DNA of 64,000 nucleotides from Flavimarina sp. Hel_I_48 (lineage in GTDB: Bacteria; Bacteroidota; Bacteroidia; Flavobacteriales; Flavobacteriaceae). The stretch's first letter is position 1. Each line of letters begins with the position of its first letter. The notes beneath the pieces are model-generated. The model did not search any database, had not been told where the DNA came from, and saw only the letters and a list, made by a program, of their open reading frames with translations. Made by a program: the position numbers and the translations under genes. Of the stretch, positions 1-64,000 are shown one piece after another. The stretch covers positions 3,039,001 to 3,103,000 of the forward strand of contig NZ_JPOL01000002.1 of NCBI RefSeq assembly GCF_000733945.1. Direction: 5' to 3'.

Positions 1-3000
1 GTAGTAGCGTTGCTGTTGTTTGCTCCGGAAAGCTGGTACGTAATAGTGTAGCTTCCATTTACAAGACCTGAACTGCTGTTAACGGAAAGCATTCCCGCTT
101 CGTTTATGCAAATATCCATCGCGTTAATATCATCAGACTCCAGGGTTGGTATAGGATAGATTTCAAAACTGGTGCTTACTGCTGTTACGCTCTCGCAGCC
201 GGTGTTAAGTTTGGTTAACGACTGTACGGTGAATATTGTGGTGCCAGCATTAGATACTTCATTAGAAGAGATGTCAAAGGTAGCACCTCCATCAGAAATG
301 GTGATCATTAATGGTGGAGCTTCCAATTCATTCGCACCGCTCAGCGAGTAGACAAGTGAATACGAGCCATCTTCAATTGAAGCTGCACTGATAATGAAAC
401 TTGTGTTTTCCCCTAAGCAAACCGACGTTACTGAAATGTTCTGCGCTGTAAGCTGTGGAAGTGCATTTACGGTAAATGTTGTAGCTATAGTTAAATTTTC
501 GGAACTACAGTTTTCTGAATTGACCGCAGTGACCATGAGGGTGGTCTCGCCCGCATTCGTAAGAGCGTTTTCGGGCAGTTCAAAGCTGCCATTGCCATTG
601 GTAAAATTGAGTCCGTCTGCTGTATCATTATCCGTATTTGCGCCACTTAGCGAATAGGTGAAATCGTAAATTCCATCTGTTAAATATGGTGCATTTACCG
701 TTACCGTCTGGTTTCCACTTATGGCACAAAAATCTGCTACCGTAAGGGATGCGCCGGTCATATCTGGGGGAAGGGAAATTAAAAAGGAAAAATCTAGATT
801 TTCTGGATCTGTGGTACAACCGGTAATGGTATTCGTAACATTAGTAACCGTAAGGTCTGTGTTGCCGGCATTTGTCAATAGTGTTTCAGAAATACTGAAT
901 GAGCCGCTTGCACCATCAATTTTCACTTCCTGGGATTGAAAACCAGAGGTGTTATCACCTGAAAGCAAATACGTAAAAGAATATGTGCCATCAGAAAGGT
1001 TTCCTGTTGCAGAAGTTACATTTACAGTCGCAGCATCTCCCAGGCAAAGTGCGTCTGCAAGACTCAATGTGGTATCATCGAGAACGGGTGATGCATTCAC
1101 GGCAAACGTTGTTGAAAGTGATGTTTCCGTAACGCAGGTTAAATCATCGTTTTCCTTCTGAATATTGGCAATTTCCAGCCTATTTGCACCCGTATTTTGA
1201 AGGAATTCCTCCGGAATGGTAAAGGAAGTTGCTCCATCAACAAATTCAAGTGTTATTTGTTCATCAATAGCCGTATTTGAACCGGTGATGTTATACGTAA
1301 GTGTATACTCGCCATCGTCAAGGGTAGCACCGCTTAGATCTGCAATTACCGGCTCTGGGAAACATACGGAGTTCACGGTTAGTGATGCATTATTGAGATC
1401 AGGATTTTCATAAATCTCAAAAGAAACACTTTTAGGCAGACCCAATGCCGGACAATTTTGAGATTCATTTTCAAAAGAATTCAATTGTAATGTGTAGGAA
1501 GTGGGGAGTGCAACAGCTTCAGAAGGAAGGGTGACAGATCCGGTTCCACCTATAAATTCAATGGATGCCGTATAATCATCACTTTCACTATTGGCTTCAA
1601 GAGCATATCCTAGCGTATAGATCCCATTAGGAATATTAGTTTCACTATCGGTAATGATGAGGTTTACCGGTTGCGTTTCACATACCGAAGCGATAGTTAA
1701 AGCGCTGGCAGTTAAATCTGGATAGGGGGAGATGCTAAAAGTAGCTGCAGGCTCATTTAAATTAACGGCATCGCAGCCGGTACCTTCATTTTGCAGATTT
1801 GTTATGGTAAGGGTTGAAGTCCCCAATTCTAAATTTTCACTGGCAAGATCAAAAGATGCAGTACCAGCAGTGAATAACAATTGAGTGATTTCCTGGTCGT
1901 TTAGGGTATTTGCCCCACTCAGTGAATAGGTGAGCGTATAATTACCGTCAGCGATTGCTGTGTTTTCTCCGTTGTTTAAGTTTACGGTAATTGTTTCCCC
2001 GGCACATACATCATCAATGGCAACAAGGAGGTTTGTTGCATCTGGTCTTGGTGAAATAGTAAATGTATCAGAAAGATTGGCCGTAGTTGTACAGCCCGTT
2101 GCCCCTGTAATATCGGTAAGGGTGAGCATAGCGTCTCCAGAATTAGCGATAAGGCTTGAAGGAACCGAAAAGCCAGCTGTTCCGTTCGTGACTTCTATAC
2201 TTCCCTGTTGCGTCTGCGTATTGTTTTGAACCGTTAATTGATAGGTAATAGTATAAATACCATCCTGCAGTTCAATAGTTGTATTGTCAATGTCATTGAG
2301 CGAGACACTAAGGCTTTCGCCAAAACAAACAGGTTCAACAACCGTAAGCGCGGTATCAGAAGTATCTGGAGGGCTGTTAATGGTAAAACCATCGCTGACA
2401 TTCCCTAAGGGTACCTGGCAATTGGTTTGTGTATTGGGATCAACAATCTGGGTAACTTCTACAATAACATCACCGGCACTTGTGAAAAAATCAGGATTTA
2501 TTGCAAAATCGGCTGTTCCCTGGATAAAATTAAGTGTTAAGCTTTCGGTACCAGAATTTTGACCATTACGTACCGTGTAAGTGATGTCATAGTTTCCGTC
2601 AGGTACCTGAGTTTGATCAACGGTCAATGTTCCGGTGGCATCAATAGGCAAATCAGCAACGCAAATTGCTTCCTGATCTTCCGGAAGTGTCACGCTAAGT
2701 GCGGCTGATGAGAAGTCCAGAACATCTTCTATAAGGATTGTAACCGTGGTGGCACTGGAAGCACACGTAGGGTTGATGGGATTAACGGTATAGATAAAAG
2801 AATAGGTGCCCGGACCAAGAGTGTTTCTAAGCCGCTCTATATTGATCCTGGAATCGTTAGGTCCAGATATTTCAGCAGTTGTAGTAGTTTCGGTCCAGAC
2901 GCCGCCTGGGTCCTCACCTACAAGCACATCACGAAGATTGTAATTTGTAAAGTTGGAAAGATCGTCGCTTTCGCAAAAAACGGGCTGCACAAAAGTTCCA

Positions 3001-3629
3001 GAATCTGGTGTTTCGGCAACTTCCAGAACCACAGTGCTTGAGGTGGCAGGACAGTCGCCATATGCGGGAACAGTGTACATAAAATCATATCTCCCTGGCA
3101 TGGTGCCAGAAACATCAAAAAACCGGTTATTGGCGCCGCTTAGTACTTCATCAGGTAGATTCATCGCGGTCCAGTTACCATCTATGGTAGGACTAGGACT
3201 ACTTCCCGTGAACTGAAACAGATTAACATTGCCTGCATCGGCACAAACTACTGCGTTGTTATTATCCCGCCCCGCATAAGAACCTAACGTAAGGGTAATA
3301 ACGGAAGTATTATCTGGACAGCTGGGGTCACCATTAACGGTGTAGGTGTATTCAAAAATACCCCCTATCATTATGGCATACGTATCCAGTTGTCCTGTTT
3401 CTGTATTTAAGCCACGGTCCTGATCATTATCAGACCAGACACCTCCCGGTATAGGATTACCTTGTAAAAGGTCAAAGAGATCAAGAAACTGGCCATTTTC
3501 TTTAGAACAATAACTGAAAGACGCATCTTCCCCGGCGCACTGCGCGTTGAGGGTAGAATTGCAAAGAACCGGAAGGAGAAAGAATAAGAAAATAATCTTA
3601 CCCCAATTGAATGTAGTTTTTTTCGACAT
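1..3629 (-). CDS. Large secreted protein with tandem ~107-residue Ig/SprB-like repeats (partial, C-terminus outside window)
   Basis: An uninterrupted reading frame of 1209 codons runs leftward from an ATG at 3629 and off the left edge. Residues 1 to about 30 form a signal peptide ending in LNAQ. Then come cysteine-containing PKD/Ig-like segments, and from about residue 415 a series of at least eight related modules of roughly 320 bp (about 107 residues). Each opens with a P-D-x-T-x-x-x-L-T-V and V-C-x-G-E type motif, continues with D-G-x-Y-x-x-T-Y-x-L-S-G-A-N, and closes with F-x-x-P-x-x-x-L-x-N-A-G before a C-x-T. The type IX secretion C-terminal domain would be outside the window, so export by T9SS is inferred from the architecture and the nearby porU/porV/gldJ. 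Likely role: surface adhesin or gliding-associated protein. No function is proven. The long plus-strand ORFs opposite it are shadows. Confidence 0.85.
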   Translation of the reverse strand, partial: MSKKTTFNWGKIIFLFFLLPVLCNSTLNAQCAGEDASFSYCSKENGQFLDLFDLLQGNPIPGGVWSDNDQDRGLNTETGQLDTYAIMIGGIFEYTYTVNGDPSCPDNTSVITLTLGSYAGRDNNNAVVCADAGNVNLFQFTGSSPSPTIDGNWTAMNLPDEVLSGANNRFFDVSGTMPGRYDFMYTVPAYGDCPATSSTVVLEVAETPDSGTFVQPVFCESDDLSNFTNYNLRDVLVGEDPGGVWTETTTTAEISGPNDSRINIERLRNTLGPGTYSFIYTVNPINPTCASSATTVTILIEDVLDFSSAALSVTLPEDQEAICVADLPIDATGTLTVDQTQVPDGNYDITYTVRNGQNSGTESLTLNFIQGTADFAINPDFFTSAGDVIVEVTQIVDPNTQTNCQVPLGNVSDGFTINSPPDTSDTALTVVEPVCFGESLSVSLNDIDNTTIELQDGIYTITYQLTVQNNTQTQQGSIEVTNGTAGFSVPSSLIANSGDAMLTLTDITGATGCTTTANLSDTFTISPRPDATNLLVAIDDVCAGETITVNLNNGENTAIADGNYTLTYSLSGANTLNDQEITQLLFTAGTASFDLASENLELGTSTLTITNLQNEGTGCDAVNLNEPAATFSISPYPDLTASALTIASVCETQPVNLIITDSETNIPNGIYTLGYALEANSESDDYTASIEFIGGTGSVTLPSEAVALPTSYTLQLNSFENESQNCPALGLPKSVSFEIYENPDLNNASLTVNSVCFPEPVIADLSGATLDDGEYTLTYNITGSNTAIDEQITLEFVDGATSFTIPEEFLQNTGANRLEIANIQKENDDLTCVTETSLSTTFAVNASPVLDDTTLSLADALCLGDAATVNVTSATGNLSDGTYSFTYLLSGDNTSGFQSQEVKIDGASGSFSISETLLTNAGNTDLTVTNVTNTITGCTTDPENLDFSFLISLPPDMTGASLTVADFCAISGNQTVTVNAPYLTDGIYDFTYSLSGANTDNDTADGLNFTNGNGSFELPENALTNAGETTLMVTAVNSENCSSENLTIATTFTVNALPQLTAQNISVTSVCLGENTSFIISAASIEDGSYSLVYSLSGANELEAPPLMITISDGGATFDISSNEVSNAGTTIFTVQSLTKLNTGCESVTAVSTSFEIYPIPTLESDDINAMDICINEAGMLSVNSSSGLVNGSYTITYQLSGANNSNAT

Positions 3630-3744
3630 AGATTGAAAATTGCACATACCTAAAGCATATAATATCGCTAAAATATGATATAAATACGATAAAGTGCAAT
3701 TTTAATCTAAAAAATACTTTAAAAGTAATTTCGGAATACAGATC

Positions 3745-4758
3745 TTATCCAGGATTTTCCTCTTTGCCGTCAGGAAATATCGCAAATCGTTTTGCATCTA
3801 AAACATGCGTATGTTCTGGACTGGGCCACGGCCAACCTCCAAATTCACTTTCACGGAAACGGGAAAATGCGGCGTTGATCTCTTCGTTTGAATTGGCTAC
3901 AAAAGGACCATGTTGTACTACGCGTTCCCCTATGGGTTTTCCCTGTAATAAAAGGAGTTTTGCCGGTTTTGATCCGTTTTTAAGGGTAAGTTCTTCCGCA
4001 GCATCGGCGATAATGCGGTGCATGGGCGGGATTTCAAAATCTTCCGCACGCAATTGATCGCCCTCGAAGAAATAAAGTGATCTATTAACTTCCGGGGATG
4101 CCGTGGGGAGCGTAAATGTAGCGTCTGCTTCCATGGAAATGATCCAGATATTAACGTCATTTTTTGCATTTGCCGCCCAGGAATCTGGGTTGGGCTTTAA
4201 AGCAGCGTTGTCTTCATAGTTTCCGGCAACGATTTTGATTTCCGTATTTTTGTTTAAAGTATCTTTAACGTTCACTACGGGAATATTCTCATGCCAGAAC
4301 ATGCCAAAATAAGGTTCTACCTGCTTGTTTTTAGCTGGTAGGTTGAGCCAAATCTGGAATAAAAGCAATGGATTTTCTTTTTCTTTGTAGATCAGTGGGA
4401 ACATTTCACTGTGCTGCACACCTTTGCCCGCGGTCATCCATTGTACGTCACCCTGTCCAAAACGTCCAGAAGCTCCCAAGGAATCAGAATGATCTACAAA
4501 GCCGTGTTCAGCAATGGTAACGGTTTCAAAGCCTACGTGAGGATGCGCAGGAAAACCGGGAACGGTCCTGCCATGATACATCGCCCAACCTTCTTTCTGA
4601 ACAAAATCCTGACCCAGGCTGCGCCCGGCCAATGAAGCTTGTGGCCCCATTTGTTCATTTCCTCTGGGATAGGCATCATTATGAAAAGCGCAGAAAAGAA
4701 AGGGATCTGCTGTTTCCCATTGTGCATGAAGTTGTTTGACTTTTAATATTGCTCCCAT
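3745..4758 (-). CDS. Pirin family cupin protein
   Basis: 337 residues. The N-terminal cupin holds the pirin metal site: H72 and H74 in the HPHVGFET motif, then H116 and E118 in GVQHSE. The C-terminal cupin half is more divergent. Pirins are Fe(II)-binding cupins; some have quercetin 2,3-dioxygenase activity, but the substrate here cannot be read from sequence. I start at the ATG at 4758 (MGAILKVKQL). The frame can be extended 24 codons upstream to 4830, but that extension is not pirin-like, and family members begin near the DPFLFC segment. It stands alone, facing the convergent end of nothing on its left and divergent from yjbQ on its right. Confidence 0.85.
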   Translation of the reverse strand: MGAILKVKQLHAQWETADPFLFCAFHNDAYPRGNEQMGPQASLAGRSLGQDFVQKEGWAMYHGRTVPGFPAHPHVGFETVTIAEHGFVDHSDSLGASGRFGQGDVQWMTAGKGVQHSEMFPLIYKEKENPLLLFQIWLNLPAKNKQVEPYFGMFWHENIPVVNVKDTLNKNTEIKIVAGNYEDNAALKPNPDSWAANAKNDVNIWIISMEADATFTLPTASPEVNRSLYFFEGDQLRAEDFEIPPMHRIIADAAEELTLKNGSKPAKLLLLQGKPIGERVVQHGPFVANSNEEINAAFSRFRESEFGGWPWPSPEHTHVLDAKRFAIFPDGKEENPG

Positions 4759-4899
4759 AGTTTTGCCTGTATTTGTACTGCCGTTCCTGTAATATTTATG
4801 TAAATTTAAAATAAACTTAGTAGACGGCAATTTGTTGCATTTGTCGTGTTTTTAAGCCGAAAATAACCAATTTTAAGACCTTTAAGCTCAATTTTTTAT

Positions 4900-5322
4900 A
4901 TGGAATTTTTTCAAAAGGAAATAGCACTTGCCGCAAGAAATCGGGGTTTTCACCTTATTACTTCAGAAATCACCTCACAATTCCATGAGATAGGAAAAAT
5001 CACTTTGGGTCAATTGCAGGTTTTCATAAAGCATACATCCGCCGGATTAACCATTAATGAAAATGCAGATCCCAGTGTTCGTACAGATTTTGAAAGCCAT
5101 ATCAATAAAATGATTCCTGAGAATGCTCCTTATTACGTGCACACCTTAGAAGGTCCTGATGACATGCCAGCGCATATCAAGGCATCGCTTATGGGAAGCT
5201 CCGTGACCTTGCCCATAACTAACGGCAAACTCAATCTGGGCACCTGGCAAGGCATTTATCTCTGCGAGCATCGTAATCATGGAGGGAAAAGACGTTTAGT
5301 CTTAACTGCCTTTGGCAGCTAA
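4900..5322 (+). CDS. yjbQ: YjbQ/UPF0047 family protein (secondary thiamine-phosphate synthase-like)
   Basis: 140 residues, the normal length for the family and covering it end to end. The conserved KHTSAGL segment with N-E-N-A-D-P follows the first strand pair, and the signature G-x-L-x-L-G-T-W-Q-G-I-Y-L-x-E-H-R is near the C-terminus. The family forms trimers with a His/metal cluster and is annotated as 'secondary thiamine-phosphate synthase enzyme' because some members weakly rescue thiamine auxotrophy. The true physiological role is unsettled. The last 21 bp overlap the convergent end of the HAD phosphatase gene. Confidence 0.88.
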   Translation: MEFFQKEIALAARNRGFHLITSEITSQFHEIGKITLGQLQVFIKHTSAGLTINENADPSVRTDFESHINKMIPENAPYYVHTLEGPDDMPAHIKASLMGSSVTLPITNGKLNLGTWQGIYLCEHRNHGGKRRLVLTAFGS

Positions 5323-6135
5323 TGCTTTTTTCTTCGCCGCAATAAGCTCTTCGAGAACGTCTTCAACGCCTTCTTCGTTATTACTTTTGGTTTGAAAACG
5401 AGCCGCTTGCAGTATATTGGGATGCGCATTTTGCATCGCGTAGCTAAAATGCGCTTCTTCCATCATTTCAAGATCATTGTTGTAATCTCCTAACACGAGC
5501 GTTTCTTCTTTTGTAATACCAAGAAGTTTTTGAACATGTTTAAGCGCCTTGCCCTTATTTGTTTTAGTATCTGAAATGTCCAGCCAGTTTTCTGCAGAAA
5601 CTTTAACTTTTATATCTCTATCATCATTTTTAAAGGCTGGAAAAGTAGAATTTTCTGAACCTTTAAAACTGTAGACCGCAATCTTAAAGAATTCGTCATC
5701 TTCAACAACTTGCATAAGATCTTCTACTTTTTCATATCGCACGTAATATTCTGGAAAGATGGATAAAAATTCAGAGTGGTCTGATTCTACGTAGGCTTGT
5801 CTCTTCCCGCAGAGAACCATGTGCGCATCTTCTAATCCACGTATTTTTTCTATCAACAATTTGACGGTATCCCTATTGAGCGACATGGTAAGTAGAACCT
5901 CGTTTTTGCGCTGTGAAATCCCACCATTTTCAGCAATTACGGTAATCCCGTCTTTTATAGGCTCCAATTTATCAATAATGCTGAAATACTGTCTTCCGCT
6001 TGCGGCGATAAAATGTACATCCAGATCAAGTAGCTCTTCATAAAGTGAAAAAAAGCGGTCACTTACCTTTCCATCTTTATTAAGAAGCGTCCCATCCATA
6101 TCGCTTACGACTAACCGTACCTGTGCTAAATCCAT
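5302..6135 (-). CDS. Cof-type HAD superfamily phosphatase
   Basis: 277 residues. HAD motif I is D12-M-D-G-T16, with D12 the nucleophile and D14 the acid/base. Motif IV is G-D-Y-N-N-D in the C-terminal third. A C2-type cap lies between them. The overall layout is that of the Cof/YbiV subfamily, which dephosphorylates sugar phosphates or nucleotide-like phosphometabolites in the cytoplasm; the substrate cannot be assigned. Convergent with yjbQ and overlapping it by 21 bp at the 3' end. A TAnnTTTG promoter element lies about 18 bp upstream of the ATG. Confidence 0.87.
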   Translation of the reverse strand: MDLAQVRLVVSDMDGTLLNKDGKVSDRFFSLYEELLDLDVHFIAASGRQYFSIIDKLEPIKDGITVIAENGGISQRKNEVLLTMSLNRDTVKLLIEKIRGLEDAHMVLCGKRQAYVESDHSEFLSIFPEYYVRYEKVEDLMQVVEDDEFFKIAVYSFKGSENSTFPAFKNDDRDIKVKVSAENWLDISDTKTNKGKALKHVQKLLGITKEETLVLGDYNNDLEMMEEAHFSYAMQNAHPNILQAARFQTKSNNEEGVEDVLEELIAAKKKALAAKGS

Positions 6136-6152
6136 AATTTTCTTGTAAGCTG

Positions 6153-6160
6153 CAAAAGTA
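6153..6160 (-). promoter_or_regulatory. Putative Bacteroidota -7 element upstream of HAD phosphatase
   Basis: TACTTTTG on the minus strand matches the TAnnTTTG consensus read by the flavobacterial primary sigma factor. It ends 18 bp before the ATG, giving a short leader. I see no convincing TTG/TTTG at -33, so this is a motif match only. Confidence 0.4.
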
Positions 6161-6283
6161 GGATATTCAAACCAGGAAGGAGTTAGTAAAAGGTTAAGGG
6201 TTGCAAAGGGAATACGTTCTCGCTACACTGAAAAATATTCTGGAAATTCCCTCTGCAAAAGATTCAAATAATGTGCAAAACAC

Positions 6284-6323
6284 TAAAAAAGCCCCAAAAT
6301 CGAGAGATTTTGGGGCTTTTTTA
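6284..6323 (-). terminator. Intrinsic terminator after gldJ
   Basis: A perfect 18-bp stem (6284-6301 with 6306-6323), with GAGA as the top-strand tetraloop, carries AGCCCC/GGGGCT flanked by A6/T6 tracts. It begins 24 bp past the gldJ stop codon on the minus strand, where it ends in a U-run. Being symmetric, it would also terminate plus-strand transcription. Confidence 0.88.
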
Positions 6324-6346
6324 GCAGTTTTTCCTATTAATTGCTA

Positions 6347-8026
6347 TTAATTCCTTGGTGTTTTATTAGAAGTGGATTTAGAACCTACACGGGACATTGC
6401 ATTTCTAAAACCAATATCATCTGTAGCCATGGTTTGAGGTAGATAGCGACGTTGCGCAGGGTCTAACCAATATTCCCTATCTCTCCAGGAGCCACCTTTG
6501 TAAACCCTAACTTCATTATCAATAAGGGTAGTACGGTTATTGTTTTTATCATAATTGCGAACCATTTCCCCATCCTGACTGCTTACATTATTGATGGGAG
6601 AATCATACATACGGTCAGCATTCTCATCGTAACCCTGAAAATTGCGCGAGGACTGTTTGTCACCATCCCTGTAGTCACGGTTATCACTTTCGGTGAACTG
6701 GGTTCTCATATACGTGTCATCCTCTGTAATGGGAACCTGTAAAATCTGTCCAGGAAGGTTGCGGGCAACGATTTTTCCGTTTTCAAGCGTATCATAAACG
6801 ATCTCACTGGTGGTCAATACTTTTACACTACCATCTTCATTGATAGCGTTCTTCGTATAAACGTTACCTCTATAATAATTGAAATCGTTGAATTCATCAT
6901 CAATAATGGGGCGATAAACGTCTGCAACCCATTCAGAAACATTACCGGCCATATCATAAAGTCCGTAGTCGTTAGGGGCGTATGATTTTATTTCAGCCGT
7001 GATGTCTGCATTATCATCAGACCAACCTGCAATCCCACCATAATCACCGGCGCCTTGTTTAAAGTTTGCCAATTGATCGCCGCGTGTTCTACGGTTTCCA
7101 GATCTGGTGTAAGAACCATCCCATGGATATTTTTTACGTCCTCTATATGCGTTGTATTCACGTAGTCCTATAAGACCTAGAGCTGCGTATTCCCATTCTG
7201 CTTCCGTAGGAAGTCTGTATTTTGTGGTAGAGATAATACCATCGCTCATTTGAACATAGATATTACTAGCCGCAGTTGAGTCAGAATCGTTTGTTGAACG
7301 TGGAGTGTTCATTTTTTCACGACGTTCAGATTCCCTTCCTCCACGGGTAATAGAGTCATTACCTCCATAAGCTAGGGTAGGCGCCTGTAAATACGTATCT
7401 GTATCAAAAGTTGCCTCGGCATCGTAGGTATATTTCGCACCTTTTGCCGTATAGCCTTCACGCTCTAACAAAAGTTCGTTATAACGGTTTGTTCTCCAGT
7501 TACTGAATTCAACAGCCTGTATCCAGCTTACTCCAACGACGGGATATTCGCGATATGCCGGGTGTCGCAGGTAATTTTCGGTCATGGTCTCATTGAAGCC
7601 AAGACGGTTACGCCATACCAATGTATCAGGAAGGGCACCGTAATAAATATTTCTATAATTAGCCTCTGTGGGGGGGAATACTTTCTTTAGATAATCAAGA
7701 TATTCAAGGTACATGAGATTGGTCACCTCTGTCTCATCCATATAAAAAGACTGTACGTGCTGTTGCGTGGGATTGTTGTTCCAGTCGTACATTACATCGT
7801 CCTGAACACGTCCCATTGTAAATGTTCCTCCTTCTACAAAAACAAGACCTGGGGCAGCTTCCTGCTCCTTATAATCTGTATTCGCCTGAAAACCTCCATC
7901 CCTATCATTAATGCTCCATCCGGTTGCCCTTGAGGAATTTTTGTAATCATTTTTGCGACCACATGCTGTAAGTAAAAGTGCCGAAAGGCCTACAACAAAG
8001 GTTCTTTGAACAAGATTTCTATTCAT
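6347..8026 (-). CDS. gldJ: Gliding motility / T9SS lipoprotein GldJ
   Basis: 559 residues. Signal peptide with lipobox LLTAC (lipid-anchored Cys22), then an FGE-sulfatase (SUMF1-fold) domain from about residue 58 (GLVFVEGGTFTMG) to the C-terminus, ending KGGSWRDREYW...GFRNAM. The two catalytic cysteines of true formylglycine-generating enzymes are absent, so the fold is structural, as known for GldJ. GldJ is an outer-membrane-associated lipoprotein needed for gliding and for stability of the T9SS motor component GldK. It is divergent from porU, the same arrangement as in Flavobacterium johnsoniae, which supports the assignment. It is followed by a strong terminator, so it is probably monocistronic. 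Confidence 0.95.
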   Translation of the reverse strand: MNRNLVQRTFVVGLSALLLTACGRKNDYKNSSRATGWSINDRDGGFQANTDYKEQEAAPGLVFVEGGTFTMGRVQDDVMYDWNNNPTQQHVQSFYMDETEVTNLMYLEYLDYLKKVFPPTEANYRNIYYGALPDTLVWRNRLGFNETMTENYLRHPAYREYPVVGVSWIQAVEFSNWRTNRYNELLLEREGYTAKGAKYTYDAEATFDTDTYLQAPTLAYGGNDSITRGGRESERREKMNTPRSTNDSDSTAASNIYVQMSDGIISTTKYRLPTEAEWEYAALGLIGLREYNAYRGRKKYPWDGSYTRSGNRRTRGDQLANFKQGAGDYGGIAGWSDDNADITAEIKSYAPNDYGLYDMAGNVSEWVADVYRPIIDDEFNDFNYYRGNVYTKNAINEDGSVKVLTTSEIVYDTLENGKIVARNLPGQILQVPITEDDTYMRTQFTESDNRDYRDGDKQSSRNFQGYDENADRMYDSPINNVSSQDGEMVRNYDKNNNRTTLIDNEVRVYKGGSWRDREYWLDPAQRRYLPQTMATDDIGFRNAMSRVGSKSTSNKTPRN

Positions 8027-8174
8027 CTTTTAAGTTTCTTTTATAAGCAAATTTGGGGCTGCAATATACTAATTCACAAGAAATAATCAAGCGATTAAAG
8101 AATTTTGCAGTCTGTCAAAATCAGATACTATGTTCTGAAAACGTAATATTTTCCGCTTTAGTATTGCGTTGAAC

Positions 8175-8182
8175 TATTTTTG
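8175..8182 (+). promoter_or_regulatory. Putative -7 element for porU operon
   Basis: TATTTTTG matches TAnnTTTG. Transcription would start near 8189, about 43 nt before the ATG at 8232. A frame-open TTG at 8169 lies before this element and so could not be translated from it, which supports the downstream ATG. Confidence 0.45.
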
Positions 8183-8231
8183 CGCATTCATTATTTTATA
8201 CTTTGCTTTGCATAATAGCGTTATTATTTTG

Positions 8232-11200
8232 ATGAAAAAAAAGATACTGATTTTTTTAGTCTTCCTTTCTATTGGCATAAACCATGCGCAAACAAGGCGT
8301 TTTGCGATAACCTGGGAAGAAAAAATGAACGTATCTACAGATCAGAAACCTATCTATGTACCTGGTTTTGACGCAGCCAATTTCTCCTACGATGCCATGG
8401 AAGGTTTGCGCTATTATGCGCAATGGGAGGAAACCGGCAGTTTTACAAATCCCACAATAACCGGCATTGTAAGTGAGCCTATTAGTGCAAGTCAATTACA
8501 GGATCTCGATATTTCTATTATCCCCAATAAAGTTCAATTTACCCATGGGCGTTCGCGAGCCCGGGGTGTTTCCTACGCATGGGCGGGTATAGCCCCTATA
8601 TATAAAGACAATGGTATTCTTAAACGGGTCACGGCATTTACCGTTGGCTTTTCCGCGCAGCGAAGCAATCAAAAGCAAGCCATTAATACGTTAAACGTAA
8701 CCAATTCTGTGCTGGCCAGTGGGGATTTTTTCAAGTTCTATATTGATAAAACAGGGGTTTTTAAGTTGGATAAACAGTTTCTGGAAAGCCTGGGAATGAA
8801 TGTGAACGCGATAGATCCAAACGCATTGAAAATTTATGGGAATGGCGGGGAAATGCTACCGCTCTTAAATATGGACAATACCGTTTTTGATCCCAGGGAA
8901 AACAGCATCAAAGTAGTGGGCGGTAACGATGGCTCTTTTGATACGGGCGATTATATTTTGTTTTACGGGGTTGGAACACGTGGTTTTAATGAAGAAAGCC
9001 TCACGCACATAAATGCCTACGATGACCGCTCTTATTATTTTATTACCGCAGGCGGAAGTACAGGTAAACGCATAACGACCATGCAACAACCACAAGGGTC
9101 TGCAACGCAGCAGATCACGACTTTTGACGATTATCAATTCCATGAAGAAGATAATGAGAACCTCGTGAAACTGGGTCGCCGTTGGTTTGGGGAGCGCTTT
9201 GATTTTCAGAACGAACAGGATTTTGTTTTTGATTTCCCTAATCTCGTTGCCGGTCAGCCGGTGAAGGTAAGGGCTTATGCTGCGGCGATTTCAGAATCCC
9301 CTACGGGCATGAATGTTTCCGTAAATGGTCAAAGTTTAACCACTTTAAACTTTTCTCCCATAAGTGATGCGATCCTTGCCCAGGCCAGGAGCTATGATTC
9401 TTTTTACAATCCAGCAGGAAATCCGGGTATAGGTGTGTCTTCCTCAGAAATTACCGTGAACCTGTCCTATAGCAATGGTGGCAATCCATCCAGTAGGGGA
9501 TATCTTGATTTCATCGCCCTGCAGGCGGAACGCGAATTGCGTGGTGCAGGTGCCCAGCTAGCTTTTCAGAAAAATACTACCATTAATGCATCTGGTGTGG
9601 CAGAATATGTGCTGCAAGACGCCGCGCAATTTTCCGAAATATGGGAAGTTACTGATCCTTTTGCCATAAAAACGGCTGAAAATACAGGTAATTTACCGGT
9701 TTTTAGCTTTAAATCTGCGGTAGGTGTTCTGCGAAAATTTGTCGCTGTAAATCCAGATGATTTTTATGTTCCATTACGTGAAAACGGCAATACAAGGCTC
9801 ACAAATCAGAATCTAAAAGGAACGATTTTTAATGGTAACGGCGGTTTTCAGGATATTGATTATCTTATGGTCACGAGTGATTTGCTTCGGCCGCAGGCCG
9901 AAAGACTTGCGCAGCATAACCGGGATATCAGAGGATTGAATGTAAAGGTAGTTACCATTGACGAGATTTATAACGAGTTTAGTTCTGGTCATGCAGATAT
10001 AGGTGCCATACGTAATTTTGTGCGCTATGTTTATGAGAATGCCTCTTCTGAAGCCAGGCGCTTGCGTTATCTGTGTTTGTTTGGTGATACTTCGATAGAT
10101 TACAAGGATAGGATTCCCGGCAACAATAACATAGTTCCCACCTTCAATACGTACAATAGTTTTTCACAGGCCACCAGTTATATGAGCGATGATTATTTTG
10201 GCTCACTGGATCCCTTTGAAGGTATTATTGAGGACGGAAGTCCCATAGGCAGTGGCGGTCGCGATAGGTTGGATATTGCGGTGGGCAGGATCATAGCAGA
10301 CACTCCACAGCTCGCCAATCAAGTTGTGAACAAAATCATCAATTACGATCTGGACGATTCCTTTGGCCGCTGGCGGAATAATTTTGTTCTTGTTTCTGAT
10401 GATGTGGACGTCTCCTGGGAATTTACCGAACTTGAAAGTACGTTAGATGCCCTTGGCGATGATATACAGCGTGAAAAACCTTTTGTAAATGTGGTGAAAA
10501 TTCACAGTGATAGTTACCAGCAGGAATCTTCAGCCGGTGGGGATCGCTATCCTGAAGTAAATCTTGCCATTGCAGATGCACTGGAAGTGGGGACACTTGT
10601 ACTGAATTATTTGGGTCACGGCAGTGAAGATACCCTCGCTTCAGAATTTATTTTTACCAGGGCCAATGCGCAAGCGCTAAATAACGGGACAAGATTGCCG
10701 GTAATTGTTACCGTGACCTGTGAATTCACGCGTTTTGATAATCCTACACGTCCTGCCGCAGGTGAAGAATTATTCTGGAACGCTGACGGTGGTGCCGTGG
10801 GTCTTGTGGCGACAACCAGGCAGATTTCGGTAAGGTTAGGGGTTAATTTTAATAGGGTGCTGGCAGGGAATTTATTTTCCTTTGGTACAAACACCATTCG
10901 CAGCGTTGCCGAAAACCTTCGGGAAACAAAAAACATGATCAATGATTCTAAGCGCAGGGTGATTTTTTTCATAGGCGATCCCGCAATGAAACTGGCATTT
11001 CCACAGCCCAGCATTCGGCTTACCACGATAAACGACGTTCCTCTCACGCAAGCCGTAGATACCCTTAAGGCACTGAGCAAAGTAAAGTTGGGCGGGGAGG
11101 TAATCAACGCGGGTGGCCAGCGCATACCCAATTATAACGGTACGCTTTCCGCAACCGTTTATGATAAATATATAGACCGCCAGACGCTGGGCAATGACGG

Positions 11201-12107
11201 TACGCGCGGTGCAAATGGGAATCTTTTGATCCTTGATTTCAAATCCCTGGGGACGATTTTATACCGCGGGCAGGCCTCTATAGATAATGGTGGTTTCAAC
11301 TTTGATTTTGTGGTGCCCAAAGATGCGCTCATACCTACGGGGAATGGGCGGGTAAGCTTATATGCGAAAAGGGAAAACCAACTGGAGGATCAAACGGGTG
11401 CCAATCAACAAATCATTGTAGGCGGACTCAACGAAAATGCCCCTGAAGACAATACTGGTCCGCTGATTAAACTTTACATGAATGATGAAAGTTTTGTCAA
11501 TGGAGGTGTTACAAATACATCACCTTTTTTACTGGTGCAACTGGAGGATGATAATGGAATAAATACGGCCAGCGGGATAGGACATGACCTGGTGGCAATC
11601 TTAGACGGTAATGAAACAGAGCCTATCATTCTCAATGATTTTTATGAAAGTGATGTTGATAATTTCAATTTAGGAAAAGCGCTGCGCAAATTAAGGGATC
11701 TTGAACCGGGATTGCACACTGTAAGCGTAAAAGCCTGGGACACCTATAATAACTCATCTACGGCAGATCTTCAGTTTGTCGTGGCGGGAGATGACAATAT
11801 ACAATTAGAAAACGTGCTCAATTATCCCAATCCTTTTGTGAATTACACAGAGTTTTGGTTCAATCATAACCGGCCATATGAGCCGCTTGACGTGCAGGTT
11901 CAGATTTTTACAATTAGTGGTAAGGTGGTCAAAACAATCAATAGAAATGTGATGACCACAGGCTTTTTATCACGGGAGATAACCTGGGATGGTCGGGATG
12001 ATTTTGGAGATAAAATAGGTAAAGGTGTATATGTATACAAGATTACCGTTAAATCTACGTTAACCAATAAAAAGGTTGAAAAATTTGAGAAACTTGTAAT
12101 CCTCTAA
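8232..12107 (+). CDS. porU: Type IX secretion system sortase PorU (C25 peptidase-like)
   Basis: 1291 residues from the ATG at 8232, which gives a clean signal peptide ending INHAQ; a TTG 63 bp upstream would add a poor hydrophobic stretch. The gingipain-type C25 domain spans roughly residues 550-960, with the catalytic dyad H796 (LGHGSED) and C830 (VTCEFTRFD). The C-terminus (about 1195-1291, from NYPNPFVNYTEFWF to KLVIL) is a T9SS type A C-terminal domain. PorU sits on the cell surface, bound through PorV, cleaves the C-terminal signal of T9SS cargo and attaches cargo to A-LPS. First gene of a porU-porV-cdd run, divergent from gldJ. Confidence 0.95.
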   Translation: MKKKILIFLVFLSIGINHAQTRRFAITWEEKMNVSTDQKPIYVPGFDAANFSYDAMEGLRYYAQWEETGSFTNPTITGIVSEPISASQLQDLDISIIPNKVQFTHGRSRARGVSYAWAGIAPIYKDNGILKRVTAFTVGFSAQRSNQKQAINTLNVTNSVLASGDFFKFYIDKTGVFKLDKQFLESLGMNVNAIDPNALKIYGNGGEMLPLLNMDNTVFDPRENSIKVVGGNDGSFDTGDYILFYGVGTRGFNEESLTHINAYDDRSYYFITAGGSTGKRITTMQQPQGSATQQITTFDDYQFHEEDNENLVKLGRRWFGERFDFQNEQDFVFDFPNLVAGQPVKVRAYAAAISESPTGMNVSVNGQSLTTLNFSPISDAILAQARSYDSFYNPAGNPGIGVSSSEITVNLSYSNGGNPSSRGYLDFIALQAERELRGAGAQLAFQKNTTINASGVAEYVLQDAAQFSEIWEVTDPFAIKTAENTGNLPVFSFKSAVGVLRKFVAVNPDDFYVPLRENGNTRLTNQNLKGTIFNGNGGFQDIDYLMVTSDLLRPQAERLAQHNRDIRGLNVKVVTIDEIYNEFSSGHADIGAIRNFVRYVYENASSEARRLRYLCLFGDTSIDYKDRIPGNNNIVPTFNTYNSFSQATSYMSDDYFGSLDPFEGIIEDGSPIGSGGRDRLDIAVGRIIADTPQLANQVVNKIINYDLDDSFGRWRNNFVLVSDDVDVSWEFTELESTLDALGDDIQREKPFVNVVKIHSDSYQQESSAGGDRYPEVNLAIADALEVGTLVLNYLGHGSEDTLASEFIFTRANAQALNNGTRLPVIVTVTCEFTRFDNPTRPAAGEELFWNADGGAVGLVATTRQISVRLGVNFNRVLAGNLFSFGTNTIRSVAENLRETKNMINDSKRRVIFFIGDPAMKLAFPQPSIRLTTINDVPLTQAVDTLKALSKVKLGGEVINAGGQRIPNYNGTLSATVYDKYIDRQTLGNDGTRGANGNLLILDFKSLGTILYRGQASIDNGGFNFDFVVPKDALIPTGNGRVSLYAKRENQLEDQTGANQQIIVGGLNENAPEDNTGPLIKLYMNDESFVNGGVTNTSPFLLVQLEDDNGINTASGIGHDLVAILDGNETEPIILNDFYESDVDNFNLGKALRKLRDLEPGLHTVSVKAWDTYNNSSTADLQFVVAGDDNIQLENVLNYPNPFVNYTEFWFNHNRPYEPLDVQVQIFTISGKVVKTINRNVMTTGFLSREITWDGRDDFGDKIGKGVYVYKITVKSTLTNKKVEKFEKLVIL

Positions 12108-12155
12108 TCATTAATTGTACTTAAAATTTATATTTGTCAAAAATCACTACCAAGC

Positions 12156-13316
12156 ATGAAAAAATCACTATTACTTTTTGCCCTTATCGGTATCATAGGA
12201 GCTAATACTTCTAACGCTCAAGAAGTTACCGGAAGCAGGGTTATTACCACAGGTGTTCCCTTTTTAACCATTGCCGCAGATGCACGCGCTGCCGGTATGG
12301 GAGATCAGGGGGTGGCTACCAGTCCTGATGCATATTCCCAGCAATGGAACCCAGCGAAATACGCTTTTATAGAACAACAGCAGGGAGTAGGTGTGAACTA
12401 TACGCCTTATTTGAGCCAGCTGGTAAATGATATATTCCTTGGGCAGGTTACGTATTACAATAGATTGGATGAAAAGAGTGCCATAGGAGCAAGTTTGCGT
12501 TATTTTAGTTTAGGTGAAATTGAAGCGAGACAAAATCCTGATGAACTGGGACTTTTGTTGAAACCAAATGAATTTACGTTAGATGTATCTTATGCGTTGC
12601 GACTAAGTGAGCGCTTCTCTCTTGCTGTCGCTATGCGTTATTTACGTAGTGATCTAAAACTACAGGTAGATAGTGACGATGCAAGTGCAGCAGGATCCTT
12701 TGGTGTGGATATCGCTGGTTATTACCAGTCTGAAGAAGTTCCCGTAAGTGATTTTTATGGTCGCTGGAAAGGGGGTTTCAATATTTCCAATATCGGACCA
12801 AAAATCAAGTACGATGATGCTGGTCAGGAAAACTTTATTCCCACGAATATGAAACTGGGTGGTGGATTTGACTTTATTTTAGATCCTTATAATACCGTAA
12901 GTCTTGGCCTTGAATTGAACAAATTATTAGTGCCATCTCCGCAGGATTTTAATGGCGACGGAACCATAGATTCAGAAGATGCCCGTGAATATCAGGACAT
13001 CGGCTTCTTTAGCGGAATGTTTCAATCCTTTGGAGATGCTCCAGACGGTTTTAGCGAGGAACTTAAAGAATTTACCTGGTCCCTGGGAGCAGAATACGTT
13101 TACGATGATGCTTTTAGCCTTCGTACCGGTTATTTCAATGAGAGTGATCTGAAAGGTTCACGTAAATTCGCAACATTAGGTCTTGGCTTTAAATACACAA
13201 CCATAGATATTGACGTTTCTTATTTGTTTTCTACTTCTAGCGTGCGCAATCCTTTGGAAAATACCCTTCGTTTTGGTATTACCTTTGGTTTTGGAAATGA
13301 ATACTCAGAGTATTAA
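12156..13316 (+). CDS. porV: Type IX secretion outer-membrane protein PorV (LptO)
   Basis: 386 residues with a signal peptide ending SNAQ, followed by a FadL-like beta-barrel. The conserved N-terminal block (FLTIAADARAAGMGDQGVAT and QQWNPAK) is diagnostic of PorV. PorV binds cargo C-terminal domains at the SprA translocon and shuttles them to PorU. It lies 48 bp after porU and 8 bp before cdd, so it is part of one transcript. An NGDGTIDSEDA stretch at about 268-278 resembles a dockerin/EF-hand calcium loop in an extracellular segment. Confidence 0.94.
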   Translation: MKKSLLLFALIGIIGANTSNAQEVTGSRVITTGVPFLTIAADARAAGMGDQGVATSPDAYSQQWNPAKYAFIEQQQGVGVNYTPYLSQLVNDIFLGQVTYYNRLDEKSAIGASLRYFSLGEIEARQNPDELGLLLKPNEFTLDVSYALRLSERFSLAVAMRYLRSDLKLQVDSDDASAAGSFGVDIAGYYQSEEVPVSDFYGRWKGGFNISNIGPKIKYDDAGQENFIPTNMKLGGGFDFILDPYNTVSLGLELNKLLVPSPQDFNGDGTIDSEDAREYQDIGFFSGMFQSFGDAPDGFSEELKEFTWSLGAEYVYDDAFSLRTGYFNESDLKGSRKFATLGLGFKYTTIDIDVSYLFSTSSVRNPLENTLRFGITFGFGNEYSEY

Positions 13317-13324
13317 GCCAAGGA

Positions 13325-13807
13325 ATGAAAAAAATAGAGATTGCCACAACGCTTGCTGTTTATGACTCCCTTGATGAACTTCCGGAGGATGTTCAATATC
13401 TAATGCAAAGGTCTTTTAAAGCGAGGGACGCTGCTTATGCACCCTATTCCAGTTTTCATGTGGGAGCGGCTATCTTACTTGAAAACGGAGAGGTTCTTTC
13501 CGGAAGCAATCAGGAAAATGCTTCGTATCCTTCTGGACTTTGTGCAGAGCGTACGGCAATTTATTATGCTGGGGCAAATTACCCTGACATTGCGATAAAG
13601 ACCATGGCGATCTCTGCAAAAGCGATGGGCAAATCAACTACAAAGCCAGTTCCTCCCTGTGGTGCTTGCCGTCAGGCCATTGCAGAGTATGAAGTCAGGC
13701 AAAAACAGCCCATAGTACTTTACTTTATGGGGGACGCTGGTCAGGTTTTCAAAAGTGAATCCCTGGAAAATCTATTACCACTTTTATTTACTCAGGATTA
13801 TTTATAG
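13325..13807 (+). CDS. cdd: Cytidine deaminase
   Basis: 160 residues, homotetrameric-type length. Zinc site C73-A-E75 (catalytic Glu75) and P-C112-G-A-C115. The substrate-binding segment YSSFHVGAA is intact. It deaminates cytidine and deoxycytidine to (deoxy)uridine in pyrimidine salvage. It follows porV by 8 bp; this porU-porV-cdd-pdhA order is shared with other flavobacteria, so linkage is conserved rather than functional. A weak terminator hairpin follows. Confidence 0.94.
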   Translation: MKKIEIATTLAVYDSLDELPEDVQYLMQRSFKARDAAYAPYSSFHVGAAILLENGEVLSGSNQENASYPSGLCAERTAIYYAGANYPDIAIKTMAISAKAMGKSTTKPVPPCGACRQAIAEYEVRQKQPIVLYFMGDAGQVFKSESLENLLPLLFTQDYL

Positions 13808-13885
13808 AAATATGCAGTTTTGAAGTATATTTTGGCCGTTTTTGCTTCCAAAATGCTTAAAAAACGGCTTTTTATAATTTTACGA

Positions 13886-13910
13886 TAAAGGGTTTTAGGT
13901 TTGCCCTTTA
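13886..13910 (+). terminator. Probable terminator of the porU-porV-cdd transcript
   Basis: TAAAGGG (13886-13892) pairs with CCCTTTA (13904-13910) around an 11-nt loop and is followed by an A/T-rich tail with a T5 run. The stem is short, so confidence is moderate. Confidence 0.45.
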
Positions 13911-13916
13911 ATATAT

Positions 13917-13924
13917 TATTTTTG
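13917..13924 (+). promoter_or_regulatory. Putative -7 element for pdhA-pdhC
   Basis: TATTTTTG fits TAnnTTTG and lies immediately after the preceding hairpin. It would give a leader of about 115 nt before the pdhA ATG at 14047. The rest of the 239-bp gap shows nothing else recognisable. Confidence 0.35.
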
Positions 13925-14046
13925 TTGTCCATTGTAAAAATACCGTTGTTCTTAAGACAATTGAAATTTTGCTTTGAATAAAGAAATAAATTTACGTTCG
14001 GCCTACATATAAACTGTCCGGACTCCATTCTCATAATATTATATAG

Positions 14047-15048
14047 ATGAAAGAAATAACAGAAGAGGTTTATCTGGACTGGTATGAACAAATGTATTTC
14101 TGGCGCAAGTTTGAAGACAAACTGGCTCAGGTGTACATTCAGCAAAAAGTTAGGGGTTTCCTTCACTTATATAATGGTCAAGAGGCCATCCTTGCAGGAG
14201 CATTGCATGCAATGGACCTTACTAAAGACAGAATGATAACTGCCTATCGTAACCACGTACAGCCCATAGGTATGGGTGTAGATCCTAAACGTGTGATGGC
14301 AGAGCTATATGGCAAAAAAACCGGAACCTCCATGGGTATGGGAGGTTCTATGCATATTTTTTCTAAAGAACACCGCTTTTACGGTGGCCACGGTATTGTG
14401 GGAGGACAGATTCCATTAGGTGCAGGCCTTGCGTTTGCAGATAAATATTTCAAAAGAGACTCGGTTACATTGACCTTTTTTGGCGATGGTGCGGCACGTC
14501 AGGGTTCATTGCACGAGACTTTCAACATGGCGATGAACTGGAAGCTTCCAGTTGTTTTTTGTGTTGAAAACAATGGTTATGCAATGGGAACTTCGGTTAA
14601 ACGTACCGCAAACCATGAGGATATATGGAAACTTGGACTGGGGTATGAGATGCCATGTGGTCCGGTTGACGCCATGAATCCTACTGCAGTTGCAGAAGCT
14701 TTAGATGAGGCAATAGAACGCGCAAGACGTGGTGATGGTCCCACATTCCTTGAAATGAAAACGTACAGGTACAGAGGGCATTCCATGAGTGATGCACAAA
14801 AATACCGTACAAAGGATGAAGTTAAGGAATATCAGAAGATAGATCCTATCACCCAGGTAAAGGATATAATCCTTAAAGAAAAATTCGCTACAGAGGATGA
14901 TCTGAAAGCGATAGACAAAAAAGTGAAAAAACTTGTCTCTGAATGTGAAAAATTTGCAGACGAGAGCGATTATCCTGACAAAGAGCAGATGTATGACATG
15001 GTCTACGAGCAGGAGGATTATCCATTTTTACAACATAAACCAGTATAG
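14047..15048 (+). CDS. pdhA: Pyruvate dehydrogenase E1 component, alpha subunit
   Basis: 333 residues. The thiamine-diphosphate motif begins at G-D-G-A-A-R-Q-G and ends at E-N-N-G-Y-A-M-G-T. The phosphorylation-loop equivalent YRYRGHSMSD is present. It decarboxylates pyruvate as the alpha half of the heterotetrameric E1. The gene for E2 starts 2 bp after its stop, but no E1-beta gene is in the window, so pdhB must lie elsewhere. Confidence 0.94.
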   Translation: MKEITEEVYLDWYEQMYFWRKFEDKLAQVYIQQKVRGFLHLYNGQEAILAGALHAMDLTKDRMITAYRNHVQPIGMGVDPKRVMAELYGKKTGTSMGMGGSMHIFSKEHRFYGGHGIVGGQIPLGAGLAFADKYFKRDSVTLTFFGDGAARQGSLHETFNMAMNWKLPVVFCVENNGYAMGTSVKRTANHEDIWKLGLGYEMPCGPVDAMNPTAVAEALDEAIERARRGDGPTFLEMKTYRYRGHSMSDAQKYRTKDEVKEYQKIDPITQVKDIILKEKFATEDDLKAIDKKVKKLVSECEKFADESDYPDKEQMYDMVYEQEDYPFLQHKPV

Positions 15049-15050
15049 TT

Positions 15051-16850
15051 ATGGCAGAAGTAATTAAGATGCCCCGTTTGAGTGATACAATGGAAGAAGG
15101 AACCGTTGCATCCTGGCTCAAAAAGAAGGGTGATAAAGTACAAGAAGGTGATATTCTTGCCGAAATAGAAACAGATAAAGCTACGATGGAATTTGAGTCC
15201 TTCCATGAAGGTACTCTTCTGTATATCGGTATTGAAGAAGGGGAAACCGCAAAAGTGGATAAGCTTTTAGCTATCATAGGTGAAGAAGATGAAGACATAT
15301 CAGATCTTATAAGTGGCGGAGCTGCTTCTGAGGATTCAAATGATTCAGAAGAGGATAGTGCAGAAGATGATGATTCCACTGATGAGGATGAGAGCGATTC
15401 TGACGATCAGGAGGAAAAATCTGACGCTGCCGATTCAGATGAGGACGAGAGTGAAGATGAAGAAGGTGATGAAGAAGTTTCAGACGAAATACCTGATGGA
15501 GTTGAGGTAGTTAAAATGCCCCGACTTAGTGATACCATGGAGGAAGGAACCGTAGCTTCCTGGTTAAAGAAAGAAGGTGATGAAGTTTCAGAAGGTGATA
15601 TTCTTGCCGAAATTGAAACCGATAAGGCAACGATGGAATTTGAATCTTTTTATGCAGGAACACTTCTGCATATTGGGATTCAAGAAGGAGAAACTGCTAA
15701 AGTAGACTCCTTATTGGCCATTATTGGTCCTGAAGGTACTGATGTTTCTGGTATAATTGCTTCTGGTAAATCTGGAGGTTCTAAAAAATCAGAAAGTAAA
15801 AAAGCTTCGGAATCTAAAGATAAAAAAAACAATAAGGAAGAGAAGAAAGAGGATACTAAAGAGCAGCAGAACAAAAAAGGCGATGCTTCCAAATCTTCTG
15901 ATAGCGATAAGGCCCAGAAGAAAGAAAAATTAGAAGCAAAGGATACTGATTCTTCTAAAATGAATGAAGAAAAACCGACTTCCAGTTCAGATGGCCGTCT
16001 TTTTGCTTCCCCATTGGCCAAAAAATTAGCCGAAGAAAAAGGTATCGACCTGAATAAAGTAAATGGTTCTGGTGATAATGGTCGTGTTGTTCGTAAGGAT
16101 ATCGAGAATTACACACCCGCAGCTTCTGGAAGCGGAAATGCTGTGCAACAATTTGTGGCAACCGGTGAAGAAGATTATGAAGAGGTTAAGAATTCTCAAA
16201 TGCGTAAGGCGATTGCAAAAGGTCTGAGCAAATCAAAATTCAGCGCGCCAGATTATACGCTCAACGTAGAATTTGACATGGAAAACGCGATCGCCTTCCG
16301 TGGTCAGTTTAACCAGTTGCCAGATACAAAAATATCGTATAACGATATGCTTATAAAGGCGGTTGCCCTTGCCTTAAAGCAACATCCGCAAGTGAATTCA
16401 CAATGGTTTGATGACAAAATGCGATTGAATCACCATGTGCATATGGGTGTAGCCGTAGCGGTACCAGATGGTCTTGTCGTTCCTGTCGTTAAATTTGCCA
16501 ATGAAAAAACGCTTCAGCAAATTAATGCAGAAGTTAAAGAACTTGCAGGCAAGGCAAAAAACAAGAAGTTAAAGCCTGAAGAGATGCAGGGAAGTACCTT
16601 TACCGTTTCTAACCTTGGGATGTTTGGGATTACCAGTTTTACATCTATTATCAATCAGCCCAATTCTGCTATACTTTCTATAGGTACAATTGTTCAAAAA
16701 CCAGTTGTAAAAGACGGGAAGTTGGTCGTGGGTAACACAATGGCTTTAGCCTTGACGTGTGATCACCGTACCGTAGATGGTGCTACTGGAGCCAAATTTT
16801 TACAAACTTTGAAAACGTATATAGAAAATCCTATATTAATGTTAGTTTAA
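15051..16850 (+). CDS. pdhC: Dihydrolipoamide acetyltransferase, E2 of pyruvate dehydrogenase
   Basis: 599 residues. Two lipoyl domains, about 2-77 and 151-226, are near copies of each other, with lipoyl lysines K43 and K192 in ETDKATMEFES. The linker between them (about 85-150) is almost wholly Asp/Glu/Ser; the next linker (about 230-320) is Lys/Glu/Ser-rich. A peripheral-subunit-binding domain follows (FASPLAKKLAEEKGIDL to RKDIENY), then the catalytic acetyltransferase domain ending in the active-site motif D-H-R-T-V-D-G. It transfers acetyl from lipoate to CoA. Cotranscribed with pdhA and followed by a good terminator. Confidence 0.95.
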   Translation: MAEVIKMPRLSDTMEEGTVASWLKKKGDKVQEGDILAEIETDKATMEFESFHEGTLLYIGIEEGETAKVDKLLAIIGEEDEDISDLISGGAASEDSNDSEEDSAEDDDSTDEDESDSDDQEEKSDAADSDEDESEDEEGDEEVSDEIPDGVEVVKMPRLSDTMEEGTVASWLKKEGDEVSEGDILAEIETDKATMEFESFYAGTLLHIGIQEGETAKVDSLLAIIGPEGTDVSGIIASGKSGGSKKSESKKASESKDKKNNKEEKKEDTKEQQNKKGDASKSSDSDKAQKKEKLEAKDTDSSKMNEEKPTSSSDGRLFASPLAKKLAEEKGIDLNKVNGSGDNGRVVRKDIENYTPAASGSGNAVQQFVATGEEDYEEVKNSQMRKAIAKGLSKSKFSAPDYTLNVEFDMENAIAFRGQFNQLPDTKISYNDMLIKAVALALKQHPQVNSQWFDDKMRLNHHVHMGVAVAVPDGLVVPVVKFANEKTLQQINAEVKELAGKAKNKKLKPEEMQGSTFTVSNLGMFGITSFTSIINQPNSAILSIGTIVQKPVVKDGKLVVGNTMALALTCDHRTVDGATGAKFLQTLKTYIENPILMLV

Positions 16851-16879
16851 TATTGATTTTTTATAAAATAGATTCAATT

Positions 16880-16906
16880 AAATCCCACCTATCTACGGTG
16901 GGATTT
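16880..16906 (+). terminator. Intrinsic terminator after pdhC
   Basis: AAATCCCACC pairs perfectly with GGTGGGATTT around a 7-nt loop, followed by TT. It begins 30 bp after the pdhC stop and 14 bp before the next start. Confidence 0.85.
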
Positions 16907-16919
16907 TTATATTTATAAC

Positions 16920-17951
16920 ATGAAAAAAGTAATAGTTTTTTTATTTCTGGGTTTTTTAATAGCATGTGGGCCTTCTAAAATACGACGCGTTGAGGCTTCT
17001 AAAGAAGCAACTACCAGTCTTGAGAATATCGTAGAGGCAAACAAATCCCGTGCGAATAATGTCAATAATGCGGTAAAATCACCCATTCAGGAAACAAGTG
17101 TTAAGGAACATCTTGAATATCTTGCATCTGATGAATTGATGGGTCGTAAAACAGGATCTGACGGACTTGAAAAGGCTGCAGACTATATAGCAAACTATTT
17201 TAATGAATATGCTATCAAACCATACTTTGATAGCATGCACGATGATTTTGAAGCGAATGGTATTCCCACGTACAATATTGTGGGTGTGGTAGAGGGCAGC
17301 GATCCCAACTTAAAAGATGAGTATGTCCTATTAGGAGCCCACTACGACCATATAGGTATAATTGAAGAAGTGATGGGAGATTCTATTGCAAACGGGGCCA
17401 ATGATGACGCTTCTGGTACAGTAGCGGTAATGGAGCTCGCTAAATATTTTGCCGAGGTAAAAACGAACAGGCGCAGCATTATATTCGCTTTGTTTTCTGG
17501 AGAGGAAATGGGTCTATTGGGCTCTAAGCATCTGGCACAGCGACTTAAGCAGAACCAGGTCAATCTTTACACAATGCTGGAAATTGAAATGATAGGTGTT
17601 CCCATGGTTGATAAAGACTATTCGGCATATCTGACCGGCTATGAGCTGTCTAATATGGCATCTGTTTTTAATAGTTACAGCAATGGGGAAGTACTTGGTT
17701 TTTTACCTCAGGCAAAGGAATATCAGCTTTTTTACCGCAGTGATAATGCTTCATTTTATGAGGCTTTGAAAATTCCTGCACAGACTCTTTCAACCTTTGA
17801 TTTTACTAATTTTGATTATTATCACCAGGTAGGTGATGAGATCGAACAGATGAATATTCCACATATAACCACGCTCATAAATACATTAATCCCCGGTATT
17901 GAAGGAATGACAAATAGTGATGCGCATATAATTACATTAAATGAAGAGTAA
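16920..17951 (+). CDS. M28 family zinc aminopeptidase, lipoprotein
   Basis: 343 residues with lipobox LIAC (Cys16). The M28 di-zinc site is recognisable: H-Y-D-H (GAHYDHIG), N-D-D-A-S-G, the catalytic E-E in SGEEMGLLG, an E-I-E-M segment, and the final His in YYHQVGDE. It probably trims peptides at the outer membrane or periplasmic face. It opens a rightward cluster: its last 11 bp overlap the SDR gene that follows, implying coupled translation. Confidence 0.9.
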   Translation: MKKVIVFLFLGFLIACGPSKIRRVEASKEATTSLENIVEANKSRANNVNNAVKSPIQETSVKEHLEYLASDELMGRKTGSDGLEKAADYIANYFNEYAIKPYFDSMHDDFEANGIPTYNIVGVVEGSDPNLKDEYVLLGAHYDHIGIIEEVMGDSIANGANDDASGTVAVMELAKYFAEVKTNRRSIIFALFSGEEMGLLGSKHLAQRLKQNQVNLYTMLEIEMIGVPMVDKDYSAYLTGYELSNMASVFNSYSNGEVLGFLPQAKEYQLFYRSDNASFYEALKIPAQTLSTFDFTNFDYYHQVGDEIEQMNIPHITTLINTLIPGIEGMTNSDAHIITLNEE

Positions 17952-18630
17952 AAAAAATATCATAGTTACAGGTACCAGCCGCGGGATAGGTTTTGAGCTT
18001 GTTCAGGAATTGGCAAAGGATGGACATAATATATTAGCACTTTCGCGAGATGACAAACCGCTAAAAACCCTCAATAATGATAAAATATCGGCTTTTTCAT
18101 TCGATATTTCAGTAGAAACCGACTTTGAAAAAGTTGGTGATTTCATCAATAAAAAATGGGGTCATGTTGATATTCTCATTAATAATGCCGGTGCTTTGGT
18201 CAATAAACCATTTGAAAAAACAAGCATTGAAGAATTTAAAAAAATTTATGACGTAAATGTTTTTGGCGTAGCCCGTCTGATTCAATGTGTGCTTCCATTT
18301 ATGAAAAAAGGAGCACATGTTTTAAATATAAGCAGTATGGGTGGAGTGCAGGGTAGCGCAAAATTTGCGGGATTGTCTGCATATAGTTCTTCAAAGGGAG
18401 CTCTTGCTATTTTGAGTGAACTTCTGGCTGAGGAATACAATGATAAAGGTATTTCTTTTAATACTCTAGCACTGGGCGCTGTACAGACAGAGATGCTAGA
18501 AGAAGCATTTCCTGGTTACGAAGCGCCAGTTTCTGCAAATGAAATGGCTAACTACATAAAGAATTTTGCTTTGACGGGAAATCAATTTTACAATGGCAAA
18601 GTCCTGCCTGTTTCTGCTTCAACGCCTTAA
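17941..18630 (+). CDS. Short-chain dehydrogenase/reductase (SDR) family oxidoreductase
   Basis: 229 residues, classical SDR length. Cofactor motif TGTSRGIG near the N-terminus, N-N-A-G at about 81-84, catalytic Ser in NISSMGG and Y-x-x-x-K in SAYSSSKGAL. NAD(P)-dependent; the substrate cannot be told. Start overlaps the M28 peptidase gene by 11 bp, and the SprT-like gene follows after 8 bp. Confidence 0.9.
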   Translation: MKSKKNIIVTGTSRGIGFELVQELAKDGHNILALSRDDKPLKTLNNDKISAFSFDISVETDFEKVGDFINKKWGHVDILINNAGALVNKPFEKTSIEEFKKIYDVNVFGVARLIQCVLPFMKKGAHVLNISSMGGVQGSAKFAGLSAYSSSKGALAILSELLAEEYNDKGISFNTLALGAVQTEMLEEAFPGYEAPVSANEMANYIKNFALTGNQFYNGKVLPVSASTP

Positions 18631-18638
18631 TACTTCCC

Positions 18639-19235
18639 ATGGAAAGGATACTCTCCAGATATATTCCTGACCAGGCCGTGGCACCCGTTTTTGAGCTCAT
18701 AAAAACCTTTGGCGTGCATCTTAAGGTTGTTGATGAACGCACGACACGTCACGGAGATTATCGCCGTATGCCAGATGGCACCCACCAGATTACGGTAAAT
18801 ACCAACCTCAATACGTACAGGTTCCTGATTACTTTGATTCATGAAATTGCACATTTAGTTGCGTTTAAAAAATTTGGTCGTTCCATAAAACCACACGGGA
18901 GGGAGTGGAAACACACATTTCAGCAACTTATGCTTCCCTTCATAAGACCAGAAATTTTTCCGTCAAAATTGCTTCCATTAATAGCAAGACACTTTAAAAA
19001 TCCCAAGGCAAGTAGTGATACAGACGCACTTTTGAGTATTGCGCTAAAGGAGTATGATCCAGATAACGATAAATATTATATATTTGAGATACCTGTTGGC
19101 AGTGTTTTTCGTATTTACAACGGAAAAATTTTCAAAAAAGGAAATAAACGTATAAAACGTTACGAATGTATTGAGCAGAAAACCCAGCGCGTTTACCTGT
19201 TTCAGCCTAATGCTGAAGTGGAACTAATATCTTAA
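18639..19235 (+). CDS. SprT-like zinc-metallopeptidase domain protein
   Basis: 198 residues. HExxH zinc motif at H68-E-I-A-H72 with a third likely ligand H86 in KPHGREW, the arrangement of SprT/Spartan domains. The C-terminal part (GSVFRIYNGKIFKKGNKRIKRY) lacks the four-cysteine zinc ribbon found in many SprT proteins. Eukaryotic Spartan degrades DNA-protein crosslinks; the role of the bacterial members is unproven. Embedded in a tightly spaced gene run. Confidence 0.85.
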   Translation: MERILSRYIPDQAVAPVFELIKTFGVHLKVVDERTTRHGDYRRMPDGTHQITVNTNLNTYRFLITLIHEIAHLVAFKKFGRSIKPHGREWKHTFQQLMLPFIRPEIFPSKLLPLIARHFKNPKASSDTDALLSIALKEYDPDNDKYYIFEIPVGSVFRIYNGKIFKKGNKRIKRYECIEQKTQRVYLFQPNAEVELIS

Positions 19236-19239
19236 AATT

Positions 19240-20343
19240 TTGAAAAAGAACGAAAACTATTACGCAGTAATCATGGCCGGGGGTGTAGGCTCGCGTTTTT
19301 GGCCTTTAAGCACCGAAAATTTTCCGAAACAGTTTCATGATATTTTGGGCGCAGGGCAGACGTTGATACAAAAAACTTTTGACCGACTCGCACAGCTTGT
19401 ACCAGATGAAAATATTTTGATATTAACCAATGAACGTTATAAAACACTGGTCAATGAACAGCTCCCAATGGTAAAAGACAGTCATATTGTCTTAGAACCA
19501 GCAATGCGCAACACAGCTCCATGTATATTGCTTGCGGCTCTTAAGATCCAGAAAACAAATCCTAATGCGATTATGGTGGTTGCCCCCAGTGATCACTGGA
19601 TTGAAGATGAAGCCTCATTTTCACGCGATCTCGATATTGCTTTCAATGCATGTAACAGCAGCGATGTAAAAAAAGGAGAGGATGATTTACTTGTTACTTT
19701 GGGTATAAAACCTACGTTCCCGCATACGGGTTATGGCTACATATCTTATTCAGATAGTGATCAGAATGTAAAAAAAGTGAATGCTTTTACCGAAAAGCCC
19801 AATTATGAAACGGCACAAAAATTTCTTGCACAGGGCAATTACGCCTGGAATGCGGGGATTTTTATCTGGTGCGTACAGACCATTGTTGATTCTTTTGAAA
19901 AGTATCTTCCCGAGATGTACAAAATTCTCAGTGGGGGAATGCCGGTTTTCAATACAAACCATGAGCAAACCTTTGTGCACGAAGAATATCCCAAGGTAGA
20001 GAATATTAGTATTGACTACGGAATCCTTGAAAAAGGCAAGAATGTAAATGTCGTACCCGCGACTTTTGACTGGAGCGATATGGGTGCATGGTGTTCTTTA
20101 TATGACAAAAAGGAAAAAGATTCAGATGAAAATGTGGTCATTAACGCAAATATGATTTCAAAGAATTCTAGCGGAAACCTTGTGCGTACAAAAGATGGAA
20201 AGATAGTTGTTCTGCATAGTCTAAAAGATTTTGTAGTGGTTGATCGAGAGGATATCCTTCTTATTATGCCTAAGGAAAAGGAGCAGGAAGTTAAAATATT
20301 ACGCCAGGAGGTCAAGGATAAATTTGGGAATAATCTAGTATAA
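19240..20343 (+). CDS. Mannose-1-phosphate guanylyltransferase
   Basis: 367 residues. The nucleotidyltransferase signature AGGVGSRFWPLS is at residues 13-24, and FPKQFHDILG follows. It makes GDP-mannose from mannose-1-phosphate and GTP, for polysaccharide or glycan synthesis. It is the short, monofunctional form without a fused phosphomannose isomerase cupin. The start is TTG at 19240, since the first in-frame ATG (codon 12) falls at the very edge of the nucleotide-binding motif and would remove its leading strand. Four bp after the SprT-like gene; its stop overlaps the next ATG (TAATG). Confidence 0.9.
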   Translation: MKKNENYYAVIMAGGVGSRFWPLSTENFPKQFHDILGAGQTLIQKTFDRLAQLVPDENILILTNERYKTLVNEQLPMVKDSHIVLEPAMRNTAPCILLAALKIQKTNPNAIMVVAPSDHWIEDEASFSRDLDIAFNACNSSDVKKGEDDLLVTLGIKPTFPHTGYGYISYSDSDQNVKKVNAFTEKPNYETAQKFLAQGNYAWNAGIFIWCVQTIVDSFEKYLPEMYKILSGGMPVFNTNHEQTFVHEEYPKVENISIDYGILEKGKNVNVVPATFDWSDMGAWCSLYDKKEKDSDENVVINANMISKNSSGNLVRTKDGKIVVLHSLKDFVVVDREDILLIMPKEKEQEVKILRQEVKDKFGNNLV

Positions 20344-21782
20344 TGCACGAAGAAGACAAGAGTAAAGAATCTAATGCGCATCTTGAAGACGAACCTGTAA
20401 AGGGTGCAAAAAATATTTTTAGGGACACGGTTAGGTTTTTGTCTGAGCTTTTTAATTTAAGGCATGATACAGACCGGGACTCTACCATTGCGGCCGTCCG
20501 CAATGATATTTCCTTTAAGGGACACAATGCCTGGATTTTAATTTTCTCGATCTTTATAGCCTCTATTGGTTTAAATGTAAGTAGTACGGCCGTAGTGATA
20601 GGCGCGATGCTTATTTCACCACTTATGGGACCTATTGTGGGGGTAGGACTGTCCCTTGCGATAAATGATGTGGAAACGTTGCGCAAGTCTCTCAAAAATC
20701 TCTTTATTATGGTTTTGCTGAGCGTGCTTACCGCTTATATTTATTTTTCGATTTCCCCTATCAAAGAACTCACTTCAGAACTCGAGGCGCGCACGTATCC
20801 CACGATATTGGACGTGCTGGTGGCCATTTTTGGTGGTCTTGCATTGATTGTTGCAAAGACTAAAAAAGGAACCATAGCCAGTGTGATATTTGGTGTGGCG
20901 ATAGCAACGGCGCTTATGCCGCCTTTATGTACGGTAGGTTATGGGTTGGCCGTGGGGAATCCTAAATTTTATCTGGGGGCACTCTATTTATTCTCAATCA
21001 ATGCGGTTTTTATTGCATTATCAACCTTCGTGGTTTCTAAATTATTGGGCTTTCCAATGGTGCGCTACGCAAATTCTAAGCGCAGACGATTTATTGCCCA
21101 GATGGCTTCTCTGGTAGCTGTAATTGTACTTGTACCTAGTGTAATTTTATTTTATAATTTGATTCAGCGTCAAATATTTGATAGCGATATTAAAGAGTTT
21201 ATTGAATCTACCATAAGCTATGAGGGAACGGAGATTATAAAATCTTCCCAGGATTATAAAACCAAGGTAATTGATATATACCTTATAGGCGGCCTCGTCC
21301 CACAGGACCGTATTCAAGAGTGGCTAAAAGCTTTAAAAAGTAATGAACGTCTAAAAAATGTTGATTTGAAGGTTCATCAGGGCTCAGATCGCAGTAGTGA
21401 AATGGCCGCCCAGTTAAGCAATCAGGTAAAGTCAGATATTTTAGAAGATCTGTATATAACGAATCAAGATGCTTTGACCAATAAAAATGAACAAATACGT
21501 TTATTGGAACAGGAATTAATGCGGTTAAAAACCATTGACATTCCTTTTGAAAACCTGAGCAAAGAAGTACAGATAAATTATCAGGGTATAAAGCGTTTTA
21601 GCTATGCCAATATTTTAGCTGTTGATTTTGACAATCAGGTTACTGACACCATACCAACATTTCTTATAGATTGGAAACCCGAAATTACCAGTGAAATTAA
21701 AATATCAGAACAGGCCAAACTAAAGAAGTGGTTAGCACTTAAATTTCAACTTGATACCTTGGAGATAAAAACTTACAATTGA
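20343..21782 (+). CDS. DUF389 domain membrane protein
   Basis: 479 residues. A hydrophilic N-terminus of about 60 residues precedes the DUF389 membrane domain (about 60-280) with some six helices. Conserved stretches are VIGAMLISPLMGPIVGVGL and the later ATALMPPLCTVGYGLA. The C-terminal 200 residues are soluble and include a short coiled-coil-like region (NKNEQIRLLEQELMRLK). Function of the family is unknown; transport is usually suspected from topology. ATG overlaps the previous stop by one base. Ends 14 bp from the convergent mlaF. Confidence 0.86.
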   Translation: MHEEDKSKESNAHLEDEPVKGAKNIFRDTVRFLSELFNLRHDTDRDSTIAAVRNDISFKGHNAWILIFSIFIASIGLNVSSTAVVIGAMLISPLMGPIVGVGLSLAINDVETLRKSLKNLFIMVLLSVLTAYIYFSISPIKELTSELEARTYPTILDVLVAIFGGLALIVAKTKKGTIASVIFGVAIATALMPPLCTVGYGLAVGNPKFYLGALYLFSINAVFIALSTFVVSKLLGFPMVRYANSKRRRFIAQMASLVAVIVLVPSVILFYNLIQRQIFDSDIKEFIESTISYEGTEIIKSSQDYKTKVIDIYLIGGLVPQDRIQEWLKALKSNERLKNVDLKVHQGSDRSSEMAAQLSNQVKSDILEDLYITNQDALTNKNEQIRLLEQELMRLKTIDIPFENLSKEVQINYQGIKRFSYANILAVDFDNQVTDTIPTFLIDWKPEITSEIKISEQAKLKKWLALKFQLDTLEIKTYN

Positions 21783-21796
21783 AAGGAATTTTAGAA

Positions 21797-22570
21797 CTAT
21801 CTAAACTGCTCCTTTTTATTGAGCGCAGAGCGAACTTCCTTGAATAAGTTAGAAGAATAAACGAAGTCTGTGACATCCTCATGGTCTGTCTTAAATATCT
21901 CGTCTTTAGATCCCTCCCAGGCTAGTTTGCCTTTTTGAAGAAAGACGATTTTTTCCCCAATTTCCATAACGGAATTCATATCATGGGTATTTATCACCGT
22001 AGTAATCTCATTCTCCCGTGTGATCTCCTGTATAAGATTATCAACAACCGTAGCTGTTTTAGGGTCAAGGCCAGAGTTGGGCTCGTCACAAAAAAGATAT
22101 TTAGGTTTGTTTACAATTGCCCTGGCAATTGCTACTCGTTTTTGCATTCCACCAGAAATTTCCGAAGGAAGCTTATTATTCGCATCTGTAAGGTTAACCC
22201 GCTTTATGGCTTCATTTGCACGCTCCCTACGTTCGGCACGTTTCATACTAGTAAACATGCGCAGCGGGAACATAATGTTTTCTTCTACGGTCATAGAGTC
22301 AAACAGGGCGCTTCCCTGAAAAACCATTCCCATTTGCTCGCGCAATTCGCGTTGATCTTCTGAAGTAAGTGTAGAATAGGCCTGGCCGTCATATAAAATT
22401 GAACCTTCCGTGGGTCTAAAAAGCCCCAAAAGACATTTTAAAAATACTGTTTTACCAGAACCACTTTGGCCTATGATAAGATTTGTTTTTCCTTTTTCAA
22501 AAGTGGTATTGATGCCCTTGAGAATCATCTCGCCATCAAATCCCTTTTTTAGATCTTTTACTTCTATCAT
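21797..22570 (-). CDS. mlaF: ABC transporter ATP-binding protein, MlaF-type
   Basis: 257 residues. Walker A GQSGSGKT, signature E-I-S-G-G-M-Q-K-R, Walker B LFCDEPNSGLDP, H-loop NTHDM. The E-P-N-S variant and ISGGMQKR are typical of the Mla/Ttg2A family that drives phospholipid or sterol-like lipid movement between inner and outer membranes. Its ATG overlaps the mlaE stop by 4 bp (ATGA). No MlaD (MCE) gene is adjacent in this operon. Confidence 0.92.
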   Translation of the reverse strand: MIEVKDLKKGFDGEMILKGINTTFEKGKTNLIIGQSGSGKTVFLKCLLGLFRPTEGSILYDGQAYSTLTSEDQRELREQMGMVFQGSALFDSMTVEENIMFPLRMFTSMKRAERRERANEAIKRVNLTDANNKLPSEISGGMQKRVAIARAIVNKPKYLFCDEPNSGLDPKTATVVDNLIQEITRENEITTVINTHDMNSVMEIGEKIVFLQKGKLAWEGSKDEIFKTDHEDVTDFVYSSNLFKEVRSALNKKEQFR

Positions 22571-23307
22571 GCGCTCAACAATAATTGGGTTAAAACATAA
22601 TTACAAAGAATTATTGCCACACTCGTCCATACGAACGAGGTGGTACTTGCCTTGCCAACTTCAAGCGCCCCGCCGCGCATATAATATCCCTGATATGAAG
22701 GTATTGTTGCGAGAAGCATAGCAAATACAATTGTTTTTATAAAAGCATAAGCGAGTTGAAAAGGTATAAAATTGTCCTGCAAGCCGGAAATAAAAGCATC
22801 TCCTGAAGTAAAACCTCCATAAACCCCGGCAACATACCCTCCCAGAATACCCAGAAACATAGCAATAACGATGACAAATGGATAGAAAAGCATGGCTATG
22901 ATCTTGGGGAAGACCAGATAATTCAATGAATTGATTCCCATAACCTCTAGAGCATCTATCTGCTCTGTAACGCGCATCGTACCTATACTGGAAGTAATAA
23001 AAGAACCTACTTTACCGGCCATAATAATACTGATAAAAGTAGGGGCAAATTCTAAAATGATAGACTGGCGGGAAGCAAAACCTATAAGGGATTCCGGTAT
23101 GAGTGGATTATCCATATTCAGGGCGGTCTGTATGGCTACGACACCTCCTACAAAAAAGGATATAAAGGATACAATCCCAAGGGAATCTATTATAAGATCG
23201 TTAATCTCCTTGAGAATCAATTGGCGCAATACAGATGCTTTGGTTGGCTTGATAAACGTGCCTTTAAGCATTAAAAAATATTGACCTACATTACCTACGT
23301 AATTCAT
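22567..23307 (-). CDS. mlaE: ABC transporter permease, MlaE family
   Basis: 246 residues from the ATG at 23307 (MNYVGNVGQYFLML); the frame stays open 14 codons upstream to 23349, but family members begin at this point. Five or six membrane helices, with the MlaE signature GIVSFISFFVGGVVAIQTA, followed by SIGTMRVTEQIDALEVMGI. Permease of the MlaFE lipid transporter. Translationally coupled to mlaF. Confidence 0.92.
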   Translation of the reverse strand: MNYVGNVGQYFLMLKGTFIKPTKASVLRQLILKEINDLIIDSLGIVSFISFFVGGVVAIQTALNMDNPLIPESLIGFASRQSIILEFAPTFISIIMAGKVGSFITSSIGTMRVTEQIDALEVMGINSLNYLVFPKIIAMLFYPFVIVIAMFLGILGGYVAGVYGGFTSGDAFISGLQDNFIPFQLAYAFIKTIVFAMLLATIPSYQGYYMRGGALEVGKASTTSFVWTSVAIILCNYVLTQLLLSA

Positions 23308-23356
23308 GTTTTTTCTATTCAGCGTTAAAAATAGGAAAAAAGCGGGCAAGAGTATT

Positions 23357-23364
23357 TAACTTTG
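23357..23364 (+). promoter_or_regulatory. Putative -7 element for pafA
   Basis: TAACTTTG matches TAnnTTTG, 57 bp before the pafA ATG, in the divergent gap with mlaE. No clear -33 element. Confidence 0.4.
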
Positions 23365-23420
23365 ACTTAATCTTTTTACTAATTAACAGACCTAGCTTTA
23401 CGGTCTAACAATAACCTACA

Positions 23421-25061
23421 ATGAAAAGCATGAAAAAGCTAGTACTTATAGCCCTCATTTTAACATTTATTCCAGTCGCCAGAGCCCAAAAAGACCCTTC
23501 TGAAAAGCCCAAGCTTGTTGTAGGAATTGTGGTTGATCAGATGCGTTATGATTATCTCACCCGTTTTTATGCAAAATTTGATGATAATGGCTTCAAAAGA
23601 CTCATAAATGATGGTTTTAGCTGTAATAATAACCACTTTAATTATATGCCCACCCTTACCGCTCCCGGTCATGCATCCATTTTTACGGGGACAACGCCCA
23701 GGACTCACGGTATCATCTCTAATGACTGGTACAACAAATTTGAAAAGAAGTCTGTTTACTGCGCAGAAGATCATTCCGTGCATTCTGTAGGTACAGAAAC
23801 GGCGGATGGGGAGATGTCCCCGCACCGTATGAAAACCACCACGGTTTCAGACCAGAATAGGCTGCACACGCAAATGCGTGGCAAAACCATTGGGGTTTCC
23901 CTAAAAGACCGCGGTGCTATTTTGCCTGCTGGGCATTCTGCTAATGGAGCGTATTGGTTTCAGGGCAGGGAAGAAGGGAATTTTATAACAAGTAGCTATT
24001 ATATGGATAAATTGCCTACTTGGGTTACATCCTTTAATTCTTCGGCAAAAGCAAAGAGCTATATGCGTCCCTGGAAGACATTACTTGATATAAACACCTA
24101 CACAGAAAGCGGTCCTGATCTCAACGTTTTTGAAGGTGGTTTTGAAGGAAAGAAAACGGCGGTTTTTCCCTATGACCTGGGCGGTTTGAATTCCGCTAAT
24201 GGCGGTTATGATATATTGAAAGTTACGCCCTATGGTAACAGTTTGTTAGTGGATTTTGCCCTTGCTGCAATAGATGGTGAGCAGTTGGGCGCAGATATGG
24301 ACACTGATTTTCTTACGGTGAGTTTTAGCAGTACAGATTATGTGGGGCATAACTTTGGCGTAAATTCAAAAGAGATTGAAGATACGTATATTCGTCTTGA
24401 CCGTGATCTTGGCCGTTTGCTCAATGCACTTGATAAAAAAGTAGGTGCAGGGCAATATACTGTCTTTTTAACGGCAGACCATGCCGGTGTACATGTACCC
24501 AGTTATTTAAAAAGTGCAAAAATACCCGCAGGATATTTTGATTCTGATGCTTTTGACCAGGCGGTACAGGATTTTGTTTCTACCGCTTATGGCAGGGATG
24601 ATCTTATCGAAAACATTTCGAACTATCAGGTATTTTTCAGTTATAAGGTGCTGGAAGAAAACAAGATTGATGCAGAAGAACTTCAAAAGAAAATCGCTCA
24701 TTTTGCCCTTCAGTACGAGCAGGTAAATAAAGTATATACCCGCGCACAACTTGAACAATCAGGATTTACATCAGGTATGGAACAACTGGTGGAAAACGGG
24801 TTTGATCAGAAACGAAGCGGTGATGTTTTTATAATTCTTGATCCTGCCGTGATTTCCTATGGCGTAACAGGATCCATGCACGGTACGGGTTACAGTTATG
24901 ACACCCACGTACCTCTATTATTCTATGGAAATGGAATCAAGCAAGGAAAAACCTACGCAAAGACGGTTATTCCAGATATTGCTACAACAATTTCTGCACT
25001 TTTGGGTATTGAATTTCCGAATGGTTTCTCTGGAGAAGTACTTTCAGAAGTATTGAAATAA
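23421..25061 (+). CDS. pafA: PafA-type alkaline phosphatase
   Basis: 546 residues with a signal peptide ending ARAQ. All key residues of the calcium/phosphate-independent flavobacterial PafA are visible: zinc Asp39, nucleophile Thr80 (TLTAPGHAS), Asn101 (SNDW), Lys162 and Arg164 (LKDR), Asp/His in STDYVGH, Asp-His in TADHAG, and His in DTHVPL. It is a periplasmic phosphomonoesterase releasing phosphate from organic esters. The nucleophile is Thr, so it is not a formylglycine sulfatase. Ends 9 bp from the convergent glycosyltransferase gene. Confidence 0.95.
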   Translation: MKSMKKLVLIALILTFIPVARAQKDPSEKPKLVVGIVVDQMRYDYLTRFYAKFDDNGFKRLINDGFSCNNNHFNYMPTLTAPGHASIFTGTTPRTHGIISNDWYNKFEKKSVYCAEDHSVHSVGTETADGEMSPHRMKTTTVSDQNRLHTQMRGKTIGVSLKDRGAILPAGHSANGAYWFQGREEGNFITSSYYMDKLPTWVTSFNSSAKAKSYMRPWKTLLDINTYTESGPDLNVFEGGFEGKKTAVFPYDLGGLNSANGGYDILKVTPYGNSLLVDFALAAIDGEQLGADMDTDFLTVSFSSTDYVGHNFGVNSKEIEDTYIRLDRDLGRLLNALDKKVGAGQYTVFLTADHAGVHVPSYLKSAKIPAGYFDSDAFDQAVQDFVSTAYGRDDLIENISNYQVFFSYKVLEENKIDAEELQKKIAHFALQYEQVNKVYTRAQLEQSGFTSGMEQLVENGFDQKRSGDVFIILDPAVISYGVTGSMHGTGYSYDTHVPLLFYGNGIKQGKTYAKTVIPDIATTISALLGIEFPNGFSGEVLSEVLK

Positions 25062-25070
25062 ATCGATAAA

Positions 25071-25925
25071 TTAGGCTAAAAACAGCTTTTTTTGGATCAT
25101 TTTCCAGCGTAATTGCCTTATAAATTGCCCTTCTTTTTCATTTACGAGGAAGGGTTTTTTATTTCTTTTTGCCGAAAAATAACCGGAAAGGCAATTTTTA
25201 AAATAGGCTATATCCTTTTTTCGAAGCGCCAGCTTCCCAGAAGCTATAAGGGTAAGTGGCAGTCCATAGCGCATACCGTAAAAGGCTTCTCCCTGTTTTA
25301 ATCTTGCTTTGGCCGCATACGTTGTTCCTGTAGGTTTTAGATGCTTGACCGCAAGGGATTCAACCGTTTTAATGCTCCAACCATGATATTGCGCCAGTAG
25401 TTCATCAAGGGTGTCCCATCCCATGGCCGGTTTTAAACCATTGATCTGTTCAAAACAGGAACGGCGATAGGCCTTCAACGCCCCGCGGATGTGATCTTTG
25501 TTGGTCAGGTTTTCTAGTATCCACTCACCATCTTTTAAAATATGGCAAAAGCCACCGGCCATTCCTACTTTTGAGTCTTCCTGGAATATGGCGGACAGCC
25601 GGGCTAAGTATTCCGGAGGAAATACAAGATCTCCGTCAAATTTGCAAAGAATGTCGTAAGGAGTAGATAATTCCTGTAAACCAAAATTAAAGGCCTGTAC
25701 TACTTTGCCTCCCGGTAGATGAATCTGCTCGCTATCTTTTTTGAGATATTTAATGTACTTATAATCGCTTGAGAATCTTTTGATAATTTGCGCAGTCGCG
25801 TCTGTACTGTTGTCGTCCACGACAATAATCTGCTGTGGTTGTTTTTGCTGCGTTACCAGGGATTCCAGGGTTTGCGCGATGAAATTCTCTTCGTTATATG
25901 TGGGTATGATAATGGCTATTTTCAC
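25071..25925 (-). CDS. Glycosyltransferase family 2
   Basis: 284 residues starting at GTG 25925, which overlaps the upstream TGA as GTGA. The protein then begins directly at the GT2 core (V/M-K-I-A-I-I-I-P-T-Y-N-E-E). An open extension to 26042 exists but lies within the methyltransferase gene. D-D-N-S-T-D follows, and the metal-binding D-x-D is in CKFDGDLVF. Acceptor unknown; a cell-surface glycan is likely. Coupled to the methyltransferase. Confidence 0.87.
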   Translation of the reverse strand: MKIAIIIPTYNEENFIAQTLESLVTQQKQPQQIIVVDDNSTDATAQIIKRFSSDYKYIKYLKKDSEQIHLPGGKVVQAFNFGLQELSTPYDILCKFDGDLVFPPEYLARLSAIFQEDSKVGMAGGFCHILKDGEWILENLTNKDHIRGALKAYRRSCFEQINGLKPAMGWDTLDELLAQYHGWSIKTVESLAVKHLKPTGTTYAAKARLKQGEAFYGMRYGLPLTLIASGKLALRKKDIAYFKNCLSGYFSAKRNKKPFLVNEKEGQFIRQLRWKMIQKKLFLA

Positions 25926-26449
25926 GAGTTGGTACGTTCTGCATAAACGAGATAATAACGTGGCGTGAAGAGCCTTAGTAAGGGGCGAAGTCCCAGTTTT
26001 TTTACGGGATGGGTAAATTTCTCCCGCTTTTTGATCGTCCACCCTGCTTTTTCAAGCAGCCAGTCAAACTGCCAGTCCTCAAACTCGTGATAATGTCTGT
26101 CCCATGGATCTGTCTTGCTTCGGTATGCGCTGGAGAACCATAGTTTTAACGGAATGCTTGCCACGAGTTTATCAGCTCTTATCGCATCAATTACAGGTAG
26201 GGGGGAAAGCAAATGCTCAAAAATCTCAAAAGCGGTAACCGCATCGGTTTGTGTGTCTTTTATACCGTTTAGGTTGAGGTCCAGGTCTTCGCCTTCCGTA
26301 TTTTTTACGGTAAAACCTTCCTGTTGCATTAGTTTTGAAAATGGATTGGGTACGCCCAGATCCAGAACTTCACAGCCTGCGGGAAGCACTTCCTTGAGAA
26401 AATGCATGGTGCGTTTAAAGCGTTTGTTCGGAAAGGTTTTTTCGTACAC
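25922..26449 (-). CDS. SAM-dependent methyltransferase (short class I)
   Basis: 175 residues from a GTG at 26449. The glycine-rich SAM motif is seen in EVLDLGVPNPFS, an acidic loop in EGEDLDLNL, and the post-motif segment AFEIFEHLLSP. This is a small class I methyltransferase of the glycan-cluster type. Substrate not assignable. The last 4 bp overlap the start of the GT2 gene, suggesting the two act on the same glycan. Confidence 0.8.
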   Translation of the reverse strand: MYEKTFPNKRFKRTMHFLKEVLPAGCEVLDLGVPNPFSKLMQQEGFTVKNTEGEDLDLNLNGIKDTQTDAVTAFEIFEHLLSPLPVIDAIRADKLVASIPLKLWFSSAYRSKTDPWDRHYHEFEDWQFDWLLEKAGWTIKKREKFTHPVKKLGLRPLLRLFTPRYYLVYAERTNS

Positions 26450-26572
26450 AGTTAATGTTTTTGAGGTAGCTAGAAGCTTTTGATTGCTAAAGTAAAGGTA
26501 AAAATACTGGAATCTTTTATAAATGAGAGATACAAGCTGAAGTTCCTTACTTTAAAATTCTATAAACTTTAG

Positions 26573-26580
26573 TACATTTG
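26573..26580 (+). promoter_or_regulatory. Putative -7 element for the ECF sigma factor gene
   Basis: TACATTTG matches TAnnTTTG 20 bp before the ATG at 26601, giving a leader of about 14 nt. It suggests basal expression by the housekeeping sigma factor. Confidence 0.45.
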
Positions 26581-26600
26581 CCGCTTATAGCTGTCGGTAT

Positions 26601-27155
26601 ATGCGAAGTAAGCAGATTGACCCTACCCAGTGGGTGAAAAAATATTCAGATTATCTCTTCAACTTTACGATCACCCGTGTGAATGATCGTGAGGTGGCGC
26701 AGGACCTTATTTCTGAAACTTTTCTTGCCGGTTTAAAATCAATGAAGAACTTTAAAGGAGAAGCCACAGAGCGCACGTGGCTCATTTCCATCTTAAAGAG
26801 GAAGATTATTGATCATTACCGTAAAACCAATTCAAAAAAGGGGAAGGCAGAGGTGCATATCAACTACCGTGATGAAGATGGCGAAGGTGACTGGATGGAG
26901 GAACGTGTTGCAGACCCCTTTGATAAAACCGCAGAAGATGCCATTGAGAATGAAGAACTGGGCGAGGCTATTTATAATTGTCTTGATAAATTGCCTGAAA
27001 GACAGGCCGAAATTTTTAAATTAAAGACCATTGACGGGCAGGAAACGGAAACTATCTGTAATGCCTACAATATTACTGCGTCTAACTTATGGGTAATTAT
27101 TCACCGGGCACGTACTGCGATGGTTGAATGTATGGAAAAAAATTGGCTACAATGA
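26601..27155 (+). CDS. ECF-type RNA polymerase sigma factor
   Basis: 184 residues. Region 2 is visible from DYLFNFTITRVNDREVAQDL through the -10-binding WLISILKRKIIDHYRK (about 18-78). A charged linker of about 40 residues follows, then region 4 (LPERQAEIFKLKTIDGQETE to the helix-turn-helix ITASNLWVIIHRAR). It directs transcription of an unknown regulon. The stop overlaps the ATG of a small zinc-motif protein (ATGA), which marks a sigma/anti-sigma pair. Confidence 0.92.
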   Translation: MRSKQIDPTQWVKKYSDYLFNFTITRVNDREVAQDLISETFLAGLKSMKNFKGEATERTWLISILKRKIIDHYRKTNSKKGKAEVHINYRDEDGEGDWMEERVADPFDKTAEDAIENEELGEAIYNCLDKLPERQAEIFKLKTIDGQETETICNAYNITASNLWVIIHRARTAMVECMEKNWLQ

Positions 27156-27400
27156 GTTTTAAGCTATTTATAGATTGTAAAAAGGCCGGCCATGTCTGTG
27201 ATAAGGTTCAGTATGATGAATCAACGCTTGCCGAAAAAATACGATTACGAATTCATATTCTGATTTGCGGTAGCTGTAAAAAGCATTCAGAAAAGAACGT
27301 AAAACTGACCAAACTATGCAAAGAAGCAAAGTTTCAAAAAATGACCGAAGATAAGAAGCAGTCCCTCCATCGCCTTATCAACGAAGAATTGTCTAAGTAA
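27152..27400 (+). CDS. Small cytoplasmic zinc anti-sigma factor candidate
   Basis: 82 residues from the ATG at 27152, which overlaps the sigma gene stop as ATGA; an in-frame ATG at 27128 lies inside the sigma gene and is less likely. It carries H-I-L-I-C-G-S-C, the H-x3-C-x2-C zinc anti-sigma (ZAS) signature, plus two upstream cysteines (DCKKAGHVC). There is no membrane helix, so it would act in the cytoplasm, possibly as a redox-sensitive inhibitor. The function is inferred from motif and coupling. Confidence 0.8.
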   Translation: MSFKLFIDCKKAGHVCDKVQYDESTLAEKIRLRIHILICGSCKKHSEKNVKLTKLCKEAKFQKMTEDKKQSLHRLINEELSK

Positions 27401-28202
27401 ACAGCATTAACAAGAACCAGCTCACCACCGGTATCCCTTCTACCCAAAAAGAAGCGTAATAGCTGTTTTGATCTTTTCCTGAACAATAGATCGCTAGGGC
27501 GGTAACAGGTAATTGGAATCCCAGAAAGATCCAGTTAGTGCTATAACTTCCCATTAAATTGCTTCCAAGCGCAACCAATAAAAGAAAATAACCTATCATT
27601 TTTGTCTGTTTTACGCCCAATAATTGGGGTAAAGTGGCCAAATTTTTAGCATCAAAAGCTAAATCCCGAATCTCAAATGGGACAATCAGTGCGAGCACGA
27701 TTAGAAAACGCTGAACAAGCAAAACCAGTATTTCAACAGTCCAGTCTAAATTTGCAGCGACCTTGGGTAAATAAACCGTTGTCCCAGCCCAAACCCCAGC
27801 AATCACAAATACTTTAAGCGTGGGCGTGGTACGTAGGTTTTTTGCAGATGGAAAAAGCGGTACGGCATAAAAAAAAGTAAGTAATCCCAAGGGGACACAA
27901 GCCAGTACTATAGTCCATTTAATTTGAAACACAAAGTAAACGCAAGCCACAAAACTAAGTAATGAAAAAAGCTGAATTGTTTTAAGGGTAGAGGTAAGGC
28001 TTCGGTGATGAAGTTGTGCAATACCGGCATATTTCACAAAGTTATAACCTGTTATGGTCCCAAAAAATATAAAACCCAGCACGTCAGTTTCCGCAGGTAC
28101 GCCCAGTATCATACAGGTGCTTGCGGTAAAGGCAAGAACCGCAAGGGCAACATGAATACTACTGTTGATATAAAACCTAAAACATTCACGTAAAACGCCC
28201 AT
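27393..28202 (-). CDS. UbiA-like integral membrane prenyltransferase family protein
   Basis: 269 residues, with about eight hydrophobic helices. A D-x-x-x-x-D-like motif is seen in EIRDLAFDAKN, where UbiA enzymes carry their second Asp-rich Mg-diphosphate motif. The first Asp-rich motif is degenerate (GYNFVKYAG), so enzymatic activity is uncertain. The last 8 bp overlap the convergent anti-sigma gene. Its promoter element lies only 5 bp before the ATG. Confidence 0.7.
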   Translation of the reverse strand: MGVLRECFRFYINSSIHVALAVLAFTASTCMILGVPAETDVLGFIFFGTITGYNFVKYAGIAQLHHRSLTSTLKTIQLFSLLSFVACVYFVFQIKWTIVLACVPLGLLTFFYAVPLFPSAKNLRTTPTLKVFVIAGVWAGTTVYLPKVAANLDWTVEILVLLVQRFLIVLALIVPFEIRDLAFDAKNLATLPQLLGVKQTKMIGYFLLLVALGSNLMGSYSTNWIFLGFQLPVTALAIYCSGKDQNSYYASFWVEGIPVVSWFLLMLFT

Positions 28203-28206
28203 GATA

Positions 28207-28214
28207 CAAATGTA
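28207..28214 (-). promoter_or_regulatory. Putative -7 element abutting the UbiA-like ORF
   Basis: TACATTTG on the minus strand matches TAnnTTTG and ends 5 bp before the annotated ATG. If used, the mRNA would be leaderless or nearly so, or the true start is internal. Confidence 0.35.
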
Positions 28215-28289
28215 TTCTAAACTGTTGATAACTGCGTGAATTGTTTAAAAACTCCTCTTAAACAATGAACTTTATACTCTCCGAATCCT

Positions 28290-28297
28290 TAATTTTG
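28290..28297 (+). promoter_or_regulatory. Putative -7 element for gcvP
   Basis: TAATTTTG matches TAnnTTTG. Transcription near 28303 would begin after the ATG at 28265, so that ATG cannot be used from this promoter. This supports a start at 28307 or 28316. Confidence 0.45.
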
Positions 28298-28315
28298 CAG
28301 CCTAAAATGATAGCA

Positions 28316-31168
28316 ATGAGAACAGATGTTTTTGCCAAAAGGCATATAGGTCCCAGAGAGAATGAGCAGGAAGCTATGCTTAAGGCCATAGGGGCAGATT
28401 CCTTAGATCAATTGATTTATGAGACGCTTCCAGACGGAATTAAATTAGAGAGGCCGCTCAATCTGGAGCCAGCGCTTAATGAGTATGATTATGCGCGTCA
28501 TATTAGTGCGCTTGCGGCAAAAAATAAAGTGTATCAGTCGTACATAGGTCTGGGCTATCATGAGGCAAAAATACCTGCGGTAATACAACGCAACATTCTG
28601 GAGAATCCAGGCTGGTACACGGCATATACGCCGTATCAGGCAGAGATTGCCCAGGGCCGTTTAGAGGCTTTGCTCAACTTTCAAACCATGGTGAGCGACC
28701 TTACCGGGATGGAACTCGCAAATGCATCTTTGCTTGACGAGTCCACTGCGGCTGCTGAGGCTATGTCCCTTATCTTCTCCTTGCGTGACCGCGAACAGAA
28801 AAAAAACAATGTTGCTAAATTCTTTGTTTCCGACGAAATTTTACCACAAACCTTGAACGTGCTCAAAACCAGAGCGATTCCCGTAGGTATACAATTGGTT
28901 GTGGGAAATCATGAGGATTTTGACTTTTCCGCAGAATTCTGTGGTGCATTAGTGCAATATCCTGCTGCTACCGGTGAGATTTTTGACTATTCCGGGTTTA
29001 TTGCAAAAGCAAAAGAAAACAATATAAAAGTGGCCGTAGCGGCAGATATATTAAGTCTGGTTTCCCTTGAATCTCCAGGCAGTATGGGCGCAGATGTTGT
29101 TCTGGGCACCACACAGCGATTTGGTATACCTTTAGGTTACGGCGGTCCTCATGCTGCATTTTTTGCCACGCGTGATGAATACAAACGTAATATCCCCGGT
29201 AGGATCATTGGCGTGACAAAAGACAGGGATGGGAACCGTGCCCTGCGCATGGCGCTCCAGACTCGTGAGCAGCACATCAAACGGGATAAGGCAACGTCAA
29301 ATATTTGTACCGCACAGGTTTTGCTGGCAGTTATGGCCGGTATGTATGCCGTGTATCATGGGCCAAAGGGCATGAAGTACATTGCCAATAAAGTGCATAC
29401 CACGGCGGTGACTATCGCCGATTCTTTAGAGAAAATGGGCTATTATCAGCTTAATTCGGCATATTTTGATACGATTCGCATAAAAGCAGATGCTTCCGCA
29501 ATTAAGGCAATCGCCGAAAAGAACGAGATCAATTTCTACTTTCCAGATTCTGAAACGGTAAGTATTTCCGTTAACGAGACAACAGGCATAAAAGACATCA
29601 ATGCAATCCTTTCTGTTTTCGCCGATGCGAAGTCCAAAGATTTTGATGAAATCCAAGAATTGCTTACCCAAACAGCGATCCCCGAAAATTTAGCGCGATC
29701 AACTGATTTTATGACCAATCCGGTCTTTAACTCCTACCATTCGGAAACGGCGCTTATGCGTTATATCAAAAAACTGGAGCGTAAGGATCTATCCTTAAAC
29801 CACAGTATGATTTCCCTGGGTAGTTGTACCATGAAATTGAATGCAGCTTCAGAAATGTTGCCGCTAAGCGATGCGCGCTGGGGAAGTATTCATCCATTTG
29901 CTCCGGTAGACCAGGCCGCGGGATATCAGGAAGTACTTAGAAAATTAGAAGATCAACTCACCGAAATCACCGGTTTTGCTGGTACTTCGCTGCAACCCAA
30001 TTCTGGCGCGCAGGGAGAGTACGCGGGTCTCATGGTAATCAGGGCGTACCACGAATCGCGTAATGAATCGCACAGGAATATTTGTATAATCCCATCTTCT
30101 GCGCACGGTACGAATCCTGCGAGTGCGGTTATGGCGGGCATGCAGGTGATCGTTACAAAATCTACAGATCAGGGAAATATTGATGTGGATGATTTACGGG
30201 AAAAAGCGGAAAAACACAAAGATAACCTGGCAGCACTAATGGTGACTTACCCATCCACTCACGGGGTATATGAGTCGGCTATTCAGGAAATCACCGCTAT
30301 CATTCACGAGTTTGGCGGTCAGGTTTATATGGACGGTGCAAATATGAACGCGCAGGTAGGTTTGACAAATCCTGGGCGTATTGGCGCAGATGTGTGTCAC
30401 CTGAACCTGCACAAAACCTTTGCGATTCCCCACGGTGGCGGTGGACCTGGTGTTGGCCCTATCTGCGTTGCAAAACAACTTGTGCCCTTTTTACCTTCCA
30501 ATCCGGTTATCAAAACGGGTGGTGAACAGGCGATCACCGCTATTTCTTCAGCTCCCTGGGGTTCTGCATTGGTTTGTTTGATCAGTTATGGCTATATCAA
30601 AATGCTGGGCGAAGCCGGACTCAAAAAGTCTACACAAGTGGCGATCTTAAATGCAAATTATATCAAAGAGCGTTTGAAAGGTGCTTTTGAAGTGCTTTAT
30701 ACGGGAGAAAAAGGACGCGCCGCGCATGAGATGATCATTGATTGCAGACCGTTTAAAAATAATGGTATCGAAGTCGTTGATATTGCAAAACGTCTTATGG
30801 ATTATGGTTTTCATTCTCCCACGGTTTCTTTTCCAGTGGCGGGAACCATGATGATAGAACCTACCGAAAGTGAAGATCAGGCCGAACTGGACCGTTTTTG
30901 TGACGCGATGCTTTCCATCAAAAAAGAAATAGATGGCACTACCGCTGAAGATGATAATAACTTGCTGAAAAATGCACCCCACACGTTAAAAATGCTTACT
31001 GCCGAATCCTGGGATTTCCCTTACAGCAGAGAACAAGCCGCATTTCCGTTGGATTTTGTAACAGATAATAAATTTTGGCCCAGTGTGCGCCGTGTTGACG
31101 ACGCTTACGGTGATAGAAACTTAATCTGTACTTGTGCTCCTATTGAAGAATATATGGAAGAAGCTTAA
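28316..31168 (+). CDS. gcvP: Glycine dehydrogenase (decarboxylating), P-protein
   Basis: 950 residues from the ATG at 28316 (MRTDVFAKRHIGPRE), the usual N-terminus of the family; earlier ATGs at 28307 and 28265 are open. This is the single-chain form with both homologous halves. The PLP-binding lysine is K700 in HLNLHKTF, followed by the Gly-rich loop HGGGGPGVGP. It decarboxylates glycine and passes the aminomethyl group to lipoyl GcvH; no other gcv gene is in the window. A large palindromic repeat follows directly. Confidence 0.95.
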   Translation: MRTDVFAKRHIGPRENEQEAMLKAIGADSLDQLIYETLPDGIKLERPLNLEPALNEYDYARHISALAAKNKVYQSYIGLGYHEAKIPAVIQRNILENPGWYTAYTPYQAEIAQGRLEALLNFQTMVSDLTGMELANASLLDESTAAAEAMSLIFSLRDREQKKNNVAKFFVSDEILPQTLNVLKTRAIPVGIQLVVGNHEDFDFSAEFCGALVQYPAATGEIFDYSGFIAKAKENNIKVAVAADILSLVSLESPGSMGADVVLGTTQRFGIPLGYGGPHAAFFATRDEYKRNIPGRIIGVTKDRDGNRALRMALQTREQHIKRDKATSNICTAQVLLAVMAGMYAVYHGPKGMKYIANKVHTTAVTIADSLEKMGYYQLNSAYFDTIRIKADASAIKAIAEKNEINFYFPDSETVSISVNETTGIKDINAILSVFADAKSKDFDEIQELLTQTAIPENLARSTDFMTNPVFNSYHSETALMRYIKKLERKDLSLNHSMISLGSCTMKLNAASEMLPLSDARWGSIHPFAPVDQAAGYQEVLRKLEDQLTEITGFAGTSLQPNSGAQGEYAGLMVIRAYHESRNESHRNICIIPSSAHGTNPASAVMAGMQVIVTKSTDQGNIDVDDLREKAEKHKDNLAALMVTYPSTHGVYESAIQEITAIIHEFGGQVYMDGANMNAQVGLTNPGRIGADVCHLNLHKTFAIPHGGGGPGVGPICVAKQLVPFLPSNPVIKTGGEQAITAISSAPWGSALVCLISYGYIKMLGEAGLKKSTQVAILNANYIKERLKGAFEVLYTGEKGRAAHEMIIDCRPFKNNGIEVVDIAKRLMDYGFHSPTVSFPVAGTMMIEPTESEDQAELDRFCDAMLSIKKEIDGTTAEDDNNLLKNAPHTLKMLTAESWDFPYSREQAAFPLDFVTDNKFWPSVRRVDDAYGDRNLICTCAPIEEYMEEA

Positions 31169-31171
31169 AGG

Positions 31172-31363
31172 TCCCCACCCGGCCTCCCCAAAGGGGAGGG
31201 GTTAAAACTCTTTCTAAAAGTAGAGCACTTTTACTCTTTTAGATAATGTTTAAAACCTCTGATTTACATAGAAAAACAACCGTTTTTCCATGTAAATCAG
31301 AGGTTTTTTTGAGTAAACCCCTCCCCTTCGGGGAGGTTGGGAGGGGATTTATTGGGAGGGGAT
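31172..31363. repeat. Nested palindromic repeat between gcvP and the ABC permease
   Basis: Outer arms 31172-31203 and 31316-31347 are inverted copies (TCCCCnCCCnnCCTCCCC, then AAGGGGAGGGGTT). Each arm itself folds on a 7-bp stem, CCTCCCC/GGGGAGG, with a 3-nt loop. A central long hairpin sits between them. The right arm is followed by a 12-bp direct duplication of TTGGGAGGGGAT (31337-31348 and 31352-31363), whose second copy runs into the permease stop codon. G/C-rich arms of this kind stand out sharply from the A/T-rich intergenic DNA here and look like a dispersed palindromic element; no second copy is in this window. Confidence 0.8.
31252..31307. terminator. Long bidirectional terminator hairpin
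   Basis: 26-nt arms 31252-31277 and 31282-31307 pair with one mismatch (A31270 opposite C31289) around an AACC loop. The right arm ends in a T7 run on the plus strand, and the left arm provides A4 for the other strand. It separates convergent gcvP and the ABC permease gene. Confidence 0.8.
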
Positions 31364-33915
31364 CATTGCTTCCGTAGAACCTGCAACGGCGGACTTTTAA
31401 TCACCCCAATACTACTACCCAATCCTATGGCCATGACAAGGATAACAATTAGCGGAAAAAGCACTAAAAATGGCCAAATAGATGGTAAAAACGGAGTATC
31501 GAAAACGATCCACGTTAAAAGTTGGCTGCTTATCAGAGACAATAAAATACCAGATATCGCGCCAAGTGCTCCCAGATAAAAATATTCCAGGGCGAGAATT
31601 TTTAGTATTTGCTTACTTCGCGCGCCGAGTGTTCTGAGCAGTACACTTTCTTTGATGCGCTGGTATTTGCTCGTTCGTACAGCGCCCAGTAGGACAATAA
31701 TTCCGGTAAGGATACTGAAAAACGCCATAAAATTGATAATCAGCGTGATTTTGTTCAGGATATCTTCCACGACCGTAAGTAATTGCCTGAGATCAAGAAT
31801 GGAAACATTGGGGAACAAGCGCACCAGTTGTCTTTGTAGCTTTGCGGAAGCACTTGCATCTGGAGCTTTTGTCGTAAGCACACCAAATTGCGGGGCATCT
31901 TCAAGAACACCTTTTGGAAAAACAATGGAAAAATTGAGCTGCAACCTGCTCCAGTCTACCATACGTATACTCCCTATTTCGGTTGCTAGAAGTACGCCCT
32001 GTACGTTAAAAGTCACTTTATCGCCCAGTTTTACATTGGCATCATCGGCAAAATTAGAACTTACAGATATAGGCACCGGCCGCTTGCCGTTTTTCAAACT
32101 TTTGGTTAAGGTACCTTCATTCAGACTTTCTGAAGCTATTAGCGAATCGCGGTAGGTAACCCGAAATTCATGGGACAAAATCCAGCCATTTACGCGCGAA
32201 CTGGTGTCTTGTTTTATCTGATTGACACTCTTTCCATTTATTTCCTGAACGCGCATACTCACAATGGGAATACTGCTGAGCACCGGAAGGGCCTGCCCCT
32301 TAACTGTGGCAGCAACCGAATCTACCTGCTCCCGCTGAATGTCAAGCATGATGATGTTTGGGCTGTTCTCATTGGATTCTAAATTGGCCTGCGCGAGCAA
32401 TAAATCTTTAGTAAAATACAACGTACTGATCAAAAAAGAACCGACTCCAATGGCCAGAATAAGAGTAAGCGTCTGGTTCTGCGGCCGGAATAAATTTAAT
32501 AAGCTTTGCCGTGGTTCAAAATTCCACGAAGTGGGAAAATTACTTTTAATGAGCTTGATAAAGAGGGCGGCAATGCCAGTGAGCAACGCAAAGGTTACTA
32601 AAACACCACCCACAAAAGAGAGCGCATATTTCCAGTTTTCAAGCAGCCAAAAGGAGAAAAGAAGAATAAAAACCACAATGGCCACTCCCACTAAAAAAGC
32701 GGCACGTTTTGAGTTTGTATTCGTTTTAGTCTGTACTCGTAGTGCCTGCAAAGGAGAAACATACAAGGTGCTCATTAAAGGATAAAGGGCAAAAAGAACA
32801 GACATAATTACCCCTAGCACGACACCGCCTATAATGATCTGGGGAGCCAAAGCAACCTGAACATCCACGGGTAAAAAATCCCGTAAAAGAATAGGGAAAA
32901 GCTGCTGGAGTAAGAGTCCGGCGATGGTTCCCAGAATTCCACCTAAAAGCCCCATACCGGCAATTTGCACCAGATAGATCATAAAAGTCTGGCGGCGGGA
33001 AGCACCTATACATTTCAGGACCGCCACAGAACGCAGTTTTTCCTTGATATAAATATGTATGGCGCTGGCGATACCCACACAACCCAGTAAAAGCGCAACA
33101 AAAGCAACCAGGTTTAAAAACCTTCCAAAATTCTCATACCGTCTGCCCAGCCGCTCACTTGTGGAAACATGCGTGTCCAGATCAGCTTCATTTTTGTCCA
33201 GTATGGGATCGAGCGCCTGCTCGAGTTGCTCCATGTCCTGATTTGCAGGTGCAACAAAATAATACTCATAATTGATACGACTACCGGTTTGTACCAGTCC
33301 GCTTTCTTCAATAAAGGAATAGGGAATGACCACTGGCGGCGCTACAGAACTAAAAATAGCATTACTTCCCGGCAGTGATTTTAAAGAACCGGCGATGGGC
33401 AGCGTGATGTTGCCCACTTTTATACTGTCGCCGGGTTTGAGTCCCAGTTGTAGCATAACCGTAGCATCCACCAGAGCGCTGTTTGTTTGTTGAAAATCTG
33501 CCGCGGCAGAAACCGGTTCGGTATCCATGGTTCCATAAAAAGGGAATCCACCAGTTATACCGCGAATCTGCATGAGTTTTGTACCTTCGGAAGAAGAAAA
33601 AGCGGCCATGGAGGCAAAACTTATTTCTTTCGCCCGGGCGCCACCCAGCGAATCCATGAGCTTTACAACTTTTTCATTGACAGGGCTGTCACTGTCAATC
33701 TTATAATCTGCACCCATAAGGGATTTAGACTGAAGGGCGATATTTTTCTTCAGCGTATCACCAAAAGACTGAATGGAAACTACTGCAGCGATCCCCAGAA
33801 TAATGGAAGCCATGAAAAGGATCAGTTTCTTTATGCTGGCACGGCCATCGCGCCAGGCCATTTTAAAGATCCACCCCAGGCCGGGTTGTGTTCGTCTTTG
33901 GTCTGTATTTTTCAA
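31363..33915 (-). CDS. FtsX-family ABC transporter permease, YbbP-type
   Basis: 850 residues. One N-terminal helix is followed by an extracytoplasmic domain, then three helices around 270-400, a pair near 410-460, a helix near 490, a second extracytoplasmic domain, and three C-terminal helices (FtsX repeat). This 8-10 helix double-FtsX plan is that of YbbP/LolCE-like permeases that work mechanically on the periplasmic side. Partner of the ATPase gene, with which it shares a 4-bp ATGA overlap. The C-terminal codons abut the palindromic repeat. Confidence 0.9.
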   Translation of the reverse strand: MKNTDQRRTQPGLGWIFKMAWRDGRASIKKLILFMASIILGIAAVVSIQSFGDTLKKNIALQSKSLMGADYKIDSDSPVNEKVVKLMDSLGGARAKEISFASMAAFSSSEGTKLMQIRGITGGFPFYGTMDTEPVSAAADFQQTNSALVDATVMLQLGLKPGDSIKVGNITLPIAGSLKSLPGSNAIFSSVAPPVVIPYSFIEESGLVQTGSRINYEYYFVAPANQDMEQLEQALDPILDKNEADLDTHVSTSERLGRRYENFGRFLNLVAFVALLLGCVGIASAIHIYIKEKLRSVAVLKCIGASRRQTFMIYLVQIAGMGLLGGILGTIAGLLLQQLFPILLRDFLPVDVQVALAPQIIIGGVVLGVIMSVLFALYPLMSTLYVSPLQALRVQTKTNTNSKRAAFLVGVAIVVFILLFSFWLLENWKYALSFVGGVLVTFALLTGIAALFIKLIKSNFPTSWNFEPRQSLLNLFRPQNQTLTLILAIGVGSFLISTLYFTKDLLLAQANLESNENSPNIIMLDIQREQVDSVAATVKGQALPVLSSIPIVSMRVQEINGKSVNQIKQDTSSRVNGWILSHEFRVTYRDSLIASESLNEGTLTKSLKNGKRPVPISVSSNFADDANVKLGDKVTFNVQGVLLATEIGSIRMVDWSRLQLNFSIVFPKGVLEDAPQFGVLTTKAPDASASAKLQRQLVRLFPNVSILDLRQLLTVVEDILNKITLIINFMAFFSILTGIIVLLGAVRTSKYQRIKESVLLRTLGARSKQILKILALEYFYLGALGAISGILLSLISSQLLTWIVFDTPFLPSIWPFLVLFPLIVILVMAIGLGSSIGVIKSPPLQVLRKQ

Positions 33916-34598
33916 ACTAGGGAATTTTCGGTAGAAACTATTTTTCCGCCTTTTAATTTAAGAATCCGTTGAGTTAGGGCTGCGAGTTCATTATCATGCG
34001 TGACGATGACCAGGGTGGTTCCCTGATCTTTATTGAGCGCAAAAAGAAGTTCGATAACTTTTTCGCCTGTTTCCGCATCCATGTTACCGGTAGGTTCATC
34101 AGCAAACAGGATCGAAGGTTTATTGGAAAACGCCCGTGCCAATGCCACACGCTGTTGTTCCCCGCCCGAAAGCTGGGAAGGATAATGGTTAAAACGGTCA
34201 CCCAAACCCACTTTTTCAAGCAGTTCTTTACTAATTTGAGCTGCTTTTTTATCGCCCTGTAATTCTAACGGAACAGCAACATTTTCAAGCGCGGTCAGGG
34301 TGGGCAGCAATTGAAAATCCTGAAAGACAAAACCCACTTTTTCATTGCGCAAACGTGCCCTTCCGTCTTCATCCAGGTTGTTCATAGAAGTACCGCAAAG
34401 GCTAATATTCCCGCTATCTGGGTGGTCAAGGCCGGCGCAAAGACCAAGCAATGTAGTTTTACCGCTCCCGGACGGTCCCACTATTGAAAAAGTTTCCCGT
34501 TCCTCTATGCTAAAGGAAATATCGTGTAATACCGTAAGCTTTTTGGAACCATTGGTATAGCCTTTCTCCAAGTGCTCAACGTTTAATATCTTTGCCAT
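33912..34598 (-). CDS. ABC transporter ATP-binding protein, YbbA/LolD-type
   Basis: 228 residues. Walker [11 protein letters not shown]-loop [17 protein letters not shown], signature [14 protein letters not shown], Walker [14 protein letters not shown]-loop VTHD. The MacB/LolD-type ATPase pairs with the FtsX permease downstream. The pair is divergent from a TesA-like esterase, the same order as ybbP-ybbA/tesA in E. coli, which supports the YbbAP assignment over LolCDE. Confidence 0.92.
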
Positions 34599-34670
34599 CG
34601 TACTGTTCGTGTAATTTAGATCCTAAAAAGACAAAATACCGAATCGCTTTTAATTTAAACCCGTATCGCC

Positions 34671-35369
34671 GTGAAGAGCCTGTTAATGTTTTGTTGTTTT
34701 TTAGTGCTTACCTTTTTCGGTTCCTGTAAGGACAAAACGCCATCTGCCGCCAGCGCAAAACCAGAGCAATCCCAGGAAGAGTCAGCAGCTGCCACGGAAA
34801 ACGATACAACTTCCGGATCTATTCTTTTTTTTGGCGATAGCCTTACCGCGGGCTACGGCCTTGATGACACGGAAGATGCGTTTCCCGCGCGTATTCAGCA
34901 GAAACTGGATTCTTTGGGGCTGAATTATAATGCCATCAACGCCGGGGTAAGTGGGGAAACCACTGCTGGAGGCAAAAACAGGATCAGCTGGGTGCTCAAA
35001 CAAAATGTGGATATTTTTGTTTTGGAACTTGGTGCCAATGACGGTTTGCGCGGTATTCCGTTAACAGAGACCAGGCAAAACCTGCAGGCCATTATAGATA
35101 CAGTGCATACGAAAAACCCAAATACGCAGATCGTACTTGCCGGGATGCAACTTCCGCCCAACTTAGGCCGGGAATACACTACAGAATTCAAAAATATTTT
35201 TCCCGAGTTGGCCGAAAAGAACAATGCGAAACTAATCCCTTTTTTACTCACAGACGTAGCCGGAGTTCCTGAACTGAACCAGGGCGATGGTATTCATCCC
35301 ATCGTAAAAGGCCAAAAAATCGTGGCAGAAAACGTGTGGAATATCCTAGCACCATTGGTGAGAAAATAG
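34671..35369 (+). CDS. TesA-like SGNH (GDSL) esterase/lysophospholipase, lipoprotein
   Basis: 232 residues from a GTG at 34671. Lipobox FFGSC (Cys19), then a low-complexity Ala/Ser/Glu spacer to residue 50. SGNH blocks: nucleophile Ser in FFGDSLTAGYGL, Gly in GVSGET, Asn in GANDGLRG, and Asp/His in GDGIHP. It hydrolyses acyl esters or thioesters in the periplasm, here tethered as a lipoprotein rather than soluble as in E. coli TesA. Divergent from the YbbAP transporter genes, a conserved neighbourhood. Confidence 0.92.
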   Translation: MKSLLMFCCFLVLTFFGSCKDKTPSAASAKPEQSQEESAAATENDTTSGSILFFGDSLTAGYGLDDTEDAFPARIQQKLDSLGLNYNAINAGVSGETTAGGKNRISWVLKQNVDIFVLELGANDGLRGIPLTETRQNLQAIIDTVHTKNPNTQIVLAGMQLPPNLGREYTTEFKNIFPELAEKNNAKLIPFLLTDVAGVPELNQGDGIHPIVKGQKIVAENVWNILAPLVRK

Positions 35370-35406
35370 CTTTTTTGACCTAAAATCGGCCTTTTTTGAC
35401 CCAAAA
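35370..35406 (+). repeat. Two 16-bp direct repeats between tesA-like and dipeptidase genes
   Basis: CTTTTTTGACCTAAAA (35370-35385) recurs as CTTTTTTGACCCAAAA (35391-35406) with one difference and a 21-bp period, starting right after the tesA-like stop and ending 23 bp before the dipeptidase ATG. It could be a tandem operator, or chance in an A/T-rich gap. Confidence 0.5.
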
Positions 35407-35429
35407 ACAATCTTATAAACAACCAAATT

Positions 35430-36755
35430 ATGAACCGAAAAATTACTAAATACACCTTTTTATTGCTCTTTTTAGCCGTTTTTTTAAATTCTTGTCAGGA
35501 AAAAGATAAAAAACAGGAGATGGCAATGACCGATGAAGATCTTACTAAAAAAGCACAGCAAATTCAGGACAATGTCATTACACTCGACACGCATAATGAT
35601 TTTAATGTCGCAAACTTTACAGATTCAATAAACTATACGCAGGATCTGGAAACACAGGTAAATTTACCAAAAATGAAATCCGGCGGCCTGGATGTATCCT
35701 GGCTTATCGTGTATACCGGTCAGGATTCACTAAACGAAGCTGGTTATGAAAAAGCATATGAAAATGCAATGTCAAAGTTTAAAGCCATTCACCATCTGGT
35801 AGAGGATATTGCGCCAGACCAGATTGCACTCGCAACCACTTCAGAAGAAGTAAGAAGGATTCATGCAGAAGGTAAAAAGGTAGCTATGATAGGCGTAGAA
35901 AACGCTTATCCTATAGGCGAGGATATAAGCAACGTACAAAAATTCTACGATCTGGGCGCCCGCTATATGTCGCTTGCGCACAATGGCCACAGCCAGCTGA
36001 GCGATAGCAATACGGGTGAAGCAGACAGCATTTGGCTTCATAATGGTCTTAGCGACATGGGCCGTGAAGTGGTCAAGAAAATGAATGAACTAGGGATGAT
36101 GATAGACGTTTCGCATCCTTCTAAAGAAGCGATGCGCCAAATGATCGAACTTACCAAAGCACCCATCATTGCTTCCCATTCTTCAGCACGAGCAATGAGC
36201 GAACACAGTAGAAATCTGGACGACGAGCAGTTAAAATGGATGAAAGAAAATGGCGGGGTGGTGCAAACCGTAGCCTTCAAGAGCTATTTAAACAAGGATA
36301 AAAATGATGCAAGGGAAAAAGCACGAAAAGAACTTGGCCTAAAACTATTAGATTCTATGGGAATAACCTACATAGATGAAGACACGTTACCTCAATTATC
36401 TGACAAGGAACAGGAGGCTTACAATGAGAAAATAAAGTCCATGGCACCTATACTTGAGGAAAAAATGAACATGGATAGTTTGCCACCTGCGGTAAATGTT
36501 CAGGATTTTGTTGATCATATTGACTATCTCGTAGAAAAACTGGGGATAGATCATGTGGGCATTAGTAGCGATTTTGACGGTGGCGGTGGTGTAGAAGGTT
36601 GGAATGATGCCTCGGAAACATTAAATGTGACCAAAGAACTGGTACGCCGCGGCTATACTGAAGAAGAAATAGGAAAGTTTTGGAGCGGTAACCTCTTGCG
36701 TGTACTCGATGAAGTTCAGGAAGTTGCCCAGCGCCTGAAAAGTGAAACAAAATAG
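35430..36755 (+). CDS. Membrane dipeptidase (peptidase M19), lipoprotein
   Basis: 441 residues with lipobox LNSC (Cys22). M19 zinc-site motifs: H-N-D in TLDTHNDFN, bridging Glu in MIGVENAYP, His in IDVSHPS, His in IASHSSARA, and Asp in ISSDFDGGGG. Renal-dipeptidase-type enzymes cleave dipeptides including D-amino-acid ones; tethering suggests a periplasmic scavenging role. It follows the tesA-like gene by 60 bp, with the direct repeats in the gap. Confidence 0.92.
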   Translation: MNRKITKYTFLLLFLAVFLNSCQEKDKKQEMAMTDEDLTKKAQQIQDNVITLDTHNDFNVANFTDSINYTQDLETQVNLPKMKSGGLDVSWLIVYTGQDSLNEAGYEKAYENAMSKFKAIHHLVEDIAPDQIALATTSEEVRRIHAEGKKVAMIGVENAYPIGEDISNVQKFYDLGARYMSLAHNGHSQLSDSNTGEADSIWLHNGLSDMGREVVKKMNELGMMIDVSHPSKEAMRQMIELTKAPIIASHSSARAMSEHSRNLDDEQLKWMKENGGVVQTVAFKSYLNKDKNDAREKARKELGLKLLDSMGITYIDEDTLPQLSDKEQEAYNEKIKSMAPILEEKMNMDSLPPAVNVQDFVDHIDYLVEKLGIDHVGISSDFDGGGGVEGWNDASETLNVTKELVRRGYTEEEIGKFWSGNLLRVLDEVQEVAQRLKSETK

Positions 36756-36819
36756 AGGATAACAAAAAACGGGGTAAAACGTTTAAATAATGCCTATTTT
36801 CACCAAATATTGAAGAAAT

Positions 36820-38001
36820 ATGAGTGACCAAACCTCAAAAAGATACGCACAACGCGGAGTTTCAGCAGCTAAGGAAGATGTGCACAATGCCATCAAAAAG
36901 GTAGATAAAGGCTTATTTCCAAGTGCTTTTTGCAAAATAGTTCCAGATCACCTTACGGGCAGTGAAGAACATTGCCTCATCATGCACGCAGATGGCGCAG
37001 GAACAAAATCTTCGCTGGCGTATATGTACTGGAAAGAAACTGGAGACCTATCTGTATGGAAAGGGGTCGCACAGGATGCGCTGATAATGAATATTGACGA
37101 TCTGCTATGTGTGGGCGCTACAGATAATATCCTGCTTTCTTCTACCATTGGGCGCAATAAAAACCTGATACCCGGTGAAGTGATTTCGGCAATTATCAAT
37201 GGTACCGAAGAACTTATCACAGATTTGGAAAACTTTGGCGTAAGCATAAAAAGCACCGGTGGGGAGACGGCAGATGTAGGCGATCTTGTACGCACCATTA
37301 TTGTAGATTCTACCGTTACCGCGAGGATGCGAAGGGCAGATGTGATCAATAATGCGAACATACGCCCGGGCAATGTGATCGTGGGGCTTTCTTCTTCTGG
37401 CCAGGCCACGTATGAGAAGGAATACAATGGCGGTATGGGAAGTAACGGACTTACTTCTGCAAGGCACGATGTTTTTGGAAAATATCTGGCCGAAAAATAT
37501 CCGGAAAGTTATGATGCCCTGGTGCCGGAAGAATTGGTGTATTCCGGTTCAAAAAAACTGACCGAAACGATCGAAAATTCGCCGTTAGATGCCGGTAAAC
37601 TGGTGCTTTCCCCTACAAGAACCTATGCGCCCATCATAAAAAAAATACTGGAAAACGTAGATCGTTCCGCCATTTGCGGGATGGTGCACTGTAGTGGGGG
37701 CGCGCAGACTAAAATTTTACATTTTGTTGAAAAACTACACATAATCAAAGACAATCTCTTTGAGTTGCCGCCGTTATTCAATCTTATTCAGCAGGAAAGC
37801 GATACGAGCTGGAAGGAGATGTACCAGGTTTTTAATATGGGTCACCGTATGGAACTTTATGTTGATGAGAACGTTGCGGAGGAGATTATTGATATATCGC
37901 ACTCCTTTAATGTGGATGCACAAATAATAGGCAGCGTAGCCGCGGCTGAATCAAAAAAATTGAGTATTTCCAGTTCTTTTGGCTCCTTTGAATACCATTA
38001 A
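36820..38001 (+). CDS. purM: Phosphoribosylformylglycinamidine cyclo-ligase (AIR synthase)
   Basis: 393 residues. N-terminal YAQRGVS, then the substrate/ATP loop (HADGAGTKSSLAY) and D-D-L-L-C-V-G-A. The STGGETADVGDLVR segment marks PurM rather than PurL/SelD. It closes the imidazole ring to give AIR in purine synthesis. It is longer than the 345-residue E. coli enzyme but normal for Bacteroidota. The DUF3078 gene follows after 18 bp. Confidence 0.93.
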   Translation: MSDQTSKRYAQRGVSAAKEDVHNAIKKVDKGLFPSAFCKIVPDHLTGSEEHCLIMHADGAGTKSSLAYMYWKETGDLSVWKGVAQDALIMNIDDLLCVGATDNILLSSTIGRNKNLIPGEVISAIINGTEELITDLENFGVSIKSTGGETADVGDLVRTIIVDSTVTARMRRADVINNANIRPGNVIVGLSSSGQATYEKEYNGGMGSNGLTSARHDVFGKYLAEKYPESYDALVPEELVYSGSKKLTETIENSPLDAGKLVLSPTRTYAPIIKKILENVDRSAICGMVHCSGGAQTKILHFVEKLHIIKDNLFELPPLFNLIQQESDTSWKEMYQVFNMGHRMELYVDENVAEEIIDISHSFNVDAQIIGSVAAAESKKLSISSSFGSFEYH

Positions 38002-38019
38002 CGATTTAAATAGATTGCC

Positions 38020-39018
38020 TTGAAGTCTTACCACATTTTGATTGTTTTTCTGTTCATTACCATAAATCAAATAAATGCCCAGCAGGTTTTGGTGCATTTT
38101 GGGCTGGATGGCAGGGAGCTTACTGGTATGGTTAATGCTAAAAAAGCCCGTGATGAAAGGGCCTCACGATGGACGGAGAAAAATGTTATAGGCATTGACC
38201 TCAGTGAAGTTGCCTTTGTAAACTGGAATGCGGGAGGTAGTAACTCCATCTCTGGCCTTGCGGAAATGAACATAGTCAGAAATTATGCTGATGGTAAAAA
38301 CAACTGGCGCAACAGTTTAAGGGCGCGATATGGTGTTAATAGTCAGCAGGGACAGGAAGTGCGCAAGACTGATGACCAACTGGAATTAAAGTCAGAATAT
38401 GGTTACCGAAGGGATACAATATCCAACTGGTTTTATTCGGCGCGTTTTAGTTTCAACACGCAATTTACTAACGGTTATAATTATCCCAATACAGAAAGCA
38501 CCATATCACAATTCATGGCCCCCGCGTATATCTTCACCGGGGTAGGTTTTGAGTACGGTAAGCGTATTGAGAATCTTTCATTGTATGCATCGCCACTTAC
38601 TTATAGATCCACTTTCGTACTTGATCAGGAGCTTGCAAACCGTGGTGCTTTCGGGGTAACCGAGGCAATTCGGGATGCTGACGGCACGATCATAAAGGAG
38701 GGTGAAAATGTGCGTAGTGAATTGGGTATTCTTTTATCTGGGTCCTATAGTACAGATATTATGGAAAATGTGCGCCTTATCAACGACCTGCGACTTTATA
38801 CAGATTACCTTAACAGTTTTGGGAATGTGGATGTGGACTGGGAACTCAACTTCAATTTTAAGGTCAACACCTTTGTAGTGGCAAAATTAGGTTCCCATCT
38901 TAAGTATGATAATGATATCAAGCTCAGTGAGACCAACGCTGACGGTAAAGAAGAAGTGTTGGGAGCGCGTACACAATGGAAACAACAACTAGGTGTAGGT
39001 GTTATAGTAGACTTCTAA
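38020..39018 (+). CDS. DUF3078 family outer-membrane-associated protein
   Basis: 332 residues from a TTG at 38020. Signal peptide ends INQINAQ. The body is beta-rich with alternating aromatic strands (NVIGIDLSEVAFVNWNAGGSN, then many R/Y/W pairs) and ends in an aromatic residue (VIVDF), consistent with an outer-membrane barrel. The family is common in Bacteroidota and of unknown function. Confidence 0.8.
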   Translation: MKSYHILIVFLFITINQINAQQVLVHFGLDGRELTGMVNAKKARDERASRWTEKNVIGIDLSEVAFVNWNAGGSNSISGLAEMNIVRNYADGKNNWRNSLRARYGVNSQQGQEVRKTDDQLELKSEYGYRRDTISNWFYSARFSFNTQFTNGYNYPNTESTISQFMAPAYIFTGVGFEYGKRIENLSLYASPLTYRSTFVLDQELANRGAFGVTEAIRDADGTIIKEGENVRSELGILLSGSYSTDIMENVRLINDLRLYTDYLNSFGNVDVDWELNFNFKVNTFVVAKLGSHLKYDNDIKLSETNADGKEEVLGARTQWKQQLGVGVIVDF

Positions 39019-39195
39019 GTATACAAAACCTGACGAGAATAAAGTTTATTTTCTTCCTTATTCTATTTTTCTAAACAAAATCAACTATCATCAAGGTGAA
39101 GATGTTGCCATTTCAATATGCTCAATTATTATAGCCTCAGAAATCACTAAGATTTATTTAAGAGGAAAAAGCCAATTAGTTAAAAATATTTTGAT

Positions 39196-39203
39196 TATTT
39201 TTG
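39196..39203 (+). promoter_or_regulatory. Putative -7 element upstream of the multi-helix membrane protein
   Basis: TATTTTTG matches TAnnTTTG, 35 bp before the ATG. The rest of the 220-bp gap after the DUF3078 gene holds nothing recognisable. Confidence 0.42.
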
Positions 39204-39238
39204 AATTTCACAGATGAAATGCATAAAATATCGTCAAA

Positions 39239-39979
39239 ATGCAATTACGAATAATTTCAAAGAAAAATTGGGTATTTACGATTATAGTATCTGTCCTTCT
39301 TTTTATTAATCTATCATTCGTTCTTTTTGCTGATTTGCAGAGTAGTAGATTGGCACGATTAGTCACCGTAGCGTTTTTGTTTATTTTTTACCTTTCCAGA
39401 AAACAGTATAAGAACTCGTGGGTAAAAGCTGCCTTGATTTTTTTCCTGATTCATGAAATTTTCTTTCAATTTTACGAATACTCCATAGGTTTGAAAGGGT
39501 ACGTGATCGTAGGCTGCCTTGCATATATGATGGTTATTGTAGAATGTTTCCGTAAATTCAGTATCCGCTTTTTTAATACTTCATTTGTTATTTTAGGTGC
39601 ACTCCTGCTCATAGTTAATATGTACATGCTTTATTCGGCTATTGAAATACTTAACCTTGTGTTTAGGGATTCCTTAGATATAGCACTTTATTATCTGTAT
39701 GGCTCTTTCATGATGATCATGGCGGTTATTGCCGTCGCGTACAATACGAAGTACTACAGTACACGGTCTTTACGGTACACGTTACTCGTATTTTGTTTTC
39801 TATTTTCTGATGTATCCGCTCTTTTCGCGTATTACTTTGATTTTGAGTTGTGCTATATGTTTTCACTGGTGTTTTTTATTTTAGCACTCTCCATATTTGT
39901 TACCTATGGGCTTAATTATGAAATTGAAAGAGAAGAAAACTATCAGTATGAGATGATCCATAGTAACGAGTTCAGGTAA
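39239..39979 (+). CDS. Multi-pass membrane protein, unknown function
   Basis: 246 residues with about seven to eight hydrophobic helices spread over nearly the whole length and a short charged C-terminal tail (EIEREENYQYEMIHSNE). The helix count and size recall YhhN/TMEM86 lysoplasmalogenases, but I see no diagnostic motif. Stands alone with its own candidate promoter. Confidence 0.7.
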   Translation: MQLRIISKKNWVFTIIVSVLLFINLSFVLFADLQSSRLARLVTVAFLFIFYLSRKQYKNSWVKAALIFFLIHEIFFQFYEYSIGLKGYVIVGCLAYMMVIVECFRKFSIRFFNTSFVILGALLLIVNMYMLYSAIEILNLVFRDSLDIALYYLYGSFMMIMAVIAVAYNTKYYSTRSLRYTLLVFCFLFSDVSALFAYYFDFELCYMFSLVFFILALSIFVTYGLNYEIEREENYQYEMIHSNEFR

Positions 39980-40058
39980 CTTAAAATACAAATTACCAGG
40001 TTGAAGTAAAAGCCAATTATTGTCCCAACTGTTTCTTTTTACAGCTTAGAATCTATGA

Positions 40059-40553
40059 TTACACGCGTTCTAATTCTTTAAAATTTTTGTTTATGAAGTC
40101 TAGTTTAGGGACGATATAGCGCTGGCAGAACGGCGCTTCTTTATTTTTCTCATAGTATTGTCTCAAGCTCATTCGGCTGGGTTCAAATTCACTAAAGGGC
40201 AACGCGCGGGTTATTAGTGTGGATTCAAAATTTTTCTGTAGTTCATCGATTATTTTTTCGACTTCCTCAATTTCCGACTTTTCATAGCTATAGACAGCTG
40301 ATCTGTATTTCTTTCTGAAAGAATGTGCCGATGCGGATGCATGGGTATGCAGGTGAACATATATCAGATCCTTTAGGCTAATTTCGTTGAGATTGTAATG
40401 CACCAGGACCCCTTCGGAAAATGAATCGTTTTCATTTGTAGATGCTATATAACCCTGCTCTACATTTATCACGCCTTTCAGGGCATTAAAGACAGCTTCT
40501 GTACACCAGTGACAACCGCCTCCCATTCCTACTTTCCCTATATTTCCTTTCAT
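40059..40553 (-). CDS. msrA: Peptide-methionine (S)-S-oxide reductase
   Basis: 164 residues. The catalytic cysteine lies in G-G-G-C-H-W-C-T-E-A-V-F, where the canonical MsrA motif is GCFWG; the His and second Cys are a Bacteroidota variant. V-x-x-G-Y-I-A-S and the H-x-H segment are also present. It repairs S-methionine sulfoxide. No MsrB is adjacent. Confidence 0.88.
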   Translation of the reverse strand: MKGNIGKVGMGGGCHWCTEAVFNALKGVINVEQGYIASTNENDSFSEGVLVHYNLNEISLKDLIYVHLHTHASASAHSFRKKYRSAVYSYEKSEIEEVEKIIDELQKNFESTLITRALPFSEFEPSRMSLRQYYEKNKEAPFCQRYIVPKLDFINKNFKELERV

Positions 40554-40864
40554 TTTTTGATAGATTAAGCTGTTCTAGTCGTATTGAGGTAACGTTATTA
40601 TCGTTTTTCGGCACGATATTTTCTGCTTTTGAAATAATAAAAACGGGTATTTTAACCTGAAAACCGGCTTTTTAAGGTATTTATTACGTAAAAAATTGAT
40701 TGTATATTGATGTTTACGGTATAAATTCTTTTTTATTATATTAAGATGCACTACTAAAAATAGGTATTTATAAACCCTGATTTTGAGTTGAAGTTCTGCT
40801 GGTTTGTTCAACTTTATTGATTTGAGGATGAATTCATTCCTTGATTGCAGCAACATGTAATGTT
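40554..40864. other. Non-coding gap between msrA and the FGE-type gene
   Basis: A/T-rich 311-bp divergent gap. A 93-codon minus-strand frame (40575-40856) is Lys/Leu/Ile-rich with no domain and looks like a chance ORF. No TAnnTTTG element or strong hairpin is evident. Confidence 0.5.
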
Positions 40865-41992
40865 ATGAAATCTAGAACGTATTTTAAGAAAAATTCAATG
40901 CTCTTTATGGGACTCACCCTGGTGGGCATTTTATACTCTTGCAAAGATAAAGAAGCCGAAAAAACTGCTATAAGCAAGATGGAAGTTTCAGATACTTCAA
41001 CATTACTGGTAGAGCAACCGGAGGAGATTTTAAAACCTAGCGGGATGGTATGGGTTTCTGGGGTTCACTTTACAATGGGGGCTCAACATGATGATAAACA
41101 GGCCCTTCCCAGAGAGAAGCCAGCACATCCCGTGGCTGTTGATGGTTTTTTTATAGATAAAACAGAAGTCACCAATGCAGAATTCAGGGAATTCATAGAA
41201 GCAACGGGATATGTGACCCTTGCTGAGGAACCCATAGATTGGGACGAGATTAAATCCCAATTGCCGCCCGGTACCCCACGCCCGGCAGATAGCATACTTC
41301 AACCGGGATCCCTCATCTTTAATGATGCGATCGCTGATGTATATGGCATGAGTGATTATTCCCAATGGTGGAAGTGGAAACGTGGTGCCAACTGGCGCCA
41401 TCCATCTGGGCCGCATTCTTCCATAGAAGGAAAAGATGATCATCCAGTTGTTCACATTGCCTACCGGGATGCACTTGCTTTTTGCGAATGGGCAAATCGC
41501 GGGTTACCGTCTGAGGCACAATGGGAGGCCGCGGCTCATGGTAAATTGAATGGTGGAATCTACACCTGGGGAAATGATACTCAAATGATCAATGATAAAG
41601 CGAATATTTGGCAGGGCGAATTCCCCGTAAAAAATCTGGCTTCAGATGGATTTGATGGGATAGCTCCTACGGCATCATTTTCTTCTAATTCGCTGGGAAT
41701 TTATGATATGGCAGGCAATGTATGGGAATGGACGCAAGATTGGTTTGATGTAAATTATTATGTCAGGGCATTAGGGAAAGGTGAACTTAGAAATCCCAAA
41801 GGACCGTCTAAATCATATAATCCCGAATCTCCTTATAGTCGGGAGAGGGTAATCAAAGGAGGTTCCTTTTTATGCTCCGCTTCCTATTGCAGTAGTTACC
41901 GTATTTCGGCCAGGATGGGAAATACTATGGATTCTGCTACTGATCATACAGGTTTTAGGACCGTGGCAACGGTAGAAATGCTTACGGACTAA
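40865..41992 (+). CDS. Formylglycine-generating enzyme (SUMF1/FGE) family lipoprotein with intact active-site cysteines
   Basis: 375 residues from the ATG at 40865; a TTG at 40841 is open but adds nothing. Lipobox ILYSC (Cys26). The FGE domain spans about 58-372: MVWVSGVHFTMG, KTEVTNAEF, the long insertion NWRHPSGPHSS, GNVWEWTQDW, and GGSFLCSASYCSSYR. Cys337 and Cys342 align with the two catalytic copper-binding cysteines of human SUMF1, so this should be a true Cys-to-formylglycine oxidase. Its sulfatase clients are not in the window, and lipid tethering would place it outside the cytoplasm. Confidence 0.88.
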   Translation: MKSRTYFKKNSMLFMGLTLVGILYSCKDKEAEKTAISKMEVSDTSTLLVEQPEEILKPSGMVWVSGVHFTMGAQHDDKQALPREKPAHPVAVDGFFIDKTEVTNAEFREFIEATGYVTLAEEPIDWDEIKSQLPPGTPRPADSILQPGSLIFNDAIADVYGMSDYSQWWKWKRGANWRHPSGPHSSIEGKDDHPVVHIAYRDALAFCEWANRGLPSEAQWEAAAHGKLNGGIYTWGNDTQMINDKANIWQGEFPVKNLASDGFDGIAPTASFSSNSLGIYDMAGNVWEWTQDWFDVNYYVRALGKGELRNPKGPSKSYNPESPYSRERVIKGGSFLCSASYCSSYRISARMGNTMDSATDHTGFRTVATVEMLTD

Positions 41993-42167
41993 GTCGGTTT
42001 TTACGCTTCCGCAGTACTTTTTTTCTTCTGGAATATTATCAAGATTAAACGTAGTAAGAAATAATTTTTAATTCTTTCAATAGCATAGATCTAATCATCC
42101 CAATAAAATCTACCCATTTTCGATCAAAAATGATCAAAAACAACCAATAAATTGACTCTAAACCTAT

Positions 42168-43661
42168 TTAATTGGGTTTTCTAAAATTTGACGGAAACGA
42201 ATCCGGTATAAAATCCCATAGATACGGTAACAAATAATAGGTCATCATAGTGAGCAGCAGTATAGAAATAATGTTCATCCATACGCCGGTTTTAACCATG
42301 TCTGGAATACGCAGGTAGCCAGAACCAAAAACAATAGCATTTGGCGGCGTGGCCACCGGAAGCATAAATGCACAGGATGCTGCAACCGTAACGCCTACCA
42401 TTAAAATATAGGGATGAGTATTAAAAATAAGGGCAACCGGTACGATAACCGGTAGCAGCATGGCCGTTGTTGCAAGGTTTGACGTTATTTCGGTTAAAAA
42501 ATTTACTGCGGCAATTAAGATAAAAAGCAGTAGGATCAAGCTTATATTTTCAATAGAAGTGAGCTGCATGCCTATCCATTCCGCAAGGCCAGTTTCAGAA
42601 AAAGCACTTGCAAGAGCTAGTCCGCCACCATAAAGCAACAATATTCCCCAGGGGAGCTTTACCGCCTCTTCCCAGTGAAGCAGCATTCCTTTTTCATCCT
42701 TTTTAGAGGGGATTAGAAATAGAACGAGCGCAAAAAATACCGCAATGATGGTATCATCTATTTCCGGAAACAAAGGTTGTAGCAAATATGCCCTAAACAT
42801 CCAGCAAAAAGCTGTGGCTGCAAAAACAACAAGGACGATACGCTCTTCCCTGCTCATTTTTCCCAGGGACGTTATAAGTCGGTTTATTTCCTCCCGTCCT
42901 CCCGGAAACTGCTTGGGCATTGCAAGATCGTTGCCTTTAGAAAACGCGAAATGTGTAAGATATAAATAGCAGATAGCAAGTAAGAGTGCAGAAACGGGAA
43001 GGCCAAATTTCATCCACTGAATAAAACTTATTTCCACACCGTAGCTTTCTTCCAGTACTCCCGCAAGGATAAGGTTGGGTGGTGTCCCAATCAATGTAGC
43101 CATACCTCCTATGGACGCCGCGTACGCGATAGCGAGCATAAGCCCTTTTCCAAAAGTTAGGTGTTCATTGCCCTTAGAGGCGGGATTGTCCTTTAGCTGG
43201 GAAACAATTGCCATACCTATAGGCAACATCATTACGGTTGTGGCCGTATTTGAGATCCACATGGAGAGAAATGCGGTAGCTACCATAAATCCCAAAATGA
43301 TTCGGTTGACGCTCGTACCTATAAGGTTGATTATGTTTAGGGCAATTCGCCGGTGCAGGTTCCATTTTTCTATGGCGATGGCTATTAGAAAACCGCCAAC
43401 AAATAAATAGACATACTTGTGCCCGTAGCTTGCCGTAGTTATATCCAGGGGCAAGGCACCGCTCATGGGAAATAGAATAATGGGCAGCAAGGCTGTTGCT
43501 GCAATGGGCATAACCTCCATCGTCCACCATACCGCAATCCAGGCAGCACACGCCAGTGTGGACTGTGCTGCAGGAGAAAGACCCTCTGGGGCAAAAAAAT
43601 AGTTGAGGTATACAAAAAGCAATGGTCCCATTATACCGCCAATAATCTTAGTCGTCTTCAT
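42168..43661 (-). CDS. DASS/SLC13 family sodium-coupled dicarboxylate (or sulfate) symporter
   Basis: 497 residues, about twelve to fourteen helices. Both SNT sodium-site signatures are present: W-I-S-N-T-A-T-T in the N half and E-I-T-S-N-L-A-T-T in the C half. The PLDITTASYGHKYVYLF segment and later TPPNLIL/TPPNAIV pair are typical of divalent-anion:Na+ symporters. The substrate (succinate, malate, or sulfate) cannot be set from sequence. Confidence 0.9.
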   Translation of the reverse strand: MKTTKIIGGIMGPLLFVYLNYFFAPEGLSPAAQSTLACAAWIAVWWTMEVMPIAATALLPIILFPMSGALPLDITTASYGHKYVYLFVGGFLIAIAIEKWNLHRRIALNIINLIGTSVNRIILGFMVATAFLSMWISNTATTVMMLPIGMAIVSQLKDNPASKGNEHLTFGKGLMLAIAYAASIGGMATLIGTPPNLILAGVLEESYGVEISFIQWMKFGLPVSALLLAICYLYLTHFAFSKGNDLAMPKQFPGGREEINRLITSLGKMSREERIVLVVFAATAFCWMFRAYLLQPLFPEIDDTIIAVFFALVLFLIPSKKDEKGMLLHWEEAVKLPWGILLLYGGGLALASAFSETGLAEWIGMQLTSIENISLILLLFILIAAVNFLTEITSNLATTAMLLPVIVPVALIFNTHPYILMVGVTVAASCAFMLPVATPPNAIVFGSGYLRIPDMVKTGVWMNIISILLLTMMTYYLLPYLWDFIPDSFPSNFRKPN

Positions 43662-43828
43662 AGTTGTTTCTTCAATCCTATAATGTATTCATTACGAGAA
43701 TACCGTGAAATTTATAAGCGCTATTCATTTTAAAGACATTCATTTTCATCCCAAACCTACATATTTATTTCCTATGTTAGCCGAATAGTTTTATTTTGAA
43801 AAGGATCAACATAGTAAAGCAAAACTAA

Positions 43829-44362
43829 ATGATGAAAATTCTAGGTATAGGATCACGTATCAACCATGCAGAATACGGAAAAGGGGTAATTACAAATAGC
43901 ACATCTCAGGAATACTGGGTGACCTTTATAGAAAAAGGATTAGAAACCATTGATTTGGACAGTACTTTTGAAGTTATTGAAGCTACCGAAGATGCCGTAG
44001 ACACCATAAGTCTGTACGAAGTCGAAAGCTCTTTAAAAGAACTTTTAAAGCGCTATTCAGATATTTCTGAAATTGTTCCCATTGCAGATAAGTGGAAAGG
44101 CGGCACAATGAATTTAATACCTAAGGACATCAATCTATCTGCTAAAGAAATACCCGTAGACACCTTCTTTCACAAAATTGTTATGGTGCGCGACCGCATA
44201 CGGGTTATGGAGCAAAAAATCAATGCGAGCAAGAATCTTGACGATCAGGAAAAAGTTGATCTACAGCAATATTTAACCCGTATATACGGAAGTTTAACGA
44301 CTTTCAATGTTCTTTTTAAAAATAGCTCACAAAGCTTTAAAGGGGAATCTTCTAAAAAGTAA
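43829..44362 (+). CDS. Conserved flavobacterial protein with N-terminal SH3-like segment
   Basis: 177 residues (ATG at 43829, with another at 43832). The first 45 residues (ILGIGSRINHAEYGKGVI and W-V-T-F-I-E) resemble the small SH3/Tudor-like barrels at the ends of UvrD- and RecQ-type helicases. The rest is a charged helical region (KELLKRYSDI, RDRIRVMEQKI) likely to form a coiled coil. No enzyme motif is seen and no function is assigned. Convergent with rpe, with a 30-bp gap. Confidence 0.72.
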   Translation: MMKILGIGSRINHAEYGKGVITNSTSQEYWVTFIEKGLETIDLDSTFEVIEATEDAVDTISLYEVESSLKELLKRYSDISEIVPIADKWKGGTMNLIPKDINLSAKEIPVDTFFHKIVMVRDRIRVMEQKINASKNLDDQEKVDLQQYLTRIYGSLTTFNVLFKNSSQSFKGESSKK

Positions 44363-44392
44363 TAGTCGCCAATCTCAATATATTTTGAAGAT

Positions 44393-45055
44393 TTATTTAG
44401 AGCTCCTCAGTTTTAGGTTTTCAATTGTTTCCAATGGATCTTTCGATTTAAATATAAAACTGCCCGAAACAAGGACATCAGCGCCGGTTTTAAAGAGTTT
44501 TCGGGCATTTAAGTCCGTCACGCCGCCATCTATTTCTATAAGCGTTGTGGCATTTTTAGCAAGGATCAGCTCTTTGAGTTCAGCAATTTTATTATAGGTG
44601 TTCTCAATAAACGTCTGACCTCCAAAACCTGGGTTTACGCTCATTATACAAACCATATCTATCATGCCTATTACCTCGCGCAAAGCATGAACAGGTGTAT
44701 GAGGATTTAGGGCAACCCCCGTTTTTACGCCTGCCTGTTTTATGACCTGCAGGATACGATGCAAGTGGGTACATGCTTCGTAATGCACGGTAATGCTATT
44801 CGCTCCCAGTTTTGCAAAATCTTCCACAAAACGGTCTGGATCAACGATCATCAAATGAACATCAACAAACTTTTGAGTATGTCTTGTAATCGCCTCAAAA
44901 ACCGGCATTCCAAAGGAGATATTTGGAACAAATAAACCATCCATGATATCTACGTGAAACCAGTCTGCTTTGCTTCCGTTAATCATTTCAATATCGCGTT
45001 GCAGGTTTGCAAAATCTGATGCGAGTAGGGAAGGGGCAATATATTTTTGTGACAT
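44393..45055 (-). CDS. rpe: Ribulose-phosphate 3-epimerase
   Basis: 220 residues from the ATG at 45055 (MSQKYIAPSLLASDF); a 17-codon open extension upstream is not family-like. Catalytic Asp in HVDIMDGLFVPN, H-L-M-I, the SVNPGFGGQ loop, and the second catalytic Asp in EIDGGV. Interconverts ribulose-5-P and xylulose-5-P in the pentose phosphate pathway. Confidence 0.95.
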   Translation of the reverse strand: MSQKYIAPSLLASDFANLQRDIEMINGSKADWFHVDIMDGLFVPNISFGMPVFEAITRHTQKFVDVHLMIVDPDRFVEDFAKLGANSITVHYEACTHLHRILQVIKQAGVKTGVALNPHTPVHALREVIGMIDMVCIMSVNPGFGGQTFIENTYNKIAELKELILAKNATTLIEIDGGVTDLNARKLFKTGADVLVSGSFIFKSKDPLETIENLKLRSSK

Positions 45056-45070
45056 GGGTTTCGGTTTTGG

Positions 45071-45078
45071 ACAAAAAT
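45071..45078 (-). promoter_or_regulatory. Putative -7 element for rpe
   Basis: TATTTTTG on the minus strand, ending 16 bp before the rpe ATG. It lies inside the upstream open extension of the frame, which supports the 45055 start. Confidence 0.42.
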
Positions 45079-45243
45079 AGGACTTTTGAAAAAGTACATA
45101 TACCAATTTGAACTATAAATGCGGAATTTTAGAATTCTCTCTTATAATTATTCAGAATGCTAATTTATAAACTAGGATCAATGTCGCTTTGTAAGTTTTC
45201 AGGGTTTCAAAGAAAGAAATCAGCTCATTTGAATATAAAAAAT

Positions 45244-45657
45244 TTAGGGATTCATAGCTCTTAGAATTGCCTGTACCAGATGGATAGTCTTTTTTAACTC
45301 TGGTGTGTCCATTTTACTGATCATGGCAACATAATTTTTTAGATCATTAACAAGCGATGGATTGTCACATATTTTGAAACCGCTATGATAAAAGTCAAAT
45401 CCTTTGATTTCCGTATGTTGTTCCATAACTGGAATAAGGTTACGATGTCTCCAGTCATTTTTAACGCGATCGTATATCATCATTACTTTTTCCTGGTCAC
45501 CCTCCAGAAGCTGAAGAAAATTTCCCCTGTCATAAAGCAGAAAGCCAGAGATATTTAATGGATCGTTGTTCTTATGGGCAGCTTCCATTATTGCGTTTAC
45601 GTCATTATTGTTCAGATCAGGAACACCACTGCTAATATACATTACGGAATAGGGCAT
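45244..45657 (-). CDS. BLUF-domain blue-light photoreceptor
   Basis: 137 residues, a stand-alone BLUF domain of about 95 residues plus two C-terminal helices. The flavin-switch residues fall at the expected spacing: Tyr7 (VMYISS), Asn31 and Gln49 (NFLQLLEG), the same 24- and 18-residue gaps as Y21/N45/Q63 of AppA. It binds FAD and signals on blue light through protein-protein contact. No output domain is fused and no obvious partner is adjacent, so its target is unknown. Confidence 0.88.
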   Translation of the reverse strand: MPYSVMYISSGVPDLNNNDVNAIMEAAHKNNDPLNISGFLLYDRGNFLQLLEGDQEKVMMIYDRVKNDWRHRNLIPVMEQHTEIKGFDFYHSGFKICDNPSLVNDLKNYVAMISKMDTPELKKTIHLVQAILRAMNP

Positions 45658-45698
45658 AGTTGTAAAAATAGATGTTTGGGGTATTTAAAAATATGAAA

Positions 45699-45723
45699 AA
45701 TCCCCGGTAATCAGCCGAGGATT
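45699..45723 (-). terminator. Terminator downstream of rpoD and the small ORF
   Basis: AATCCCCGG (45699-45707) pairs with CCGAGGATT (45715-45723) with one C-A mismatch and a 7-nt loop. On the minus strand it is followed by a T5 run. It lies 26 bp after the stop of the 37-codon ORF. Confidence 0.7.
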
Positions 45724-45748
45724 CATTCATCAATCAAAAAACAAACAG

Positions 45749-45862
45749 TTATGATGAACTGTTGTCGTCTTGGATATTATTAATAAATCTATGTATTTGT
45801 TTTTCGATGTCAAGATATAAAAAGCTCTTTTTAAGTAGATGTTTTTTAACTTTTATTGGCAT
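45749..45862 (-). CDS. Candidate 37-residue small protein overlapping the rpoD stop
   Basis: An ATG at 45862 shares one base with the rpoD TAA (TAATG) and opens 37 codons ([14 protein letters not shown]... to DDNSSS) before TAA at 45751-45749. A terminator hairpin follows 26 bp later, so the ORF fits between rpoD and the end of its transcript. The first half is basic and amphipathic, the last seven residues acidic/Ser-rich. No homologue recognised; it could be chance, but the position suggests translational coupling to rpoD. Confidence 0.4.
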   Translation of the reverse strand: MPIKVKKHLLKKSFLYLDIEKQIHRFINNIQDDNSSS

Positions 45863-46725
45863 TAGCCAAGATATGTTTTAAGAATTTTACAACGAGAAGT
45901 ATGTTTTAACCGTCGTATTGCTTTCTCTTTTATCTGCCTTACGCGTTCCCGGGTAAGGTCAAAGGTTTCCCCTATTTCCTCAAGGGTCATGGGTTGTTGT
46001 TCCGATAGGCCAAAATAGAGTCGTATTACATCTGCTTCCCGTGGTGTTAAGGTTTCTAGGGCACGTTGTATTTCTACGCGCAGGGACTCATTTAGCAACT
46101 CACGATCAGGATTAGGGGATTCGTTGGATCGAAGCACATCATATAAATTAGAATCTTCACCAGGTATGAGCGAAGCATCCATACTTACATGACGACCCGA
46201 GTTTTTAAGGGATTCCTTAACCTCATTTATGCTGAGGTCCAGTTCTTTCGCTATTTCTTCTGGACTGGGAGGACGTTCGTTCGCCTGTTCCAGAAAAGCA
46301 TACGTTTTATTGATTTTATTTATAGAACCAATTTTATTGAGGGGAAGGCGTACAATTCTCGATTGCTCTGCAAGTGCCTGCAATATGGACTGCCGTATCC
46401 ACCAAACGGCGTAGGATATAAATTTGAACCCACGGGTCTCATCAAAACGCTGAGCTGCTTTTATCAAACCCAAATTGCCTTCATTGATAAGGTCTGGTAG
46501 TGTTAAACCCTGATTTTGATATTGTTTGGCAACAGAAACCACAAAGCGCAGGTTGGCCTTTGTCAATTTCTCTAAAGCAATACCATCACCGGCCTTTATA
46601 CGCTGGGCAAGTTCTACCTCCTCATCTGCAGTAATGAGGTCAACTTTACCAATTTCTTGAAGATATTTATCAAGGGAGGCCGTTTCACGGTTCGTTACCT
46701 GTTTGGTAATTTTAAGTTGTCTCAT
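45862..46725 (-). CDS. rpoD: RNA polymerase primary sigma factor RpoD/SigA
   Basis: 287 residues from the ATG at 46725 ([14 protein letters not shown]), the usual start of the flavobacterial protein; nine earlier codons are open. It lacks region 1.1, as is normal for Bacteroidota. Region 1.2 ([15 protein letters not shown]), region 2 ([30 protein letters not shown]), region 3, and region 4 ([13 protein letters not shown] to [19 protein letters not shown]) are all intact. This is the factor expected to read the TAnnTTTG elements listed here. Confidence 0.96.
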
Positions 46726-46883
46726 GATGTAGGGCTTTTGTCTATAGCACATTAGGTACTATACTAGGTATACGTAAAAAAGAAAAAAAATGTTACAGAT
46801 AGACCCTTATATTTTCAATTATTTTTTAGATAACTAAAAATCAAATATTTAGAAACAGATTTATTTAAAGAACAGAACAAAAA

Positions 46884-46906
46884 AAATCCCCCGAAATGGA
46901 GGATTT
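46884..46906 (-). terminator. Terminator after proA
   Basis: AAATCCCCC pairs with GGAGGATTT (one mismatch, 5-nt loop). The minus-strand transcript then enters a T8 run. It begins 20 bp past the proA stop. Confidence 0.8.
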
Positions 46907-46926
46907 ATAAGAATATGGATTCCTGT

Positions 46927-48126
46927 TTATACGCGAATGTGGCCATCACCAAATACGTAGTATTTATTGGTTACCAATTGTTTGAGACCCAAGGGCCCTC
47001 TGTGGTGTAGTTTATCTGTACTTATTGCAAGCTCTGCACCTACGCCCATTTGACCACCATCAGTAAAACGGGTGGAAGCGTTGTGGTACACGGCAGCACT
47101 ATCAACCTGCTCCATAAAAATCTTAGCAACATCTTTATCTTCTGTAAGGATCACACTAGAATGGCCTCCGCTATAGGTATTTATTTTTTGTATTGCTTCT
47201 TCGATACCGTCTACGGCACCAACAGCAATTTTCATAGCCAGAAATTCTTCTAACCAAACCTTATCATCTTCAATTTTTTCAAGGGTATCCAAAGTTTCGC
47301 CCACTTTTAAATCTACAATGGTTTCAACTTCCGCAGCGCTTAAGGTTTGTTCTAGATCCTTGAGGCGTTTTTTATAATCTGGGAGGTTTACATCTACCAA
47401 TACTTTATCAAGCGCGTTGCATCCTGAAATTTTATCTGTTTTGGCATTTATAATGACCTCTAAAGTTTTTTTCCAGTCTGCTTCTGGATGAACATATAGG
47501 AAATTATTTCCACGACCACTAATCAATACGGCACATGTAGCATGCTCTTTTACAAAAGCGATCAATCTTTCACCACCACGAGGAACGATAAGATCCAATT
47601 GCTGATCAGGATTTCTTAAAAATTCCTGGGTTTCGGTACGGTTCATATTGAGCATGGTGATCCATTCTTCGCCCAGATCATTCTGTTTTAATGCTTTGTG
47701 CCAAAATTCAACCAACAGTTTATTACTATTGAAGGCTTCTTTTCCACCTTTAAGTAATATTTTATTATTTGCTTTAAAAGCAAGAACGGCAGCTTCTATA
47801 GTTACATCAGGTCTGGATTCATAAATAATCATAATGGTGCCAAAAGGTGCCGTACGATTAATAATCTCAAGACCACTGTCTAAAGTCCTATTGGAAATTT
47901 CTTTATTTACGGGATCTTCCTGATCACGTACTTCGCGAAGCGCCTGAATCATACCGTCAATTTTTTTGTCATTGACTACAAGCCTGTCATACAATGCCTG
48001 ATCGTCGCGATCAAAAGCATCAAGATCCTTTTGGTTCGCTTCAAGAAGACTCTTTCTATTTTCATCAATGATTTTGATCATTGAATCAAGAACATTATTT
48101 TTTTTATCTGTATTTAATAACTGCAT
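46927..48126 (-). CDS. proA: Gamma-glutamyl phosphate reductase
   Basis: 399 residues. ALDH-fold enzyme with the catalytic cysteine in KISGCNALDKV and the E-S-R-P-D-V motif. The C-terminal RFTDGGQMGVGAELAIST is diagnostic. It reduces gamma-glutamyl phosphate to glutamate semialdehyde with NADPH. Last gene of the proC-proB-proA operon, 23 bp after proB, with a terminator downstream. Confidence 0.95.
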   Translation of the reverse strand: MQLLNTDKKNNVLDSMIKIIDENRKSLLEANQKDLDAFDRDDQALYDRLVVNDKKIDGMIQALREVRDQEDPVNKEISNRTLDSGLEIINRTAPFGTIMIIYESRPDVTIEAAVLAFKANNKILLKGGKEAFNSNKLLVEFWHKALKQNDLGEEWITMLNMNRTETQEFLRNPDQQLDLIVPRGGERLIAFVKEHATCAVLISGRGNNFLYVHPEADWKKTLEVIINAKTDKISGCNALDKVLVDVNLPDYKKRLKDLEQTLSAAEVETIVDLKVGETLDTLEKIEDDKVWLEEFLAMKIAVGAVDGIEEAIQKINTYSGGHSSVILTEDKDVAKIFMEQVDSAAVYHNASTRFTDGGQMGVGAELAISTDKLHHRGPLGLKQLVTNKYYVFGDGHIRV

Positions 48127-48149
48127 AAATTTTCTATTTTAAGTTAAAA

Positions 48150-48920
48150 CTAGGCGTGAAACTTCGTCCCTATATCTTTACCGTCCATGATGTCAACAAT
48201 GACATTTTTCCTCTTCCCGTTCGCGATATAGGTTATGATATTTTTGCGTGCGGTTTCCTTGGCAATCTTCAATTTAGACTCCATACCACCACGGCCTTCG
48301 CCTTCTGCTTTATTGGATTCCTGTACATATTTTTCTACATTTTCATCTGTATGTACGGCATTCAGTTTTTTTGAATCTTCTGCATCCGGGTGACCGGTAT
48401 AAAGACCGTCCGTGTCAGTAAGAAGTATCAGCGCATCTGCCTGTATCAATTCTGCCACAAGGCTCGCGAGTTCATCATTATCGCTAAACATGGACATGGT
48501 CAAAGAAACTGCGTCATCCTCATTTGCAATGGGAATAATTCCTTCGGAAAGGAGCCCTTCATAACAATTGATCATATTCTCCCTGTACTTTCCGGCGGCA
48601 AAATCCCTTTTAGTGGCCAAAACCTGGGCGCAGCGCATACCAAAACTGTGAAATAGGGAATAATAATGCCGCATCATACGTGGCTGACCTACCGAAGAAA
48701 ATATCTGTCTTCTTATGGATGGATCCTGTGCCGCACAATCGCCTAAAATTTCCTTACCGGCAATAGCAGAGCCTGATGATACAAGTACACATGCAATATC
48801 ATTCTCATAGAGAACGGCTATCTGCCTAACCAATTCATTTAATATAGGGCCTACAATGCGGTTGTCCTTATTGGTCATCACATTGGTTCCTACTTTTATA
48901 ACTACTCTCTTTTTGCTCAT
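48150..48920 (-). CDS. proB: Glutamate 5-kinase, single-domain form
   Basis: 256 residues of amino-acid kinase fold: VVIKVGTNVMT at the N-terminus, VSSGSAIAG, and the GRGGMESKLKIAK loop. The C-terminal PUA domain of the E. coli enzyme is absent, which is a known shorter form. It phosphorylates glutamate as the first, proline-inhibited step. 15 bp after proC. Confidence 0.93.
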   Translation of the reverse strand: MSKKRVVIKVGTNVMTNKDNRIVGPILNELVRQIAVLYENDIACVLVSSGSAIAGKEILGDCAAQDPSIRRQIFSSVGQPRMMRHYYSLFHSFGMRCAQVLATKRDFAAGKYRENMINCYEGLLSEGIIPIANEDDAVSLTMSMFSDNDELASLVAELIQADALILLTDTDGLYTGHPDAEDSKKLNAVHTDENVEKYVQESNKAEGEGRGGMESKLKIAKETARKNIITYIANGKRKNVIVDIMDGKDIGTKFHA

Positions 48921-48935
48921 TACTTTACTTATAGG

Positions 48936-49736
48936 TTATTTTCCCAACTCAGTAGCCCTGTTGAAGGCCGCGTAAGCTGCATCTTTAATTAATTCTTTTA
49001 CATTATTATCATCCATGCTGTCCAAAGCAGCACGGGTAGTACCTCCTTTAGAAGCTACCCTGTCCATCCAGGTCTCAGGAGATAGGTCTGATTCGTTGAA
49101 AATCGCCACGGCACCTTCAAAAGTTTTAGTGACCAACACGCGAGAGTCATTTTTAGAAAAGCCCATTTTCAAGGCAGCCTCTAGCATGCTTTGCATAAAA
49201 TAAAATATATAGGCTGGTCCGCTACCGCTTATTCCCGTTGATGCGTTTATGAATTCCTCTGTATTAACATGAATAGAGCTTCCGGTGGTATCAAGTAGGT
49301 TGCGTACCATGATAAGTTCAACCCTGCTCACTTCTTTAGATTCTGTAAAGGAAGTCACGCCTTTACCTACTTTTGCGGGAAGGTTAGGCATTGTACGTAC
49401 TACTTTAGAGATACCCAGACCATTTTGTATAGTTTCAATAGTTATACCTGCCATTAAGGAAACTATAATTTGAGAATCATTGACCAGATCTTTGATTTTG
49501 CCAAAAAGATCTTCTGTATGAAAAGGCTTAACCGCTAAGAAAATTACATCTGCCTGCGGTACGCAATCTTTAACATCAGCATAGGCATCAAAGTGGGGTA
49601 ATTTGTCAAGTGCTTCAATTTTCTCAGCGGAGACATCGTGAATCATGAGATTCCTTTTATTGAGAAATGGGGATTGCGCCATGCCCTCGGCATACGTTAA
49701 TCCCATATTTCCTGCTCCTATTACAAGTACTTTCAT
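48936..49736 (-). CDS. proC: Pyrroline-5-carboxylate reductase
   Basis: 266 residues. Rossmann motif V-I-G-A-G-N-M-G, the VRTMPNLPAKVGKG segment, and the P5CR signature around GISGSGPAYIF with S-K-G-G-T-T-R. Final step to proline. First gene of the leftward proC-proB-proA operon. The 298-bp gap on its right holds the pnp terminator and otherwise A/T-rich DNA. Confidence 0.94.
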   Translation of the reverse strand: MKVLVIGAGNMGLTYAEGMAQSPFLNKRNLMIHDVSAEKIEALDKLPHFDAYADVKDCVPQADVIFLAVKPFHTEDLFGKIKDLVNDSQIIVSLMAGITIETIQNGLGISKVVRTMPNLPAKVGKGVTSFTESKEVSRVELIMVRNLLDTTGSSIHVNTEEFINASTGISGSGPAYIFYFMQSMLEAALKMGFSKNDSRVLVTKTFEGAVAIFNESDLSPETWMDRVASKGGTTRAALDSMDDNNVKELIKDAAYAAFNRATELGK

Positions 49737-49969
49737 GTTTTTGCTACTTTTTATTTAATGAAATATATAGTGTGCAAGGACTATGCGGAATTCATGCAAC
49801 AAAATAGATTTTCACTAAAATCTGATTAAAAATAGGGTATAATAGCTGTTTTACAGGTAATTAGACTTCTAATTTTTGTTACTATTTATAATTTTAACAG
49901 AATAATTCGTATTGCAGATATGGCGCAAACAATGGACAAGCAGTCAATTCCCTGCTATAATGACAGTAA

Positions 49970-50003
49970 AAAAGCGCCTAAGCTGTGAGGCATAGGCGCT
50001 TTT
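49970..50003 (-). terminator. Terminator after pnp
   Basis: AAAAGCGCCTA (49970-49980) pairs perfectly with TAGGCGCTTTT (49993-50003) around a 12-nt loop. It lies 31 bp past the pnp stop on the minus strand, followed there by TT. Confidence 0.8.
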
Positions 50004-50034
50004 AAAAAATCGTACTTTACAAATTTAGAGCAGA

Positions 50035-52302
50035 TTAATCGTCTTTACGATCGTTGTCCCTGCTTCTGGAATCCCTTCCTCTAGAGTTGTCCCTGTTTCG
50101 GCTATCACGGCCTCTGCTGTTATCACGCTTGCGGTCGTCACTGCGTGGTGGACGTTCTTTATAACCTTCTGGTTTAGGGAGTAGCGCTTTACGGGAAACT
50201 TTCTCTTTTCTCGTCCTGCTATCCATTCCCAGATATTTGATATCAAACACATCACCCATGTTTACAACATCGGTTACATTTTCGGTGCGTTCCCAGGCCA
50301 GTTCAGAAACATGTAGCAATACTTCATTTCCAGGAGCATCCACATATTCTACCACTGCGCCAAAGTCAAGCATTTTTATAGCTTTCACTTCATAAACGCT
50401 ACCAACTTCTGGTTTGAAAGTAATAGAATCTATTTTTGCCAGTACAGCATCAATACCTTCTTTACCTGTACCTAAAATTTCAACAATACCTTCTTCGGTT
50501 ACCGGATCTTCGTTGATCACGATCGTTGTTTTGGTCGTTTTCTGAAGTTCCTGGATTACTTTTCCACCAGGACCTATCAATGCGCCAATAAATTCGTTAG
50601 GAATAGTTACCGTTACCATTTTAGGTGCGTGGCCTTTAACGTCTGCATTCGGCGTAGCAATGGTTTCAGTCAATTTATCAAGAATGTGCAATCTACCTGC
50701 TGAAGCTTGTTTAAGAGCATTTACAAGAATTTCATAGGAAAGACCTTTAACTTTAATGTCCATCTGGCAAGCAGTGATACCGTCTGCGGTACCCGTTACT
50801 TTAAAGTCCATATCCCCTAAATGATCCTCATCTCCCAATATATCGCTCAAAACGGCATATTTTCCGCTCTCAGCGTCAGAAATCAGTCCCATGGCAATAC
50901 CAGAAACCGGTTTTTTAAGCTGAACCCCGGCATCCATAAGTGCCATCGTACCGCTACAAACAGTTGCCATTGAAGAAGATCCGTTTGATTCCAATATTTC
51001 TGAGACCACACGTACGGTGTAAGGACAGTCTGCTGGAATCATTCCTTTTAATGCGCGTTGTGCCAAGTTACCATGACCAACTTCCCTACGGGAGGTACCA
51101 CGAATAGGTCGTGCTTCACCAGTTGAGAAAGGTGGGAAATTGTAGTGCAGGTAGAACGTTTCTTCTCCTTCGTAAGAAGGCATATCAATCTGATTTGCTT
51201 CCCTTGAAGTACCTAAGGTTACGGTAGCAAGCGCTTGTGTTTCACCACGCGTAAATATAGCTGAACCGTGGGTAGAAGGGAGGTAATCCACTTCACACCA
51301 GATAGGGCGAATCTCGTCTGTTTTCCTTCCGTCAAGGCGTAAACCTTCATTTAAGGTAAGATCACGAACCGCTTTTTTCTCTGCTTTATAAAAGTATTTA
51401 GAAATAAGATCACCATATTCCTCTTGTTCTTCTTCAGAAAAACTGGCTTTCACCTCATCTTTTATTTCCGAAAAGGCGCTGCTGCGTTCTTTTTTAGAAG
51501 AACCATTTTTTGCAATAGCATAAACCTTATCATACGTAAGCTCCTGTACTTTTTTAGCTAGCGCTTCATCTTCACGTTCAGCTTCGTACTCCCGTACTTC
51601 TTTCTTGCCAAAAGCTTCAGCAAGTCTTATTTGTGCCTCACATTGTTTTTTAATGGCTTCATGGGCAAACTTAATTGCTTCAACCATTTCTTCTTCAGAG
51701 ATTTCTTTCATCTCACCTTCTACCATCATCACAGATTCTGCCGAAGCGCCAATGACCATGTCAATATCACTTTCTGCGAGTTGGGCGCGGGAAGGGTTTA
51801 TGATAAACTCTCCATTCACACGGCCTACGCGTACTTCTGAAATAGCGCATTCAAACGGAAAATCAGAAAGTTGAATAGCGGCAGAAGCGGCAAAACCAGC
51901 CATAGCATCTGGCATAACGTCCTCATCATGTGACATTAGTTGGATCATCACCTGGGTTTCCTGGTGATAATCTTTAGGGAATAGTGGGCGCAAAACGCGA
52001 TCTACAAGGCGCATGGTAAGTACTTCACCATCGCTGGGACGAGCCTCACGCTTAAAAAAACCGCCAGGATAACGTCCTGCAGCTGCAAATTTCTCACGAT
52101 AATCTACCGTTAAAGGAAGAAAATCAAGGTCTTTTTTCTCATATCCCGAAACTACGGTACAGAGAAGCATACAATTACCAGATTGAACAACAACAGAGCC
52201 GTGGGCCTGTTTTGCAAGTTTCCCGGTCTCGATGGAAATTTCTCTTCCATCGCCAAGGTCTATGACCTCTTTAAATGTTTGTGGAATCATAATGTTTTTC
52301 AT
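50035..52302 (-). CDS. pnp: Polyribonucleotide nucleotidyltransferase (PNPase)
   Basis: 755 residues. Two RNase PH domains (about 10-235 and 325-550), KH domain (about 565-625, [12 protein letters not shown]), S1 domain (about 630-700). A low-complexity tail from about 715 is made of repeated [10 protein letters not shown] units and ends in acidic residues. Phosphorolytic 3'-5' exoribonuclease in the cytoplasm. Downstream of rpsO, the usual rpsO-pnp order. The 276-bp gap between them contains the rpsO terminator, so pnp likely has its own start as well. Confidence 0.96.
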
Positions 52303-52554
52303 TTACGCCGCGGTACGGCGTTGTTTTACAAATACATTTTTTGAACGAATTCAAAAAACGCGTGGTCGTTGTGTTGTGTGTGTAGTGAGTGGACCAATGA
52401 AAAACCTAGTGATAGCTTTCCTTGCCACAAATGATTGCTCAAAAGTGGTTTTTGTATTCTTGCTTTAAAATGAGAAAAATCCGGTTAAATATGGGTTTTT
52501 TCATCTAAAAGCACTATAAATTGGGGTGTTCTGTGCTAAATATAGAAAAATAAA

Positions 52555-52574
52555 AAGGGGCCGCAAAGCCCCTT
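52555..52574 (-). terminator. Terminator immediately after rpsO
   Basis: AAGGGGC pairs with GCCCCTT around a 6-nt loop. The minus-strand transcript then reads T5AT5. It begins 5 bp after the rpsO stop. Partial read-through would feed pnp. Confidence 0.8.
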
Positions 52575-52578
52575 GATA

Positions 52579-52848
52579 TTATTTTCTCAAGTTCAATTCC
52601 TTAACAATAGCACGATATCTCAAGACATCTTTCTTAGTAAGATAATCTAAAAGTGATCTGCGCTTTCCTACCAGTCTCACAAGGGAGCGCTCGGTGTTAA
52701 AGTCTTTACGGTTATTTTTTAAATGCTCGGTAAGGTGGTTGATTCGAAGTGTGAACAAAGCGATTTGTCCTTCTGCTGAACCGGTATCCGTTTTGCTTTT
52801 ACCGTGCTTTTCAAAAATTTCTTCTTTTTTTGCTGCGTCTAAATACAT
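52579..52848 (-). CDS. rpsO: 30S ribosomal protein S15
   Basis: 89 residues, full length. The S15 signature is clear: GSAEGQIALFTLRINHLTEH, then R-K-D-F-N-T-E-R-S-L-V-R-L-V-G-K-R-R. It binds the central domain of 16S rRNA. It has its own candidate promoter and a leader of about 48 nt containing a small hairpin, and ends in a terminator. Confidence 0.97.
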   Translation of the reverse strand: MYLDAAKKEEIFEKHGKSKTDTGSAEGQIALFTLRINHLTEHLKNNRKDFNTERSLVRLVGKRRSLLDYLTKKDVLRYRAIVKELNLRK

Positions 52849-52902
52849 TCCAATATTATTTAAATGATTTTTATGTACATAACGGTTTTTCCGTTAAGGC
52901 TG

Positions 52903-52910
52903 CAAAGATA
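52903..52910 (-). promoter_or_regulatory. Putative -7 element and leader hairpin of rpsO
   Basis: TATCTTTG on the minus strand matches TAnnTTTG. In the leader that follows, AACGG (52881-52885) pairs with CCGTT (52891-52895) around a T5/A5 loop. S15 represses its own mRNA in several bacteria, so the hairpin is worth noting, but regulation here is not shown. Confidence 0.42.
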
Positions 52911-52941
52911 CATTTTTTAATCTGTGCAGCGTTATGAAAAG

Positions 52942-53799
52942 TTATTTTCTAACGGGTTGATTCTGAATCAAGTCGAGGTAAAGGTTTACTTTTTGTTTCA
53001 GTTTACTGCGGTGTGTGATAAAATCAAGGAAACCATGATCCTGTAAAAACTCCGCCGTCTGAAAGCCATCAGGAAGTTCCTGACCGGTCGTATCGCGCAC
53101 CACGCGTGGACCTGCAAAACCTATAAGTGCTCCCGGTTCTGAAATGTTGATATCGCCCAGCATGGCAAAAGAAGCCGTGGTACCACCAGTTGTAGGATCT
53201 GTACAAAGGGAAATGTAAGGGATTTTTGCGTCATGCAATTGTGCCAGTTTTGCAGAGGTTTTTGCCAACTGCATCAGCGACAGGGCCGCTTCCATCATTC
53301 GTGCACCGCCAGATTTTGAAATAATCATGAACGGAATATTGTTTTTAAGGGAATAGTGCGCCGCACGGGCTATTTTTTCCCCTACCACAGAACCCATGGA
53401 ACCGGCAATAAATTTAAAATCCATTGCGGCAATTACAAGGTCTTTGCCCATACTTTTTCCCACAGCGGTACGTACGGCATCTTTAAGGCCCGTTTTTTCC
53501 TGGGCACTTTTCAGACGGTCACTGTACTTTTTACTGTCCTCAAAATCCAGCGGATCTTTTGAGGTCATATTCTTGTCAAATTCCTTGAACTTATTGTCGT
53601 CAAACAAAATTTGAAAATACTCTGCACTGTTGATACGTACATGGTAATCATCTTCTGGACTAACATAGAAATTCTTGGCCAGTTCTTCAGCATCAATGAT
53701 CTTTCCGGTAGGGGACTTATACCAAAGCCCCTTGGGAACATCTTTTTTATTTTCTGTGGCCGTCTGTATTCCTTTTTCTTTTCTTTTGAACCAAGCCAT
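52942..53799 (-). CDS. accD: Acetyl-CoA carboxylase carboxyltransferase beta subunit lacking zinc ligands
   Basis: 285 residues. The carboxyltransferase core is intact ([41 protein letters not shown]). In the N-terminal zinc ribbon the four cysteines are gone: W-Y-K-S-P-T-G and Y-V-S-P-E-D-D stand where W-x-K-C-P-x-C and V-C-P-x-C are expected. With AccA it transfers CO2 from biotin to acetyl-CoA. It is downstream of fbaA by 87 bp on the same strand. Confidence 0.94.
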
Positions 53800-53886
53800 A
53801 ATTGTCTTTAATTTTAGAAAACCATTTTATACACGCAAAATGCATAAAATGGTTCTGATTACATTATAATTATGATCAACCCTTTA

Positions 53887-54954
53887 TTAGAGTTGGTTTA
53901 CATTATTAAGATCTTCAAATGCTTTTGTAAGTCTCGCGTTGAAGGAATCTTCTCCTTTGCGCAACCATACCCGGGGATCGTAATATTTCTTGTTTGGGCT
54001 GTCAGGACCGTTAGGGTTTCCTATTTGGTTTTTAAGATAGTCCGCATTTTCATCAAAGTAATTGCGAATACCTTCAGCAAAAGCCCATTGTAGGTCTGTG
54101 TCAATATTCATTTTGATCACACCATAACCTATAGCTTCCCTTATTTCCTCTACGGAAGAACCGCTACCTCCGTGAAATACAAAGTCGATCGTATTTTCTG
54201 GCAGGTCATGCTTCTTAGAAAGGTGTTCCTGTGAATTTTTAAGGATTTTTGGGGTAAGTTTTACGTTCCCTGGCTTGTAAACACCGTGCACGTTACCAAA
54301 AGCGGCAGCAATGGTAAACTGATCGCTTACTTCTTTAAGTTGTTCATAGGCGTAAGCAACTTCTTCCGGTTGGGTGTAAAGTTTAGAATCATCAATATCT
54401 GTGTTGTCCACACCATCTTCTTCACCGCCGGTTATGCCCAGTTCAATTTCCAGGGTCATATCCATTTTGGCCATGCGCTTAAGATATTCTTTACATATCT
54501 CTATGTTTTCCTCTAATGGTTCCTCACTTAAATCCAGCATGTGCGAACTGAAAAGGGAATGGCCAAATTGCTTGTAGTGCTTTTCTGAAGCATCAAGTAA
54601 ACCATCTATCCATGGAAGTAATTTTTTAGCACAATGATCTGTGTGTAAAATTACGGTAGCACCATATTTTTTTGCAAGTTCATGAACGTGCTTCGCACCG
54701 GCAACAGCACCTGCGACAGCAGCCTGCTGATTGTCATTAGATAGACCTTTACCAGCGTTAAACTGTGCCCCTCCATTAGAAAACTGAAGGATTACGGGAG
54801 CTTTTAACTTTGCAGCGGTCTCTAACACTCCATTAATGGTATCAGAACCTATGACGTTTACCGCGGGTAACGCGTATCCATTCTTTTTAGCGTGGTTAAA
54901 AATTTCCTGAACCTCTCTTCCGGTGGCTACACCTGGTTTAATATGATTACTCAT
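53887..54954 (-). CDS. fbaA: Class II fructose-bisphosphate aldolase
   Basis: 355 residues. Zinc-binding motif H-T-D-H-C (ILHTDHCAKK), the E-I-E-L-G-I-T-G-G-E-E-D segment, and HGGSGSS for phosphate binding. Class IIA type, like E. coli FbaA. Glycolysis and gluconeogenesis. It lies 59 bp after tamL on the same strand. Confidence 0.95.
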   Translation of the reverse strand: MSNHIKPGVATGREVQEIFNHAKKNGYALPAVNVIGSDTINGVLETAAKLKAPVILQFSNGGAQFNAGKGLSNDNQQAAVAGAVAGAKHVHELAKKYGATVILHTDHCAKKLLPWIDGLLDASEKHYKQFGHSLFSSHMLDLSEEPLEENIEICKEYLKRMAKMDMTLEIELGITGGEEDGVDNTDIDDSKLYTQPEEVAYAYEQLKEVSDQFTIAAAFGNVHGVYKPGNVKLTPKILKNSQEHLSKKHDLPENTIDFVFHGGSGSSVEEIREAIGYGVIKMNIDTDLQWAFAEGIRNYFDENADYLKNQIGNPNGPDSPNKKYYDPRVWLRKGEDSFNARLTKAFEDLNNVNQL

Positions 54955-55013
54955 GAGTTATATTGTTTTTATGGTTGCGATCGTAAAAATAAGAAAATAA
55001 GCCGTGATTATCT

Positions 55014-57581
55014 TTAGAACGGGTAATTAATGCCAACATTGAACACAGCATCACCAAAATTATAATTTCTGAACCATCGGTTTCCAAGATCAAGTGCTGG
55101 GTTGTATGTTTTAAAGCCTACATCAAAGCGCAATACAAAAAAGTTAAAGTCATACCGAAGGCCAAAACCAGAACCCACCGCGATATCTTCCAGGCTTTTA
55201 AAATCATTAAAGCGTGCCCGGGGATCCTGCACATTATCAAGCACGTTCCATATATTTCCCACATCAGCAAAAAGGGCGCCCTTGAGGTCGCCAAGCAGGC
55301 TAAAGCGCTGCTCTACGTTAAAGGCAAGTTTCATATTTGCTTCATTAAACTCGTTAGGGCTATTTGTACTGCCCGGGCCCAGGCGATAAGCCTGCCAGGC
55401 ACGGTTGTCATTGGCCCCGCCACCAAAAAAACTGCGTATAAAAGGGATGCTGTTGCTATTGCCGTAAGGGATCGCTATTCCGCCAAAAGCGCGTATGGCA
55501 AGTATATTATCATTCTGAAAATCCCAATGTTTTATAAAAGTAAGTTCTGCCTTGGTATATTGTGAAAATGTTACCCCAAAAACGCGGGCATCCCCATTGG
55601 CATCCCTTCCCAGCTGCAGTTCATCTGCCGCCAGGGAGAGCAGGTTTCCGGCAAGTTCTAAGCGCGCCCTAAAACTGGTGAACTCTTCGTCAAAAATGCC
55701 TTGTCTGGTATTTTTGAGATAGGTGATGCTTGAGGCCAGGATGAGGTTATCTTCGGTAAGGCGGTCACGGCGCTCCTCAATACGGTTTACCTGAAGGAGC
55801 TCGTCATTGGCAACATTAATACTGCCATTTTCTACCTGATTGATAAAACCCAAAGCGCCATCGGGAATGCTCAATCGGGGCAGACCGGTATCTGCTTCCG
55901 CTTGGCCATATAAGGGATTATCATCGGTCAGATTGTTACGGGCAATTTCATTCAGGTTATCGTAACTGTTACTGTACACATTAAAGTAGTTACTGGTATT
56001 TAGGTTACGTATATATTGAATATCGAGCAGGTCAAAACGGTAATTGACATTAGTGGTAGGATTCCAGCGGTAATCTATACCTGCGGTTAGGTTTTGCTTA
56101 TCAAGCCCTATATTCTGCTGAACGCCCAGACCTGAAGTAAAACTCGTGCTGGGGGCCATTTCCGGGGTGATAAAACTACCGGTGCGAATAGGAAAAAATA
56201 TACGTGGAAGGGTAAAGTTAAGATCAACGCCCAGTTCTGTAATATCAAAAAAGGCGCTGGCATCATCTGGGGTCGCAGAGGCACCTATGCTCCCGCGGGC
56301 AGAAAGTTGCAGTGTTTCCATACCGCCCAGAACGTTACGCATAAGCAGCGAACCGCCACCGGCTATACCAAATTTCTGAATGTTAGACCTGGAGACATCA
56401 AAATTCAACCGAGCATTAAATTTGGGTAGCGGAGAGAGGTAAAAGTTTGCAATTAAGTTTCTTCCGGTAGAATCTGCCGGGTCTTCGGTAAAGCGCAAAT
56501 CGGGATATTTAAACGTACGCAACTGGCCCAGGCGAATAAGGGATTTATTACGCGACTCGTCGCTATAAACATCTCCCGGATCTATAAAAATTGCATTGGT
56601 TAGGTAGCGCGGCTTGTATTCTATCTTATCAAAGCCATATAGTTCATAATCATTAAACGACATCGTGTCTTTAGGAGAATCATTCCGCTGGGCGTAAGTG
56701 TAATCGGTATAAACTTTTACCGTACTTATATGGTGCACCTTGAGTTCTTCCTGATATACGGAATCCTGCGCCTTAATCTGTCTGTTCTTTATATACAGTT
56801 CAAGGTTTACTTTCTGACCGGTATTTACGGTGTCCCCTATAAAACTGATAAATTCCTGGTCAAAATGAAACATCCCGTTGTTTCTGAACAAAGTGGTAAG
56901 GCGCCGTGCTTCTGCATTAAGCTCCAGCCTTTTGTATTGTTCCCCTTGTGAAATGAAGGACTGGTTTTCAAATCTTTTATAGATAGAATCTACTTCTGCA
57001 GACTGTATAAAAGTCTTTAGCGAGTCGAGAATGTAGGGCTGGCCGGTTGTGACGTTGTAATCTACCTTTCCACGTTTATAAGATAGAGTGTCTATGCTGT
57101 AGGCGGTTTCCGCATTAAACCAACCGTTGCTCTTATAATATTCATCAAGCCGTTCTGCGGAACGCTGGGTAAGGCTTTCGGAAATAACGGTAGGGGCTTC
57201 GCCGGTACTTTTTAAGGCTTCATTAAAGGCAATCCTGGTCTCAATATAACGGTCCAGTTGTTTTCGGGAGAGAACGGCAGTCCAGAATTTGCGGGTGGCA
57301 TCATCTTCAATGGCCCTCGCATGTAAAATACTATCAATATTGGGACGGGCCCAGTTGTAAATATACAGCCGAAGCGGGGCAGTAAAGAGCGGAACACGAT
57401 TATTGGGCTGCTGGTAGGGAATATTGTTGATATTGCCAAGCTTGTTCCTGGTACCATTGACGTCTATGGTATTTTCCATGAGCAGAAGTTTATCGTCTGG
57501 TACGCGCTTAATGGCATTGCAACCCGCAACCGTATACAGAAGTACAATAAATAATGCTATTTTCGTCAACAGGTGCTGCAA
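55014..57581 (-). CDS. tamL: TamL-type outer-membrane assembly lipoprotein (BamA/TamA superfamily)
   Basis: 855 residues with lipobox VAGC (Cys21), the lipoprotein variant of TamA typical of Bacteroidota. POTRA-like domains cover about 30-400, and a 16-strand Omp85 barrel spans about 410-855. IRSFFGGGANDNRAWQAYRLGPG is the L6-type loop, with the R-x-W-x-x-Y-R-L-G-P-G motif, and the last strand ends in FNVGINYPF. It assembles or inserts outer-membrane proteins or lipids with TamB. TamB is not adjacent in this window. Divergent from the SpoU methyltransferase gene. Confidence 0.9.
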   Translation of the reverse strand: MQHLLTKIALFIVLLYTVAGCNAIKRVPDDKLLLMENTIDVNGTRNKLGNINNIPYQQPNNRVPLFTAPLRLYIYNWARPNIDSILHARAIEDDATRKFWTAVLSRKQLDRYIETRIAFNEALKSTGEAPTVISESLTQRSAERLDEYYKSNGWFNAETAYSIDTLSYKRGKVDYNVTTGQPYILDSLKTFIQSAEVDSIYKRFENQSFISQGEQYKRLELNAEARRLTTLFRNNGMFHFDQEFISFIGDTVNTGQKVNLELYIKNRQIKAQDSVYQEELKVHHISTVKVYTDYTYAQRNDSPKDTMSFNDYELYGFDKIEYKPRYLTNAIFIDPGDVYSDESRNKSLIRLGQLRTFKYPDLRFTEDPADSTGRNLIANFYLSPLPKFNARLNFDVSRSNIQKFGIAGGGSLLMRNVLGGMETLQLSARGSIGASATPDDASAFFDITELGVDLNFTLPRIFFPIRTGSFITPEMAPSTSFTSGLGVQQNIGLDKQNLTAGIDYRWNPTTNVNYRFDLLDIQYIRNLNTSNYFNVYSNSYDNLNEIARNNLTDDNPLYGQAEADTGLPRLSIPDGALGFINQVENGSINVANDELLQVNRIEERRDRLTEDNLILASSITYLKNTRQGIFDEEFTSFRARLELAGNLLSLAADELQLGRDANGDARVFGVTFSQYTKAELTFIKHWDFQNDNILAIRAFGGIAIPYGNSNSIPFIRSFFGGGANDNRAWQAYRLGPGSTNSPNEFNEANMKLAFNVEQRFSLLGDLKGALFADVGNIWNVLDNVQDPRARFNDFKSLEDIAVGSGFGLRYDFNFFVLRFDVGFKTYNPALDLGNRWFRNYNFGDAVFNVGINYPF

Positions 57582-57605
57582 GATGGGAATCGCTCAGAAT
57601 AACGT

Positions 57606-57613
57606 CAAAAATA
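57606..57613 (-). promoter_or_regulatory. Putative -7 element for tamL
   Basis: TATTTTTG on the minus strand, 25 bp before the tamL ATG, in the 42-bp divergent gap with trmH. Confidence 0.42.
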
Positions 57614-57623
57614 CATAATAAGC

Positions 57624-58361
57624 ATGGTAGCTAAAAGCCAAATAAAATTAATAACGAGCCTGGCTCAAAAAAAGTACCGGCAGCAGCACGGCTTGTTTGT
57701 GGTAGAAGGTATCAAAGGCATTCAGGAATTACTGCAATCCCGTTTTAAACTGCATTCATTATATGTTTTAGAGGAACATAAAACCGACTTTCCAGGCCAA
57801 AAAACCATCGAAATTGACCAAAAAACGCTTAAAAAAGTCAGTTTTTTAAAAAGTCCACAGAAGGCGCTTGCGGTATTTGAAATCCCAGAGGAAAGCAAAG
57901 CAGAACTTCCTGGGCAGGGGCTGCAACTTGTGCTTGACGACGTGCGCGACCCAGGGAACCTGGGCACGATCATACGGCTTTGTGACTGGTTTGGCATCAC
58001 GCATTTGATCTGCTCTGCCCAGACGGTAGATTGTTACAATCCCAAAGTTGTACAGGCCACAATGGGTTCGCTGGGACGTGTACACATAACGTATCGCGAT
58101 CTTACTATTTTCTTAGCAGAGCAAAAACTCCCCGTTTACGGCGCTTTTATGGACGGAACCGCCATTTATAAGGAAAAATTGCCCGAAAATGCCGTTTTAG
58201 TGCTGGGAAATGAAGGAAATGGAATTAGTACCGAAGTTGAAAAACACGTCCAGCACCGCATCAGTATACCGCAATTTGGAAGTCCTACTGCCGAAAGTTT
58301 AAACGTTGCCACCGCAGGGGCGATTTTAATAAATACGTTTAGGGAAAGGGGCGGGGTGTAG
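57624..58361 (+). CDS. TrmH/SpoU family RNA 2'-O-methyltransferase
   Basis: 245 residues. The N-terminal substrate-binding half (about 1-85) precedes the SPOUT knot domain: LVLDDVRDPGNLGTIIR, LGNEGNGIS, and the C-terminal S-L-N-V-A-T-A-G-A-I-L-I. Methylates a ribose in rRNA or tRNA; the site is not assignable. The region to its right (58362-58498) is A/T-rich and carries the upstream copy of the GTTATGT repeat. Confidence 0.9.
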   Translation: MVAKSQIKLITSLAQKKYRQQHGLFVVEGIKGIQELLQSRFKLHSLYVLEEHKTDFPGQKTIEIDQKTLKKVSFLKSPQKALAVFEIPEESKAELPGQGLQLVLDDVRDPGNLGTIIRLCDWFGITHLICSAQTVDCYNPKVVQATMGSLGRVHITYRDLTIFLAEQKLPVYGAFMDGTAIYKEKLPENAVLVLGNEGNGISTEVEKHVQHRISIPQFGSPTAESLNVATAGAILINTFRERGGV

Positions 58362-58448
58362 GTTTTAGATGATTGAATTTAATTGGTTGAAAATGATTAA
58401 ATTAGTCGGAGTATAACGGGATAGACGGAATGGTACGTTTTTACACAT

Positions 58449-58455
58449 GTTATGT
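58449..58455 (+). repeat. Upstream GTTATGT direct-repeat copy flanking the OLD nuclease gene
   Basis: GTTATGT here is repeated at 60299-60305, bracketing the OLD gene. It sits 44 bp before the OLD ATG. In an integron-type cassette this would be the recombination junction G/TT at the 5' side. A 7-mer alone can arise by chance. Confidence 0.45.
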
Positions 58456-58498
58456 CGAATAGAAGAAAACCAGATTTGTTAAATTAAGAGATGAAAGT

Positions 58499-60244
58499 AT
58501 GTTGATTGATTCTTTAGAACTTAAAAATGGCCATACAATTGAGCTTAGGTCTCTCAACCTCGTAATTGGTCCAAACAATTCTGGTAAAAGCTCATTTCTG
58601 AAGGATCTTCAGAACTTAACTGATCAAGGTTTGATTTTAGGTTCTACAAACCCATCTGGGTTAACTGAGGAGCAAATCAAAATATTCATGGAGAAAGCCA
58701 ACAACTTTTCTGTGCCTGCACCAAAAGGCGGATCATGGAATAGCGGCAGTTGGGAGGAGGCTCAGACACATGTGAAGCGAGAAATTAAATCCGTTAGCAA
58801 TACTTTATTAAAAAGAAAATGGACTCAAACTACTATGATTCTTGATGGTAAAACCAGATTGGCGATGGTAGACGACAAGGCATACCAAGGCATATCTTCT
58901 AAAGAAAAGCAGAATGTTTTTGAAACTCTTAGAAGAAATAGGAAGTTAAAAGCAGAACTTCAGAAGCATATGGAGGTTATACTACCAGGCAAGTACTTTG
59001 CTTTATGGAACCCTAAGCCTGCAGTTTTAAGAGCATACATTTGTAATATCGAACCAATTAATGATATTGAATATTTCGATTCACCAGATGCGGCCACTTT
59101 CTTTGAAGAAAATGCTATTCCACTTTCATCTTACAGCGATGGTATTAAAGCATACTTAGGTATATTAATAAATGTTATTGCTGATGGAAAATTGCAATTC
59201 TTAATAGACGAGCCTGAAGCTTTCCTCCACCCCAATCTTTGCTTCAAATTAGGTCAGACTCTATCAACCATTTCACTGGGTAAAGATAATATGTGCTTTT
59301 GTGCAACTCATTCTCCATACTTCTTGAAAGGTTGTCTTTCACTAACACCAAATGAAGTGAGCGTGACGAGATTTGAATTTGAAAAAGAAATAAGTAAAGC
59401 CAATACATTGGCCACTGAGGACTTGAAGGCTGTAATTCATGATCCATTATTGAACAATATTGGGGTAACGGAAGGCTTATTCCATTCTAGGGTAGTTGTG
59501 ACAGAAGGAGATTCCGATAGAGCATTCTACAACGAAATAAACAATCGGCTTGTCGCTTTTACTGATAAAGGAATTAGAGACTGCCTTTTTGTTAATGCTC
59601 AAAATAAGCAGACAATTGCAAAAGTTTTGGGTTTGTTTCGTAAAGTGTCAATTCCTTGTGCTGCTATTTCTGATATCGACACTTTTAAGGAGGGAGGTAC
59701 AAACTTCACAAATATTCTAAATTCTCTTTCAATTATTGGAGGGTCTGCTGAATCACTTTCAGTACTTCGTGAACGAGTAAATCAAAGTTTGAAGGCGGCA
59801 GCCAACAGCACGGGAATAGAAGAAACTACATTTGAAATATTATCCGAAAGATTATCTAACGCCAATTCTGAAGGAAAATCTGTCTCAGAATTTCTAGGGT
59901 CACTAAGAGGAATTACCAAGCCCCCAGATTACAAAAGACTTGGTGGGGCAAGTTTGCTTTCAGGTTCTGAAATATCAGACGCCAATAACCTAATTACTCA
60001 ATTAGCCAGTGCTGGTTGGTTTGTTATACCAAATGGAGAAGTAGAAAAGTGGCTGCTAAGCTTAGGCGTGGGTACTTCTAAACATGGTTGGCTACTACGA
60101 ATTTTTGAAAAAATGGGATCTGACCCAATGCTCCCAGAATATGTGAATCCACCAAATCCACTTGATGATGTATGGCTATTCACTTCAAAGATTAACGAAT
60201 GGTTTTTGAATCAAACGAATTTAAAAGAACATAAAACGACATAA
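58499..60244 (+). CDS. OLD-family ATPase/TOPRIM nuclease
   Basis: 581 residues. An SMC/RecF-like ATPase: Walker A G24-P-N-N-S-G-K-S-S, Walker B LIDEPEAF at D237-E238, then CATHSPYFLKG. The C-terminal TOPRIM domain has Glu336 in VTEGDSDRAFY and Asp392/Asp394 in ISDIDTFKEGG. This is the plan of OLD (overcoming lysogenization defect) nucleases that cut DNA and act in phage defence. No UvrD-like gajB partner is next to it, so it is a stand-alone (class 1-like) OLD rather than Gabija. The stop codon is inside the palindrome at 60239-60305, and the flanking GTTATGT repeats suggest it was acquired as a unit. Confidence 0.88.
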   Translation: MLIDSLELKNGHTIELRSLNLVIGPNNSGKSSFLKDLQNLTDQGLILGSTNPSGLTEEQIKIFMEKANNFSVPAPKGGSWNSGSWEEAQTHVKREIKSVSNTLLKRKWTQTTMILDGKTRLAMVDDKAYQGISSKEKQNVFETLRRNRKLKAELQKHMEVILPGKYFALWNPKPAVLRAYICNIEPINDIEYFDSPDAATFFEENAIPLSSYSDGIKAYLGILINVIADGKLQFLIDEPEAFLHPNLCFKLGQTLSTISLGKDNMCFCATHSPYFLKGCLSLTPNEVSVTRFEFEKEISKANTLATEDLKAVIHDPLLNNIGVTEGLFHSRVVVTEGDSDRAFYNEINNRLVAFTDKGIRDCLFVNAQNKQTIAKVLGLFRKVSIPCAAISDIDTFKEGGTNFTNILNSLSIIGGSAESLSVLRERVNQSLKAAANSTGIEETTFEILSERLSNANSEGKSVSEFLGSLRGITKPPDYKRLGGASLLSGSEISDANNLITQLASAGWFVIPNGEVEKWLLSLGVGTSKHGWLLRIFEKMGSDPMLPEYVNPPNPLDDVWLFTSKINEWFLNQTNLKEHKTT

Positions 60245-60305
60245 CACTATATATGAAATCATAGCACCCTGCGGGATGCTAAGCTTCATATACTTAAAGT
60301 TATGT
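60239..60305 (+). repeat. attC-like imperfect palindrome at the 3' end of the OLD gene
   Basis: ACATAAC (60239-60245) pairs with GTTATGT (60299-60305), 7 bp; TATATGAA (60250-60257) pairs with TTCATATA (60285-60292), 8 bp; TAGCA (60262-60266) pairs with TGCTA (60277-60281), and CCC with GGG, with an unpaired A at 60276 and a TGC loop. Outer box, spacer, inner box and a variable centre, 67 nt in all, with the gene's TAA inside the outer box, is the layout of integron attC sites. There is no T-run after it, so it is not a normal terminator. The outer boxes deviate from the RYYYAAC/GTTRRRY consensus, so identity as attC is inferred. Confidence 0.55.
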
Positions 60306-60336
60306 GAAAGCTGAAAAACACCCCTGAACTCAAAAA

Positions 60337-61257
60337 ATGAACAGTAATAAAATCACCATTTTGGAATTTCCAACGAACCTGGGGTTAAGAAAGAGAGATG
60401 CTGATACCGAACCCGGTGTAAAAAAACTTCCAGATTGGCTGAAAAAACACGGTTTTCACAAGCGGGTAAATGCTGAGCGAACCTTGCGTCTTGAACCGCC
60501 TGCATATGCTATGGATTTTGATAAAGTAACAGGGGTAAGAAACGCAGATAAAATCATTAACTACGCAATAGAACAAGCTAAGATCGTATCTGAACACTTA
60601 GAAGAGGATGTTTTTCAAATTAGCCTGGGAGGCGATTGTAGTATTTTAATAGGTACTGCTATCGCACTAAAACAGAAAGGAAATTATGGGCTGTTTTTTC
60701 TGGACGGGCATACGGACTTTATTACATCTGAAATTTCTCAAACCGGTGGTGTAGCCGGCATGGACCTGGCGATCGTTACTGGTAATGGCCATGATACCTT
60801 GACTAATATTACCGGTTTAGAGCCATATTTCGAAGAAAAGAATGTTTTTTGCGTGGGTAATAGGGAGTACGATACAGCCTATGTACGTCCCATTTTAGAA
60901 TCTGGTATAACTTATTTTGATTTAAAAAGGTTACAAGAAAATGGGTTTACAGAAACAGCAAAGCAATTTCTAGAAATGGTTGAGATAAACAAGTTGGATG
61001 GTTTTTTTATTCATCTTGACGTTGATGTATTAAACGATGAGATCATGCCGGCTGTTGATTGTAGAGCAAATGATGGACTCACGTTTGAAGCGTTTAAAGA
61101 ACTACTGAAACCTTTACTATTGAGCCCAAAAGCGGTTGGAATTGAAATCACCATTCTGGATCCCAATTTAGACGCCGATGGAACGTATACAAAACAGTTT
61201 ATAAAGCACTTCCTTGAATTAGTAGACTACGGAAAAGCAAAAACTGTTAATACATAG
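60337..61257 (+). CDS. Arginase/agmatinase (ureohydrolase) family protein with altered metal ligand
   Basis: 306 residues covering the whole ureohydrolase fold. Mn-site motifs: G-G-D-C-S where the family has G-G-D-H-S, L-D-G-H-T-D (usually D-A-H-x-D), and H-L-D-V-D-V. Thus five of six metal ligands are conserved and the first His is Cys. Substrate could be arginine, agmatine, formimidoylglutamate or another guanidino compound. The start is 31 bp after the downstream GTTATGT box, so its promoter region borders the putative cassette insertion. Confidence 0.82.
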   Translation: MNSNKITILEFPTNLGLRKRDADTEPGVKKLPDWLKKHGFHKRVNAERTLRLEPPAYAMDFDKVTGVRNADKIINYAIEQAKIVSEHLEEDVFQISLGGDCSILIGTAIALKQKGNYGLFFLDGHTDFITSEISQTGGVAGMDLAIVTGNGHDTLTNITGLEPYFEEKNVFCVGNREYDTAYVRPILESGITYFDLKRLQENGFTETAKQFLEMVEINKLDGFFIHLDVDVLNDEIMPAVDCRANDGLTFEAFKELLKPLLLSPKAVGIEITILDPNLDADGTYTKQFIKHFLELVDYGKAKTVNT

Positions 61258-61430
61258 ATCATGGTCTTATAAAAACAGAGGGAACAATCTCTTTTGCAAA
61301 TGATTAAGCCGGTGCAATATAAATTCTAGTTATCTCAAATGTATAATTTTCATGTCGCTACTATAAAAGTTCGGAATTTTATCTATCTTAGATTTATTAA
61401 ACCATAACGTGTTGGTTTACGATATATAAT

Positions 61431-61898
61431 ATGATGAAAAAAGAACTTTCGATTTTAATAGTGCTTGCTTTAATAATTTTGAGTTGTTCTCCTGACGACC
61501 ATGAATCAACCGTACAGCTTAACCAAAAAATCAAAGCTAAAACCTTTGAAATATCCGCCCCCTCAGGTTGGAAATTAGTAGAGGGAGAGGGAATTGATAC
61601 TTATATAGGTAGAATAGAAAATGACAGGTTAAGTATTTTGTTTGATCAAGGCTATCTTAGTTTTGGAACCCTGGCTAATATTGATGAAACTGAAGAGACA
61701 ACCTTTTTTCAACGCCTAGAAATAAATGGTGTTCCTGCCATAATACGTAAAGAAAATCAACCAATTTATGCAGCCGCCCACACTACATTATCGGTTTATC
61801 TTGATAATGGTACGAAACAAAATATGCTCTACGTTTTAGATTCAGAAGATGATGCATTTTTTATAACGCTGTTTAAGACCCATAAATTTCTCGATTAA
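61431..61898 (+). CDS. Small lipoprotein of unknown function
   Basis: 155 residues. Lipobox IILSC (Cys19), then a mixed beta-rich domain (FEISAPSGWKLVEGEGID) with no enzyme motif recognised. The S-G-W-K-L-V-E-G segment and later DDAFFITLFKTH give it the look of a PsbP/DUF1795-like fold, a weak resemblance only. Preceded by a 173-bp gap with nothing recognisable. Confidence 0.7.
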   Translation: MMKKELSILIVLALIILSCSPDDHESTVQLNQKIKAKTFEISAPSGWKLVEGEGIDTYIGRIENDRLSILFDQGYLSFGTLANIDETEETTFFQRLEINGVPAIIRKENQPIYAAAHTTLSVYLDNGTKQNMLYVLDSEDDAFFITLFKTHKFLD

Positions 61899-61914
61899 AA
61901 AACGCAACAAAAAA

Positions 61915-61946
61915 CTGAAAATAGCCTTTAAAGTGGCATTTTTCAG
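61915..61946 (+). terminator. Weak hairpin after the small lipoprotein gene
   Basis: CTGAAAATAGCC (61915-61926) pairs with GGCATTTTTCAG (61935-61946) at 10 of 12 positions, 17 bp past the stop. There is no T-run after it. The rest of the 256-bp gap to the exporter gene is A/T-rich with many A-tracts. Confidence 0.35.
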
Positions 61947-62154
61947 CTCAAATTGACAAAAAAGATATAAAATTCATTTTAAATCGAATACGTTAAATGA
62001 AGGAATATTTTCATTGGAAAAACGCCGCTAAATGCTTAAAATCAAGTCTTATTAAGTAAAAAAAGTGCTTTAAACCATTAAAATTACTCATTTTCTCAAT
62101 ATGATTTACCCTATAAATAGGGATTTTCAACCTTTAATAATTACGGATTAAACT

Positions 62155-63906
62155 TTAAATCTTCGCTTGATACGTATATAAATCGTGATACCTACCGCCC
62201 TGGGCGATCAAAGTCTCGTGAGAACCGGTCTCGGCAATTTTGCCATTTTCAATAACCAAAATCTTATCGGCTTTTTTGATGGTACTTAGTCGGTGGGCGA
62301 TGATGATCGTAGTTCGGTCTTTAATCAGTTCCTGTAGGGATTTTTGAATCAAGCCTTCACTTTCGGTGTCCAAATTAGAGGTTGCTTCGTCCAGGATAAT
62401 AATCCGTGGATTGGCTAAAATCGCACGCGCAATAGAAATACGCTGCCGCTGCCCGCCCGATAATTTTACTCCGCGCTCACCAATTAAGGTATCCAGGCCT
62501 TCCTCAAAACGATCTGTAAATTCATCAACATAACCCGCATTGACTGCTGCCAGAAGTTCAGCTTCCGAAGCCTCTGGCCTGGGGAATAAAATGTTTTGTC
62601 TAATAGTTCCTTCAAATAAAAACTCGTCCTGCAAAACCACGCCCAGATGTTTGCGGTAACTGTTGAGTTGCACGGTAGCAAGATCAACACCATCAATAAA
62701 AACCGTTCCCTGCGTGGGATTTATAAAACTGGCACAAAGCCCTGCAATGGTAGATTTACCCGAACCAGAACTGCCCACCAGTGCGATTACCTGTCCCGCT
62801 TTTGCTTCAAGGCTAATGTTGTGAAGGACATTTTTTCCTTCCGTATAGGCAAAAGTCACGTCTTTAAGCTGAAGGTGACCGCGTACTTCCTGAAGGGTAA
62901 CCGTACGGTTTTGCATTTCTTCTTCCGTGGTCATATCCATCAGCTCCTCGGTACGGTCAAGTCCCGCAAGTGCCTCGGTCAACTGGCTGCCTATGTTGCT
63001 CATTTGTACAATGGGCGCGATCATAAAACCAAGCAGCAGGGTGAAAAGCAGGAAATCACCGGTGGTCATGCTACTTTGAATCATATAATAACCGCCTATT
63101 CCCATAATCCCCACGGAAGCCAATCCCAGTAAAAACGTGGCAGAACTGGTCATAAACGCGGTTGCGGTAAGGCTTTTCTTTACATTTTGAAACAAGCGTT
63201 CTACGCCCACTTCAAAGATTTTGTTTTCCTGTTCTTCGGCATTAAAACCTTTAATAACACGCACGCCGGCCAGGGTTTCGGTGAGGCGGCCGGTGACTTC
63301 AGCATTGATTTTACCGCGATCGCGGAAAATGGGTCGGATGAATTTAAAAGCTTTTAGCGCCACAAACCCGAAGATCGCAACCGGGACAAAGACAAACAAA
63401 GTCATCCAGGCATTTATGCGTATCAATAAAACCAGCGAAATCACGGCGGTAAGTGTACCGCCCACCAGTTGCACCAGACCGGTGCCTATAAGGTTGCGCA
63501 CGCCTTCCACATCGTTCATGATACGGGAAACCAATGCGCCAGATTTAGTATTGTCAAAAAAACCAATGGGCAGCGAAAGCACTTTTTTCTGAACCTGGGT
63601 ACGCAGTTCGCTGATAAGGTATTGTGCCTGTACGCTGAGCAATTTTGTCAATAAAAAGGACGTGACCGCCTGAACGAGTAATGCCGCGCCCACCATCCAG
63701 AGCAGGTTATAAAGACCGGAAATATCTTTGTTTGGTACAATCTCATCCAGTAGTTCCTTAGACTTGAGCGGTAGCACAAATCCCGCGAGCCTGCTTACCA
63801 CGATGAGGAACAAACCGAGAAAGAGCAATTTTCTTCTGGGCCAGACAATCGTTTTAAATGCAGAGGCCAGGGTCACCTTGCCAGTGGTTTTATCTTTTTT
63901 TATCAT
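62155..63906 (-). CDS. ABC exporter, fused permease-ATPase (MsbA/LmrA type)
   Basis: 583 residues. Six helices in the N-terminal ABC1 domain (about 25-310), then the nucleotide-binding domain (about 345-580): Walker A GSSGSGKST, signature LSGGQRQRISIARAI, Walker B IIILDEATSNLD, H-loop AHRLSTI. Half-transporter acting as a homodimer; lipid, LPS or drug export is possible and cannot be separated. The 94 bp to the window end on its upstream side is A/T-rich, with spaced A-tracts. Confidence 0.9.
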   Translation of the reverse strand: MIKKDKTTGKVTLASAFKTIVWPRRKLLFLGLFLIVVSRLAGFVLPLKSKELLDEIVPNKDISGLYNLLWMVGAALLVQAVTSFLLTKLLSVQAQYLISELRTQVQKKVLSLPIGFFDNTKSGALVSRIMNDVEGVRNLIGTGLVQLVGGTLTAVISLVLLIRINAWMTLFVFVPVAIFGFVALKAFKFIRPIFRDRGKINAEVTGRLTETLAGVRVIKGFNAEEQENKIFEVGVERLFQNVKKSLTATAFMTSSATFLLGLASVGIMGIGGYYMIQSSMTTGDFLLFTLLLGFMIAPIVQMSNIGSQLTEALAGLDRTEELMDMTTEEEMQNRTVTLQEVRGHLQLKDVTFAYTEGKNVLHNISLEAKAGQVIALVGSSGSGKSTIAGLCASFINPTQGTVFIDGVDLATVQLNSYRKHLGVVLQDEFLFEGTIRQNILFPRPEASEAELLAAVNAGYVDEFTDRFEEGLDTLIGERGVKLSGGQRQRISIARAILANPRIIILDEATSNLDTESEGLIQKSLQELIKDRTTIIIAHRLSTIKKADKILVIENGKIAETGSHETLIAQGGRYHDLYTYQAKI

Positions 63907-64000
63907 AGACCGTAAAGGTACGCCAGTGTAAAATTTAATGGCAAAAACCTTCTATAAATGTGCTAAAAACCGCTAAAAATGGTTGAAAATTGGCTATAAA

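Follow-up and report, generated by a model that had tools for sequence, protein, structure and literature searches.

Integron integrases cut at G|TT, the classical integrase gene (intI) points away from its cassette array, and cassettes can insert at secondary sites (attG). Bacteroidota or Bacteroidetes/Chlorobi are named among integron hosts in the available parts of three papers (PMC9668308, PMC8618304, PMC2426708). The available part of another records, for Bacteroidetes, an integrase without cassettes from its authors' earlier study and one complete integron, that of Salinibacter ruber (PMC9024848). The attC models described in the accessible text of PMC8352920 cover 11 taxa, Bacteroidota not included. 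According to the available portion of a 2026 report, a gene of Riemerella anatipestifer integrates without homology by natural transformation, together with 140 bp on its 3' side whose fold resembles attC (PMC13148043). Integration there takes place beside a relE gene, and the authors, who in that portion report no integron, propose site-specific recombination (PMC13148043). A literature search by titles and abstract openings, with preprints and most subscription journals outside its scope, returned no flavobacterial integron of the kind described below; an earlier description of such integrons is possible.

The locus considered here lies in a window of 64,000 nucleotides from Flavimarina sp. 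Hel_I_48, and all window features are given on its forward strand. Judged from sequence comparison, its OLD-family gene is very likely the single gene of a cassette belonging to a capture system of integron type that Flavobacteriaceae share with other Bacteroidota. The gene (58499..60244) encodes 581 aa comprising the AAA ATPase and OLD-like TOPRIM domains expected of the OLD family. The Pfam matches AAA_21, AAA_15 and OLD-like_TOPRIM were all above cut-off, and the top PADLOC model was Old, with the GajA models scoring lower. A GajB helicase, as in Gabija, was sought beside the gene, and the neighbours were a trmH/SpoU-type rRNA methyltransferase gene on the left (57624..58361; Pfam SpoU_methylase) and an arginase-family gene on the right (60337..61257; Pfam Arginase). 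The trmH gene was matched in 12 of the 13 genomes of the genus, this one included, and in 9 of 11 same-genus genomes examined it directly adjoins one convergent methyltransferase-like gene. The arginase gene is accessory, without a match at E <= 1e-30 in any of 79 other genomes. The initial annotation had placed a cassette between trmH and the arginase gene; the cassette part is supported, and the arginase gene is not a conserved neighbour. The OLD gene is present in one copy in its own genome, and 118 of 118 other genomes searched gave no match to it (E <= 1e-40). The OLD region is accessory.

The gene is followed by an attC-like site (60239..60305), which coincides with the 67-nt imperfect palindrome that had been described at this position. 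The outer boxes (60239-60245 and 60299-60305) pair at 7/7 bases and the inner boxes (60250-60257 and 60285-60292; TATATGAA/TTCATATA) at 8/8, with spacers of 4 (left) and 6 (right) bases, and the centre consists of an unequal bulge and then an asymmetric TAGCA-CCC-TGC-GGG-A-TGCTA tip, as read by eye and from the fold. The box pairing and the fold agree with the attC-type layout of outer box, spacer, inner box and variable centre put forward in the initial annotation, and the left outer box, ACATAAC, does contain the gene's own TAA (60242-60244). The right outer box, GTTATGT, lies 54 bases past this stop, and the second GTTATGT of the proposed pair was located at 58449-58455; its distance to the ATG at 58499 is 43 bases rather than the 44 first given. 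The heptamer is not significant alone, occurring 6 times in the window on both strands versus 8.7 expected. The arrangement ACATAAC-N40-70-GTTATGT occurs at a single place in the whole 4.14-Mb genome. The site as a whole is significant: folded as DNA, one strand of the palindrome gave -11.8 kcal/mol (z = -4.1) and the other -11.7 kcal/mol (z = -4.2), with 1 of 200 shuffles equally good for each. An Rfam scan of 58300-60500 gave nothing relevant, only one sub-threshold match of the chance type (U4). The properties by which attC sites are recognized, namely AAC...GTT outer boxes, inner boxes, foldability, asymmetry and a position 3' of genes, were all found.

Relatives of the palindrome were matched by blastn in 28 of the 149 genomes of the family, its own included. 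Twenty aligned sites share one structure, in which both sides have changed at 12 of 24 pairs versus 6.9 in shuffles, although related sequences can exceed shuffles for this measure. None of 500 shuffles reached 12, and structures slid along the alignment gave at most 5. The outer helix was the least conserved (61% of cells), which is expected if the right outer box is part of the next cassette. The covariance model built from this alignment (R1) represents 20 of the 30 blastn loci, with L018, L025, L026 and L029 outside it and L010, L015, L021, L028, L033 and L035 omitted as incomplete or deviating. A heuristic palindrome scan, which was noisy and still gave 0-8 hits per locus after shuffling, was replaced by R1. 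R1 scored the window's site, a member of its training set, at 81.2 bits on the OLD strand versus 32.2 on the opposite strand. With a training set that includes this site and some of the sites counted afterwards, R1 sites were obtained in 60 of the 149 family genomes (E <= 0.01); across the phylum, 32 of 345 genomes had them, spread over eight families (E <= 0.001). Besides sites of about 67 nt, R1 picks up two longer classes, one of about 77 nt and one of about 130 nt. Two other OLD genes count against the cassette reading: behind the Pontibacter homologue (76%) stands a weak site (26.9 bits, E 2.3e-4) whose outer boxes are lost, as seen by eye, and no attC-like site was found after the Maribacter homologue (59%).

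One group of tyrosine recombinases, mostly of 372-386 residues, adjoins a divergent zinc-ribbon gene with a product of about 125 residues; three such products were tested, and no Pfam family was above cut-off. Zinc-ribbon matches of at least 114 bits defined 41 modules in 36 genomes among the matches listed; the integrase was paired by script in 26 of them, and in the others its strand was taken as opposite to that of the zinc-ribbon gene. Around these 41 listed modules, R1 (E <= 0.05) gave 95 rows corresponding to 92 distinct sites, and all 92 lie downstream of the module on the integrase strand; no site was antisense, and 237 kb of upstream sequence contained none. The 22 listed modules that have a site (22/41) all agree, for which a strand-and-position null gives about 4e-12. 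Counting against this association are the 19 of 41 listed modules without a site in the stretch examined, in some cases since the contig ends, and the weak co-occurrence of modules and sites (20 of 36 module genomes versus 40 of 113 others among the matches listed, p 0.05). Downstream of the modules of G080, G109, G108 and G034 come genes that mostly run one way, with sites between them. Absence of the palindrome after any other gene, which by the initial annotation would have refuted the cassette, was not borne out: the sites follow other genes in arrays adjoining an integrase. A similar module with a site 5 kb downstream was observed on a plasmid of Persicobacter, from another order.

Ten array genes chosen by eye as defence-like were compared to PADLOC models. 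In G034 and G108 the matches were to methylases and restriction-type enzymes, G108 also having one to a defence-type reverse transcriptase. In G109 there was a weak match to ZacB, and the schlafen-like gene of the Flavimarina genome matched pAgo in part; one G080 array gene had no match. The labels toxin-antitoxin, schlafen/AlbA, lipoprotein and IS91 (Persicobacter) used in this work are presumptive ones, given in part by eye. As a separate observation, a zinc-ribbon paralogue (about 100 bits), usually in one copy, is present in many family genomes and in other families of the class. Sites were also seen at L226, L227, L228 and L064 near shorter recombinases of 264-280 aa (by motif or by eye) without a zinc-ribbon gene, and the recombinase of L226 and L227 has its back to the genes, which is the arrangement of classical integrons.

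The crossover point was deduced from repeated cassettes in these relatives. In G080, 29 pairs of repeated blocks occur within 40 kb; 24/29 left ends and 20/29 right ends are no more than a few bases from G|TT (17/29 at both ends and 2/29 at neither), where chance is about 0.11 per border and 5 right ends are cut by the stretch. In G034, two copies of one cassette, the first right behind attI and the other behind an attC-like site, begin to differ exactly at the G (1/1 at both borders). For the tandem block of G109, the right border is at G|TT (1/1) and the left is not (0/1). Other borders in some of the repeated blocks count against the cassette reading. Exchange of cassettes at G|TT, as in integrons, was thus found in relatives and would apply to the OLD cassette by extension. 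Since the borders of the relatives' cassettes lie at G|TT, the body of the OLD cassette would extend over 1850 bp (58450..60299), its first base being the T that follows the first G and its last the G of the second G|TT.

An attI beside the integrase, another mark of an integron, was also present. A long inverted repeat ahead of G|TT (score >= 9.6) was found after 16 of the 26 paired integrases; among 600 random stretches matched in length, 2 had one. At a score of at least 8.2 the repeat was found after 18 of 26 integrases. The left junction of the OLD cassette (58411..58449) is attI-like, comprising a degenerate inverted repeat with the right half better kept, and its last base is the G that precedes the presumed crossover (G58449|T58450). 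Of 33 bases of this flank, 25 are identical to the attI of the same genome, and the crossover is in register. When 880 kb were scanned with the flank, the nine best rows were all attI (two own-genome attI, one from G021 and one from G032), several rows representing the same place twice. The raw score counts against this result, as it is borderline at 25 versus 21-24 for shuffled queries. A profile was built from 23 attI sites of other genomes, and by this profile the OLD flank ranked first of 127,916 window positions (42 columns) and second of 127,946 when 27 columns were used, an unrelated window position being higher. The 23 junctions were hand-chosen after inspection from 26 sites, with the own site, L185 and L208 excluded, the latter two because the junction pick looked wrong. 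The initial proposal of a single defence-type gene carried as an integron-type cassette is thus supported by the attC-like family in integrase-adjoining arrays and by the attI-like left junction.

To the right, the flank at 60300-60330, TTATGTGAAAGCTGAAAAAC, resembles the start of the first cassette in L053 as well as a stretch in L018. Because of these resemblances, the arginase gene may once have been the next cassette. The attC-like candidates after the arginase gene and after the small lipoprotein-like gene that follows it (61431..61898; assigned by eye, no Pfam hit) were weak ones only, a relaxed scan of 61251-61440 behind the arginase gene giving one. The lipoprotein-like gene weakly resembles a gene behind the module integrase of another genome (L052, G005; 36% over 47 aa, E 1.5e-5).

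The type of integrase was assessed by several comparisons. The cut-off of TIGR02249 (IntI) was exceeded in 0 of the 149 family genomes; many tyrosine recombinases of the family match both ends of the IntI model with the middle skipped. The top solved relative of the integrase was the Vibrio integron integrase 2a3v, and the alignment skips its residues 200-247. In all 15 zinc-ribbon-linked integrases that were measured, 95-96 residues separate the Arg I motif from HxLRH; the distance was 100-102 in two own-genome recombinases and 137 in IntI1, the only IntI measured. About 40 residues are hence missing relative to IntI1, a stretch which we take to be the IntI-specific region and the insert that marks classical integrons. 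Unlinked proteins likewise have no insert, and the missing insert is therefore not special to the linked integrases. The NCBI model "site-specific tyrosine recombinase/integron integrase" was passed by 3 of 4 linked integrases tested, which explains the names of annotated relatives. In the tree, 12 zinc-ribbon-linked proteins group together (100/99), and the G082/G034 pair and Persicobacter stand in an open fork with unlinked proteins, so that the linked proteins are not one clade. The possibility that the enzyme is an IS91-linked tyrosine recombinase was rejected; those of Bradyrhizobium (annotated) and Persicobacter (by eye) fall on long branches outside the fork of the linked proteins. Since the integrases have no insert of about 40 residues as in IntI1, the system is regarded as an integron variant with an integron-like way of working and is not filed under the IntI integrons.

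Within the Flavimarina genome, a module of this type was located at about 3.50 Mb on contig C2, where a zinc-ribbon gene, an integrase in pieces, an attI and same-strand genes with three R1 sites were found. The integrase pieces are in different frames, which may reflect assembly error. Some genes of this array appear toxin-antitoxin-like by eye, and a RelE-like gene (by eye) near the array start may be compared with the relE gene at the Riemerella integration. The absence of a nearby integrase, as originally stated, holds insofar as the nearest IntI-profile match listed is partial and about 91 kb away; it is qualified by this broken module of the right type, which lies about 404 kb from OLD. 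A second attI (L065 6975; G000:C2:2336975), at 2.34 Mb, is followed by the same first cassette as the integron, 96% over 521 bp, and heads further cassettes without an integrase, so that attI pieces seem to travel with cassettes. The OLD locus is the third such place in this genome. A palindrome of about 110 nt (GTATAACCGAAGTGGTGG...), which stands after a toxin-antitoxin-like pair, was seen just ahead of the second attI (L065 6861-6971 and L073 7541-7650).

It is proposed that an intact integrase of the zinc-ribbon-linked family took a circular OLD cassette as a folded single strand and recombined it at G|TT, with an attI-like site downstream of trmH as the target. The cassette would now probably be fixed because the genome's own integrase has decayed, and its product is predicted to act as a lone anti-phage OLD nuclease. 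The Riemerella integration, also in a flavobacterium, is independent support for capture of this kind (PMC13148043). The last move of the segment could instead have been the copying or transposition of a piece comprising attI and cassette, rather than integrase insertion at a pre-existing attI-like site, the cassette itself being real. This has a precedent in the integrase-less attI and first cassette at 2.34 Mb, and delta-attI-type cassettes are described for mobile integrons in the available part of PMC12901181. It is nonetheless considered somewhat unlikely, as the OLD flank is like the own attI at only the 25 of 33 bases given above, the 49 bp that separate trmH from the flank showed no integrase remnant by eye, and the genome holds a single OLD copy.

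Two further explanations concern the sites themselves. An intergenic palindrome with relatives in many genomes could be a MITE, a REP-type element or a terminator unrelated to any integrase, with GTTATGT as a target-site duplication. This was deemed very improbable, since strict bias of strand and position beside one type of integrase, length classes of about 67, 77 and 130 nt, cassette borders at G|TT well above chance and an attI-like left flank are all at odds with it. It is also improbable, if less so, that the sites are the substrate of a different recombinase (XerC/D or another integrase), with the zinc-ribbon-linked integrase no more than a frequent neighbour. The module is missing from 40 of 60 site-bearing genomes by the module matches listed, other recombinase genes lie near sites in some genomes, and the available text on Riemerella places no integron within 100 kb of the target (PMC13148043), all of which would fit this view. 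The attI-type repeat, which 16 to 18 of 26 linked integrases have right behind them, and the arrays that begin at this repeat on the same strand, argue for the linked integrase as the enzyme.

On sequence grounds, the OLD locus appears to be what this window shows of a wider capture system of the Bacteroidota, one whose integrase is unusual. More broadly, the Bacteroidota probably own a widespread integron class with an XerA/IntI-like integrase without the insert (placed firmly with neither IntI nor Xer by the tree), a zinc-ribbon partner and a palindromic attI. This class would be missed by IntI-keyed searches and would deliver defence genes such as OLD, also at attI-like sites far from an intact integrase, perhaps explaining the uptake in Riemerella. 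If the class escapes since its integrase is without the IntI insert, integrons have been undercounted in a large phylum and a reservoir of defence genes has gone unnoticed. The handling of folded attC hairpins by a tyrosine recombinase without the insert, the role of the conserved zinc-ribbon protein and the enzyme behind the attC-like integration in Riemerella are made testable.

Compared with known systems, the OLD protein shares its AAA and OLD-like TOPRIM domains with lone OLD nucleases and with GajA of Gabija, but differs from the latter in having no adjoining GajB-type helicase. Insertion at attG would likewise leave a lone cassette far from an integrase, whereas the left flank of OLD is attI-like. 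In the available part of PMC12901181, delta-attI-type cassettes resemble the second attI of this genome in that attI pieces accompany cassettes, but they belong to mobile resistance integrons. The Riemerella case also concerns a flavobacterium and a gene moved with an attC-like 3' stretch; it differs in that the available account gives no integron or enzyme, and the likeness is one of description (PMC13148043). With classical integrons, including sedentary chromosomal integrons and CALINs, the present system shares an integrase, an adjoining attI and mostly one-way arrays of small cassettes, together with attC-like AAC...GTT outer boxes, inner boxes, asymmetric tips, the G|TT crossover and defence-type cargo. 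It differs from them in an integrase that is without the IntI insert, mostly has about 100 extra N-terminal residues and points in the direction of the array, and in a divergent zinc-ribbon gene and an attI with a long inverted repeat.
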